DNA of 64,000 nt from Diphasiastrum complanatum. Taxonomy: Eukaryota; Streptophyta; Lycopodiopsida; Lycopodiales; Lycopodiaceae. The notes beneath the pieces were generated by a model. That model was not told the DNA's origin, ran no database searches, and saw only the letters and a program-made list of their open reading frames with translations. The stretch lies in contig CM055094.1 in NCBI GenBank assembly GCA_029204225.1, positions 8,787,234 through 8,851,233 of the forward strand. The letters run 5' to 3'. A program made the translations under genes and the position numbers. Positions within the stretch are counted from its first letter, which is position 1; every line of letters starts with the position of its first letter. Below, piece after piece: positions 1 through 64,000 of the stretch.

Positions 1-207
1 ACCTTGCTCTGTAAGAGTCACTTGGGTTAGCATAGCATGAAATTGCTCTCATACAAGCACATGTGTCCACACCAAGTCTTTTGGCTAAGAAAAACGTAAA
101 TGGTTAAAACTTTTCATAGTTTTTTATGCATAAAAAAGAGCTAATATGGACCAATTGCCCGTAAACTGATCAGCATGGCACTAGCCCTGATACGGTAATA
201 TAACGGC

Positions 208-1560
208 TTGGCCTATCGCTATTGTTTGTTTGGGAAGATTGGACTGACACTACTAATGGTACAAGATGATCAAGAAAGTAGAGATGCCCTTCTATGGTAT
301 CTCAATCCCAGTGTTTCGCAGCACATGACTCCATGTAAGTTCCTATTCGAACAACTCACCCTAATAGATTCAAAGTATATTTACTTCGGTGACTCCAGTA
401 CACATCAAATTGAAGGCCAAGATTCCATACGCCTTCATCTTCTAAATGGTAATTCAGCATTGCTTAAGGACATACTTTATTTACCTAAGCTAACAAAGAA
501 TCTGCTTTCTATCAACAAGCTTATAGATCAGGACTGTAGAGTCTTGTTCAATTCAAAGCAATGTACTATTTTGGATAAAGATCGTAATGAAATCCTCTAT
601 GCAAATAGAGAAGGTTTTTTGTACATTTTGAGTCATGAGTATGCACTTTCCACCAATGTGAGTACTTCAAATGTCCAGTTATGACATCAAAGATTAGGAC
701 ACCTAAACATGAGATCTATCTTGTACATGCATCACAATAATATGGTTAAGGATCTAAGTATTAATGTTGTCTCCACTGACATTAAACATGTTTGTGAGAT
801 GTGCTTACTAGGCAAACATCTTAGATCAAGATTCCCAAGGGACAAGCCATCAGAGCTAAGTCCATTCAAAAATTGATACATAGTGTTCTGTACGGCCCTA
901 TGAGTATACTCTCTTTGGGTTCAACACTATATTTTATCACTTTTATCGATGACTATTCAAGATTCACTTTTATCGATGACTGTTCAAGATTCACCAGTAT
1001 TATGTTCATTGAGAACAAGTCTGAGGCATTCAACTGGTTCAAAGAATTCAAGCAGTTTGCTGAGACACAGACTGGTCGAAAACTCAAGACCCTACGCTCT
1101 GATAGTGGGGGAGAATATTTGTTAGACGAAATGTCTGACTAGTTATCATCATGCGACATTCATCATCGGTCCACCACTAGCTACACACCATAGTAGAATG
1201 GAGTAGTCAAGTGAAAGAACCAAACACTACTTAATGCAACACGATCAATGATGTCAAATGCTTAACTACCCAAGAATTTTTGGGCTAAAGCAATTTCAAC
1301 ATGTTGCTATCTGTAAAATTATTCAATCACTAAAGCAGTCAGCTCAAAGAATCCCTTCGAAGCCTTTCATGGATACAAACCGAGTCTAAAGCACGTCGAA
1401 GTGTTTGATTGTCATTGCTACATGCATATTCCTCTTGATATGAGAAAGAAACTCGATCCTGTTAGCTATAGAAGTATCTTTATTGGATACTCATCATTAA
1501 AGCTGCTCAAAAAAATTTGTAGTGTAACATCAGTTTCGATTCCCTTGGAGACATTTTTGT
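208..1560 (+). pseudogene. Copia pol relic, copy A (protease to integrase)
   Basis: The first 158 codons resemble the Copia protease and pre-integrase segment: WYLNPSVSQHMT stands where an active enzyme has W-DSGAS-H, so the catalytic Asp-Ser-Gly is lost. After a stop at 682-684 the HQRLGHLN pre-integrase motif and a CEMCLLGK zinc-knuckle part follow, then integrase text (FIDDYSRFT, TLRSDSGGEYL) ending at 1140. Beyond that only degenerate integrase similarity remains. A 27-bp stretch coding FIDDYSRFT-like sequence is tandemly duplicated near 940-995. No RT or RNase H and no flanking LTR is seen. It is a dead Ty1/copia fragment. Confidence 0.85.
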
Positions 1561-2505
1561 TGTGAGCCATTTTTTTTTAACTACAGTGAAGGCAAAGGAG
1601 GCCAATTTTGAAGTAGCTATATACTTTATCAAATGCTGGCCTATGGCCAAATTCTATTTAATTCCTTATGAAAATAAGTAATTCATTTTAGTTGAGCAAT
1701 GTTTGTCTTTTAGTTTGATGTTTATATTTCCTTATGTAAGGTCTCTAATTTTTTTTTAATATTGCAGCCGACAAAATATTCGTAGATTTACAAGTGTCAA
1801 GAGAAAATATCTTACAGGCCTTTAAGGTTATTTACGCTAGTCTTTGCATATGTACAAAGTTGGTACCCACTTCACCGCCTTTGGGATATTTGGTTGTCCA
1901 GCTGTTTTTAGGGTTGTTGATACGTTTGGCGACATCGGTTTGCCAATGTAGAAAAATGCGAAAAACCGAAAAACCAAAAGGTGGCTTTAGACCGAAGGTG
2001 TGCAACTCCTGAAGGTGCCCTTAGTTTAAAGGTAGTGAGAAAGCTGAAAGGCTGAAGGGAAAAAGAAAAAAAATCGAAGGCAAAAAAGCCATCTTTAAAC
2101 TAAGGGCACCTTCAGGAGTTGCACATGTGAAGAATTTCAGATCACTAAAATCCAAATAATAGATCTTGAAAAAAACACATATGAATGATAAAGTATTGTT
2201 GTTGTCCGTACAGAACCAGTAACCTACTATATTTCACACATGTGAAAAGCTATATTGTGTAGAAGTCTAATATCAATATTTCTATTGGTCCACATGGCAA
2301 TGCAATGAGGAATTAAATAAAAAGACATCCTTTACCTTTGCCCTCTTCAGACTCATATTTCCTCTAATGGAATCAAACAATATTGAACATTTTGATAAGT
2401 GTAATTGCTCATATCAATAAGGTAAGTAGGTGCATTTACATGTTCATGGATGGATCAATATATAATATAATAGATATATGTGAAATATAGACTTAAATCA
2501 TCATT
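219..2505 (+). repeat. 2.3-kb segment duplicated at 29641-31850
   Basis: The sequence from the Copia relic through the hairpin at 2000-2124 and on to about 2505 is repeated, in the same orientation, at 29641-31850 with only scattered substitutions. The second copy lacks about 67 bp that correspond to roughly 931-1000 here. The shared part stops where this copy runs into an inverted Gypsy fragment, so the boundaries look like breakpoints or nested insertions, not LTR ends. Confidence 0.85.
2000..2124. repeat. Perfect 32-bp inverted repeat (hairpin)
   Basis: Arms at 2000-2031 and 2093-2124 are exact reverse complements (GTGCAACTCCTGAAGGTGCC at the outer end) around a purine-rich 61-base loop. 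The same hairpin is kept in the duplicate at 31338-31461 although the loop has diverged. It could be the folded end of a mobile element or a small foldback insertion. Confidence 0.8.
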
Positions 2506-3180
2506 TGATTTTTCATTGCTTGTTCAGGATCTAAATTTACTAAGTTAAGAATTACTGAAAACTCACAACTATTTAGATACACACTAGAAACATCCATAAC
2601 AAGAATAGCAGGTATTGAAAAAACTTCATACTGAAATGATCGAATGTTTCCATTATATTAACTGTAGAAATTCCATCCGATTGATGTACAAAGTTGTTGC
2701 CAAATAAAGTAACTACCGTGAGAATATGTTTCTTAAAATCAATAACCAGAGAAGGCGATTTACTAAATAACCATTCATAACCAAAAATTAAATTTGTACG
2801 TGCTCGGTCTAAATCATAAAAATTAACTAACTGTCATGTCCTTGTATCAAAACTGGGAGAATCGGTGCTTGTTGACAGAAATAGTTCATTAGGCAAAAAA
2901 GAAGCAATACTAGAAGAACATTCACGCTCACAATCAAACAGGTCAATTTCCAAAGTTTTACTCCCCCGAATAAGTTTCATGCTAGAATCCGAGATTCGAA
3001 GAAGACAACAACTTTCTCTGGTTCAACAGAATTTCCATTTGCTATTCTCATAAATTATTTTGATGATTCATGTCATTGACCATCGTACTCAATTGCAAGA
3101 AAATTAGCATGTATGAAGGTACAACATGATTTGAAACTTCTTTAGCCATTTTGAATGATCTAAAATAGAAAATCGCAAAC
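2505..3180 (-). pseudogene. Ty3/Gypsy fragment upstream of RT, inverted copy
   Basis: Read on the minus strand, this matches about 39715-40375 closely; there it lies directly before a recognisable Gypsy reverse transcriptase. Here the RT itself is absent and frames are broken by stops. The + strand open frame inside it is antisense and not meaningful. Confidence 0.65.
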
Positions 3181-3209
3181 TATTCACTAGATATAGGGGA
3201 TTGTATAAA

Positions 3210-3510
3210 ATCCTAAAAAGGATAGGATCTGTGGCTTACCAATTAGACCTCCCAAAAGGAGCTCAAGTACATCGACTTAAAAAAAGTTTACATGAAGGGG
3301 ATCATCTTGGTTTTGGAGATTGATTGTACTTGTCAAAGGAATCATCAAGTGTGGCCCGACTTGAACCTAAAAAAAAGATCTTGGATACTAGAACTAAACG
3401 ATTGTGAAATCACATAGTTACCGAGTATCTAGTTTGATGGAAAAGTCATATAGATGGTGATGACTCTTGGGAACATGAAGGTAGCTTAAGAAGAAACTTT
3501 TCTAATCACC
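3210..3510 (+). pseudogene. Gypsy (chromovirus) integrase C-terminus and chromodomain relic
   Basis: The + strand reads AYQLDLPKGAQVHRLKKSLH followed by KKILDTRTKR and TEYLV-WKSHIDGDDSWEH, the pattern of the integrase tail and chromodomain of plant chromoviruses (ERILDRR...VTEVLVQWKG...TWE in the family). Stops interrupt it (for example in place of one residue before WKS). It is a short dead fragment. Confidence 0.7.
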
Positions 3511-3688
3511 TTTGTGAGTTCAGCCACGAAGCAGATGCCTTCACCCTTCAAAAGTGTTTTGATTTTGAATTTCCATACTCTATAGTTTTTGCCATCAAGA
3601 CTGATTGCTATTCATGTCTGGATCGTTGTAGCCATATTATGTTGCCTAGAAAATCATTGTTTAGATATCATGCAGTGATAACCTGAGA

Positions 3689-4350
3689 GCTCTGATACCA
3701 TGTCAAGAACGGATTGGTTTAATGAACAGATTCTTTTCATTTGGTTTTTTTATGCGGAAGCTTTCAAGATCCTAGGCATGCGACTACAGATCATAGAACA
3801 TAAATCATTCTAACAATCAAGATAGCGAAAATCCAAAAAGATGGAGAAGAGAGCGCAATTGTATTATCAGTTTTTTAGTTTGAAGCGAGATGATCATTGG
3901 CAGACTTTCATGCACAGCTATTTTCGTCTCTCTGTCTTTTTCTTTTCTTCTTCCTTTTCTTGCTCTATATTGTATTGATTTAAAATTGTGTTTATATCTT
4001 CACTGTGTGGAGTTTACAAGATTGCTAAACAGAGAATTACAAGAGTAGTTAACACTAATCAACTAGTTAGTTATTCTCTGTTATTGCTAACTCTTTTAGT
4101 TGAGCGTGAAATACAAGACACCACGCCCTTTGAGCTGCCAGTTGGCAGCGCGAAATATTTTTCTTCATTTTCTTTTCGTTTCATTTTGTGTCATGTCTTT
4201 TGGTCCTCGAAGTATGTTTGAACTTTGCGAATTGTTCGCCCTTCGCCCTTCGCTTCATTTTGTGCTTTAGGATTTTCGAGGTATGTTCGTCCTTCGACCT
4301 TTGCTTCGCTTCGCTTTGTGACAAGTTGCAGGAGTTCACAATTTCTAACA
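3689..4350 (-). mobile_element. Copia-type LTR with primer-binding site, minus orientation
   Basis: GCTCTGATACCA at 3689-3700 is the complement of the initiator-Met tRNA primer-binding site TGGTATCAGAGC. The adjoining 3701-4350 segment, read on the minus strand, begins TGTTAGAAATTG and ends CTTGACA, canonical LTR limits, about 650 bp. Internal sequence beyond the PBS is cut off by the Gypsy chromodomain relic. A Copia integrase piece abuts the outer end of the LTR, so the arrangement is rearranged. Confidence 0.7.
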
Positions 4351-4860
4351 ATTGTTAAGATTCAATGGAGATGTATTCTCCCCAGTTGTCGGACCTCAGT
4401 GCTTTAATTTGTTCACCAGTTTGATTTCTGCATGCTCTTTGAATTGTCTAAACTTGATGGAAGCTTCTGATTTCTGCTTGATGAAGTAAACAATTGTTCT
4501 TTTGGAGAATTCGTCAATAAAGGTAATGAACTATTTTGTATCTTGTGATGATGGAGTTTCCATAGGTCCACATATATCTGAATGAACAACATCTAACAGA
4601 CCTTTTATTGCATGCCTATGACTCGATCTAAAAGAAATCCTAGTCTGCTTTCCAAGGATGCAGCTATGGCAGACAGGGAGATCGATTTTTTCAGAAGGAT
4701 AGTCAAGATCAAGTGCTAGGAATTGTTTGGACATGTTCGAGATAGGTGCATAATTCAAATGTCCTAAGCGATGATGCCATAATAATGCTTTATTGACAAG
4801 AACAGAGCTTTTTAAGGCTTGACTAGAATCTGGATAACCATGTGCCAATCAATATAAGTA
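4351..4860 (-). pseudogene. Copia pre-integrase and integrase relic
   Basis: On the minus strand an open frame (4848-4531) reads SSVLVNKALLWHHRLGHLNY, then CHSCILGKQTR and DVVHSDICGPMETPS: the HHCC zinc finger and start of the integrase core of Copia elements. Similarity continues toward 4351 (FITFIDEF-like) with broken frames. It belongs to the same family as the fragment at 36130-36990. Confidence 0.8.
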
Positions 4861-5040
4861 TCAATGTCTCATTAGAGGAGTTCTCAATATCAAAAAGACC
4901 CTTTGTAAAGATACTTTTATTGGTTTTCTTCAGTTTCGACTATCACCAGGCCCAATCAAAATGCACAGGTTTGAAATCTATGTAACGTAGTTCAAATTAA
5001 CTGAGAAATAAAAATGCAATATAGAAAACTTTGAAATTTG

Positions 5041-5335
5041 TGCCCGGACAGCATGGACGTATCCCATTAATTTCTTCTTCCTGCCCGACACGTGCTAATC
5101 TGCCCGACGTCAATACCTCAAGTTAAATTTACTTGACTATGCTGGTTAGTATAATGAATTTTTCTAACTATACTAGTTACAGTTATAGAAATACAATATG
5201 TACAGTTACATAAAATATGGTATACGTAGTAACTGTGACTATGTTGGCATTCACATTAGATTAAATGTGATACGAAAAATAAAAATTAGGTATCATATCA
5301 GAGAGATTTTTGGCGCCCAAGCTTTAAAAATAGCA
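5041..5335 (+). promoter_or_regulatory. Upstream region of the 383-codon gene: E2F-like site, CTGCCCGAC repeats
   Basis: TTTGGCGC at 5309-5316 is a perfect match to the plant E2F consensus (TTTSSCGC), 20 bases before the chosen ATG. Further upstream TGCCCG(G)AC occurs three times (5041, 5082, 5101) and a CACGTG G-box lies at 5089-5094. No clear TATA box was picked. An E2F site would fit S-phase expression; that is inference. Confidence 0.45.
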
Positions 5336-6708
5336 ATGGCAAGGAGACCCAGATCTACAATCGATTCTGTGATTCTTTACAATGAGAAAGATGAAGCTGA
5401 TAACTGGAAGCCAACAAAATATACGAAGAACTCATGGGTATTGCTGCATCCATCATCAAAGGGCAATTTTCGACAAAAGAAAAGAGCAAAAATGACTTAC
5501 AAATCTTATTGGAAAGCAAAAATTTTGGAGTTTAAGACTACCCCAGGAGGTCAATCTATATCAGAAGTCTTAGTACAACATGTATATATGCATTCAGAAA
5601 TCAAAGTACATGATATCAATCCTCATGATCATCAAAAATGTAATTGTAAGTATATCAAAACATATGCACTCTACAACAATCATAGGTGATTTTCTTTATT
5701 GATGCTCTTCAGATTATGATTTAAATGTTTCAACATTGTTTTTTTCTTTCAGATTTATATCCATCATGCATAAGTGAATGGGAGCCCACACAATCACTTG
5801 CAGGAATATTAGACGTGATTCATTCTGATGTTGGAAAGCTGCAATACAGAGGAAGAAGTCCAAAGAAACTTGCAGATTGTGGTATCTATTTTTATGAATC
5901 TTTATATATGCCACAAACAGATGGAGGTTTTGGCAAGCTCGAAGCAATTCCATTGCCTAGTTTTCAAAGTGATGAGTGGCCTACTCCTGATAGCATTGTT
6001 TCTGAATCCTTGAGATGCAAACTACTAATTGATATTAGAAATGCTATGAAGATAAGCACAGGCTCAAAAATTGTTCACCTAAGTTGGTTTATCTCATTAC
6101 ATATATTTGTTGATTGTTTTTCGAGTGCTAGTGTTCGTAGGACACCAACTTTATTTGTTTGCAAGGATTTATCAGATGAGACTTTATCAGATCTCATGGA
6201 TCAAGGCTGGAATAGTAAAACAAATAATGACATAGAATGCAGGATTAAAAAGTCCTCAATGATCTTTCATTATCATATCGAAAAGCAAATGCTCAATCTT
6301 ACATTTAGCTACCAGAGATACAAGAAAATTGAAGGTACATGGCTACCATTGGATCAAGACTTTCAGCTAAATGGTCACACAAACCGAATGGAGTTAAGCA
6401 TTATCTACAATGAGGAATATTTGACTATGGTTGAGGTGGAAGAACATTGGAAGCTTGATTTTATAAGAACAGAGCTCATGCTATTACAAACCAATCTACC
6501 AACATATTTCAGATTTATCATCAACGGAAGACTCGTAAGTACTTTATGTTTATTGCCATGTCAAAATAGAATAAAATAATAGAAAATGTCATCATTTACA
6601 ATTGCACATTCACTAATATTTGTCATGTCACGGATGCGAAAAAGACAGGAGCTGATAACGTGCTGCAAAGATCTACCTACAACAATCACCATTGTGGGAG
6701 AACAATAG
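5336..6708 (+). CDS. Unrecognised 383-residue protein, possible BAH-like N-terminal domain
   Basis: Three exons can be joined with phase-consistent GT-AG introns: 5336-5645, 5753-6534 and 6649-6708 (introns of 107 and 114 bp, donors GTAAGT). The result is uninterrupted, 384 codons including stop. The start is the first ATG (MARRPRST) after the E2F-like site. Residues about 30-128 (NSWVLLHP, YWKAKILEF, VLVQHVYMHSEI) have the strand spacing of a BAH-type domain, but this is by eye and weak. The remaining 250 residues are mixed helix/strand with no motif I know. It converges on the histone/Ulp1-like gene, whose stop lies only 196 bp away. The preserved frame suggests a functional gene or recent mobile cargo. 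Confidence 0.6.
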
Positions 6709-6904
6709 TTTCAAATAAACTTTAGTAGAAATCTGTGTATACACTCATTCATTCAATGAATGAAAGCCCAAGTTGGGCATCAGTACATGTATTTTGTGTT
6801 CCCAAATTCATAAAATGGAACAGCATATGATATATAAATGTATAATTTTCTATGAATTCTATACATGTATTTTTTTCTCTATGCTATCTATATTTGTTCT
6901 GATC
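6709..6904. other. Short convergent 3' intergenic region
   Basis: AT-rich spacer holding the 3' ends of the two convergent genes. TCATTCATTCAATGAATGA at 6745-6763 is a small palindrome that could fold in either transcript. No gene seen. Confidence 0.4.
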
Positions 6905-8631
6905 TTAATTTAGTACAACTACATCATCCTTTGCACCATCATCAATAAAGGGAGGCTGAAGCCTTGTCCTAGCCAGTATACTCAGGATGATTTCTTGTCT
7001 GAATCTGTACACCTGGCTTGATGTGTACTTAGGAAGTGTAAACTGCAAAATAGAACATTCATGTATTAGTAATGGCTAAAAACATCAACAAAATAGAAAA
7101 CTAATCATGATTCTAAAATAAGAATACCCAGAATTTATCACCTTAGAAATATCAACATCTTGTTGAAGGTTGAACCACTCAAAAAATAGCTTTGCATTGT
7201 ATAATGTGTACCAACCACAACTGAAAGAATCATTTTGTTGTGGTGACTGCAAAATAATTCAGCACAAAAGAAATCAATTATGAAACATAATGAAGTAGAA
7301 TGAAACAATTACATTAGAATATTGATTTCAACATGCTATTAAGAAAGACAGAGTTTACCTCCAAACTCACAATCTCCCAGTCCACGAAATGGGAACATCT
7401 ATAGGAATTTATTTACTTAAATATGACAAATATATATCTACATCCTTGTGCGTATTTCTCGCCAAATTCATCTTGACACAAAAACCTTTGATATTATTAT
7501 TTACAGATTTCTTAATAGAAATCAGGTTTAAACTCTAGTGGTCACTGTAAAATAAGATTGAAAGTCCTTTAGCGGCAATTTTGAGAGCTATTTAAGTTGA
7601 AAATGCCAATTTTAATGCATAAAACAACAAGAAGCATTTAATATATCTTACTTGGTATGATAAGCGGATGAGCAGATACTTTGTTGCTAATGTGAATCCA
7701 CTTGTCAGACACTGTGACAATGTGTCATTATTCTCTTTGAAGGCCTGGAGCAGAAAGTTACTCAGCACCAGCAACTCATTGGATGAATCTCTTGCAATGT
7801 CAAATTGCAAGAGTGTCAGCCCGGACTCTATCACAGGATCACTGATAGAAGTCCGTCTGTCTTTGAGATCCAAGCAATCTAGAACTCTAAAATTAATACT
7901 AAAATCAAATTCCTCTAGTCTAAAATAAAAAGGAGTACCTCAAATTTAAGATACTCATCCGAATCTATATATGTATAAAAATTTGGAGGAGAAAGAGGAG
8001 GTGGATGTGTAGTATCTACAGGAATTAAAGCGATATCCACAACAGTTGTAGCTATATTTACAGCATTATCAACAACAACGTTATCTACAATTGATTCCGG
8101 GTCAGGTTTCACAGAATTTGTGGTGTCTACAATCTTTACTTTCTTTGAAGCTCTCTTGGGGGCTCTCTGCTTCCTAGGACGCTTCGTAGGAAGATCAGTC
8201 CTATCTATAGGAGTTGGCCTGGGAGCAGAAGGCTGAGATACGAGTAACCTACAAAACCTATCCCTCATTCTCATCAGGAGCTGAAATTCCTTGGGCATTA
8301 TGGTGACTCTCTTGGAATGGATGGCAAGCAAAAATGAATCTTCAAAAAAAAGACTAAGGTAATCTTCAACAGCCTCCTGAAGGCACTGAAGAGCACTGGG
8401 TGTAAATCTGACCAGCTTTCCAAGATCATTTCTTGTTATGTTTCGGACAGCACGGGAGAATGGAGCCCTTGGGATCAACAGAGCAGTTGATCTCTGGTAC
8501 TTGCGTATCTCAGAGAGCCACCTGCTACGGTTGCGCGTTCTATGTCTACCAGGAGGGGTAATGGCCACTGCAGGGGTTGAGGATGAGCCAGGAAAGAAGA
8601 AGTCCCTCCTTGTTTGCATTTTCCTATCCAT
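6905..8631 (-). CDS. Divergent histone H3/CENH3-like fold joined to a Ulp1/C48 peptidase-like C-terminus
   Basis: Exon 1 (8631-7939) encodes a 36-residue Arg-rich tail without the ARTKQT start of H3, then a full H3-type fold at about residues 37-125: EIRKYQRSTALLI, LQEAVEDYL, FFED, AIHSKRVTIMPKEFQL. LLIPRAPFSRAVRNIT and EDYL recall CENH3 more than H3; loop 1 is one residue longer than in H3. A basic stretch (residues 149-168, KRPRKQRAPKRASKKVK) could be an NLS. Later exons 7825-7680, 7398-7359, 7246-7142 and 7042-6905 keep frame to a stop (373 residues) if a weak donor (AAA|GTATCT) is used; the better donor CAA|GTAAGA at 7652 breaks frame. Exons 3-4 read DWEIVSLE-SPQQNDSFSCGWY, the Ulp1 Gln and Cys motif (Gln297, Cys303); the catalytic His/Asp part is not evident, so peptidase activity is doubtful. 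Confidence 0.65.
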
Positions 8632-8828
8632 GGACGTGTACTATGCAATAGTGGACTTGTGCGCGACGGTGAGGATGAGCAGGGAAGGGTGATAAAAATC
8701 TCGCAGAGGACCGATATGTACGGAAAAAACGTACGGTATATCGGACCTGTGTGAGCTTAATATAAGAGAAAGAGATTAGTTTTGAAGAAACGCGCACAAG
8801 TGCGATACAGGGGGACAGTAGGCAGATG
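8632..8828 (-). promoter_or_regulatory. Upstream region of the histone-fold gene
   Basis: Contains an inverted repeat (CCGATATGTACG / CGTACGGTATATCGG, about 8710-8745) and one copy of an 18-bp motif, CGCGCACAAGTGCGATAC (8791-8808), that recurs five more times at 14683-15253. The stretch TATCGGACCTGTG... to the motif is similar to 14630-14700 on the other side of the Copia insertion. The LTR element starts 197 bp from the ATG, so it may have displaced or replaced the original promoter. Confidence 0.45.
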
Positions 8829-9468
8829 TGTGAAAATTGTCAACATTTCCTAGCTAGTTTGAGGCCTAAATTGGCAATTTTTGTACATAGTTTTGGATCT
8901 AAACTTTCACAGGTGTAAAAGAGGCCTAGATACTTTTATTTTAGTATATATTTCATATTGAAGAAGTCTCAAACTTCAAGACCTTTGAAATGACACCAAA
9001 ATCATGTTATTTGGACATATAGGCCAAAATTGGCTATTTTAGGCTACTGGTGCCCTAAAATTGGGTCCTGAGAGAGAGTCATCTCTCTCACCTATATTAG
9101 GCTGAAATTTGTGGAGAACAGGTTGGAAAAACTTATTTTATTGTTGAGAGAGATCAATAGATCATTGTCACAGTTTCTTCCTCCATTGAGAGCATTGCTT
9201 TGTGTATTGTCTTCAAGCTTTTGTGTATGCTCTTAAGAGGTTTCCAAAAGTGGTAGGATGCTGTTGTAGGGCTGGTATGCTGTTGTTTTTGGCTGCCATC
9301 AGTACCTTTTATTAGTTTCTTTTGTCTCTTGAATGCTTTGTCAAGTTCATGTGTATCAAAGGTAGCATTAGGATGCTTTGCCATTTCTAGCTTTTGTAGC
9401 TTGTTGTGCAAAGATCTTAGCCAAGTATTTTGGGAGTTTGGATCCATTCAAGATCCACTTTTTTCACA
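8829..9468 (+). repeat. 5' LTR of the Copia-type element
   Basis: 640 bp, TG...CA bounded. It contains the palindromic tract GAGAGAGTCATCTCTCTCAC near 9071 and is closely matched by 13975-14629. A short relic of the same LTR occurs at 16598-16676. Confidence 0.9.
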
Positions 9469-9480
9469 TGGTATCAGAGC
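9469..9480 (+). promoter_or_regulatory. Primer-binding site (initiator-Met tRNA)
   Basis: TGGTATCAGAGC directly after the 5' LTR is complementary to the 3' end of plant initiator-Met tRNA, the usual primer for minus-strand DNA synthesis in Copia elements. Confidence 0.92.
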
Positions 9481-10616
9481 TAGTTGGCTGTTATTTTTAG
9501 TAAGGTTTCCATTTATGGGGATATTTGGATGTTTGATCAAGTTCTAGCATGATTGTGCATTGCATTGTTGATCAAATTTTACTAACCTTTGTTTTGTGAG
9601 TTGAACTTGTGGATCAAAAGCATATTTCAGGTCTATTGAAGATCAGAGGCTGAGAAGAAGCTATTTTGGATTCACCTAATCATTTGTTGATTGTGAGGCT
9701 TGTGCATATTCAATACTAACAATGTCCTGTTCAATGTATTGTTGACAATCTCCACTTCTGTGGATGAACACTCTCCTTTGTGGATGAACACTCTCCTTAA
9801 GTGGATGAACCTTCTCCTTAAGTGGATGACAAATACTCTTTGAGTGATTTTGTATTTCTCCAAAAGGCTGAGCAAAGCTCCCACTTGGATGAAAAATCCC
9901 CTTTTGGGTGGACAGATTGTCAACAATCTTTTGCATAAATTTTGGTGTACTTTGTTGAGCATGTAAGTAACTCTCCTAATGTAATTTGATTGGAACATTT
10001 GTTGGAAGGTTTTAGCCATTATGCAAATGTGTTTTCAGGTTCTTAACAGGTTGAGGAACATTCTCATGTGAAGTGATTTTAGATCTACATCTAAACACCA
10101 AGATTTGACAAGCTAGTGAAGCTAGTCTTGTGATTCACTAAGTGTGCTCTTTCATTCACCTCTAAAGCTTGTATTTATCACTTGCTGGAGTTTATAAACT
10201 TTTAGAAGTATGGTTTACATGTGGTTTTACAGGTTGAATCAATATCTTGGTGTGTTGATCATATGTTGATCAAGTTTGTTCAATTCTAGGTATTCTTGGC
10301 AGCCTAGTCTTTTGTATTTTCTAAGAATGCAAGTCACTCTTCACACCATAACTTGATTTGGTCAATTGCTGGAAAGTTTGAGTGCTTAAGGAAGAGTGTT
10401 TCCAGGTTGGTTTGAGTTTGTAATCCATTCTTAGTGTGTGCAAAGTGTTGCATGTGTTTCAATCTTCATTTCTATGCTTGGAAACCAGCCAGGTTCAAGA
10501 TAGAAGTGTTTTAGGGTCCTAGATCTTCTAGATCTCCTTATCCATCATTTGTTGAGAGGAAAGTGAGTGCTAGGTGCATTATGATAGAGCCTAAAAGTTG
10601 AAGAATAATTATATTC
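9481..10616 (+). other. Untranslated leader of the Copia-type element
   Basis: About 1.1 kb between PBS and gag without a long sense frame. It contains a run of short tandem units near 9765-9830 (TGTGGATGAACACTCTCCTT repeated three to four times with variation). No other feature recognised. Confidence 0.6.
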
Positions 10617-11454
10617 ATGGCTTCCAATGGTGGGATTATGTTAGAAACTAATGATAGGTTGAGTTCATCAAACTACTCTACCTGGAAAGTGAGGATGGAG
10701 TCCTTACTTGAGTTGAATGAACTCATGGACATAGTTGCAGGAGCTGAAGAGAGACCACCCACAGTTCAAGAGCAACAAAGGTTTGATAAGAAGGCTAAAA
10801 TGGCTCTTCATATCATTAAAATGAATGTTACCAATGAACTTCTCAAGGAAGTTGGTAAAAGTCAAAGTGCAAGTGAGGCATGGAATGCCTTAAAGAAGCT
10901 CTTTGAATCAAAGTCCACATCTAGGGTATTGACCCTAAGGAGGCAAATATTTTCTAGTAGACAAAGAGAGGTGCATGTCTTGAGGGTTAAGTCCTTGAGT
11001 GATGATCTAGCATGCATTGATGAAAGCATAAAAGATGGTGAAATAGTCCAGGTCATGTTGAATGGTTTGCTAGATGAACATGCTAACCTTGTGCAAAGTT
11101 TTGCCATTCAAAGAGTCTTGCCAAGTGTGGTTGACTTGCAAGAAATCTTATTGGCTGAAGAACATAGGTTGCAATCAAAGCTTGATGGTGCATCCTTACA
11201 AGGTGGAGGTGAAGAGGCTTTCTTCACAAAAGGCAAAGTCAAAGGCAAAGGTAAAGGCAAAGAGAAATGGTCCAAAGGTGGTAACTCGGATCATGATGAT
11301 CACTCTTCCTCCTCCTCTTCTACTTCTTTTAGAAAGAAATAAGTCAAAGTTCAAGTGCTTTTATTGTGGGATAAAAGGTCATTTTGCAAATGAATGTCAT
11401 AAGAAGCAAAGTAATGAAGGTAGCAAGCAAAACAAGTGTGGTCTTCAAGTCTAA
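10617..11454 (+). CDS. Copia gag (UBN2-type) with CCHC knuckle, frame-shifted
   Basis: The first 241 codons (MASNGGIMLETNDRLSSSNY...) show the plant Copia gag pattern: L-SSNYSTWKVRMES, SASEAWNALKKLFES, then a Lys/Gly-rich and Ser-rich tail, ending at 11340. The zinc knuckle CFYCGIKGHFANEC is in the +1 frame immediately downstream (stop at 11452-11454), and the protease returns to the first frame. Either a one-base change near 11335 broke gag or frames are joined by slippage. Gag would form the particle; partners are the element RNA and its tRNA primer. Confidence 0.8.
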
Positions 11455-12065
11455 TGTCAAGTGGAAGTGACAAGGATTCATGGTGGATAGATAGTGGATC
11501 TAGTTCACACATGACTAGTCACAAGGAGTTCTTTACTCCTTTGATCTCTTATGTTGGAACCAAGAAAGTGGTTCACATGCCAAATGGTGGTGAGTGTATG
11601 ATCAAAGGTATTGGCTCAATTCCTATTTGTCTTTCTACTAATAGGAATGCAAGGCTTGATAATGTTCTTTGCATTCCTTCACTTTCAAGGAATTTGCTAA
11701 GTGTTGGTCAAATGTTAAAGAAAGGGTACAAGACAAAGTTTGTTGGGGATGTTTGCTTCATTACTAAGGGAGATGTCTTGATTGCTAGGGGCAATAGAAA
11801 AAGTAGACTTTACAAGCTTGATGCATTTTTTATGTCTAACAAGAGGAATGAAATGGATTTTGGTGGTTCTCTCAACTTTCAAAAGTCAATTCCTAGCATC
11901 CATAAGATTGGTATATCTTATGCAAAGTCTAAAGAGCTTTCTTATGCTAGATCTAGGTTGAGATCTAATGAGCTTCTTGGAGATAGTTATTGTTGTGCTA
12001 ACTTGGCAACATTTGGTGAATCTATGATCAATGTTTTGGATCCATTGGATCTTGAGATGGACTAG
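11436..12065 (+). CDS. Copia aspartic protease and pre-integrase-like tail
   Basis: The frame contains SWWIDSGSSSHMTS, an intact D-S-G active site, followed by VVHMPNGG, LDNVLCIPSLSRNLLSVGQ and SRLYKLD, the order found in Copia protease/GAG-pre-integrase segments. It lacks the H-LGH / C-C zinc finger that should follow, then leads to unfamiliar sequence and stops at 12063-12065. It has no in-frame ATG at the frame's start, as expected for part of a polyprotein. Confidence 0.8.
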   Translation: MWSSSLMSSGSDKDSWWIDSGSSSHMTSHKEFFTPLISYVGTKKVVHMPNGGECMIKGIGSIPICLSTNRNARLDNVLCIPSLSRNLLSVGQMLKKGYKTKFVGDVCFITKGDVLIARGNRKSRLYKLDAFFMSNKRNEMDFGGSLNFQKSIPSIHKIGISYAKSKELSYARSRLRSNELLGDSYCCANLATFGESMINVLDPLDLEMD

Positions 12066-13961
12066 TGCTACCTACTAGTCAAATGGAGTCATGTGGTGCT
12101 AAATTAGTATCATGTTTGAACTCCTCTACTCATAGATTTTCAAGTCTTGGTGGCTCTTCAATGGAACTACATGGCAAGTGCAAAAATGGAAAAGGTAAGA
12201 AGAGAGCTAACTTCATCAATAAAGGTGATGAAAACTTGTCTTTGGAAATGGTTGTTTCTAATGACTTATTTACTCATTTGAAAAAAGATGGTGCTTTGAG
12301 CATGTTTGAAGAAAAAGGTTCTTTTGCATCTTTATGTGATGAGTCCAAGAAAGTCATTTGTGCAACAAGTGGTGTCACATGTATTCATAAAGAAAGTAGA
12401 TCAAAAGGTTCTATCATGAGACTTGGTGAGGATGATCTCAAGTCAAAAGGGAGAGATGAATGTGAAGTGTTCGAAGTAGGATGTACCTTGAATGATGCTT
12501 TTGTGAATGATAGTGAGGGTTCATTATCATTACCTATATCACTGATTAGAAGTCCAGGCTTGACAAGAAAAAGTACTTCAATCATTCTTATGTTGAAGGT
12601 ACTATGTGTTCTTTTCATGGCTTCTAATGTTCGAGATTCTTCCATTTCTTATGATGCAACTATCAAGAGGGAGATTGCTAACTTTTGTCGTGTGATCATT
12701 AAGAGGGAGTCTTGTGAAGGAAAGGGCAAAGGAAGAGTGACTCTTGAGAAGATCCAAGGCAGGGATCTTAAATCTCTTCATCAACTCAAAGGATGCTGTA
12801 ATTGTGGTGGAGTGTTCATGCATGATCAAAAATCTATCTTTTGGTTTATGATGGTGACATTGTTTTCACTAACTACAGTGAAAGGTTGAAATCAAGCAAT
12901 GATGAGATCTTGTGGGATGTTAATCATGTGTTTGAGAGGGAGTATCTTCAGAGGTTCAGATCTGAATATGTTTATAAATGCAAAGTCCTTGATGTTTTGT
13001 TGGAAGATCAAGATGTTGATCTTGAATTGCTTCATCAACACCAAGAGACAAGTAGCAATTGGAAGCTAGTCAAAAGCATCAAAGGGGAGCCACATGGGCA
13101 AAGCATTTTGGATCTATTTTTACAGGTTCTTGAAGGTTCAAGTAAGGTTCTTGGATTAGCAAGGAAGAGTCCTTTTACTCTACCTTACTTGTTTAGTCTC
13201 ATGTATAAACATTGTCATGTCAATGTGTTGGAATTGTCAAAATTCAATGAAACTAGTTCCATAGTTTTGCATCCTTTGGTTCTTGGAGATGGAATAGTTA
13301 TCATTGCTGGTTTTTATGATCAAGTAATGCATTCATTCAAATCTTGAAAGATATTGAAGTGGTCAATATGTTTACTTTTGAGCAAAGTTTAAGATCTAGC
13401 ATCCTAGTGTTGGCAAATTGGCAAATTGTTGACAATGTAGGACCAAGGGTTGTATGCAAATCTTGTGGAGATACTTCAAGTATTTCAAGTTCAGGTTTTG
13501 CTCATTCAAATGGAGCAAAGAACACATCATTTTGGCATTCATTCACTCAAGGGCTTTCATGTATTGGAGATCTACAAAGGCAAGGTGGTGATGGAGGTTC
13601 ATTCATGGAGATACATGGCGCATTCACTATGGGCATAGTGGAATATGGAGGAGGCATGCAAACACTTGTTCGTTACTTTCACTTACAACTTGTTTGCTGC
13701 TGTTTTACAGAGAATTCAAAGGTGGATACATGGAGGAATCCTTTCATTATGATTCTATGTTCTTTTACGTGTATCTTGTTCACCATTCTATGTAAAATTG
13801 ATGTAAGAAATAGTGAAGCATCCTATATGGACACTATTATCTATATCAATTATGTTGTACTTCATATTGTACATATTAGAACACTTGAGAAGAGATCTAT
13901 TATCATGATGGAGATCATTCTTAAGCTGGAGCAAAGTAGTGTTGTAAAACTAGCAAGTTAA
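12065..13961 (+). CDS. Unrecognised module occupying the integrase/RT position
   Basis: Three abutting frames (12065-12889, 12841-13347, 13344-13961) overlap slightly and show no HHCC, DDE, RT (YVDD) or RNase H motif. Part of it (DVDLELLHQHQE..., NWKLVKSIKGEPHGQSILDL, LPYLFSLMYKHCHVNV) is clearly homologous at base level to 56500-56760, and the Gly-rich GGSFMEIHG segment near 13585 recurs as GDGSSFMECHEG on the minus strand at 55310 and as GGSSMELHGKC near 12150. It therefore spread as part of a retroelement family. Whether it makes protein is unknown; the frames are probably decayed. Confidence 0.5.
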
Positions 13962-13974
13962 GTTGAAGAGGGAG

Positions 13975-14629
13975 TGTGAAAATTGTCAACATTTCCTAGT
14001 TAGTTTGAGGCCTAAATTGGCAATTTTTGTACATAGTTTTGGATCTAACCTTTCACAGGTGTGAAAGAGGCCTAGATATTTTTATTTTAGTGTATATTTC
14101 ATATTGAAAAAGTCTCAAACTTTAGGACCTTCGAAATGACACCAAAATCATGTTATTTGGACATATAGGCCAAAATTGGCTATTTTAGGATACTGGTGCC
14201 CTAAAATTGGGTCCTAAGTTCTAGAGAGAGGAGAGAGAGTCATCTCTCTCACCTATATTAGGCTGAAATTCATGGAGAACAGGTTGGAGAAACTTATTGT
14301 ATTGTTGAGAGAGATCAATAGATCATTGTCATAGTTTCTTCCTCCATTGAGAGCATTGCTTTGTGTATTGTCTTCAAGCTTTTGTGTATGATCTTAAGAG
14401 GTTTCCAAAAGTGGTAGGCTGCTGTTGTAGGGCTGGTATGCTACTGTTTTTGGCTGCCATCAGTACCTTTTATTAGTTTCTTTTGTCTCTTGAATGCTTT
14501 GTCAAGTTCATGTGTATCAAAGATAGCATTAGGATGCTTTGCCATTTCTAGCTTTTGTAGCTTGTTGTGCAAAGATCTTAGCCAAGTATTTTGGGAGTTT
14601 GGATCCATTCAAGATCCACTTTTTTCACA
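13975..14629 (+). repeat. 3' LTR of the Copia-type element, preceded by polypurine tract
   Basis: 655 bp, TG...CA bounded, nearly identical to 8829-9468 apart from scattered substitutions and a 14-bp insertion near 14218. The purine run GAAGAGGGAG at 13965-13974 is the plus-strand primer site. Confidence 0.9.
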
Positions 14630-15270
14630 GTATCGGACCTGTGCACATGGAAGGCGGTGGGTGGAAATTCGATTGTGAAAGACGCGCACAAGTGAGATAT
14701 GCGGAGCGAAAAAAATAAGTGAAAAAAATTCATCGAAGTTTGTGATTTTATATCGCGGTTCACACGTGCGAAAGAATGTCCTGTCACACGTGTGGGAGTT
14801 GTACGAACTAATGACAGAGTGACACATGTCACATTGTCACTTTACACATGTGGGATTTGTACGAGCAAATGATAGAGCGACACGTGTTTTTGAGCACACG
14901 AATGAACACGCGACATGTGTCCAATTGTCATTTCACACGTGTCCAGGTGTCACCTCACACGTGCGAGTAGCTGTAGTCGAATGGAAAGCAGACATGTGTC
15001 CATTGACCGTTGATCGCACGTGCAAAAATTTAGTATAAATGGCACAAAAACCGATTAATTTTTTTACCTTTTTTCATTATCAAAATTTGCGGCATATCGC
15101 TCTTGTGCACGCGCTTTGTTGTCCGTTTGCACTCAACGACACCTACTTGCGCACAAGTGCGATATTCAGTATCTCGCGCCGTACATATCTCTCTTGTGCG
15201 CCATCTTGATAGTTAGTTTTGTTTCTCTTCTCCCTCGCGCACAAGTCCAATATTCACGTTATTTCGATGG
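14630..15270. promoter_or_regulatory. Array of 18-bp motifs and CACGTG boxes
   Basis: Five copies of a motif with consensus CGCGCACAAGTGCGATAT lie at 14683-14700 (+), 15094-15114 (-), 15149-15166 (+), 15185-15202 (-) and 15236-15253 (+); a sixth is at 8791 across the Copia insertion. Six CACGTG cores occur at 14763, 14787, 14881, 14936, 14958 and 15017, mostly within CACACGTGT-like contexts, plus CACATGT variants. Such clustering in both orientations is typical of transposon subterminal binding sites or of a shared bidirectional promoter. It precedes the damaged ORF at 15720. Confidence 0.55.
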
Positions 15271-15329
15271 CCTCTTCCTCATGATCCTCATGAGATTCAG
15301 GCTTGAGTTCATTTCTTAGTGAATTTGGG

Positions 15330-15720
15330 ATTACTGAAAACTTGGAGTACTTCCACAGCCTATTCAAGCAATATCTACATGTTTTCAGGACTGCACAACC
15401 AAATTCTGACGTTTTTTTATCAACATCATGTTAGATTCAGAGATATACTTAGTAAGCCTGTTTCTCCATAGGTTCACTCCAGTACATGCATTATACTGAT
15501 CTGGTTCATTTCTTCCCAGCTTTCAGAATACTCCATCTGACGTTGAGAGCATTATCAATGGGTCAATTGATTATTCACTCTTCCATATTTGTTAGCTGTT
15601 CACCAAATTGTTTGATGTTTTCAAAAGCAGTTCACTGTGTCCTTATTGCAACAAGAAATGTCGATTGGTTGAATATCAGAGTGGTACTTTTCCTGTTAGT
15701 TTAGATCTCAGATGATGATG
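15330..15720 (+). pseudogene. Possible 5' coding remains of the third ORF
   Basis: Broken frames include a Cys-pair stretch (SLCPYCNKKCRLVEYQSGT, about 15635-15695) and SLFKQYLHVFRTAQ (about 15355). Stops separate them. They may be earlier exons of the acidic ORF downstream or unrelated. Confidence 0.3.
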
Positions 15721-15721
15721 A

Positions 15722-16595
15722 AATTTTGTTGCTGACCCTCCTTTTGCATCATTGTCCGTTCAGTCAGCTTTTAAGGATATTAGTCACTTTCTTATCGACA
15801 CTCCTGATAAGGAAAGTGACTTTATCGATATAAATACTGATTTTCTACGGGATTCTTTTATTGGCCAAAATACATCTGCTGATGAATCCAACCCTATAGA
15901 GGAGTCTAAATGTCTATTCAATTTGCCTATATATTATATTAATGACGATGTATATTTTACTACTGCTGATTTATGTAAATTTTTTGACTATCGTGAAGAC
16001 GAGGTTCTATGCTTATTATATGGCACAATTTTCGAATTCTTCAACTTCGTAGATTTTGAAAAAGATGACCTTGTTGCTGGTATTGATTTTGATTATGAGG
16101 AGGAAATTATGACTGGTGAAGAATGCTTGACTAAGACTTTATCAAATATAGTTGAGGATGGGCGAGGCAGACCATCCGATGAAGAATTCACGGCATTTCA
16201 ATCCCAGATGGGCTTCCCTCGTCCATCATTATTGCATTTCACGGATGATTCCAATTCAGTACGTGGTCATTATGTTGATCATCTTGATCTGGGTGCTGCT
16301 GATGATGAAGAATGTGTAAGTGTTTAAACTTCCTTGCATTAAGATATTTCTAATCAATGAATGTGTTTTTGCTAACATGTTTCCTATTGCATGATGCTCT
16401 CATAATAGATGATTTTGTTGCGAGACGAGGTGGTTTCAGACAACACACATCATCTTTCCAGAGGGATAGTGGAATTGGCCACTATCTTAGGCATTTCCAA
16501 AAGAATGAGATCTGTATTGCTCATTCCAAGCTGAGCCCAGTCGGGGAGACTCTTATAATGGCAGTTAAAGCTTTATCATTTTACCTAGGAGGACA
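15722..16595 (+). pseudogene. Unrecognised acidic ORF, third member of the 5-16 kb module
   Basis: From 15722 an open frame of about 198 codons runs to 16318 and is rich in Asp/Glu/Phe (LCKFFDYREDEVLCLLYG, DFEKDDLVAGIDFDYEEE). It has no ATG near its start; a TGA immediately precedes it, so the first exon is missing or a base was lost. A plausible intron (16314-16409, donor GTGTAAG, acceptor TAATAG) leads to a second stretch (DDFVARRGGFRQH..., SPVGETLIMAVKALSFYLGG) that runs into an LTR remnant at 16598. I do not recognise the family. Read away from the histone-fold gene, it would share its upstream region if the Copia element were absent. Confidence 0.4.
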
Positions 16596-16597
16596 TA

Positions 16598-16676
16598 AAA
16601 GAGGAGAGAGAGAGTCATTTCTCTCACCTATATTAGGCTGAAATTTTGGAGAACAGGTTGGAGAAACTTATTGTAA
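16598..16676 (+). repeat. Fragment of the 8829-14629 element's LTR
   Basis: GAGAGAGTCATTTCTCTCAC and the following TATATTAGGCTGAAAT...GGAGAACAGGTTGGAGAAACTT match the LTR interior at 9071-9140 and 14236-14296. It interrupts the third ORF, so a further copy inserted or was templated here. The open frame continuing to 16900 (84 codons) is unrecognised. Confidence 0.75.
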
Positions 16677-16900
16677 AGACAAATAAGATCACTTTTGTCA
16701 AAAGATCTTATGTTTTGAACATTTTAGACTTTACTGATGGGAATGATCCTTTAAGGAGCTCCCATTATTCATTGTATTCCACTTATGTTGAGCTTAGTGG
16801 AAATAATGATAATGCACATCTATTAGATGCATACACTAGTAGAGAATTTCTTCATAACAATATCGTCATAGAATCTCATACAAGATCTAATGATGAATAG

Positions 16901-17430
16901 TTGACACTTTGTATATTGGTATAATACAATCAATACATTTATATTGAGTATTTCTCCTTTCTTGTTCAATGAATTTGCAAAGCAATTCTGAACATGTCAT
17001 GATTTGATGACAATGATGATCTTCTACTCAACAATCATCTAATTTTCTCTTCCTGTATGAATTTGCACGTTTTTCTAAGCTTGTTGTATTGTGTGGACTT
17101 TGTTATATGTCGAATCTGAACTCTGTGGTAGAACCACTGAAACAATTGACAAATGTAGTTTTGTTTTTCATTGGTTCCTCCATGTTGTGTATTTCGATGA
17201 AATGCTGCTCGTGCTTGCCAGTGTGACTTCTCCATCCCTTGTGATGACCATACACTCAAGCTTCCATATGTATTTGCAAAAAATGTCGTATGATCTCTTA
17301 GTATGGGCTGCATATGTCAAAATCATAATGTTAGTCTTATGTTTGGATCCATAGATAGAAGAGGTCGGAGCAATAAGACGATGCTACATTATAAGACGAT
17401 GATAGTTTAGATAAAAAAAATCACTAGCCT
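16901..17430. other. No gene recognised
   Basis: AT-rich, short overlapping open frames on both strands without motifs. ATAAGACGATG occurs twice (17373, 17391) just before the hairpin array. Confidence 0.4.
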
Positions 17431-17439
17431 TGAGCCATA

Positions 17440-17990
17440 ACGTATCCTTCCATTCATCGTTGGATAGAAGAGGATACTTACATAGAAAGTATAAAAACTG
17501 ATAGCTTATGTTTGTTGTCCATTGCTGGACAATAAGCCACTAACTCTTACAAACTATCAAAGCAAAGAAAGTAGATGCTCCTACTGTCCATCGCTGGACA
17601 GTAGTATGCTATAAGCAAAGTAAAAGAAGCATTAGCAGGTTGATATAGTTTGTTTTCCATCGTTGGACAACACACTGAACCAACCTTATATCTCTTTCTT
17701 ATTATGAAAGAGAACCATTTGTCTACTATCGTTGGACAGCGGCCATCTTCTATTTTTAAAAAAAGCCAACCAATAGTGTATGAAGGAGCCACTCCATCGC
17801 TATCTAACAAAGCTTAAAAAAGCTATCATAAAGCTGAAAAGGTAGCAAACAGGTCATCGCTGCCACCTGACCCTGTGGAACCATATGAAGGGGTGTGCAA
17901 AGTGAGTGATTGTCCATTGCTGATTAGTGAGGCAGGATGGACATGTTTCGACAATTTGAAATGCACTAGAATTGTCCATTGTTGGACTTC
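17440..17990. repeat. Array of about nine regularly spaced small hairpins
   Basis: Variants of TGTCCA-TCGC/TCGT-TGGACA recur with cores near 17457, 17521, 17590, 17659, 17728, 17795, 17855, 17915 and 17976, a spacing of 60-69 bp. Several are true palindromes with different flanks that still pair: TTGTCCA/TGGACAA at 17515-17532, and CTACTGTCCA/TGGACAGTAG at 17581-17604. The sequences between hairpins differ. A lone relative (TATCCA-GCGA-TGGATA) is at 34364-34379. Most likely the subterminal repeats of a DNA transposon. Confidence 0.7.
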
Positions 17991-18289
17991 CATACTTCAA
18001 AACTTAAAAGACTCATTCATAACTTTGTGTGGTGAGCAAGCCTTAACAATAGCTATAGGTTATCAAAGAAGTATCATACTGCATACTTGTAATCATGAGA
18101 GTAGAGCGCTGGGATAACAATGCAAAAAGAAAAAAGATGCTTATTGTATGATAGTATCCTGTTGATCAACGAACTGGTTTTTGAAAAGTATCAGTGGAAG
18201 AGGAAAAATTAATTTCCCTCCAGTTAGAATTTAAAATTTAAAAGTCTTATAAAGTGTTTTTTAATTTTAGGTGGAAAACTGATGAGAAG

Positions 18290-19255
18290 AAAAGGTGATT
18301 GCCTGATGAGAAATTCGTCGAATTCGCGAAACTTTCGCGAAGGCAAATCAATCACGACTCTCTTCAGCTCGGATGGAGTTCAGATGCGACCGTTGGAGAT
18401 TGCCAGCTGAATCGCTCCTACAATCCTCCAGAGTGTAGTCAGTCACTGCTGATCTACGTTCATAAAAAATTAATGCGGAATTCAAATGAACAAGAAAAAC
18501 TCAGACATATGAAATATCAGCATAAGCATTCAACATTCAAGATCAGACACAACAAGAAAATAATCTATATTAATTTTCTCTGAATTTCTTCAAGCACTGC
18601 ATGCGAATCCACGCAGTGTGTTGGCGTGAAAGAAACACGGTTCTCTCACGAGTAGTAGTCTCGCTTCACTAGCGGACAGTTGGATCTTCTGATCCTAGAC
18701 AGAATTGTCTTAGCACGTAGGCAGACAAGTATTCTGTATATTGTCTTTATTGCTTACTAGCATTAGACTATTACATTACAAACTGTGTATTCTGTTGATC
18801 TATATGTCAAGTATAATCGAGTAAGTACGGTCTCTCTGTGTAAATCTAAGATTAGAGTGATTAAGCATCTACAACTAACCAGAGAATTACAAGAGTGGCA
18901 GATTAGCCACGACCTAGGGAGTATCTGCTGACGTCATGCCATCAGATCAGATTACTGTACTTTTGGGTACTTGCGTGATCTTTGGTGGTACTCCTTGGGG
19001 CGTGAGCGCTGAACGAATTTCGTTTACCTCGTCTGCCTTCGTCCGTACTGGACCGCGAAGGAATCTCGTTCGTGGATCTTTCGTGTTCGCGAACCGTTCG
19101 TCTTCATCTTTGTTAACAATTGTGTTCGCGAAACTCTTCGTGTTTCGTGTCTCCAGATGTTCGAGTTCGCGAACATCTTTGTCAGGCGAAGGGCTGAAAG
19201 CTAGCGAGGCTTTGTAATCAAAAACATTTTGTTTCTTCAGAAAAACCACTTAGGT
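18290..19255. repeat. Probable LTR-like repeat rich in TTCGCGAA palindromes
   Basis: GC-richer than its surroundings, with many TTCGCGAA / TTCGCGAAC elements (18325-18350, 19080-19170) and GAGAATTACAAGAGT (18880) that is shared with the LTR at 3701-4350 (around 4032). No coding frame makes sense. Termini and PBS were not found, so the exact element is undefined. Confidence 0.4.
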
Positions 19256-19461
19256 AAGAAAAAAACTTTTCTTATGCAAGTGTAGAATGTAAATTGGACC
19301 TTGTATTTTTGGAGAAGCAATACGTTTGTCGTTTTCCACTTGTTTGGTAGCGAAGCGGGGTAAAACTGAACGAAGGAGCATCCGAGAGAGATAGAGAGAG
19401 AGTTTTGCATTGATTTAGGATTTAGGGTGATAGATGAATAGATAGTGTTTGATGGTAATTG

Positions 19462-19561
<100 letters not shown>

Positions 19562-19799
19562 ACACAGTTTCACATAGTTCCTCTTGACAAAGCAAGACTA
19601 GAAGCTTTGAAGCCTTTATTCATAATCCAACCAGGTAAAATACAGTACTAAAAAGCACCATAAAACATAACCACTTTCAAAACGTCCAGCTCACCATTCC
19701 ACAACACAAAACCACGTGAGGTAGTATAGTGGGGAAGACAGGTGTCATAGCTGAGCGTTAGTTGTTATCCATGTCCAAAAAAAACTATACCACTTAACA

Positions 19800-20770
19800 A
19801 CATAAATAGTTGGTCCATATCAGTTTATATTGTTTTGTCAAGAGTATGAATAGTTTTTACCATATATATTGTATCTTGTTAAAATATATAGTATGGACAC
19901 ATGTGCTGGTATTAGAGCAAATTCATGCCATTCTAACCCATGTGACTATTGTTTTGGAAAACAAATCACGCACTGATGTCCATACTCCTAAGCATATCCA
20001 TGCTTTCCAGTCGTATCTCACCATGATCTGATATGACATTTGAATGGGTATTATTTTGCTATAGCCATGATTGAATGGTGTTGTTCTAAGTAAACTTCCA
20101 TTTATCATAACTAAACATGGATGGATTAGTATATAATTTGATAGATCTATGTGACATGTAGTGTTAAATCCATGTAATTTATGCATAATTGGCATAAATG
20201 ATGGCCTAAAAATTGTCGTTTTTGCCAAAATATCACATCCAAAAGAAAAAGGCATATTTGTATATTCAACCTAGTAGTTCTATACCATTAATTATACATA
20301 ACTACCACCTATCTTCACATCAATCCCTACGAAGCGAAATTGTTATTTTGGCATAAATGGCAGTTTTTAGGCCGTCATGCCAATTATGCATAAATTGCAT
20401 GGATTTAACAGTACTACATGTCACATAGATCTATCAAATTATACATTATCCATCCATGTATGTCTACATTTACCTACCTATCTTATCATTGGGTATTATA
20501 CCTATTAATAATATAGTTTGATATTCCATGGATACATTAGTACACTTATTCGACATGCATTGAAAAATATATGACACATTTATATCGACCTCAAGACGTT
20601 ATACCATTATATCCACATATCGTCTTTTATCCACCCACTTATTCACAAATTAAGCCAAAAAAAACTTCAAAAAAATTGTCAGTTTGTCATAAATAACATT
20701 TTCTGAAAAGCTGTCATATAAACCTTCATAAATGACAATTCTTTAGGTCGTCGTTTATGTCAATTAAGCT
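19800..20770. repeat. Dispersed inverted-repeat element (foldback/MITE-like)
   Basis: The left arm at about 20117-20240 (ATGGATGGATTAGTATATAA...GGCATAAATGATGGCCTAAAAA) is the approximate reverse complement of about 20335-20465, leaving a loop of roughly 95 bp. Parts recur elsewhere: the CATGGATGGAT...AGACTTAAATC section at 2445-2500 and 31785-31840, and 20470-20700 in reverse at 33190-33420. No coding capacity. A second, short inverted pair (ATTGTCGTCGGACAA / TTGTCCAACGACAAT) is at 20812-20890. Confidence 0.65.
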
Positions 20771-20889
20771 TAAAATGATTTAAGCCTATAAATCACATAA
20801 TATCTGAGATATTGTCGTCGGACAAATTAGCACATTGGGGGCAAGCAGAGCCAACTAATGAAATGCTTCTATGTTGTCCAACGACAATT

Positions 20890-21405
20890 TTAAAATTTAT
20901 TAAAATCTATTTTTATTTTTTAATTTTTGTGAGCTACATTAAATAGATTTCAAATATATGCATTTTGATTGCGCCAAATGTTGGACAAAATTAAAAAAAA
21001 AAACATCTTTAGAAAGAGTCGTTTCAAAGTTTAGAGCTCCTCTAATGGTTGCTATGGTCCATAGCTTAGGGGCTAGATTTGACATGTTTAAGCCACCATC
21101 CATTTCTATTGTTGTTATTGGCTTTAGCCATCCTAGAAAATTGCAAATCTTGACTTATTTCAAGGGAGTTCTAAAACTTGCCATAAGATCATTGACAATG
21201 TGCATTTGAGTGGAGGCCGAATCAGTAGCTGGCAACGCTTGAAAGAATAGAAACGACAGGTTAAAAAAAAACAAAAATCATGACAACACAAATTTAGAGG
21301 GAAAAGCCTTAAAAAGAAGGCATGAGAGCTAAGTGTGATCCAAAATACTAAAGCGCCACATTCGCATGTCTTTGCTTTTTTGGCATTATGCGTGTTAGTT
21401 TAGCC
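20890..21405. other. No gene recognised
   Basis: AT-rich stretch; an 83-codon open frame at 20958-21209 has no motif I know and no supporting signals. Confidence 0.4.
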
Positions 21406-21543
21406 CTCAACCAAGGCTAAGGCCTTAAAAATTTAGGGTGCTACCATAAAGTATCCTTTAACATTGCATTTGTACTCAACCAAGGTTAAGGCCTTAAAAA
21501 TTTAGGGTGCTACCATAAAGTATCCTTTAACATTGCATTTGTA
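21406..21543. repeat. Two tandem copies of a 69-bp unit
   Basis: CTCAACCAAGG(C/T)TAAGGCC... repeats head-to-tail at 21406-21474 and 21475-21543 with one visible difference. It lies directly upstream of the multiplied TATA region of the next gene. Confidence 0.9.
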
Positions 21544-21544
21544 C

Positions 21545-21806
21545 TAGGGGAAATTGATCTTCATTTTAGTTAGGGTTTTAGGGAGCATCAATTGGGGTTT
21601 TAGGGAACTATAAAATAGCCAATCAGGTTTTAGTTAGGGTTTTAGGGAGCATTAATTAGGGTTTTAGTAACCTATAAAATAGCCAGGTTTTAGGGAGCAT
21701 CAATGAGGGTATTAGGGAACTATAAAATAACCAATCAGGTTTTAGTTAGGGTTTTAGGGAGCATTAATTAGTTAGTAACCTATAAAATAGCCAATCATCC
21801 TAGTTG

Positions 21807-21851
<45 letters not shown>

Positions 21852-21883
21852 GTGAGAGAGAGAAGTGCGACGTGGAAGGAGAG
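21545..21883 (+). promoter_or_regulatory. Promoter of anthranilate phosphoribosyltransferase with four TATA/CCAAT units
   Basis: Imperfect tandem repeats each carry TAGGGTTTTAGGG (telo-box-like, TTTAGGG) and TATAAAATA followed by a CCAAT or CCAGG sequence. TATAAAA starts at 21609, 21673, 21721 and 21781; the last is 103 bp before the ATG. A (GA)n run (about 21811-21849) forms the 5' leader. The repeats suggest transcription may start at more than one position. Confidence 0.55.
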
Positions 21884-24800
21884 ATGGCGCAGCGGCTGAT
21901 ACTACATTGCGATTCCTTTGCTTGGAGATGCTGCTGCATTCATGTGCAGCAGCAGGCACAGAACAAGCCCTTGATCTCCCACGTTATCCCTCACCTGCTT
22001 TCAAAAACCCACAAACATCCTTGGAAGAGCGCCCTTTTTATGAAGCCAAGGCATCGTCGAAGGACTTCTTCAATCAGCGTCATTGCTTCGCATCAAAACG
22101 TGGCAGAGCAAGGGACATTTGTTCAAACTGCATCAATTCATGAGGTGCACATATTATAGCCTCTCAATCCCAACGAGTCTTAAAAGTATTGTTGCAGGTG
22201 TCTTGGTAAGTCTACTTTATGTGTGAATGTAGAGTTGTTTTCATGCGGCCAGGAGCTTCACGAAATGAAAACGGAATAAATGTTTTGTCCATTTTAATAC
22301 CAGTTGTCAATTCTACAGCAGCGAAGAAGCTATCACCATAGTAAATCCTGAACTGTTTTGTAGCTGCATGTCTGTATATTGGGGAATAAATTTTCTGGTG
22401 ACCTGTCCATTAGTCAAAACAGTCTCAAATTCATGGTGAGGCAGCTAGGCGTCCGTATGCATAAACAGCCATTGAACCTCTTGGAACGGTCAGTAGTTCT
22501 AGAGTAAAGGATGGCAAGGCATACCCCTTTTAAGGCTGGATTTTTCAAATAGGCTATAATCTAACTTTAAAACTCCTACATAAGCTTTTTATGGGCAAAT
22601 TATTGTCATTATGGGTGCCAAAATTCCTAAGATATTGGCAATAAATATCCATAATCTGTCTCGGTTTTTTTACGGAATCCTTCAAACAATTTTGGGAAAG
22701 AAAAAAGAAGTGCAGGTGAAAGAACTCACAAATTACATGAACTTTCATGTATTGCTGGTTTTTGTGACTATGTCAAGGAAGATATATTTCGAATGTGCTG
22801 TTTTAGGCTAAGGATAAGGATCTACTTGTGAATTTAAATAAAGATTTCAAACCACTTCTGAGACTTGAATAATGAGCCAAAAAAATCTTTCACAAATTGC
22901 TCTTTGGTTCATCATTCATGTAATTATTTACTTTAATAGATTAATATGATTTTATATACAATCATTCATTTCTATTTTGAAACTGGGTGCTGGTAGGGGT
23001 GTTCAGTTTTTGGAGAAGCTTATAAGCAAGACAAGTCTAACAGAAGTTGAAGCAGAGGAACTGATGGAACTGCTACTTTCTGGAGCAGATCCTGTGCAAA
23101 TTAGTGCCTTTTTGGTACTGCTCAGGGCCAAAGGTGAAACGTTTGACGAGGTGAATATTCGTTTCTGCACATTTGTTTTTTAAAATGTTCTATGGAGCTA
23201 TTCTAACAAGGGTTGTGGTTTGGGTTTTTGTTTTTGCAACAATGCTTTGGTAATTTAGCACCGGTTCTTATCCATAATCCTAAAGAGGAACCTTAAAGGC
23301 CGGTGATAGTGGTCCTCCGATATGTGGTGAGTTGGTGAGGACCTCCTTTCCTATAATAGAGGTCAGGAGTTCGACTCTAAGAGGACAAGAAGACAAAAAA
23401 AAGGGCCAGTGATTTTGACCATGTTAACTGCTATTATGCAATTACTCCCTTGATGCTCATGAGTCATCTGGGAAATAGTTTTGCAAAACGGTATCGTGTG
23501 CATTTTCTGCAAAAACATATTGGAAAGCTTTAGTTACAAATAAGCATTCAAAATTTTTACTAAATCTACAATGACTAGAAGGTTGATAGTTTTTTGTAAG
23601 GTACTCAATGTGTGACACTAAAATGGTAACATCTTACTATTGAGACTCTTAATCTTGTGATCCTTCTATGAATTTGAGATATTCCTTGCATTTTTTTGAG
23701 TCGCCAACATTCAGCATACATCTACATATTGTACGTATATGAGATGATTTTAATGTTGATTCTATCTTAAGTCACTAACCCTCATGACAAGAGGATCTTA
23801 GAGCATTATCTGACTTAAATCAAAAGGAACAACTTATAGGCTGACATTCATTCACTTTGTGATTACCTATTGTAAGAAAATGTGTAGATTGCAGGCTTGG
23901 CACGAGCAATGATTAAGCATTCTGTACCTGTGCCTGGATTGCCTGCTGCCCTTGACATTGTTGGTACTGGAGGAGATGGTGCTGACACTGTAAATATCTC
24001 AACTGGAGCCTCCATCTTAGCTGCAGCTTGTGGTGCAAAAGTTGCCAAGGTATGAATGGGTCCTGGGAGGCTTCAGCCAAATCATCATGTGTTTTCTATT
24101 GTTGTATATTCATGCTGCTTTTCCCTTGGCCACTTGCAAATAAAGGCAACGTAATTGATTGATTGATTGGGGTTAAGTGTTGCTTGTACTTGGAAATTAT
24201 CCTAATCCGTTCTTTTTATGATTGACTCAGCAAGGGAACCGATCCAGCTCATCTGCTTGTGGTAGTGCTGATGTCTTGGAATCACTCGGCATAGCAATAG
24301 ATTTGGGACCCAAGGTTGGCTCAACCCCTGATTTATGTGCATTGGTGAAGCCTTTGCCAGACATTGCATACTTTAGCAATAATCGATCTTGTGATCCTGA
24401 AGGGAACTCATGATAAAGTGAGAATCTTGAAGTTTATGGCACTTGATCAGAAACTTTCTATGACAAAGCAGAGAGGTGTTACACAAGATAAGGAAAAAAG
24501 CTTGCTATTTGGGTTTTCCAATGTGTAGGCAGGTATTTAGGTACAGGAAGGCGTTACTTTTCATCAGGCTTCTTAGCTTCATGGTTTCTGTTATCTGCAG
24601 GGAGTAGCTACTTGTGTAAAGGATGTTGGAATTGGGTTTATGATGTCCCCTAAGTATCATCCGGCAATGGCTTTGGTTTCTCCTGTAAGGAAAGCTTTGA
24701 AGCTCAAGACCGTGTTCAACATTCTTGGTCCCATGCTTAACCCTGCTCGCGTCCCTTATGCAATCGTTGGAGTCTATTCTGCTTGCTTAGTAAGTTCCCT

Positions 24801-25913
24801 TAATTTGAATTTCTAGCCTTTTTGGAGAAACTCGTGAACAAAGAGTGTATTAAGGTGAGCTTTAGGACTCCAGTTGCATATTAGGTCCGGAGTTACAGTA
24901 TACCTTTTTGCCGTTGTACATGAATACGTTAACCTGAAACTCATGTACAAGTTCAATTTCATGGCCACACATGCTATACTTTTTTTTCATTATTATAGCT
25001 CGCACTGTACTTTTGGAAATCATTTTCATTACTTTTTTCTGCCTAGCCTGGAACTATTAATTTGGGTTTTGCCTATTTACCTCTCCTAAGTGAGAACTTA
25101 TCTTATTGCGAGTTTGCAACCTCCACCTCCACACATAATGAACAGGCTGCATTCTCTGGATCAACATGAATGCAAGAAATCACTCAGCTGCTGATAAAAG
25201 AATGAATGACGCCTCTGTCAACTAGGTACTATGCCCTTTGCATCATCGAGAGGGTATATAACTGTAGAAGATGGACCTAGTAACTCATCTAGGAAATGTA
25301 GCTCTTAATTATCCACAGCATCAGCCTCGTGAAAATGATTGGTAGATAGCAGTAGCATTAGGTGGCTATTTACAATATTTTGCCCTATGATATGAGCTTT
25401 TACAAATAAAGCACGAGTTGTTAGTATGGATCTTATTTATTTCCTTTGGACTGCATCATCTATGGAATGTAGGTGGTGATGTAGATGATGGTCTAACAAT
25501 AGCAGTAATAACAATTGAACTTGTCAGAACAACAGTGATGGAGCAGGTCATGTTGTGGCCCTATATTTCTACTGGTTGGGATACTTATGTTGCAATGTAG
25601 CAGCAAGAGACATTGCCTTAGACAGTGAAGTAGGTCGGAAGAAGGCAACATGATACCTGAGAGATCCCCATAGTCTCTGATGTAGTGACAGATTCTAGCT
25701 CATTTTTGTTCATATTGGACTCTGTTCAGGGACCAGTCACCGGGAATCAAGATTCAGAAGGTTAAAATGAAATCTGTGATTCTCGACTACCTAATGACTA
25801 GTTGATACATTCTAATTTCTCCAACTTGCAAGTGGGATAGAAAATTGAAAATTGTGTTCACTGTTCAGTGTTAGTCACTAGTGTGCTAGGTGCCTCTTTC
25901 GAAAAATTAATGG

Positions 25914-25996
<83 letters not shown>

Positions 25997-26330
25997 AGAC
26001 ACACACAGTGCACACACACGCACACACGCACATCTATAATCTATTTCTATTTTGTGATTGACGATTGTGAGCTCTGATATATCATATCAGATAGATTACA
26101 AATTTCAATTCTGAATTTACAATGCACATTAACCTAGAAAGAAGTTAGAACTTAGTTATAGTTTGATCAATGAAGACTCAAATGTAATATCGACAATGAT
26201 AGTTTATAAAACCATTAATGATCAAAGTTCAAACAGTGAACACAATAGACCACAGACGATACTAAATACAATGTGCATGTCATGTCATGACCCAGTCACA
26301 ATGTTGCTCAATAAGTCTCTCTCATCTAGT

Positions 26331-26404
<74 letters not shown>

Positions 26405-28029
26405 AAAAGTCCTCGAGTAGGGCTGTTCGGGTGCCTTTTTGCCAGAGGCCGATTTGAATCAGCCCATTCGAATCGCAGTTCAGTGTTCGAATCGCTGATT
26501 CGTGAAACATTGTTTGAGACTAAAATATCGACGACCCCCTCCATCACAGCCTATCATTGCCTCAAGCTCCTATGTATATTGTACAATAGGTGTTGAGTAC
26601 AGTGGACATGCCTCCCTCACCCCAACAATGCATAGTATTTCCTCGGCTAGCCCTTGAAGTGATCTAAAAAGTGTCATGTTATGCAATGTTACTAATATCA
26701 TGTACACCATGGTCTCATTTTTGCGTCAAAACAGCACAAGTCAGGGAAGCTGAGACAGAAAGTGTTCTAGGATCTGTAGTTTGTTTGAAACGTGATGGAA
26801 ATGCAACTGATGTGATGTATGGATACGAGGAAGAAGGATGAGGCAGTTGCTTTTAAAGGTATAAATTGGGAGTCTGATAATCTGAGAGTACGTTACTGGT
26901 GGATGTGGTGTTAGTTGGTGGTAGATTGTTGATTTCGTTCTTTTTGAGGAGATTAACGTTTTCCATGTCTATTTGCAGACTTAAGGGTTTCCATGTAAGA
27001 TTCATATATTTGTTGGGAAAGCATTCTTTATCAAAAGAGTGAACTTGTCAAATTCATTTGCAAATATATTCTCTGTTTTGTTGTTGTTTTGATTATAAAT
27101 GTCATTCTGATTTTTGTTCTTGTTCTTTCGCCAAAGATCTTCTCTTTGATCTTGTATATGATTAAGAGGAAATTCTACCTCTCTGTTCTACATTTTTGTA
27201 TCCATTTTTTTCTTGCTACAAGGATTGTGCATTTTCATTAAAGTCTGAATGCTCCTGTTGTAGAGGAGAATCCCATCCAAAGACAATACGATTTTATGTA
27301 ATCCAATATATTTTTATGTCTCATTTTGTAAGCCATCCTCTTATGACTTAGTTTTTGCTTTTATTTTTTCCTTGATCTCTGGGTATCTACTGAAAGTTGT
27401 TCATCTTCAAATAGGTGGAGAAGATGGCCAGAGCTCTTCAGTTGTTTGGAATGAAGAAAGCATTGGTTGTGCATTCCGAAGGCTTGGATGAAATTAGCCC
27501 ACTTGGTAAATTGCTGTTGAAATGATTATTAGCTTTGAAGTTATCAGTTGGTGAGCACCTTGACATCATCTGCCAGCCAGGACCCAACTTTCAAGTTTGT
27601 TAGTTCAAAGTTGAAAGTTGGATGCCTGGTATGGAAATACTCTTCAGTGGATTTCACTGTCAAACCAAAGGTGGCATCTTTTTCCTTACAATGTGAGGCC
27701 CAATATGCACAAGTATTTTAACAACCCATTTCCAATAAGATAGAAGTAACCTTGATGACCGAGTCTACGACCAGGCTAAGCATTTCCAATATAGGGATCA
27801 CCATAGATAGAAGTAACCATGATGGCTATTATTATGATAAGCCCAAGCATTTCTATCATAGGGATCACTGTACTACATGCTAAGTGATTTACAAACTGTT
27901 AAGTGGTATCTGCTTTAAGTGTTTTGCTTTTCTATTGAAATGTTTAAAATTATCTGTTATTGTTTGCAGGCCCAGGGATTATGCTGGAGGTCACGCCAGC
28001 TACAATTCAACAGTTTTCTTTTGATCCAC

Positions 28030-28085
<56 letters not shown>

Positions 28086-29295
28086 CATTGATTAAGTACA
28101 TGTTGATTGGGTCAAAAGTGTCAGGTTTGATTCCACCCTCTACTTCCATGATGACTATGTACCCTTTTCCAATTCTAACAAGATTTTCTGTTTTGTTAGT
28201 TTTCTCGCCGTTTCAGCACGGCATGAAGTCTCAACTGAAGGATGTTTGATGTAGTCGTACTTTATAGTTTTTTCTTCGTAGATGTTGTATGATATGAAGT
28301 GTTTCGATGAGAGGATAGTTTCCCTGAAATTCTCTCTTATCGACTCATTATCATCTTACAATGTAACAAGCTTGGATAATCCCACATGCAGGCTGTGGTC
28401 ATTTGGTAATAAATTTCTTTGCAAAGAATATCCTGGCTGGAGACAAGATGAGTAGGCTTAATTCAACATGCTTCAAAATGGGTCATTGTGAATTTCTATG
28501 TTATAGAGCGTTTTAAGCTATTCTAATTATTCTAATCATCACAATGTATGCACTGGAAAAATCAAATGCTTTTTGTATGGGTCATTGATTGTTAAAAGCC
28601 CAATGAGAGTTCCTTTTTTCTTTATGTATTGTAGAAATTCAGCATTTGAGAGTTTTATGTCTCTCGGATGTCAAATTGTTTTATCGTTGTCTCGAATATG
28701 CTGAAAAATACCAAGCGGCGCAATTTTTGTTTAAGGTAACGTAGCTGTATTGCAACAGTGAATTTTGGTATTCCTCGTTGTAAATTAGAAGATTTGCGTG
28801 GAGGGAATCGTGATGTGAATGCTGCAATTCTGAGGGAAGTCCTTGCTGGACAGCAGGGTCCTGTAGCAGATGCACTGGTTTTTGCTCTTGCCTTCCTTTT
28901 TATTGCTTTCCCATTATATGCGGTTACCATGAATTTTTTCTTCTAGTACAGGAGGATGTGGTCTGAGTTTTACTTCTTCCTATCAGATATTGAATGCTGG
29001 AGCTGGGCTCTTGGCATGTGGTTTTGTCAATGATTGGAATAGTGGTATTGAATTGGCTCGTAAGGTTCAGCAATCTGGAAGAGGACAAACGGTACTTGAT
29101 GATTGGATTCATCTTTCGCAGGTAAACTGTCATGCAGTCCTTATCTACATCTCTGAGTTTAAAGCATTATATGTATTGGTCTGTGGTGGTTGTCTGATTT
29201 TTGTATTTGCAACTTTATATTTGGCACATTCTTGCTCATTTTTCTGGAAATTGTGACAGAAATCAAAGCGGGAGGAAGTGGATGCAGCTGCCTGA
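21884..29295 (+). CDS. PAT1: Anthranilate phosphoribosyltransferase, plastid
   Basis: Transfers phosphoribose from PRPP to anthranilate, the second committed step of tryptophan synthesis, in the plastid stroma. Ten exons join without frame conflict: 21884-22144, 23007-23150, 23888-24049, 24231-24314, 24601-24789, 27415-27505, 27970-28029, 28759-28877, 28987-29121, 29260-29295 (426 residues). Residues 1 to about 75 are Ser/Arg/Lys-rich, as in a chloroplast transit peptide. Key motifs: GTGGDG 161-166 and NIST 171-174 (PRPP loop), KQGNRSSSS 189-197, NPAR 264-267, and the Mg-binding Asp305-Glu306 in LDEISPLG. Length and order fit the plant family. The start is the first ATG in frame (MAQRL). Intron 5 is 2.6 kb and carries microsatellites; the donor of intron 7 (C|GTCTCT) is embedded in a (CT)n tract. 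Confidence 0.93.
23275..23420 (+). repeat. Possible tRNA-derived SINE in intron 2
   Basis: ATGTGGTGAGTTGGTGAGGA and, downstream, GGAGTTCGACTC resemble pol III A and B boxes about 50 bp apart, followed by an A-rich tail (GACAAAAAAAAGGG). This is the layout of plant tRNA-derived SINEs; no target duplication was verified. Confidence 0.4.
25919..26030. repeat. (CT)n microsatellite with adjoining (CA) stretch, intron 5
   Basis: About 72 bp of CT from 25919, then short ACACAC tracts to about 26030. Inside the largest intron of the anthranilate phosphoribosyltransferase gene. Confidence 0.95.
26333..26404. repeat. (CT)n-(CG)n compound microsatellite, intron 5
   Basis: About 58 bp of CT is followed by GCGCGCGCGCGC, an alternating purine-pyrimidine run with Z-DNA potential. 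Retention of (CG)n is unusual in an AT-rich, normally CpG-depleted intron. Confidence 0.93.
28030..28082. repeat. (CT)n microsatellite fused to the intron 7 donor
   Basis: The exon ends TTTGATCCAC at 28029 and the intron begins GTCTCTCTCT, so positions +1 to about +53 of the intron are dinucleotide repeat. See the finding on this site. Confidence 0.9.
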
Positions 29296-29640
29296 CTCAG
29301 TTTCATTGAATCGTTATGCTACAAGAAGTAGCTCACCGACCGTCCTTTGTGCCTAAATTTTCCTACCCAAAAGGGTAATCATTCATTTGCATTGTCAACC
29401 TGCTATGACTTTCGCTAAGTTGGAAGGAGCAGCAAAATAATTTGACAATGTTTTTTGAGGGCCACATGGGCTACAGATCCAAAATTATTAACTAGTAATG
29501 GGTCTGTTGGATCAATTATCAAGTTGACTCAATCCAAGACCTATGTCAACATAGAACATTTTAACAGTGTTCAATAATACCTGTAGAAAGGTTTTTTTAA
29601 TTCTTACAACAGCCTGCCTGCTTATATATAGGCCCTAAAC
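29296..29640. other. 3' flank of the phosphoribosyltransferase gene
   Basis: Holds the gene's 3' UTR and a short AT-rich spacer before the duplicated Copia segment. No further feature seen. Confidence 0.5.
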
Positions 29641-30910
29641 TATTGTTTGTTTGGGAAGACTGGACTAACACTCCTAATGGTACAAGATGATCAAGAAAGT
29701 AGAGATGCCCTTCTATGGTATCTCAATCCCGGTGTTTCTCAGCACATGACTCCATGTAAGTTCTTATTCGAAGAACTCACCGCAGATTCGAAGTGTATTT
29801 ACTTCGGTGACTCCAGTACACATCAAATTGAAGGCCAAGATTCCATACGCCTTCATCTTCTAAATGGTAATTCAGCATTGCTTAAGGATGTACTTTATAT
29901 ACCTAAGCTGACAAAGAATTTGCTTTCTATCAACAAGCTTATAGATCAGGGCTGTAGAGTCTTGTTCAATTCAAAGCAAGGTACTATTTTGGATAAAGAT
30001 CGTAATGAAATCCTCTATGCAAATAGAGAAGGTAATTTGTACATTTTGAGTCATGAGTATGCACTTTCCACCAATGTGAGTACTTCAAATGTCCAGTTAT
30101 GACATCAAAGATTAGGACACCTAAACATGAGATCTATCTTGTACATGCATCGTAATAATATGGTTAAGAATCCAAGTATTAATGTTGTCTCCACTGACAT
30201 TAAACATGTTTGTGAGATGTGCTTACTAGGCAAACATCTTAGATCAAGATTCCCAAAGGGACAAGCCGTCAGAGCTAAGTCCATTCAAAAATTGATACAT
30301 AGTGTTCTGTGCAGCCCTATGACTATACTTTCTCTGGGTTCAACACTATATGTTCATTGAGAACAAGTCTGAGACATTCAACTGGTTCAAAGAATTCAAG
30401 CAGTTTGCTGAGACACAGACTGGTCGAAAACTCAAGACCCTACGCTCTGACAGTGGGGGAGAATATTTGTCAGACGAAATGTCTGACTAGTTATCATCAT
30501 GCGACATTCATCATCGGTTCACCACTAGCTACACACCATAGTAGAATGGAGTAGCCGAGAGGAAGAACCAAACACTACTTAATGCAACACGATCGATGAT
30601 GTCAAATGCTTAACTATCCAAGAATTTTTGGGCTAAAGCAATTTCAACATGTTGCTATCTGTAAAATTATTCAATCACTAAAGCAGTCAGCTCAAAGACT
30701 CCCTTCGAAGCCTTTCATGGATACAAACCGAGTCTAAAGCACCTCGAAGTGTTTGATTGTCATTGCTACATGCAGATTCCTCTTGATCTAAGAAAGAAAC
30801 TCGATCCTATTAGCTATAGAAGTATCTTTATTGGATACTCAACATTAAAGCTGCTCAAAAAAATTTGTAGCGTAACATCAGTTTCGATTCCCTTGGAGAC
30901 ATTTCTGTTG
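29641..30910 (+). pseudogene. Copia pol relic, copy B
   Basis: Duplicate of 208-1560. The protease-position motif is WYLNPGVSQHMT (active-site Asp replaced), followed after a stop by HQRLGHLN, CEMCLLGKHLRSRFPKG and integrase fragments (TLRSDSGGEYLSDEMSD). A deletion of about 67 bp relative to copy A removes the FIDDYSRFT section. Both copies share the mutated active site, so it was lost before the duplication. Confidence 0.85.
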
Positions 30911-31337
30911 TGAGCCATTTTTTTTTACTGCAGTGAAGGCAAATGAGGCCAATTTTGAAGTAGCTATATACTTTATCAAATGCTGGCCTATGGCCAAATT
31001 CTATTTAATTCCTTATGAAAATAAGTAAGTCATTTTAGCTGAGCAATGTTTGTCTTTTAGTTTGATATTTATATTTCTTTATGTAAGGTCTCTAATTTTT
31101 TTTGAATATTGCAGCCGACAGAATATTCGTAGATTCGAGAGAAAATATCTTACAAGCCTTTAAGGCTATTTATGCTAGTCTTTGCATATGTACAAAGTTG
31201 GTAACCGCTTCATCGCCTTTGGGATATTTGGTTGTCCAGGTATTTTTAGGGTTGTTGATACGTTTGGCGACATCGGTTTGCCAATGTAAAAATATGCGAA
31301 AAATCGAAAAACCAAAAGGTGCCTTTAGACCAAAGGT

Positions 31338-31461
31338 GTGCAACTCCTGAAGGTGCCCTTAGTTTAAAGGTAGCGAAAAAGCTGAAAGGCTGAAGGGAAA
31401 AAAAAAAAAGCCGAAGGCAAAAAAGCCATCTTTAAACTAAGGGCACCTTCAGGAGTTGCAC
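31338..31461. repeat. Perfect 32-bp inverted repeat, second copy
   Basis: Arms 31338-31369 and 31430-31461; same arms as at 2000-2124, loop 60 bases with different A-rich composition. Confidence 0.8.
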
Positions 31462-32066
31462 ATGTGAAGAATTTCAGATCACTAAGATCCAAATAATAGA
31501 TCTTGAAAAAAACACATATGAATAATAAAGTACTGTTGTTGTCCGTACAAAACCAGTAACCTACTGTATTTCACACATGTGAAAAGCTATATTGCGTAGA
31601 AGTCTAATATCGGTATTTCTATTGGTCCACATGGCAATGCAATGAGGAATTAAATAAAAAGACATCCTTTACAAAGGCCCTCTTCAGACTCATATTTTCT
31701 CTAATGGAATCAAACAATATTGAACATTTTGATAAGTGTAATTGCTCATATTAATAAGGTAAGTAGGTGCATTTACATGTCCATGGATGGATCAACATAT
31801 AATATAATAGATATATGTGAAATATAGACTTAAATCATTATTTGAATCTTAATTGACAAAATTTGTCATTTATGTTGGTTTATATGATCTCTTTTCAAAA
31901 GTCGTCATCGTAGTGGGTTTCTTTCCTAGTTTAACCTCATCCCAAGATCCAAGCAATCTAGCATAAAGGAGAAGAAGTCAGTTTTGATGTGCAGGATCGT
32001 TCCCATGAAAGCGATAACATATATCAAATTACAGCATGATCCACACCTAACTCTAACACCCTAAGC

Positions 32067-32556
32067 ATTAACACTATACCATTAACACTACAATCCACAA
32101 TGAAGATAGTTTACTCTTTCTCTCTCTCCCTTTCTCTCACAAATAGTATAAGAAATAGCAATTCTCATAACATTCAAATCCAACAATTAGCAAATACAAC
32201 AAAAGCATGAAAGATGGAATAAAAGTGATAGAGAGCAAGGACATTCACAAATCCATTTCATAAGAGAACCAATTTGCTTGTATTGAAAGGAGGATATGAA
32301 CATGAGGAGCAACTCGAGTTTCCCCTTTTTATAGTGGAGGGAGGGCCTTGGCCTCAAAATCCTATTGGCCTATTTCTACCTCCTTAACTATTCACAGTCC
32401 CCACTCATTTTTTGACAACTCTCACAAATCACATTCATAATACAAAGCTAACCCTAGCATGCCAAGACCAAGATGCCTAAATGCAAGCTAACCATTAACA
32501 CTACTCCATTAACACTATGATCCACTCACACTACTTCAGTAAAGGAAAAACTTACT

Positions 32557-32641
<85 letters not shown>

Positions 32642-32893
32642 GTATAATAAAGATAAATCCCAACAACTAGCAAATCCAACAATTGATAAATCCAAAGAAA
32701 GCATGAGAGATGGAGGAGGAAAGAAGAAGAGCAACAACATTCACAAATTCATTTCATAAGAGAACCAATCTGCTTGTATTGAAATGAGGATATGAACATG
32801 AGGAGCAACTCGAGTTTGCCCCTTTTTATAGTGGAGAGGAGGGCCTTGGCTTCAAAATCCTATTGGCCCATTTCTACCTCCCTAACTATTCAA
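32067..32893. repeat. Tandem duplication of about 0.35-0.4 kb, offset 496 bp
   Basis: The stretch containing CATTTCATAAGAGAACCAAT...GGAGCAACTCGAGTTT...GAGGGCCTTGGC occurs at 32255-32390 and again at 32745-32885, with homologous upstream sequence (ATTAACACTA...TCCAC, (CT)n, AGTATAA). The second copy's CT tract has expanded. It may be two LTR or promoter units of an undetermined element. Confidence 0.75.
32560..32639. repeat. (CT)n-(CA)n compound microsatellite
   Basis: About 40 bp of CT runs straight into about 38 bp of AC. Confidence 0.95.
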
Positions 32894-33189
32894 ACTTAAA
32901 AAAGAGTAAAAACCCATTCAATAATTGGAGGGAACCAATTTGAAATTGAATTTTAACCAATTTTGGTGGGAGTCCCAATTTTATTCACTAACTTGACATT
33001 TAGGTCTACGACATTAAAAGTCCCGCAAAAAGTCCTAAGTTCCTTTTATTGACTTTCTAACTATCAAATAACTATGTGATCATGGAGTTGGACTTACACA
33101 CGTAGGGTGCCAAATCCCTCTCATTTATTAACTAGGATTAGGGTTGTCTCGGGATCCGCAAACTCTCCAACAATCATCTATGCCAAAAT

Positions 33190-33420
33190 GACAATTTTTT
33201 TAAAGTTTTTTGGTTTAATTTGTGGATAAGTGGGTAGATAAAAGACAAATAGATGAATTTAATGATATAACATCTTTAGGTTGATATAAATGAGTTATAT
33301 GTGTTTCAATGCATATCAATGTGTACTAATGTATCTATGGATCAAACAATTTTAAACACATGATCAATAGGTATAATACCCAACAATAAGATTATTAGAT
33401 ATATTTAGACATAGGCAGAT
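33190..33420. repeat. Inverted copy of part of the 20-kb dispersed element
   Basis: Reverse complement similar to 20470-20700 (shared GTGGATAAGTGGGTAGATAAAAGAC and GGTATAATACCCAA sections). Confidence 0.65.
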
Positions 33421-34590
33421 TTGTGCCATTCTAATCCTTTTGTAAGAAGAATTTATCTTATGCATATCCATACTATCTAAGATAATTGATTGAAAACCTT
33501 GCCAATGGAAAGCATTTAAGTCCTCATTATCAGAGTGTTAAACTGGTTATAAAACGGTAGATGCTAGAAAGTAGGAAAAGAAGTATTCAAACATATAAAG
33601 TCTTTACTAGTCATAGAGAATTGATTATCTTCATAAAACAAAGGCATCTTCCTTTTGAACGTAAGAGATTATGCACAAACTGAATTTTGTTTCGAGAAAT
33701 CATACCTGGATGATTGCATATGTGTTTTCTTGTGAGGATGCCATATTAATCCCTCGAGTGCTTTTGTTTTTTTTTTGAATCAAATCATTAATAACATTAT
33801 TGTCAAATAGGATATTTTCATCCTTGTTTAGAAGCATAAATCAAAGTATCGAAGATAGCCATACATCAATTGCTCTATCGAGTAAGAGCAAAGGATATAG
33901 CTATGTACCTATGCAGACGCTTATCAATAAATGGTTCGAAACTGAACCTAACCGAAAAAAGAAGGCCGTAATATTAATCGATGCTACAAGATGTACATGC
34001 TCTCTCCGTTAGTGATTCAAAACTAATATATTCTTTGAAGTAGAAACTAGTCGAAAGTATGCTAGTAGTCGGACAAATACGTGAGAGAAGGCAGAGAGCT
34101 TTGTGCATGTTGTATCATCAATAGTAACAAAAAGTGCAAGATTTATATCCGATCAGGATGGTCTTGAGACCTTGGAAGTCCAATTTCTTCCTCGTGTCTT
34201 TTGAGATCTGCGCGTAGGCAATGAAGGCAATAGCCAACAGACAGAATCAAACTCCATCCAAGTTTGATCATTGCAAATTCAACAAAATAAGAGTTCGTTC
34301 TCGGACTTCCTTCTCAACATGAATGATGGTTTTTGCTAACAATTATATATGACAAGCACCACTATCCAGCGATGGATAGGTTGTTTGTTCAACTGTCTAC
34401 TGAGTTTTGAAAGGTCACTCAGCTTTGTTTCCACCTTTAGCTTCAGCAACAGACTAGAATAAAATTGTGTGGGGAATCATCATCAAATAAAATTGTTACG
34501 GCTTCAACCCCCTTCATCTGAATGAGGTGGTGAGGGCCAAAAATAGCCATATTAAAACAACAATGCTCACACACAGAATTATTCGAGCCC
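33421..34590. other. No gene recognised
   Basis: AT-rich, short unconvincing open frames only. Contains the isolated hairpin TATCCA-GCGA-TGGATA at 34364-34379 related to the 17.4-18.0 kb array. Confidence 0.4.
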
Positions 34591-34592
34591 CA

Positions 34593-34701
<109 letters not shown>

Positions 34702-34899
34702 CCACTCAAGCCTACGTCGTAGAGCTTGGTTGTATGCCTACGTGGTTTGCCATGTGGCAGCTTGCGACAAGCTTGGCAAATAACAGGCCTATGACATGCA
34801 TACGTGGCCTACTACACTGTTGGCTGATTCTGATGAATCCCCAAGATGCTCGGCCAGATGCTCGGGCGCATCTGTTCTGAATAAATCTATTCTGATTAT

Positions 34900-35790
34900 T
34901 CTAGTCTTTTTTGCGTTCTTTTCGTGCTTTTCCGTGTATTTTTCTAGTTTCTTTCATGTGTGTCTCCATTTTCAAATGTGTCTTTCGTGTGTGTCTCCAT
35001 TTAGATGAATCTATTCTGATTCTTCTAGTCTTTTGCGCGTTCTTGTCGTGCTTTTTTGTGCATTTTTCTAGTTTCTTTCGTGCGTGTCTCCATTTTTCAT
35101 GCGTCTTTCGTGTGTGTCTCCATTTTTGCGTTTTCTCCTTGTCTTTTCGAGATATTTTCTAGTTTTCTTCGACACTTTATCTTTTTCTAGATCTTTTTCA
35201 CGACTTTTTTTTTTCCAGTTTTTCGCGACTTTTTTTTTTTTCAAGTTTTCTTCATGACATCGTTCTTTTTCGAGCCTTTCTCGTTTTTTTTCATTTTTTC
35301 GCGTCGTTTCGTTTTCTAGTTTTGTTTGCCAATTTTTCTAGTTTCTTTCGCGCGTGTCTCCATTTTTCGTGCGTCTTTCGTGTGTGTCTCCATTTTTGTG
35401 TTTTCTCCTTGTCTTTTCGAGATCTTTTCTAGTTTTCTTCGACACTTTATCTTTTTCTAGCTCTTTTCGCGACTTTTGTTTTTTCCAGTATTTTGCGACT
35501 TTTTTTTTTTTTCAAGTTTTTTTCGTGACTTCGTTCTTTTTGGAACCTTTCTCGTTTTTTTTCGTTTTTCGCGTCGTTTCGTTTTCTAGTTTTGTTTGCC
35601 TATTTTTCTAGTTTCTTTCGTGTGTGTCTCCATTTTTCGTGCATCTTTCGTGTGTCTCTCCATTTTCGAGATTTCTTTTTGTCTTTTCGAGGTTTTTTGA
35701 GTTTCTTTCATGCTGTTTTTTGAGTTTCTTTCGTGTCTCTTTCCATTATTCGAGATTTGTTCGAGAATTGTTCGAGAATTTTTCTAGATT
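34900..35790. repeat. Pyrimidine-rich tandem repeat, 270-bp period
   Basis: TTTCTAGTTTCTTTCG recurs with GTTTCTTTCG starting at 35071, 35341 and 35611, exactly 270 bp apart, with a partial unit upstream (about 34947). The unit is very poor in A on this strand and contains sub-motifs GTGTGTCTCCATTTT and TTTTTCGCGACTTTT. The open frames crossing it are Phe/Ser-rich and look compositional. Confidence 0.9.
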
Positions 35791-36129
35791 GTTTTTATAT
35801 TTTTTTCTTGATTTGTTTTTAGTTCATCAAGGATAGCCATTGAACAAGAGACATCATGTCGCGTATCTCAAGAATAACTTGTCATTCCTCTATCAATCTT
35901 CAAATCACCTTATACAGAGTTTCGGATTTTTTAGCATATTCCAAATTTGCGAAGTACAGATCATGTCAGAGTTGATTCTTGCATCTCATTGCCATATTAA
36001 CCTTCGAATCAACTATAGCAAGATCGAAACAAATTTAGTTAAAATTTGTTCAATCTTTAGTCCAGTCACATGTTCAACATGTTTTGAGCCAAGCAACCTG
36101 ATCAACAAGCAAACACAGTTTCATCATCT

Positions 36130-36990
36130 CCCTAGGTCGAAGTGGACGAAGGCGCATTCATGGTCAAAGATCAAAGCGCATTTTTGGATGATTCCTGGTT
36201 TTTGGATTCTGGAGAAACTCAACATATGACCAATCAATGTGAGATTTTCAACTCCTACATGCCTTAAAGCACGAAGAAATTTGTTCATCTTGGTGACAAT
36301 AGTACTCACACTATTGAAGGTGAAGGTACTGTAAGATTGCGGTTTCAACATGATCAATTCAAATTACTATCAAAGGTCTTAAATGTTCTTAAACTCTCTA
36401 CAAATTTGTTATCTGTAAGTAGAATTACAGATTTAGGTCATAAGGTAGAATTCGAATCTGATCAATGCAAAATTATTGATAGGAGTAATAAGATCCTTGC
36501 ACTTGGCAAGAGGCATGGTTACTTATATAGATTGGCACATTGTTATTCTGAGTCTGGTTAAGCCTTGACAACGTCTGTTCTAGTCAATAAAGCATTACTA
36601 TGGCATCATCGTTTAGGACACTTGAATTATGCATCTGTTTTGAACGTGTCCAGACAATCCACGGTTCTTGATCTCGACTATCCTTTTGGTAAGGTCGATC
36701 TCCCTGTCTGTCATAGCTGCATCTTTGGAAAGCAGGCTAGGACTCCTTTTAGATCAAACCATAGGCATGCAGCAAAAGATCTGTTAGATGTTGTTCATAC
36801 AGATATATGTGGACCTATGCAAACTCCTTCATTGCTAGATGCAAAGTATTTCATTACCTTTATTGATGAATTCTCTAGAAGAACAATTGTTTATTTTTAT
36901 TAAACAAAAATTAGAGGCTTTCATCAAATCCTCAACATGTATGTTTAAATTCAAGTTTTATAGCCTCAATTATTTTATTCCGAAAAGATT
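36130..36990 (+). pseudogene. Copia protease, pre-integrase and integrase relic, copy C
   Basis: FLDDSWFLDSGETQHMTNQ retains the protease D-S-G; then LSTNLLSVSRITDLG, ALLWHHRLGHLNYASV, CHSCIFGKQAR and VHTDICGPMQTPS...FITFIDEFSRRTIVYFY follow, with stops at 36265, 36559 and 36901. It ends inside the integrase core. Same family as the minus-strand piece at 4351-4860. Confidence 0.85.
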
Positions 36991-37308
36991 GATTCTAAAT
37001 CAATCTTTCAATAATTTTCGGAAGCTATACATGAACCTAAATTATTGCTAACATTATGGATGTTCAAATCTCAATCAAGCAGATATAGCCAGCCAAACAA
37101 CCAAGGGAATTATAACATGTAGAACATTCTACATCAAATAAATTTTTTCACAAGGCACAACAAATGCTTTAACCCAGAATTAGTGAATCCGACTCCAAAG
37201 TTCCCTTGAGAAAATAGCACTCCAACGAGGATGTAAATCGAAGTGCTCACAACTTCCAATCTAATGTAGAACTTGTCTACATTCTATCCAAGACCGCGTC
37301 TTAGCCGG

Positions 37309-37779
37309 GCTCTGATACCAATGTAAGACCACTAGGGAAAACCCCTAAGTTGAGGATAGGAAAACACAACATGAGACACATAGGAGCAAAACCTCCCAAC
37401 CAAACCTAGATCAATCCTGGATCTAGCCATTGAGCCATGCCGTGTGAAAGCAAGAGGAGAAGAGAGCAACTGGTAACTTGAACCAAAATTGTCCCTACCC
37501 CAATATATAGAGAGTAGATTCTTGTGCATGAACCCATGCAATCCAACTATAAATAGGTCACATCTCTTCATGCAATCCTCAAGCCTATATCCGTCACATG
37601 TACATGATGCACTACTCCATATGTCTCAATAGAGTGTTTGGGTCCTCTCAAGGTCATTAGTCACAAATAGGCCTTGATATGGAATTAAATCTCGGCGTGA
37701 CCAATTATCTTGAACACCGGAGGGCCGGCCTACCATATTAGGACTATTCCATGTCCTTAACTGAATATGGCCGTAACAA
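37309..37779 (-). mobile_element. LTR with adjacent primer-binding site, minus orientation
   Basis: GCTCTGATACCA (37309-37320) is the complement of the Met-tRNA PBS. Next to it, 37322-37779 begins TGTAAGACC and ends CCGTAACA on the + strand, giving TG...CA limits in either reading. It is 458 bp with no identified partner LTR. Confidence 0.7.
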
Positions 37780-39714
37780 TAGACCTCTAAGTTGCCATAT
37801 TCATTTGCTTTTCTTAATCTTGAAAATTATTGTACAACCATGAATACAACTATCCAATGTATGTTTGGAATGTTGTTTGCAGTCGTTGTTGGGGCCAAAT
37901 ATGTATGGTTAGCAGTTTCGGTACCGTTAACTCTCCCACAAATGTTGCAATACTAGATTCAAAAGCATACAACATATTTAAAATTTCCACACTCCAAGCT
38001 TACTGAAGTCTAGTTTCCAAAGTTATCAAAGAATTTTTCTTGATATTCATTTAGTATGCCAGGTGTTTCACCTTGATATTATTAGGAGAGTAACTCTCTT
38101 GTAAATTGGCATTTTAGTGCAAGGTTAACTTGAGCTGCATTGATAAAGATTACAAAATAAATTTATTGGAATATATGCCTTCAAAACTAAAATTCACAAA
38201 CCCTCCAAGAGGAGAACTTCTCAAAGGACACAACAACAAAGACAACTCATGTTAGCATTTGGGTACAAGAGAGATAAAAGATTTTGACATTAATTAAAGT
38301 CATTGCACTTGACCACAAAGCATCACAAGATAAGCTCACACATCTATTATTTTCTATATCAGCAACTTGTTTTTCAAGACAGAAAACTCCCATTACAAAG
38401 TAGACAACTGTTGGAAAATTTCATGATTTTTTGGACTGTGGATTAGCTTTGTTAATGTTGTGAAAAGAATAAGAATAGAAATTTTAAAATTGATTTGTGA
38501 GTTGCAATTGCTTTATTGACCCTAGCCATGATATCAAAGTAACAAAGCATTCCAACATATGATTCACACGCGAACTTAACACACTTTTCAGGATCGTCTT
38601 TTCTGACCAAGCCTTACAAACAGACAATAGAGCTTTCTTACTGTTAGAACATGTCTCAAGTTACCTCAGAGAGAAAACCTAAATCAATATACTAAAGGAA
38701 AAAACAAAACACCATACCAAAGTGGGGCTATCTATTGCCATAACCTAGCCAAAAAGAATAACCTAGCAACATTGTGATTGCGGTGCACTGTGTGACCATG
38801 GGAAACCAGTAAATAGTTGTGCTATATTAATGTGCATAATTAGTACGACCCATTTGTTGGCCCAAGATAACAATAGCTAGGAAGATCAAGTATAAATTCG
38901 AAGGACGACCTTTTCTTGTAGACTCAACACTATCACCGCATGACAAGAAACACTAATGAGCGGTACGTTTAAACCAACTAAACCTCCATATCTGAGTGAA
39001 ACCCAAAGCTAGGAGGCCCAAAAAGCGGTGGTTATGAGCTTCATGAAACAACATCTGCTTCTTGTATGAAGGCTTCATGGAAGTCTGATAGACTGTTTAA
39101 GATTGTTGGTAATGTCACTTTTGGTGCTAGGGAGATGTTTGCATAATTTTGTGTGATAGAGGAAGTGCACCCTACTACATATTTTCAGACGCTCTATCCT
39201 CACATGTGTGAAGTTGAGGTGCCAGGCTGAGATGTCAATCATCTTGGCCACTTGGTCTCCCTCCGTACTATACTTTACAGTGCCTAATTTGGTGCACCGT
39301 AGCTCAAGATATGGCCATTTGAAATTTTGGCAGTTTTGAGAGTATATGTACCATGAGGCGATACACCATAGTTTTGACCTAGACGGCGATACACCATTCC
39401 GTAATTGACAAATTGCAGTCAATGTCATGTGCTTTGCATGCCGGACTGACATTAACGTGGTAAGAATAGGAATCGAACTGAATGTCGATTTTTTGGTTTT
39501 GATTGCCTATATACTAATTGTACTTTTTATCAAATTTTTAAATTTACAAAAAATAATTCAAATTTCTCAGTTTTTTTGAATTATGTATGAAATGAACTAA
39601 GATTAGTGATTTGACCATACTGGAGTTAATTTCAATCAAAATTGGTCACAGTTCTTCACTAAAGATTAAGAATATAGATGTATTCGTTAATTATGGTCAT
39701 TTATTTTCTATTTT
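37780..39714. other. No gene recognised
   Basis: AT-rich sequence; the longest frame (39075-39452, minus, 125 codons) has no motif I know. The neighbourhood is all retroelement relics, so this is probably decayed retroelement DNA. Confidence 0.4.
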
Positions 39715-40960
39715 AGATAATTCAAAATGGCTAAAGAAGTTTCAAATCCTGCTGTACCTTCATACATGCAAATTTTCTTGCAATTGAGTACAACGGTCAA
39801 TGACATGAATCATCAGAATAATTTACGAGAATAGCAAATGGAAATTCTGTTGAACCGGAGAAAGTTGTTGTCTTCTTCGAATCTCGGATTCTAGCCTGAA
39901 ACTTATTCGGGGGAGTAAAACTTTGGAAATTAACCTATTTGATTGTGAGCGTGAATGTTCTTTTAGTATTGCTTCTTTCTTGCCTAATGAATTGTTTCGG
40001 TCAACAAGCACCGATTCTCCCAGTTTTGATACAAGGACATAGAGAGTTAGTTAGTTTTCATGATTTAGACCGAGCACGTACAAATTTAAGTTTTGGTTAT
40101 GAATGGTTTTTTAGTAAATCGCCTTCTCTGGCTATTGATTTTGAGAAACATTTTCTCACGGTAGTTACTTTATTTGGCAACAATTTTGTACATCAATCGG
40201 ATGGAATTTCTACAGTTAATATAATGGAAGCATTCGATCATTACAGTATGAAGTTTTTTCAATATTTGCTATTCTTGTTATGGATGTTTCTAGTGTGTAT
40301 CTAAATAGTTGTGAATTTTAGTAATTCTTAACTTAGTAAAGATCCCGAACAAGCAATGAAAAATCAGATTATAAGTAAATTTGAGGATGTTTTTTTATCA
40401 GAGTTACCTCGTGGTGTATCGCCGTCTAGGTCAATATGATAGAGTTAATTCCAAAAAGTCAACCTATCTCTAGACAACCTTATAAGTTCTCCCAGGAAGA
40501 GGAGATAGAGATTTCAAATCAAATAGAACAATATCTGACGATGAGACATATCCAACCCAGTAAGTCACCATGGGACACTCCTGTTCTTCTTAAAGCGAAG
40601 AAGGATGGAGGTTTTCGGATGTGCGTGGATTACAAAGGGTTGAATAAAGTGACTATTAAGAATAAATATCTGTTACGCATGATGGATGACCTTGTAGATC
40701 GCGTAGGAGAGGCTAAATATTTACTAAGATAGTTCTCATAACAGGGTACCATCAGATATAAATTAAATTGGAAGATGTCCAAAAGACTCGATTGTACTAG
40801 ATTTGGCAGTTATGAGTTCGTAGTGTTGTCTTTTGAGTTAAAGAACGTTCCAGCAAGTGATGAATGATTTGTTTCGTCCATATTTGGAGAAGTTTGTCGT
40901 AGTGTTCCTAGATAATATTCTTCTCATAGAACATTTGAGAATTGTCTTGATGAAACTCCG
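39715..40960 (+). pseudogene. Ty3/Gypsy reverse transcriptase relic
   Basis: The open frame 40436-40732 reads [40 protein letters not shown] and [16 protein letters not shown], hallmark N-terminal RT motifs of Gypsy elements. After a stop, degenerate text matches the YHQIKLED, Y-FVV-SF and FLDDIL motifs, with the catalytic aspartates disrupted. The first 650 bp are an inverted copy of 2505-3180. Confidence 0.82.
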
Positions 40961-41145
40961 ATAGGTGGTTCAGTGGTTTTGCTCCACAAATATCCTTTTG
41001 GTTGTTTTGCAACATGATCTAGTCCGATCTTCATAAAGGCGATTCTTATAGTGCTCTTATACCACTGTAAGAATCGCCTTATGAAGATCGGACTAGATCT
41101 TGTTGCAAAACAACCAAAAGGACATCTGTGGAGCAAAACCACCTA
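40960..41145. repeat. Long near-perfect palindrome, about 80-bp arms
   Basis: About 40963-41053 and 41065-41145 are reverse complements with few mismatches, separated by roughly 11 bases. The right arm is the beginning of the LTR-like sequence starting at 41066, so the left arm is an inverted duplicate of that LTR end. Confidence 0.85.
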
Positions 41146-41456
41146 ACCAACAGGAAATGGCTAATCAATACCCTAACCACTTCACCCCCATGCCATGGTG
41201 AATGAATGCAAGAGAGGAGAGGAAACCTGGCTCAAGAAACTGAATTTCCAATAGAGAGATGGGTGAGTTTCCATGGTAGTATTCTCTCTCCAAAGAGAGA
41301 ATATTTCCTTAGGTCTGGCCCTCATATGATTATTAATTATCTCTACAGGCCAAGTCCAGAATGACGAGGCATAACCAATAATCATATACACTGGAGTGAT
41401 CGACTACCAATGTCAAGACTTATTCCAAATCCCACATACTGGACATGGACGTAACA
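41053..41456 (-). mobile_element. LTR-like sequence with degenerate primer-binding site
   Basis: GCTCTTATACCA (41053-41064) is one base off the PBS complement. 41066-41456 begins TGTAAGAATC and ends GACGTAACA, like 37322-37779, and shares its ordering of CATGCC, GCAAGAG-GAG and ACATGG-CGTAACA segments. Probably a solo LTR of a related family. Confidence 0.6.
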
Positions 41457-41659
41457 GTTTGTGGGACCAACAACGAAGGCTACGAATTTGCCAAAACCAG
41501 TTTCGGGCAACTGTTACAACTATGGGAAACCAGGTCATCTTTTACGTGACTATTCGCAGCCACGAAAACCAATCAATACAACCTTGTGAGGCCCAGACAC
41601 ACTTATTGGGGTTAACACATGGATTTAGGACTGTTAATGCATGTGTGGAGTATCAATAG

Positions 41660-41880
41660 CAATGAAAAGTGCTTTTGGAGAACCCCCACGGTGGGGCTTT
41701 AGAGCACGGGCCACGCGTGGGAGGGGTTTGGCCCCGGTGCCCGCCAACGCGTGACGCGAGGCCGTGCTCTGGTGTCCGCTAAAATTGGTGCACGAGAAAT
41801 TTTTTACGGCGCCCCGTCGTCGGGCTGCGATCCCAGGCAGGGCGGGCGGCGCGCGCGCGCGCACACACACACACACGTTC
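41660..41880. other. GC-rich patch ending in (CG)n(CA)n
   Basis: An abrupt island of very high GC in an AT-rich window, with palindromic CCCCACGGTGGGG at 41683-41695, CCACGCGTGG at 41711-41720, and GGCGCGCGCGCGCG merging into ACACAC at 41848-41876. No sensible frame. Origin unknown. Confidence 0.55.
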
Positions 41881-42109
41881 ACAAAAGTGGGTGAGTTTCT
41901 CTATATATCCCCTCTCAGTTCACTTGCAAGATTGCTTATGGGATAAAAATTGATTGCCTGGACACGTGACGTCCGGGCAGCCAGTTTAAAAAAAAAAAAA
42001 CCTTGTGGTCAGGAGGGGCCCGGGACCAAAGGGCCACCATGTTGGCAAGATGCGAGCAACCCCAACCCCCCGGAAACTAAAGGCAAGTCCCATCACAACG
42101 TACAAATTC

Positions 42110-42338
42110 ATGAAACATCAAAACCAGGAGTCAACCAAAAATATCGGCATATAACAAAGTGACACGTGGCACGTCTTATTTCTGACGAGTGCGATGCTGC
42201 CGTGGCAAGGGGCATGCATATAAAAAAAAAAGAAGGGACCAGAAGGAGAGCACAGAGAGTGAAAGAGAGAAAACAAAGAGAGAGAGAGAAGAGAAGAGAA
42301 GAGAAAAGAAAAGAAAAGAAGGGAAGGAGGGAGGAGCG
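42110..42338 (+). promoter_or_regulatory. Promoter and purine-rich leader of the universal stress protein gene
   Basis: GACACGTGGC at 42162-42171 is a G-box/ABRE-like element. CATGCATATAAAAA at about 42213-42226 contains a TATA box and a CATGCA (RY) motif. The 5' leader from about 42240 to 42338 is almost pure A/G. An ABRE-like box would fit ABA or stress control, which is inference. Confidence 0.5.
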
Positions 42339-45300
42339 ATGGGGAAGAAGGTGTTGATCGCTGTGGATGAGAGCGAAGAGAGCGTGCATGCCCTTCACTG
42401 GGCATTGGACAGCAGCGTGGTGCAACAGTCAGATGAGGTTGTGTTGTTCCATGCGCAGCCACACCCTCGTATCTATGCTGCGCCTGCCGGTCCAGGTATG
42501 GTATAATCAGATCATTCTTCTTTTTAATCTGCATTCTTACCTTTATGTACCTTTTCAAGGAACGATCTACAAGTTACTGAAGCACTGGATCGCAAATTCT
42601 GTATTTAATTTATTTTTGGGCGTAGAAAGGCCAGAAGGAGAATGTTTGATGCTTGCACATGAAGTCGTTGTGCAGATTCAAACATTACAAAGTTTCATTG
42701 ATGGGGATTAATGAATACCGATTTCAGCTGAGCATTTGTTAAAATTTGCAGAGAGTTGGGGTTAAATATGACTATTCAACTGAGCATATACTGACACTGC
42801 TTTTTCAGCTAGATTAAGCAATCAAACAATCAGATTTACAAACTACTAAACTATTCTCCTCATGCCTAGGCACGTGCTGGAAATAGGCACTGGGCCCACA
42901 CAGATCCGAGTACTCTTATCGCACCCAAGCTTTCTAGCCATCTACCAAATGCCTAAGCACTTATTAAAAGATCCGTACCAGGGGACACCACATTATTTAA
43001 CATCTCTTATGTGTGGCTGCTTCATTTGCTCATGGGATCAATGAGATCTTTAGCCTCCACCTGGCTGGAATGCCTAACGGCTGCAACACCCCCCCCTTGG
43101 CGAGCTCCAAAATGTGAGTTAACTCCCATTCTGAGCCGTCAAGGGTTTAGCCATATTCTGGTGCTCCTTATAGCTCCAGCACTTCCGCTTAGCAGGCACC
43201 TTTCTTAGCAGCTTTCATTTTGACGGTCCTCACACATCTGCAGGCCATGAGGCTCTGGGTAGGGTTTGGGAAGTCTTCTTGGAGTTCCCCTCGAATATGC
43301 TACATTATTAAGGCTCGTCATTTTTTAACAATGTGGCGTTCTACTCAAAACTATTTCTGATTGATATCCTCGAACAATCAAGATTTGTTGCTTTTGAATA
43401 AGTAGCACGTTGACAAAATTAACAAATAAGTCGAGCTACATTGATTAGCTATATGCTAAATACTTATTATCAGTGAAAAACTTAGAATCCCCGAAGACTC
43501 TTAGTATCAATTATTTTCTCAGGGTGAGCCCACAGTGTCCCACACACCGAAGAAATCGAGCGTGCATTATATGCTTGTCTTGTATTGGCTGGATATCAAG
43601 ATTTGGGCTCTCAAATAGATCTAACTGCTCAATTAAAAAAAAAAACTTGTTTCGTAAGATTTAAGTTATCATAATGAGCTTAATGAATCCTCAAAGTTTA
43701 TGTTCAAAATTATGTAAACATTTTGCTGGATATAAAATTTCTCACGAAAAAAATTAGTTATCATTATCTTGGCAAGCCAGCGTCCTTGAAATTTTTTATA
43801 ATTTTGGTTCCAAAGAATAAATGGTGGTTTTATTCTCGCACACAGTGGGATCTTTTAAACACTGCCACTGGGTACTCTGCTCGTTTACCACACATCTGTG
43901 GCAATATTAGATCTTTACATTCATGGATTTTCTCTGAGAATTATTAAGCCTTCAAATGTTGTCACAGGAGGATTTTTTGTTGCACCAGAATTACTAGCAT
44001 CAATAGAAAAGCATAATAAGCAAACCTCGGAGGTTGTAGTAGAGAAAGCAAAGAATATCTGTGAGGAAAAACAGGTACATATCTTAGTTATATTCAAGGC
44101 ATTTGAGTTGTGATTAGTTTCTGTTCGCAAGTTTTGAGATCTTTGCAAGCTTATTGTGCGTTTTTCAAGTGATTTTCTTTTTATGACACCTTACATGAAA
44201 GTTGAAACTTTCGTTCTCTGTTGGGAATTTGAGCAGATCAATGCCACAGTGATGGTGGGAGTTGGAGATGCTCGTGAGGCCATTTGTGAAACTGTGGAGA
44301 AATTACATGCTGATGTTTTAGTAATGGGGAGTCATGGCTATGGTGCTGTCAAACGGTGAGTTTCTCTGTGATAGCCGTAGGATGTGTAAGCTTGCTGCCT
44401 GCAGCAAGGAAAGCGGCCCTGCCCCCCCTTTCCTGCTTCAGCTTGCTAAGTCCACTTGTATTTGCTATGGATGCTGTGGCTACACACCAGCATCCAAAGA
44501 TCAAAACCTTTGTTCTTGTAGTTATGGGATCCGTGGTCACCGAAATGAATGTTGAATTTCGGATGCCAAATGACTTGCTCTGCAGCAACTAAAGGAAGTG
44601 CAACATCTTTTCTTGTTGATGTCGCCATTACCAGTTATGCACATCTTATTTTGTGCATGTTGTAGACTAATTCATGTTCTGAGGCATTAGTCATGGTCTA
44701 AAATAGTGGAGACATCCCTGAGAAAGCCTATTCTTCTAAAAAGATTCAGTCCCCTTTGTAAAGTGATGTGTAAAGTAATCATTTCCTTTGTAAACATCCA
44801 CACGATCAAGTATGAGTAATGCCCACAGCTTTCCCGTACATTTCTGCTGATAATTAAGATCTACTGCTTGACTATATAGGCTCTTAAAACATCTTCAAAA
44901 TTGGGGATGCCTGCAGAAACTAGCTAGATGAAAATGGAGGATTATGAGGTTAGACATTGTATTGACCAAGGTTGCTTGTTTGATGGGATTTAGTCTGTCT
45001 GAGTGTAGGTGATTTTCTGCTTATCATTCTTTGCTTGGGGGTTATTGGGGAAATTTCACATGTTCTCTTCCTAAACAGAAGTGTATTTGTAGGTTCATTC
45101 TTATCCTACTTTTGGGCAGGAACTCTAAATACCAAATGAGAGGACATCAGAAGTTTTTTCTGCAAGAATCAATATTCTCTGTAAAATCTGAGCTATAAAT
45201 TTTTTTCTTGACAAGATAAATCCAAGTGCATTTGTTCTATTCAGCTTGTTCTAGTGTGATGATTTTGATGTCTGTGGAGAGTATTTATGGCAACAAGGAA

Positions 45301-45921
45301 GAATTTGCATGTGATCTTTGCAAGTCATTTTGTGTGTAATTCCTTCTTCAGAGACCTTTACCAAACGTATTGGTACAAGCCTACAAAAGCACAAGTTAAA
45401 GATTCTAGAAATCATTAACTGTACAGTCACATCTCAGGAGGAGGTTACAAAATGCAAGACATGGTGAGTCCATGTTGCGCTTAGTCAGGCAGTCAGATCT
45501 TATACACCAGATAAGCAAAAATGGTTGATGCGCAAAATTAGGAGCAGAAAAGGACTACAATATTCCTCCCAACCACCTACTTGTAATTTGGCTTCTAAAG
45601 TGAACATGATTTGTTGAATGGCCTGCGGTGAACATAATTCATTGACTGGGTGGCAGAGTTTGGAGACTTAACTGTTTTCTGCTATAGGCGTGCCCTTATC
45701 CTCACTGTTAAGATATTGAGAACCTTGTATTGTTTTCTATCTGAATGCTATCTCCTTGTTTCAAAACTTCCAAATTTTCTAATTGTTAGGCTGAAATATT
45801 GTGCCAATGACGTTATAACTTGTGTCATCTTACTTGTTGCTGCAGGGTTTTTTTGGGTAGTGTTAGTGACTACTGTGTGCATAATGCGAAGTGCTCTGTG
45901 CTCATTGTGAAGAAGAAATAA
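42339..45921 (+). CDS. Universal stress protein A-like protein (ATP-binding type)
   Basis: Four exons join in phase: 42339-42495, 43968-44074, 44237-44355 and 45846-45921, giving 152 residues, normal for plant USP-domain proteins. It starts MGKKVLIAVDESEESVHAL (strand 1 and conserved Asp10). The nucleotide-binding motif G-x2-G-x9-G-S is intact: Gly119-Ser-His-Gly122, nine residues, Gly132-Ser133. It ends SVLIVKKK. Such proteins bind ATP/AMP and act in stress or hypoxia signalling, usually as cytosolic dimers; there is no signal or transit peptide. The start codon is the only ATG that yields the full first strand. No coding neighbour is linked. Introns 1 and 3 (about 1.5 kb each) hold nothing recognisable. 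Confidence 0.93.
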
Positions 45922-46108
45922 TGTTGCTGCAACGGTTCTGAGAAAGATTTTTCTAGAGTCAATTGATCTTTAGGGAAATCTGTGCTGCAGTCACCTTTTC
46001 TACAAAACTCTGCTGCATTCTGTTGTAATGATCCTTTTATGATTAAAGAATATCTATTATCAGCAAAAAAACCGCTTGCCTTTTGGGCAACTTCAAAAGT
46101 GGAAAATA

Positions 46109-46196
46109 GTATCGGCCATGTGTGGGATGGTGGTAGAGGGTTCTTTGGTGTGGGATCGACCACCCATTTCAAACCTCGGCCACACATGGCTGGTAC
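46109..46196. repeat. Small foldback (MITE-like), 88 bp
   Basis: Ends GTATCGGCCATGTGTGG and CCACACATGGCTGGTAC are imperfect inverted repeats. No coding content. Confidence 0.45.
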
Positions 46197-47395
46197 GGAA
46201 AAAAGAAAAAGGGGGGAAAATAAAAGAAAAGTGTTTAAGCACAAGATTTTGGATTTACAATAGCAAAACTTTTTGAGAAAATGAATATTTCAAACTCAAT
46301 ACGATAGAGTCATAGACACATTTTGTAAATAGAATCTATATGCTAGAATGGAGTCGTCAACGGAATTGGGTATCATGTGTAAGTTTTTGTGGACAAATGA
46401 ATAAACTTTGCTATTCCTTACTAGGCCCTGATTTTTCGATGCCTCATGCCATACACCTCGCTATATCTCTATTCTACCTCCATTTCCCACCTGGTATGTC
46501 CAAATTTCAGCCACCTAATGGATCCAAGCCAACAAGTTTAAAAAAAAAAAATTAGCCCATTTATTCATGTCATAATTTTTAAATTATTGGCAGTTAGTTG
46601 TAAAGTAGGCCATTATGATGTCGTTCACAAGTTCATCCTTATCCTCACTCATCATCTGCGAGTTTGGGACGCAACTAGCATTAAGAGTGATAATCACTTA
46701 CAGTAGCCCATTATTCCAAAAGGGCTTCTCTTAATATGCAACTGTTTCAAGAGTCTACTTTTGATAAGTAAAAAATTTCAAGGAAAAGGAAATCCCAAAA
46801 ATATTTTTTTTACCTACCATTGTTATCTTATAAAGACATGGTATTGGCTATATTAACTATTAGCTTGGAGGGATCTAAAAGGGGTAAAAATGATTCATTG
46901 TTTTCATTCAAAGCCCTGAAACTTACAAATAGAAATATCAATGGCGATGCTTTCAAATTTAACTTACAATGGCCAAGTTGCTTATACGGAACCAACTCTT
47001 TTTGTATAAAGTGCTTGATAAAAGAAATAGATCCACAAAAGAAGTTAAGTGTTCATCTTTCATTTAAGCCAATTTTTTATATTTTTCCATTTCTTCAAAT
47101 ATATTTGTTTCCACGAGTTTTTAAGTTTTCCTTCGGTTTTGTCCATTAATTTCATTTGCTTGATAACTTCTAAACAATCTTCATAAAAGGTAGAGCCATA
47201 ATCACATTCATCCTCACAATTTGAATTTATTGTAAAAAACTCAAAAACAGAAAAAAAAAAACTCTCATAACAATTAGAAAAGAAAACTTGTAACAAATCA
47301 AATATTGTAATAAGTATACCAAATAAATCTAGCTTGAAAGATCCCCTAAATAGGAAACTCGGAATCGAGGCCAACAAATAATCTTAAACACACGA
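46197..47395. other. No gene recognised
   Basis: Low-complexity AT-rich DNA; a 109-codon frame at 46820-47149 has no motif and no convincing splice or promoter signals. Confidence 0.4.
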
Positions 47396-47396
47396 A

Positions 47397-47397
<1 letters not shown>

Positions 47398-47450
<53 letters not shown>
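47398..47450. repeat. (CT)n microsatellite
   Basis: About 50 bp of CT. Confidence 0.95.
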
Positions 47451-47454
<4 letters not shown>

Positions 47455-48640
47455 ACCCTGACTGCGAGCTATGGTAGTTCTCATAACACTAATAATAACA
47501 TGACACAACTTTGAGCTCAACAAAGAAATCCAAATGGAGCATCAAAAAACTCGATTATTCTTCACTTTCTATTCCACTTGAAAAGGTGAAATGGATTGAC
47601 GAGAAACAGGAGAGGTGAGAAGGATGATAATGAGTGGATGAGATGTTTCTTTGCTATGATGAGGTGCTAGCGTATGCAAATCAATTAAGTATTTTGATGT
47701 TTTGATAAGAGCAAAGCTTAAAGAGAGAAGATTGCAGCCTTTTGAGATCTCTGTGTCAAGTGTAGTGCTGAAAGTGATCCAGGAGCGTGTTTCACTACAA
47801 CAATTCGGACAACTTTTGAGGTAAATATTTAGGTTTTTTTTAATGATTTTTTTTCTTAATTGGTTATCCTCAGTTTACCTCTTAGTGTCAAGGTTGAAAC
47901 AATATCCTCGGTATACATGTTGTTCAACTCTTCAGTATTATCCTTGTTAAAGATTGTGCGACTCTCGGGATATCTTACAAGCACCGCCCGTGGGATATTT
48001 GTTGGGGCCCATGGATTTTATAAATATGTTTCTGAATGCGTATTCCCTCTTGAAATATGGAATCAAAACATGAGTGCCATTTTGTGATGGAAATTAAAAT
48101 ATTAGCACACCGACAATCAAGGAACCCAACCCCATGAGTCTTTTCAGAACTCCTTATATATATAGCAAGTGAGAAAAGTTTATTGTTGATTAGAGGGTAA
48201 CACAGTTCACAAAGTATGAATATAGATTAAATAATAAGATGAATGAGCAATATTAAATATTAAATAATAAATATCTGTATATAACAATAATGATCCAATT
48301 ACAATGTTTGTACAAGAGAAATATCTTATAAAGTGAAACAATACATGTATCTAAAATATGTTATATTTCTTACTAGATCCTAAGCCGGACCTGTCCTCCT
48401 TGACACTAATATTGGACTCTACATCATGATCTAGAATTAGAGATTGTGCTTGTTGCATGCCACAAATACGAAATAGTGAGTTTAAAAGAAAAGAGAAAAA
48501 GAAAAGAGAGCAAGATGGTGATAAAGCATGAGTATAGTGAGAGAAATTGAAGAGAGAAAAAACGATAGAGAGAGATAGTGACAAAGTGTGACTACTGGTA
48601 TATAGTGAGAGTGTGAGAAAGAGTCACTGATAATATGAGA
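47451..48640. other. No gene recognised
   Basis: AT-rich; short frames without motifs. Becomes GA-rich from about 48500. Confidence 0.4.
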
Positions 48641-49219
<579 letters not shown>

Positions 49220-49698
49220 AAAAATCTGTTTCAATAGACTTGAGCACCATTGCAATCGAGAACAACTCCTTGTCTCTCTAGTAAATCGAACAACGGATCA
49301 CACATTATGGGCATACATATACATGTATTTGTCCCTAGTAGGAGATCGATGTACCATCAATTTTCACATAAACCAACAAAATCATAATTAAAATCACAAT
49401 AAATAAATAGATAGATTTAATTATGTAATGGATGTCACTAAAAACAAACTTAGCTTAGAAGAATAAGATGTAGAAAATAGGCATTAAAATGTCCCTTGTC
49501 TCCACCGTCCAAATGAGAAGGCCTTGCAAAATCAAGTTGTGCCTTTGCAACCTCTTGTTTGTTCGAATTTTCTAGGTCATCTTAGTACTCTATCCTTGGC
49601 CGTCTTCTAGTTGTTTTTGGGCACATGGGGTGGCCTGACAATTTATGCTCTCATTGAATTACGAATCATCAATTTGCAGTGACTCATTACACTTTACA

Positions 49699-51856
<2,158 letters not shown>

Positions 51857-52580
51857 GTGATGAAAACTATAATTATCAAATTTGGATGTTCGATTGAGAT
51901 TGTCAGTGACCAGGGTACACACTTTGTTAATCAAACGATAAAGTGTTTACTGGAAGATTTTTTTGTTATACATAGATTTAGTACTACTTATTATCTCAGA
52001 GAGAATGGCCAACTTGAATCTTCCAATAAGATTCTCTACACTATTTTGATGAAAACAGTTGAAGCAATTCGATTTGATTGGAAACATAAACTACATGCAG
52101 CATTATGGGCATTCAGAACCGCTTACAAAAGTAGTACAAATCAAACACCCTTTGAACTAGTTTATGGTCAAGATGTTGTCATGCCAACTGAATTTTTAAT
52201 ACCATCTTTACGCATAGCAGCAACAGAGCAGTTAAATAATGTTAAGTCTTTACAACTACGTCATGAAGCATTGCACAAATTGTGTGAAGCAAGATTGATG
52301 GCAGTTCATGCGTTAGCAGCAGAGAAAGCTTGCCGAAAGGTATGGCACGATCGTCGATTACACAAAAAGTATCTGAGAGTAGGAGATCTCGCATTGATGT
52401 ACAAAACCAAGCTGATCAAGGGAAAATTGAAGTTTACCGGTAAAGGCCCGTATAGAGTGAAGGAATCCTGAACTATGGAGTAGTGATTCTTGAGCACTTG
52501 GACTAAAAACGGTTTGAAACTCCTGCGAATGGCAGCCGATTATGCAAGTTTTGGCAGCCTGCTCCGCCAGTTCAACAAGC
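51857..52580 (+). pseudogene. Ty3/Gypsy integrase core and C-terminus
   Basis: A 204-codon open frame carries IVSDQGTHFVNQ (second catalytic Asp) and NGQLESSNKIL (catalytic Glu), then WAFRTAYKSSTNQTPFELVYG, the standard late integrase block, and YLRVGDLALMYKT...GPYRVKE. A stop at 52469 precedes degenerate continuation (ANGSRLCKFW). Upstream RT and protease are absent here. Confidence 0.88.
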
Positions 52581-53317
52581 ATGATCCAACTGATTTTTTT
52601 TTTTTTTCACTACTTAATTGTTAACTTTGTTTGGAAAAGACATTAAAAAAAAAAATGAGGAAAGACTGATGAGCAAAAGTCAGAAAAGTCATCAGAGTGG
52701 AAAAAGAGAAAGGAAAGTATTTTCAAAAGATAATTTTTTATGGAAAATGACTTAGAAAATCACTACTTCGGTCATATATTGCCCATACAGTATTGGAAAC
52801 CTTCGCTAAACTATCGGATTATACATCCACTCCAGATATATCTATACTGACTTGGGGCGCAGGTTCTTTTCCAGAAAAAGTACCTGTTTCTAAGTTAAGC
52901 GAATGATCTGCAATATGCCATTTTGGGAACCTTTGCCAAGCACCTTACTCTCCTTAGAAACCTTCGTTGCCATGCTAGATGGTTTTAAAATGTCAAAATT
53001 AGGCTGGCTATAGGTTTGGAGCCTGAAAGTTGCATTTATACAATACTTGGGTGAAGGATCCTTTTGGACGAAGGTTTATCCTTCGCCAGATCTAAAAAAC
53101 GTTCGTCGGATGGCTTCAGAACCTCAAAAACCTTCGCCGAGATTTTTTTTAGCCTATTTTCACAGTATTGAGCAAGGTTGCAAATTTTAATTCATTTCTC
53201 ACTTGTGCTAGCGAAGCTCTTGCCAATTTTTTCAGCGACCAAAGCCTTCAAAACTTTTTGTACTGTTTTCTGATATACACTCGTGCCTATTACTTTCAGT
53301 TTCTGTTCTTTTCCATC

Positions 53318-55061
53318 ATGTCTTCCACAGATATGTCTCAGTCGCCACGTTACACTATCCATCGTGATGTCCCATCTGCAACAGATATCATGATCCTTCC
53401 TAGCACAAGCATGGTCACTCAGTGGATGACCCTTGCAGAGCCTCTGCTTACTGCAATGGGTATTCATGAGAGAGCCTTCTCAGGGAGAATCAACATGGAT
53501 TTTATCACTCTTGCCTCCAGTACTTGGAAGGAGGAGAAATTCAAGTTCTACATTACTTTCCAGGGAGCCACACACAAGGTGTGCGTGACTGAGGCCGCCC
53601 TTGTTGCCATAGGGATAGCATCTAGTACCCAAGCCTCACCAAACCTTAAGCAAGCCAAACATGCTATTAAGCCTTATATTGACATTACCAATGGTCTGCA
53701 CTAGACTGGTGATGGCTACCTTCTAGAAGCCATTACTGATCCGGCCATTCAGGCCACTGCTCATCTCCTCAACAATTTTCTGATGGTTGGCAACCTCAGG
53801 AAAGACCAAATTACTTCCCAGATTTTGCATAGAATAGGTGAGTCTCACGCCAAGATAGCCAAGGCTCCTTTGGAACCATATAACTGGTTCAAGACCATTT
53901 TTGGAGAGCTCAAACGAGCCATCAAGAGCAATACCAAGCAGCAATTTGCTGGCCCTTTGTTGTCACTCCTAGCAGCCTCCCACCTTGAAAATAAAATCCA
54001 GGCTTTTCGTATAAATTTCGTGCTTTCTACCTATGAAGAAGCACCGGCCTAGTCATCTCAACAGACATCCAACTCACATAGTCGACGTCGTCCACGCAAC
54101 GAGATCGTCATTCCTGACTTGCCTTCCGCGTCACGACATTGTACTACGCAAACATCTTCAGCTACGCTTCCACCCCCTGCTGCAATTCGCACTGAACTAC
54201 CTATTCCCCCGCCTCTGATGCTTTCCTCAATTCTGCTTCCTCTCAAGGATAGTCTGTGACTATTGGGGCTACCATTCCCGTCACAGTTGCCCAGGCCGCC
54301 TCACCTCCACACACAGGAGTTGTTTCTCCAAACACTTAGTATTTCATGGACATGTTCGATGATTCCGACCCCCTTGGGGCCTCATAAATTTTTGTAATGC
54401 CCCAGAGCCCTGCGCCCTTTGAACTCCAATCCCCTGGAAGAGGATTCGCCTTGCGCAAGTGATCCAGTCTATGCTGGATAAGAAAAATGAAATGGAGCAG
54501 CGCATCTTAGATATGGTATTTGAGAATACACTCATCAGCCAAAAAGTCATTCAACTGGACAAAGAGTTGAAGATCGCCAAGCAGCACAAAGCTAAGTCTG
54601 AAGCTGAAAAGAAGATGACACAACAATTGGCTAATCGCCTAGAGGATTATGTCAGTTCTCTACATAATGCCCTCACAACCACCCAAGATCAAGTGGACAG
54701 GGCCGTGCATGATGCAAAGCAACAAGTGCAGCTGCTCCAGGGTCAACTGCAGATGGCTGAACAAGATCGCACATGACTCCAAGGTGAATTGGATGCGACC
54801 ACCCTTGAGCGTGATGCGTATCTACAGACACAAATACCTGATCATCCAGTAACTCCGACGGAAATCGCGTATTTGTTTAAAAAGGTTGATGCCTATAAAG
54901 TGGCTCTTCAAGGATTCCAAGGCCGCTTTGACAAATTCAAGGGTACAGCTTCAACTGAGTTGGCAAAGGCCAAAGGGGGAAGGTCTGCTTCTCCACGAGT
55001 TACATCCTTTTATAACAGTCAAAATCCTATTTGGCCACTTGGCTTCCCCTCCAGAATGTAA
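53318..55061 (+). pseudogene. Retroelement-associated ORF with coiled coil, broken
   Basis: Starts MSSTDMSQSPRYTIHRDVPS. The frame has an in-frame TAG at 53702-53704, continues to 54050, then shifts; 54459-55061 is one frame with a TGA at 54774-54776. The latter part (KNEMEQRILDMVFENTL..., DKELKIAKQHKAKSEAEKK) is a long Glu/Lys/Gln-rich coiled coil. Position downstream of a Gypsy integrase suggests an extra ORF of a Gypsy lineage, but I do not recognise the family. Confidence 0.55.
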
Positions 55062-55224
55062 ACCCTACTATTTTTGAAACTAGATTCAATGTACCCAACA
55101 TTTAAGTTTGAATCTACTCAAACTCGACTTCTAACTTTCCCACACTTTTCAAAAATGTTTATTCAAATGAAATTTAGACTAATTAGCTTTGAAAAGTCAA
55201 ACTCTAAGTCTAATACAAAGTTGG

Positions 55225-57115
55225 CCTTAATTTGCCACATATAGAAATGTAGCAAATATGATTAAACTAGGGCTTCCTCCTCCTTTGTGCTTTGTTGCCA
55301 TGTATCCTTCATGACACTCCATGAATGAGCTTCCATCTCCAACTTTCCACAAGAAACCATCAAACCTTGGAAATCCATGAGTAAGCGAGTACATCAATGA
55401 TGCAAATCTAGTACCACATGACTCCTGTGATGCCACTTTACTGTTAAAAATTGAATATCAACATATAGTGGAGCTAAGATGTATGTAACTTTCATTGATG
55501 ATTTTAGTAGATTTTGTTGGATCTATCTACTAAAGAGCAAGGATGAAGTGTATGATGTCTTTATCAAGTTCAAGAATGCAAGGGAGAACCATTTTCTACA
55601 AAGATCAAGTGCTTAAGGAGTGACAATGGTGGTGAGTACATATCTACCAAGTTCAAGGCCTTTTGTGATGAGCATGGGATCAAGAGAGAGTATACAACAT
55701 CAAGGACCCCACAACAAAATGGAGTGGCTGAAAGGAAGAATTGGACTTTATGTGAAAGTGCTAAATCCATGAGCTTAAATGCTAATCTTGATAAACCATT
55801 TTGGGATCAAGCTTTGTTGTGTGCCAATTTCTTGTGCAATAGGTGGTCGAGTGCTATTTTGGATGGAAGGACACCTTTTGAGATGCTATTCAAGAGGGGT
55901 CGAGTGTCAAGTTTCTAAGAACTTTTGGATACACATGCTATGTCAACATTACTCTTGATGATAGGACAAGGAGGGTCCATCTTCAAGAAGAGGTATTTTT
56001 GTTGGATATAGTGAGGTGAGTAGAGCCAAGGTTTACATTCCTTCGACTAACAAAGTGATTGTTGGTAGAGATGTCATTTTTTATGAGGGAAACATTCCAA
56101 AAGGGTCTTCAAGCATGATTGATAAAGGTGTGGATGGATCTAACATTCTTGATGTTGGTGTAAAGGATCCTACTTTAGATGGTGATGATGATGAACCTTC
56201 ATCAAGTCAAAAGCCAAGGAGAACATCAAGGGGAAAGACAAGTACCTTCAAGGCTCACATATGATGAAAAGGGTAAGCAAGTAGTTTTTGGAAATTATGC
56301 TGCTTTCCTAACCTCTTTTGATGAACCTACAAATGTAGATGAAGCAAGGAAAGAAGAGGAGTGGATCCAAGCAATGGATCATGAGTATCAAGCTCTTATG
56401 AAGAATGAAACATGGAGATTGGTGGAGTTACCTAAGGACAAGAAAGCTATTATGTTTTCAATTTTTTAAAACAAGTAATGGATCTGGAAAACACATTTTG
56501 TTCAATTACTTTGATGGTCAAGTTGATGATCAAGAGGTTGATCTCAAAGGGCTTCTAGTCAAAAGGGAAGTTGGCAATTTGGAGCTAGTCAAGAGCATCA
56601 AACGAGAGGTAATTGGCAAAGATGTTATGGATATGTTTTTGCAACTTATTGAAGACTCAAGTAAGGTCAAAGGAGCAGCAAGGAAGTTTTGTTCAAGTTT
56701 ACTTTACTTGTTCTATCTCATGTTTGAGCATTTTCATGTGGATGTGTGCAAATTTTCAGGATATGGTAAAATTAGCTACATTGGTGAGCATAATTTTGAT
56801 GTTGGATTTGTACTAGCATTATTGGCTGGTTTTGTTGATGGAAATGAAGCTATTGGAGGCTCATTATATCACTCATCCATGGCTAAGTTCTCAAGTGTCA
56901 AGCTACTTAGTGCCAATATTTGGAGATTGTCAATTTCTGGTGAATTCATGGTCATTTTCTTGTGTCAAGTAGATCTTGAAGATGGACTAGTAAAACTTGC
57001 TTGGTTTTTGGAGTTGTCGTACTATACCAACAAGGTTAATATAGATTTTGTAGTAAATAGTGTCGTTCCCACAGAGGACAGCGTTAGAAAGTTATGTATT
57101 TGGTACAATTTATGA
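55225..57115 (+). pseudogene. Rearranged Copia: integrase, RT start, and the unusual module
   Basis: A minus-strand piece (55436-55227, GDGSSFMECHEG) matches the module of the 8829-14629 element. On the + strand, 55470-55930 is a multiply shifted integrase (TPQQNGVAERKNWTLCESAK, ANFLCNRWSSAILDGRTPFE), 56016-56265 holds the post-integrase linker (SRAKVYIPSTNKVIVGRDVIF), and 56280-56465 the RT beginning (EWIQAMDHEYQALMKNETWRLVELP). At 56466 it passes into a 56500-57115 segment homologous to 12990-13330. So in this relic the module sits just after an RT N-terminus. Confidence 0.75.
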
Positions 57116-58190
57116 CAAATGGTTTTGAGTGTTATTCTGGTTGTCAACAGACATTAGAAAGTAATCAGTATTACTTGTGTTTGGGGAATGTAATGCTAAT
57201 AATTTCAGAACAACAATCTGGCCTCTATCAAATCGAATGAAACGCGTTCTACAGATGAGATGTTATCAGAGTAGTACATCCGTGCTACACTCTGGCTGAT
57301 TAAGATGTCAATTATTCGTTTCTAGACAATAGTCCTCAACAACTTAAGTCAAATTAAAGGTTAAAGAACACAAATAGTTTTAGAGCACGTTAGAAACTTA
57401 TGTCGATTACAATTAGGAGCACAGATCAAAGACTTAATTCTTCAGACAGAGATTGTCATCTCATATGTATACATATAGTTTTATTTAATGATTGTGCTAG
57501 ACTGTACCAAAGATAGTCGTTATTCGAGTGCCGAAAAGAAAGTATTCGCGACAGATGAATAAGATAATTTTAAGACTGTTCTTTAGAGCATGCTTTATGG
57601 ATACACAACAAACGACTGTAATGTACTAGAGAGTCTGTTTGATCAAAGAGTAATTCATGTAATGCATTCGAGATTGCTAGTAGACTCAGGATCAGTCACA
57701 CTCAGCAGTGCGGAGAACAGAGATATGGGAGAATAACTCTCAGCACTCTATTCACTTCTTCAACCCCTTACATAAACATAAACTCTTCTCTCTCGATGCT
57801 CGAGACTGAAGTGTGAGATCAATATATGTTCTATGGGGCGAACAAACACACCTCTAAAACAACAGGTGCTTCGCTCCCGCAAAAAGGTCTAGTTAACAAG
57901 TAGATTGAATATACGTTCTATTATACCATAAGAGGTATTTTTAACTAGGAGTTAAGATTACTCTAGTTTAACATGTCTTTCCATATCTAGTCGTTTCGTG
58001 TGGACGACCTAGTAAAGGTTATTCAAGGCAATGTCTTTCCTTTTAAAGGTCTTGCCCTTAATTACAAGGAAAGTACTTAGGAGATATATTCCCAAAAAAT
58101 GACTTTGGCCTCTTCATGATTTATATCTTCATTTTCAAATATATCATGTCATATTTATGTTGATATTCAATTTTTAACAATAAAGTGACA
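57116..58190. other. No gene recognised; retroelement-like
   Basis: AGTGTCGTTCCCACAGAGGA at 57058-57077 is a sequence type often seen in plant LTR elements. The remainder has no coherent frame. Confidence 0.35.
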
Positions 58191-59320
58191 TCACATATCC
58201 CCTTTCTCAAATGTGAAACGTCCTCGTGAACATATCATCTTTATTTTGAGGATTATTTGCGAAACATTCTTGTTCTTCAAATTTTTGTCAAGACGAAAAG
58301 ATATTTCTTCGTATGATTCTTCCTTTAGATATTTCTTCGTCTTAGAAAATATGTGTCTTTGGTGTTTCGTTAAATAGGTTGATTTGATTTGATCTTTGAA
58401 TTGTTGATAAAAACTGGAATCAATCCTCAAAACATCATCAAACTTCAAATATCTGGATTCAGCATCACATGTAGAAACATTACAACGACAAAGGCACAAA
58501 TGAATATTCAGGAACAATTCAATTCTTCTTGTAATTTTTGAGCAAACTCCAAGTTTTGTTGAGCCTCAATCAACAGCAAGTCTTCTTTTGATTTCGTATA
58601 ACGGCCAACTGGTAAGTTGCCAAATCTTCTAGCTTAACCGGGAGCAATGTGCCATTGAACAGCTCCTAAGTTAACTTTCTATCTTCGTCTGAATCACTAC
58701 GAAGTGTGATTTCTTTATAGTAAAGGGCTGAAAATCTAATAAAAGAGCTTTTAACATAAAGATTCTGAACGAAAAATAATGTCTTTGCCGCAAAGGTACC
58801 AAACTGCCAAAATGAATATGTACAGAATTGCTTGTAACGGAATGACTTCCTTCTGTCTTGTAGATTATGTCGAATCTCCACAAAATATTTTGCAAGATTC
58901 TGCTCCCAATCCACATAAAGACTAAATAATTCGGGATAGGCCATATTTACATGAATCAGTAACCCTACATCGTCGAAAGCACCTAGATCTGCAACAGCTT
59001 GTGGTTTGTATAGTTGAAACTGCGACTTTCGCTTCCAAAAATGTCGCTTATTGTCTTCATTTCTCAAAAATTGAAATTCTTTGATTCGCATATATTCAAG
59101 AGCATACATAGCCAAAGAGCCTATGTATAACTCTGCCAATCCGAAAGGCACGACCTGGAATCTCCCCTGGATTATGCCCCAACAGAGACATCCTTTCAGC
59201 TTGATAGAGAGCTGGGCCCATAATCAGAGAAAGTCGTCCTTGTCCCAAGGTCGCTTCCACTCGTTGAAGGCGATGCCTACTGCGCTTGGTAGCATCATGT
59301 AATCCACATGCCATTGCAAT
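58191..59320 (-). pseudogene. Unrecognised minus-strand ORF cluster
   Basis: Three broken frames (59314-59096, 59151-58666, 58517-58191) overlap on the minus strand: FGLAELYIGSLAMYALEYMR, QFQLYKPQAVADLGAFDDVG, and a Lys-rich tail. A connecting stretch reads EDLLLIEAQQNLEFAQKLQEELN near 58600-58530. I do not recognise it; retroelement gag-like origin is a guess from context. Confidence 0.35.
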
Positions 59321-59398
59321 TCAATAATAAATGCATGTGGACACCATTTCCAGAAGCGTTCTTTTTCCTAGTCATTTACATTTCATACATTTTCTTAC

Positions 59399-59427
59399 AC
59401 ACACACACACACACACACATTACCTCT

Positions 59428-59521
<94 letters not shown>

Positions 59522-59607
59522 ATCTATCTCTTTTCTCAAAACAAAAAATCAAAACCAACAAACAAAATCAATTCATTCACATTTCATTCATTTTAATATA
59601 CACACAT

Positions 59608-59704
<97 letters not shown>

Positions 59705-59960
59705 AAAAATTAAAATAAAAAATCAAAATCAACTCATTCACCTTTAATTCATTTCCTCATTCTCTCTCTCTTTCATTCTCAATTTCTCTCTCACAAATTC
59801 AATCACTCACACACACACACTCTCTCTCTTAAAAATCAAATGCCACAATTTTTTTCACACACACACACACACTCTCTCTCTTTCCATCTATCTATCTATT
59901 TATCTCTCTCTCTCTCTCTTTCTCTATCTAACTATCTATCTATTTATAAAAACACGTAGA
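59399..59960. repeat. Cluster of (AC)n, (CT)n and (CTAT)n microsatellites
   Basis: (AC)n 59397-59420, (CT)n 59432-59518 and 59611-59702, then short (AC)n, (CT)n and CTAT tracts to about 59945. Ser/Leu frames across it are artefacts. Confidence 0.95.
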
Positions 59961-60084
59961 AGCAACTAAATTAAAAAATAAAAACCTCTAAGCTCTAAAT
60001 TTGAAGCCTCCAAAATTGCTCCAACACGCTCAAGATTTTCCTACAAAGGTAGCGCAAAAATGAAGCTTGCGGGAGGGAATATAA

Positions 60085-60478
60085 ATACAGTGTCGGATTC
60101 CGACATCCATAGGGGCCGTCGAAATCCGACACCTTTTTTTAGAGGCATAAACGTCAAATCAACGACACGAATTGTTGATTTGTCTGTCAAAATCCGACAC
60201 ATTTAAAAATGCGTCAGATTTTGACATTCAACTAGGATGCCACCTCAGCAAAATTGAACCACATGCAACCCATGTCGGCTATCGAAATCCGTCAGGTTTT
60301 GTAGGTATCAAATTTCGACATTTTTTTATAAAATTATATTTTCGCTAGTTGCCGGAGTCTTTCTTTATGGGGGTTCGACATGGATGTCGGATACCGACAT
60401 GTCGGAGTCCAACATTTTATAAAATTTTTCGAAATCTGTTGCAACCACATGTCGGAATGTGCGCTTTTTGTAGTAGTG
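60085..60478 (-). mobile_element. CACTA-type terminus with palindromic subterminal array
   Basis: Read on the minus strand from 60478 the end is CACTACTACAAAAAGCGC, a typical plant CACTA/En-Spm terminus. Within the next 400 bp, TGTCGGA-nn-TCCGACA-like palindromes and half-sites recur at least eight times (60092, 60116, 60187, 60211, 60274, 60313, 60377, 60393, 60450). The interior therefore lies at lower coordinates. I did not find the opposite terminus. It interrupts the TNP2-like gene next to it. Confidence 0.7.
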
Positions 60479-62880
60479 TCCGATCGTGTCTCTTTGAGAA
60501 TGTGAGATACCCTCATATTCAACCTCCTCTTTTTCTAGTTCTATCTCATCCAAACGTGGGGGCCTCAAATGCTCGATATGGCCTTGTAAGAGCATAAGAA
60601 TATCATCGTTTTCAATTGTATTTTCTTCTCCTGTCATTTCCATATCATTTGGAGCTTGGATGAGTGGTTCAGGTTCTTCCAAAATCTCAAAATGGGTGGT
60701 GGTTCGTCGTGTGTATCCAATGTTACAATATCTTTTCCTTTAAGCACATGACATTTTTTTGCATTAAGTTGGATCACATGCGACCATCTTGGGTCTATTC
60801 TACCTGGATGAATATAATCTGCCAAAAACTTAAAAGAGAAAGTTAGTCTTATAAGATCAATAAATAGGACATTGAGAATATTAATGACATTGGGATTGTA
60901 GAGTCTCACCTGTTCGCAATGTCGTGGCAATACTAACGTATCATGAGAGTCCATCGATATATATTTTGTTGAGTCGATTTGAAAAAACTTTGAGTTATCA
61001 TTTCTAATCGTGGTGTTGCTTCCATGATAGATGACCTTAAACCATTTTACGTCAAAAATAAGTATTTGTCGTTAGTCTCGTATTCGACTTCATATATGTT
61101 GCAATGTGCTGACATAGTCTAGGTCGCCTGAAATGACATTCACGTCCCTCGCACTAGAACGACTCTCTTGTTGAAAGTTGGCCATTATGCCACAATCATA
61201 TGTACGTCGCTTGTTGTCAACTCTCTCAACACAATAATGATGTCCATATGCCCACATGGCAGTGTATGATTCATACTAAAACACACCAAAAAAAAACAAA
61301 TTTGTGTATATTAAAATTTAATGAAAGTCTCTTTTCCACACCATTTCATTGTGGTACTTCACCTTTAACATGCTCATCTTCTTCTTCACACCAAATTTTT
61401 GGATTTGCAAAATGCAATTATGAGATTATAAAACAAATATTCTTGTACAAGCCAACCTTCTGCAATGCTGCCTTCTAGCCTTGCCTTTTGTCTCGCAAAG
61501 CCCTTCAAAACTTTCATAAAATGCTCAAGGCAGAATAACCATCTCATGTGCACAGGTCTTGATTATTGATACTTCTTCGACCAAGTGCACTACAAGATGA
61601 ACTTGTATATCCAAAAAAGAAGGTGAAAAATCTCTTTCCAACAAACATACCATTTTGATCATTTGGATTTTCATGAAATACAATTTATTATTTTCTATTT
61701 CTTTTGAGGAAATCCACTTGCAAGATTGATATAACACTAGGTTGTTTAGCACGTAAAAATATTGAAACAACACATATTTATACAAGTGTTTAAAAGGATA
61801 TATAGACCTAATCATCGATGATAAATCGTAAAGCATATTTTGTACGTCATCATTGAAACAACCTCGAATAAAAAGTGAAAGTATGAATTGCAACATCTTA
61901 TTTTAATCATGCGATTTCAATCTGCTTAATTTACCATCTTTGGTAAATGATTTGCATAAAAAATGTGCATATTTGTAGACCACTTTTTTCAATATCTTTG
62001 TGCTATGTCGACCCTCCAAAAGTGGTCCACAAATGTAACATGCGTTGTAACCCGATGTAGTTAAACCTGCATAGTTCATAAAACAAATGTGAGATAAGCT
62101 TAGTGAAATGTACTCAAGCGCTAAATCCTAAAATTGATTCGTATAATTATATACATACCTGAACATTCACTTAAACCGAGGTAGTAATGCATTGTCCACA
62201 TTATTTCCATGAACAATGAAGCTCAATTGTTGTATAGGTCTCCAAATGCCGTAAGCGTGAATACCATTTCAAAGAATGCACAATTCCTCGACCAAAGGTG
62301 CAAGATACACATCCATGTTCTTGGCCTTGTACTTTCTTGAAATCAAAAGTGCCTAGTTTTTATACTCAAGCATGGAGGTATATTATAATTAATGAGCACA
62401 ACTGGCCATGTGGACCAAGTTTATGCTTGAATGCTAATATGATTTACGCCATCCATAGCAAGGCCAAATCTTAAATTACGAGGTTCCTTTTTGAACTCCG
62501 ACCATTGGTCTTCAATATGTTTTCATGCAAGTGAGCCACTTGGTACTCGCATCACATCATCCGTAGATCGATTTTTGACATGCCAATCCATTAGTTGTGC
62601 CAAAGATTTACATCAAAATAAATGCTGCAATCGTGAGATAATTGGAAAATGTCGTAACACTTTTTGTGGCACTTTATCCCCTTGTATATCATTTCGATAA
62701 CGTGAAGCATTACACATTGGACAATGAAACTTTTCTGAATGCTCACCTCTATATAAAGCATGGTCTTCTGGATATGCATGTATTGTGTCGTAATCTATTC
62801 CAAGCACGTTCATCATCTTTCGTGTTTCTTTTCATGTCTTAGGTATCACATTTTCTTTCGGAAGTATTCTATGCAACAAT
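60479..62880 (-). pseudogene. TNP2-like CACTA transposase, decayed
   Basis: Minus-strand frames in order: MMNVLGIDYDTIHAYPED, FHCPMCNASRYRND and VPQKVLRHFPIISRLQHLF (62816-62613), then degenerate text matching the RLGLA-DG-N / WPVVL-YN-PP region (62480-62330), MVCLLERDFSPSFLDIQVHL and VVHLVEEVSI (61650-61570), GFARQKA-LEGSIAEG (61510-61460), and LPRHCEQVRLYNP with DPRWSHVIQLN (60940-60750). This is the plant Transposase_21/TNP2 order. Many stops and frame breaks; it is cut at 60479 by the CACTA-type terminus. Confidence 0.85.
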
Positions 62881-62989
62881 CTGAAAAAAATAGCAATGTG
62901 AGTTTTTAGAAAAGAAAAAAAGATCTTGTAAATACGCTATAAAGTATTTTATGTTTCAAATTTTATGCAACACTAACTCCCAAGCAAAA

Positions 62990-63874
62990 AGAAGCCAAGG
63001 TGAGGGTGGTCCCTCTTAAGCGGCTACAGCTCCTTCACCCGCCCCTTCTGAAGAGTCCTCCGCGAATCCCTACTATGACATGGATCCAAAAGGGAATATA
63101 ATCACCAATCGTAAGGGGAGGGTGGTTATGGACCGACTGTATTTATGCCAACGTTATTTTGGTGATAGATTATTTATGAAATGGGCTAAACAATCTGCAA
63201 GTCTTAAATCACAGGTTGCTAATAGTCTTCGTGGTGATTTCCACAAGTAGTGAAATTCGACACGAAAGAAATATATAAACATATGAGCTTGTGGAAAAGA
63301 TATTGTTGTGATAATAGTACGATGAGCTTATATGGATGAGCTATCCAAACTCCATTGGTGTTCAAGGGCAGATTGGAACACAAAAAAAAATGGTGAAAAA
63401 ATACCAAATAAGTACAAGGTTCAAAAAGATGTCGCGACAACTAGGATGCATGGAGTAGGCAATCCTAAGTTGGGCTTGAGTGGGAAGACGGGCTTGCAAG
63501 CAAGCATGGTAAGTGAATCTAAACTCTAATAGTTTGTCTTTGATTTCACATGATTTTCTTTTTTAATATGCATTATGACTAGCTGCTCCAACCTAGCTCT
63601 AAACTAGTTTAAACTTAAATTGAACGGATAGTTGGCAGACTATGGACGTCTACCAACTAAAGAAGGGAAATCATATGAGGCATTAGTCGATAAATTGAAG
63701 AGCGAGGGTCATCCTCCACATGTAAATTTCTATGAAACATTTAAATTTTGTATTCTTCGCATATTATTGTTGTAAAGACGTGTTCACTCTTAACCATTAG
63801 TCAAGCATTAAATACTAATATGTCTTGTTTGCTTGTATTCATGTAGAGCGGACGTCAAGACGACGATGACGAGT
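62990..63874 (+). pseudogene. Possible second En/Spm ORF, divergent from TNP2
   Basis: Plus-strand pieces DPKGNIITNRKGRVVMDRLY (63078-63140) and MDELSKLHWCSRADWNTKKN (63332-), then RLPTKEGKSYEALVDKLKSE (63647-), and a last exon after AG at 63846 ending RQDDDDE-stop at 63874. Donor ATG|GTAAGTG at 63508 and acceptor GGCAG at 63638 are present but the frames do not join. Position opposite TNP2 fits the accessory ORF of CACTA elements. Confidence 0.4.
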
Positions 63875-64000
63875 AGATTAGGCTTTTAAGTTATAGTTGA
63901 CCTATCGTAAATATATGAAGTTAGAGAGACTGTAAAAGCATCAATTTTGTAATACATTGATTGACATTATCAATATACTATTGCAATTGATCACAATATT

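Follow-up and report, generated by a model that had tools for sequence, protein, structure and literature searches.

The DNA analysed here (from now on the window) is a stretch of 64,000 nucleotides from Diphasiastrum complanatum (Lycopodiopsida; assembly GCA_029204225.1, contig CM055094.1, positions 8,787,234 to 8,851,233). A preliminary description, made from the letters of the window, had pointed out an H3-type histone fold, called CENH3-like, followed by exons for the Gln/Cys end of a Ulp1/C48 peptidase. The locus raises the questions whether the two folds belong to one protein, to what kind of genetic unit the gene belongs, and what such a protein could do.

A histone fold and a Ulp1 domain in one gene

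The gene, here called gene H, is present in the window as a decayed minus-strand copy, 8631-6905, whose exon boundaries (Table 1) were mapped from another copy, L020. Positions 8631-7939 (-) form one open frame in which, as originally noticed, the H3-type fold runs on past alpha-3 without a stop. The 3-base periodicity is strong in the DNA of the basic tail (8249-7939; 9.5, p 0.002) and weak in the histone part of the window copy itself (1.85, p 0.09). The last third of the Ulp1/C48 domain is encoded by 7398-7142 and 7042-6905 (-). WEIVSLE and SPQQNDSFSCGW, encoded by 7398-7142, had been correctly recognized as the end of this domain; the open reading frame holding the exon 7246-7142 matches the C48 profile of Pfam (3.2e-4, 21.0 bits, cut-off 20.7), and exon 4 taken alone gives a weak Ulp1 signal (hhalign, P 0.059). 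Exons 3-5 of the preliminary description, when joined, scored 36.0 against a profile of four sequences (SENP1, SENP2, SENP8 and yeast Ulp1), which was reached by none of 200 shuffles (maximum 20.8) and by none of the 275 other open reading frames of 60-250 residues in the window (maximum 21.7). At the level of sequence, both halves of the original observation are real, beyond chance.

Table 1. Gene H, its domains and its neighbours in the window
Feature	Position	Strand	Content and basis
Right terminal inverted repeat, window copy	4870..4904		0 mismatches to terminus of other copies
Gene A	5337..6576 (exons about 5337-5651, 5755-6576)	+	tail to tail with H; convergent in 13/16 copies
Exon 4, gene H	6905..7042	-	C-terminal helix of Ulp1 domain, then stop; hhalign to SENP/Ulp1
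Exon 3, gene H	7142..7246	-	SPQQ...SCGW = Ulp1 active-site Gln and Cys; Pfam C48, hhalign controls
Exon 2, gene H	7359..7544	-	catalytic His 7540-7538, then TAG 7537-7535; WEIVSLE at end
Exon 1, gene H	7652..8631	-	H3-type fold, basic linker and N-terminal part of Ulp1; ORFs, Pfam, other copies
Histone fold	8263..8550	-	Pfam PF00125, residues 28-123, 1.6e-28
LTR retrotransposon, foreign to element	8829..14629	+	LTRs 8829-9468 and 13975-14629, K2P 0.032
Rest of element copy beyond LTR insertion	14630..17357		colinear identity to L009 and L019 stops at 17357
Gene B	15266..16900	+	divergent from H; decayed: in-frame stops beside ATG; divergent in 15/16 copies

The assembly of this genome (1,744,706,496 bases, 1.74 Gb; 5176 contigs) yielded 7641 first-look candidates for further copies, of which 150 were scored. 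All 150 match gene H (E 4.7e-154 to 1.5e-109, identity 74-100%), which gives at least 150 matches, with every contig from C1 to C24 represented; this number is not the true copy count, as some equal-scoring rows may be duplicate assemblies of a single copy. Counted by hand, 36 of these matches contain no stop. The 24 copies that were read are a non-random set, consisting of the 8 best-scoring ones (the window copy included; L007 and L008 look alike) and 16 of the 36 stop-free ones. Gene H is uninterrupted in five of them (L009, L012, L015, L020 and L022), with four exons and three GT/AG introns; the other 19 have a frameshift, a stop or a lost splice site.

The protein predicted from L020 has 479 residues, in which a basic linker connects an H3-type fold to a Ulp1/C48 domain. 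Pfam finds both domains in this one protein, Histone at residues 23-123 (78.2 bits, 8e-22) and Peptidase_C48 at residues 327-450 (PF02902; 37.5 bits, 3e-9, cut-off 20.7, profile span 83-203 of 217); NCBIfam gave no match for it. Among the 16 copies for which 10 kb were read, 15 have Ulp1 exons after the histone exon, L023 with just the last of them; L014 has none. The pairing, which might have been absent from all other copies in the genome, is thus found well outside the window. Read across these copies, the histone-Ulp1 fusion is real, present many times and borne by an element.

The other copies also corrected the gene model. The preliminary description had exon 1 spliced at 7939 and exon 2 standing by itself; in 14 of the 16 copies read at 10 kb the frame of exon 1 stays open for 331-341 codons, past this point, and the window copy lacks 31 nt relative to L020 at CDS position 689, near 7939, which shifts the frame. 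The apparent exon 1/2 boundary arose from this deletion, and the 373-residue model of the preliminary description contains a false intron. The phases of its exons 2 and 3 are incompatible. A scored search gave several in-frame models within the window, complete ones with the donor at 7939 and exon 1 joined straight to the SPQQ exon among them; this donor was ruled out by the reading through of the other copies and by the 31-nt deletion. As a separate exon, the former exon 2 was likewise rejected: its score against SENP2 is attained by 207 of 1000 shuffles and that against SENP1 by 899 of 1000, a further test gave P 0.23, and exon 1 of L020 includes this stretch, the complete domain there matching SENP2. 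Other placements of the stretch, made by eye, were dropped. Relative to the L020 reading frame the window copy also carries a TAG in place of the Trp next to the catalytic His, another stop and further small indels.

The Ulp1 part of L020 matches solved proteases (6dg4, 1.6e-4; SENP2, 3.1e-4, query residues 44-189; yeast Ulp1, 6.9e-4), and its active-site motif reads LLIPYHTNDHWSL...KMNS...WQIVSLESPQQNDSFSCGW. The catalytic His, once thought to be missing, has its codon in the window (Table 1) and is conserved in 24 of 24 copies; the Gln is kept in 20 (three stops and one Pro in the others) and the Cys in 17. Since the His is present in the family, the suggestion that the protein binds rather than cleaves, which had been drawn from its absence, fails in this form. 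The same suggestion can be made from another residue: at the position of the Ulp1 Asp, aligned by eye, all 22 copies with letters there have Asn (two have gaps), and a protease part with Asn for Asp could hold SUMO or a related modifier uncut, so that the fusion would mark or cap chromatin. Against this stand the retention of His, Gln and Cys and the fact that papain-like enzymes work with a Cys-His-Asn triad; we regard a pure binding module as rather unlikely.

The histone part is clearly of the H3 type. The window reading frame gives 99.9 bits with PF00125, and its best PDB sequence matches are H3. An AlphaFold2 model (mean pLDDT 62.0, pTM 0.42) has helices at 34-48, 58-70, 78-105 and 113-132, the last being a long alpha-3, with a low-confidence tail, and the 50 Foldseek matches listed are all from nucleosome structures (best E 8.1e-05, with a TM-score on the query of only 0.25-0.26). 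The canonical ARTKQTARKS tail is absent; the N-terminus is MDRRKQTRRDFFSPGSSS... in L020 and MDRKMQTRRDFFFPGSSS... in the window.

CENH3/CENP-A proteins are distinguished from H3 by a longer loop 1, by the lack of Gln at H3 position Q68 and by Trp replacing Phe at the start of alpha-2. Loop 1 of the fold of gene H is one residue longer than that of H3; the Q68 position is occupied by Tyr in 23 of 24 copies and by Ser in one, Gln occurring in none; and alpha-2 starts with Phe, not Trp, in 24 of 24. A Pro follows LLI in 22 of 24. Over the histone fold the identity is 55% to H3.2 (48/87), 51% to a CENP-A chimera (43/85) and 50% (44/88) to an Arabidopsis CENH3. A tree did not separate these alternatives. 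We call the fold H3-type; a CENH3 ancestry, as the designation CENH3-like implies, is possible.

The element that carries the gene

Gene H sits in a high-copy element with inverted repeats and is probably not an ordinary host gene. The gene order is B-H-A, B lying divergent from H in 15 and A tail to tail with H in 13 of the 16 copies read at 10 kb; genes A and B have no Pfam match above cut-off. In complete copies the homology stops sharply, and the ends are CATTAGAGGAGTTCTCAATATCAAAAAGACCCTTT in inverted orientation (termini CATTAG..CTAATG); the other copies are truncated. In L019 the two termini agree at 35 of 35 bases and delimit an element of 9273 bp (9.3 kb), and L012 has both ends with one mismatch each.

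Joining the flanks of L010 gives a sequence that is matched in two related parts of the window (92.8% and 83.3%), precisely at the junction too, and these read as uninterrupted empty sites. The joined flanks of L019 span a 70% relative without a gap and those of L009 do so with two extra bases; L012 has no comparable empty site. Insertion took place between ACA and TCT and between CTC and ATC, and in the testable cases (L010 and L019, with L009 2 nt off) there is no target-site duplication. The pair compared for the window copy is not a true pair.

The left 3 kb of the full copies (L009, L012 and L019) hold another gene with several exons, which lies on the strand of H and whose product would have a coiled-coil-like stretch and a Cys-pair motif. 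Its HPCxYC end is reminiscent of uncharacterised transposase-like proteins, and this gene is a candidate for the transposase; three fragments of it (two of L019, one of L012) gave no Pfam match above cut-off.

The common ends with 35-bp inverted repeats, the uninterrupted empty sites for L010 in two related window stretches and the occurrence of matches on every contig from C1 to C24 all argue against a host gene family, in which an H3 variant would have gained a Ulp1 domain and spread with its neighbours by ordinary and segmental duplication. Such a family would be in line with the low dN/dS given below and with the repeated pieces of A or B near three copies; we consider it very improbable. 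These pieces lie beside the unit in L014 (7811-8711), L017 (7767-9449, A and B without H) and L018 (8338-9485), which suggests copies arranged in tandem or nested in one another.

The window copy of the element begins at its right terminus (4870) and can be followed to about 17357, and its left part is missing or unrecognisable. An inverted end at 20805-21047 was considered as the left end of the window copy and rejected, because what it matches, at 71%, is a right end, and it would thus belong to another or a rearranged element, perhaps of a related second family. The LTR retrotransposon (Table 1), flanked by AGATG on the left and GTATC on the right without obvious target duplication, sits in the upstream region shared by H and B; L009 and L019 read through the site without it.

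Other features of the surroundings were recorded in passing. The H/B intergenic region (8632-8828 and 14630-15265) is dense in short repeats; the H/B upstream region holds all four plus-strand occurrences of CGCACAAG in the window and likewise all four of CACACGTG; and an inverted repeat pair lies just upstream of both start codons. Very long CT/GA simple repeats at 48592-49230 and 34446-34877 have open frames of Ser-Leu or Glu-Arg repeats.

Selection on gene H and its possible function

For the five uninterrupted copies the pooled dN/dS is 0.18 in the histone fold, 0.22 in the Ulp1 domain, 0.31 in the N-tail, 0.54 in the linker and 0.28 overall. Per pair the whole-gene value is 0.21-0.47, and it is below 0.35 in 9 of the 10 pairs, which, coming from five copies, are not independent. 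The choice of uninterrupted copies introduces a bias against stops and none against amino-acid change.

The codon positions tell a more reserved story. Divergence of the histone fold at positions 1, 2 and 3 is 0.065, 0.084 and 0.195 among the five copies and 0.070, 0.057 and 0.183 among the other 19; that of the Ulp1 domain at positions 1 and 2 is 0.074 and 0.062 among the five, and that of the linker is almost equal at the three positions among the other 19 (0.126, 0.111 and 0.124). The introns of gene H have diverged by 0.104 among the five and by 0.137 among the 19. The low dN/dS of the histone fold is therefore in part due to a high dS, third positions (0.195) having changed faster than introns (0.104), and measured against introns the constraint on gene H looks modest, weaker than dN/dS implies. 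We read both folds as having been under real but moderate constraint while the family spread. The LTR retrotransposon was tried as a clock for selection and proved uninformative: at its K2P of 0.032 a neutral simulation keeps the reading frame open in 53% of runs.

These data also bear on a passive capture, in which a transposon took up histone and Ulp1 genes and the fused product has no function. There is a precedent in Dothideomycete fungi, where a hAT element is reported to have amplified an H3 gene to hundreds of copies, all but the original being inactivated (PMC6710886). That 19 of the 24 copies are broken and that introns exceed codon positions 1 and 2 in divergence by only a modest margin would fit such a capture, and the intron comparison has made us slightly less confident in the main reading given below and slightly more inclined towards capture. 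The whole-gene dN/dS values of the uninterrupted pairs, the relaxed linker between two tighter folds and the catalytic His unchanged in every copy speak against it, and on balance we hold it to be improbable.

Our preferred reading, in our judgement probable, takes the locus for a decayed histone-Ulp1 fusion gene, one of the copies in a high-copy DNA element, the protein of which would be nuclear, target chromatin and strip off a SUMO-like modifier. The histone fold might pair with H4 or with a chaperone and so bring the protein to chromatin, either the element's own or that of the target; the protease could then remove SUMO or a related modifier there, and this removal might counter silencing or ease integration. 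By analogy we infer an anti-silencing role of the fusion protein. Such deSUMOylation at chromatin is plausible because anti-silencing factors of transposons are known and because SUMO proteases are linked to centromere chromatin.

A more specific proposal, which we make tentatively and think possible without favouring it, is that the histone supplied by the element serves to target it: the H3-type fold would enter nucleosomes of the element or its target, or attach to them, and the tethered Ulp1 domain would strip SUMO-like marks there, so that the element's own chromatin stays open or the element is aimed at a special state of chromatin. We know of no other chromatin-embedded transposon protease. 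Transposons carry factors that lift silencing by DNA methylation; an element-borne fusion of a histone with a SUMO protease, apparently under constraint, would be a different weapon, one that acts on the nucleosome itself. Whether selfish elements write their own chromatin would become directly testable, and the retention of such a fusion by a mobile element may be a sign of a new means of interfering with the chromatin of the host. For annotation there is a warning: histone-like genes in genomes of this kind may belong to transposons.

Comparison with known systems

A protein search with the histone part found 17 histone-domain proteins at E <= 1e-3 among 297 candidates and, with longer candidates, 3 at E <= 1e-5 among 377; none of the listed matches has a C48 domain, in a search that relies on shared 5-residue words and may miss relatives. 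With the Ulp1 part, 0 of 263 candidates, for which shared 5-residue words were likewise required, reached E <= 1. A virus-borne histone was considered and set aside, scans of viral contigs with the histone, gene B and gene A having given no relative. In the literature no histone-Ulp1 fusion was found among the matches listed, which consist of titles and abstract openings and mostly exclude subscription papers, and the accessible parts of the compared work (PMC13317346, PMC12730594, PMC6981222, PMC12595034, PMC6710886) do not describe a histone joined to a protease.

With respect to the Ulp1 domain two host enzymes come to mind. SENP6, a protease of the Ulp1 family, acts on CENP-A chromatin (PMC6981222), and ESD4 was found in kinetochore pull-downs (PMC12595034). 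Unlike the fusion, both are separate host enzymes with no histone attached.

The termini and insertion sites of the element invite a comparison with TIR transposons. Spy insertion follows a rule by which the element enters between AAA and TTT; the sites of the present element differ from it, and no PIF/Harbinger-type transposase was found in the left-gene fragments examined. The present element resembles Spy-type TIR transposons in its lack of a target duplication where testable; 0-bp target duplications are noted among Harbinger relatives (PMC12730594), and Spy is a PHIS group (PMC4482050).

Other transposons carry chromatin enzymes as cargo. The TET/JBP genes in fungal KDZ, Plavaka, hAT and other elements are thought to aid escape from silencing (PMC12730594); in this they are alike. 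The present element differs in its enzyme, which is of the C48 protease type and joined to a histone, in its CATTAG..CTAATG termini and in that no target duplication was seen.

Closest in its cargo is KIU of the VANDAL-type Mutator-like elements, also a plant DNA transposon with a Ulp1 domain; KIU and VANC belong to Ulp1-bearing transposon genes, and VANC directs the hypomethylation of related elements (PMC13317346). The partner of the Ulp1 domain is a VANC-type gene in KIU and an H3-type fold here. KIU elements are non-TIR MULEs, whereas the present element has 35-bp inverted termini and, where testable, no target duplication; the element fragments and the L020 protein examined gave no Pfam match to a MULE domain.

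Closest in its histone is the fungal hAT element mentioned above, in which an H3 sequence was also multiplied by a DNA transposon (PMC6710886). In contrast to this capture, the H3-type fold in D. complanatum is diverged and fused to a protease, and some of its copies are uninterrupted, with low dN/dS.
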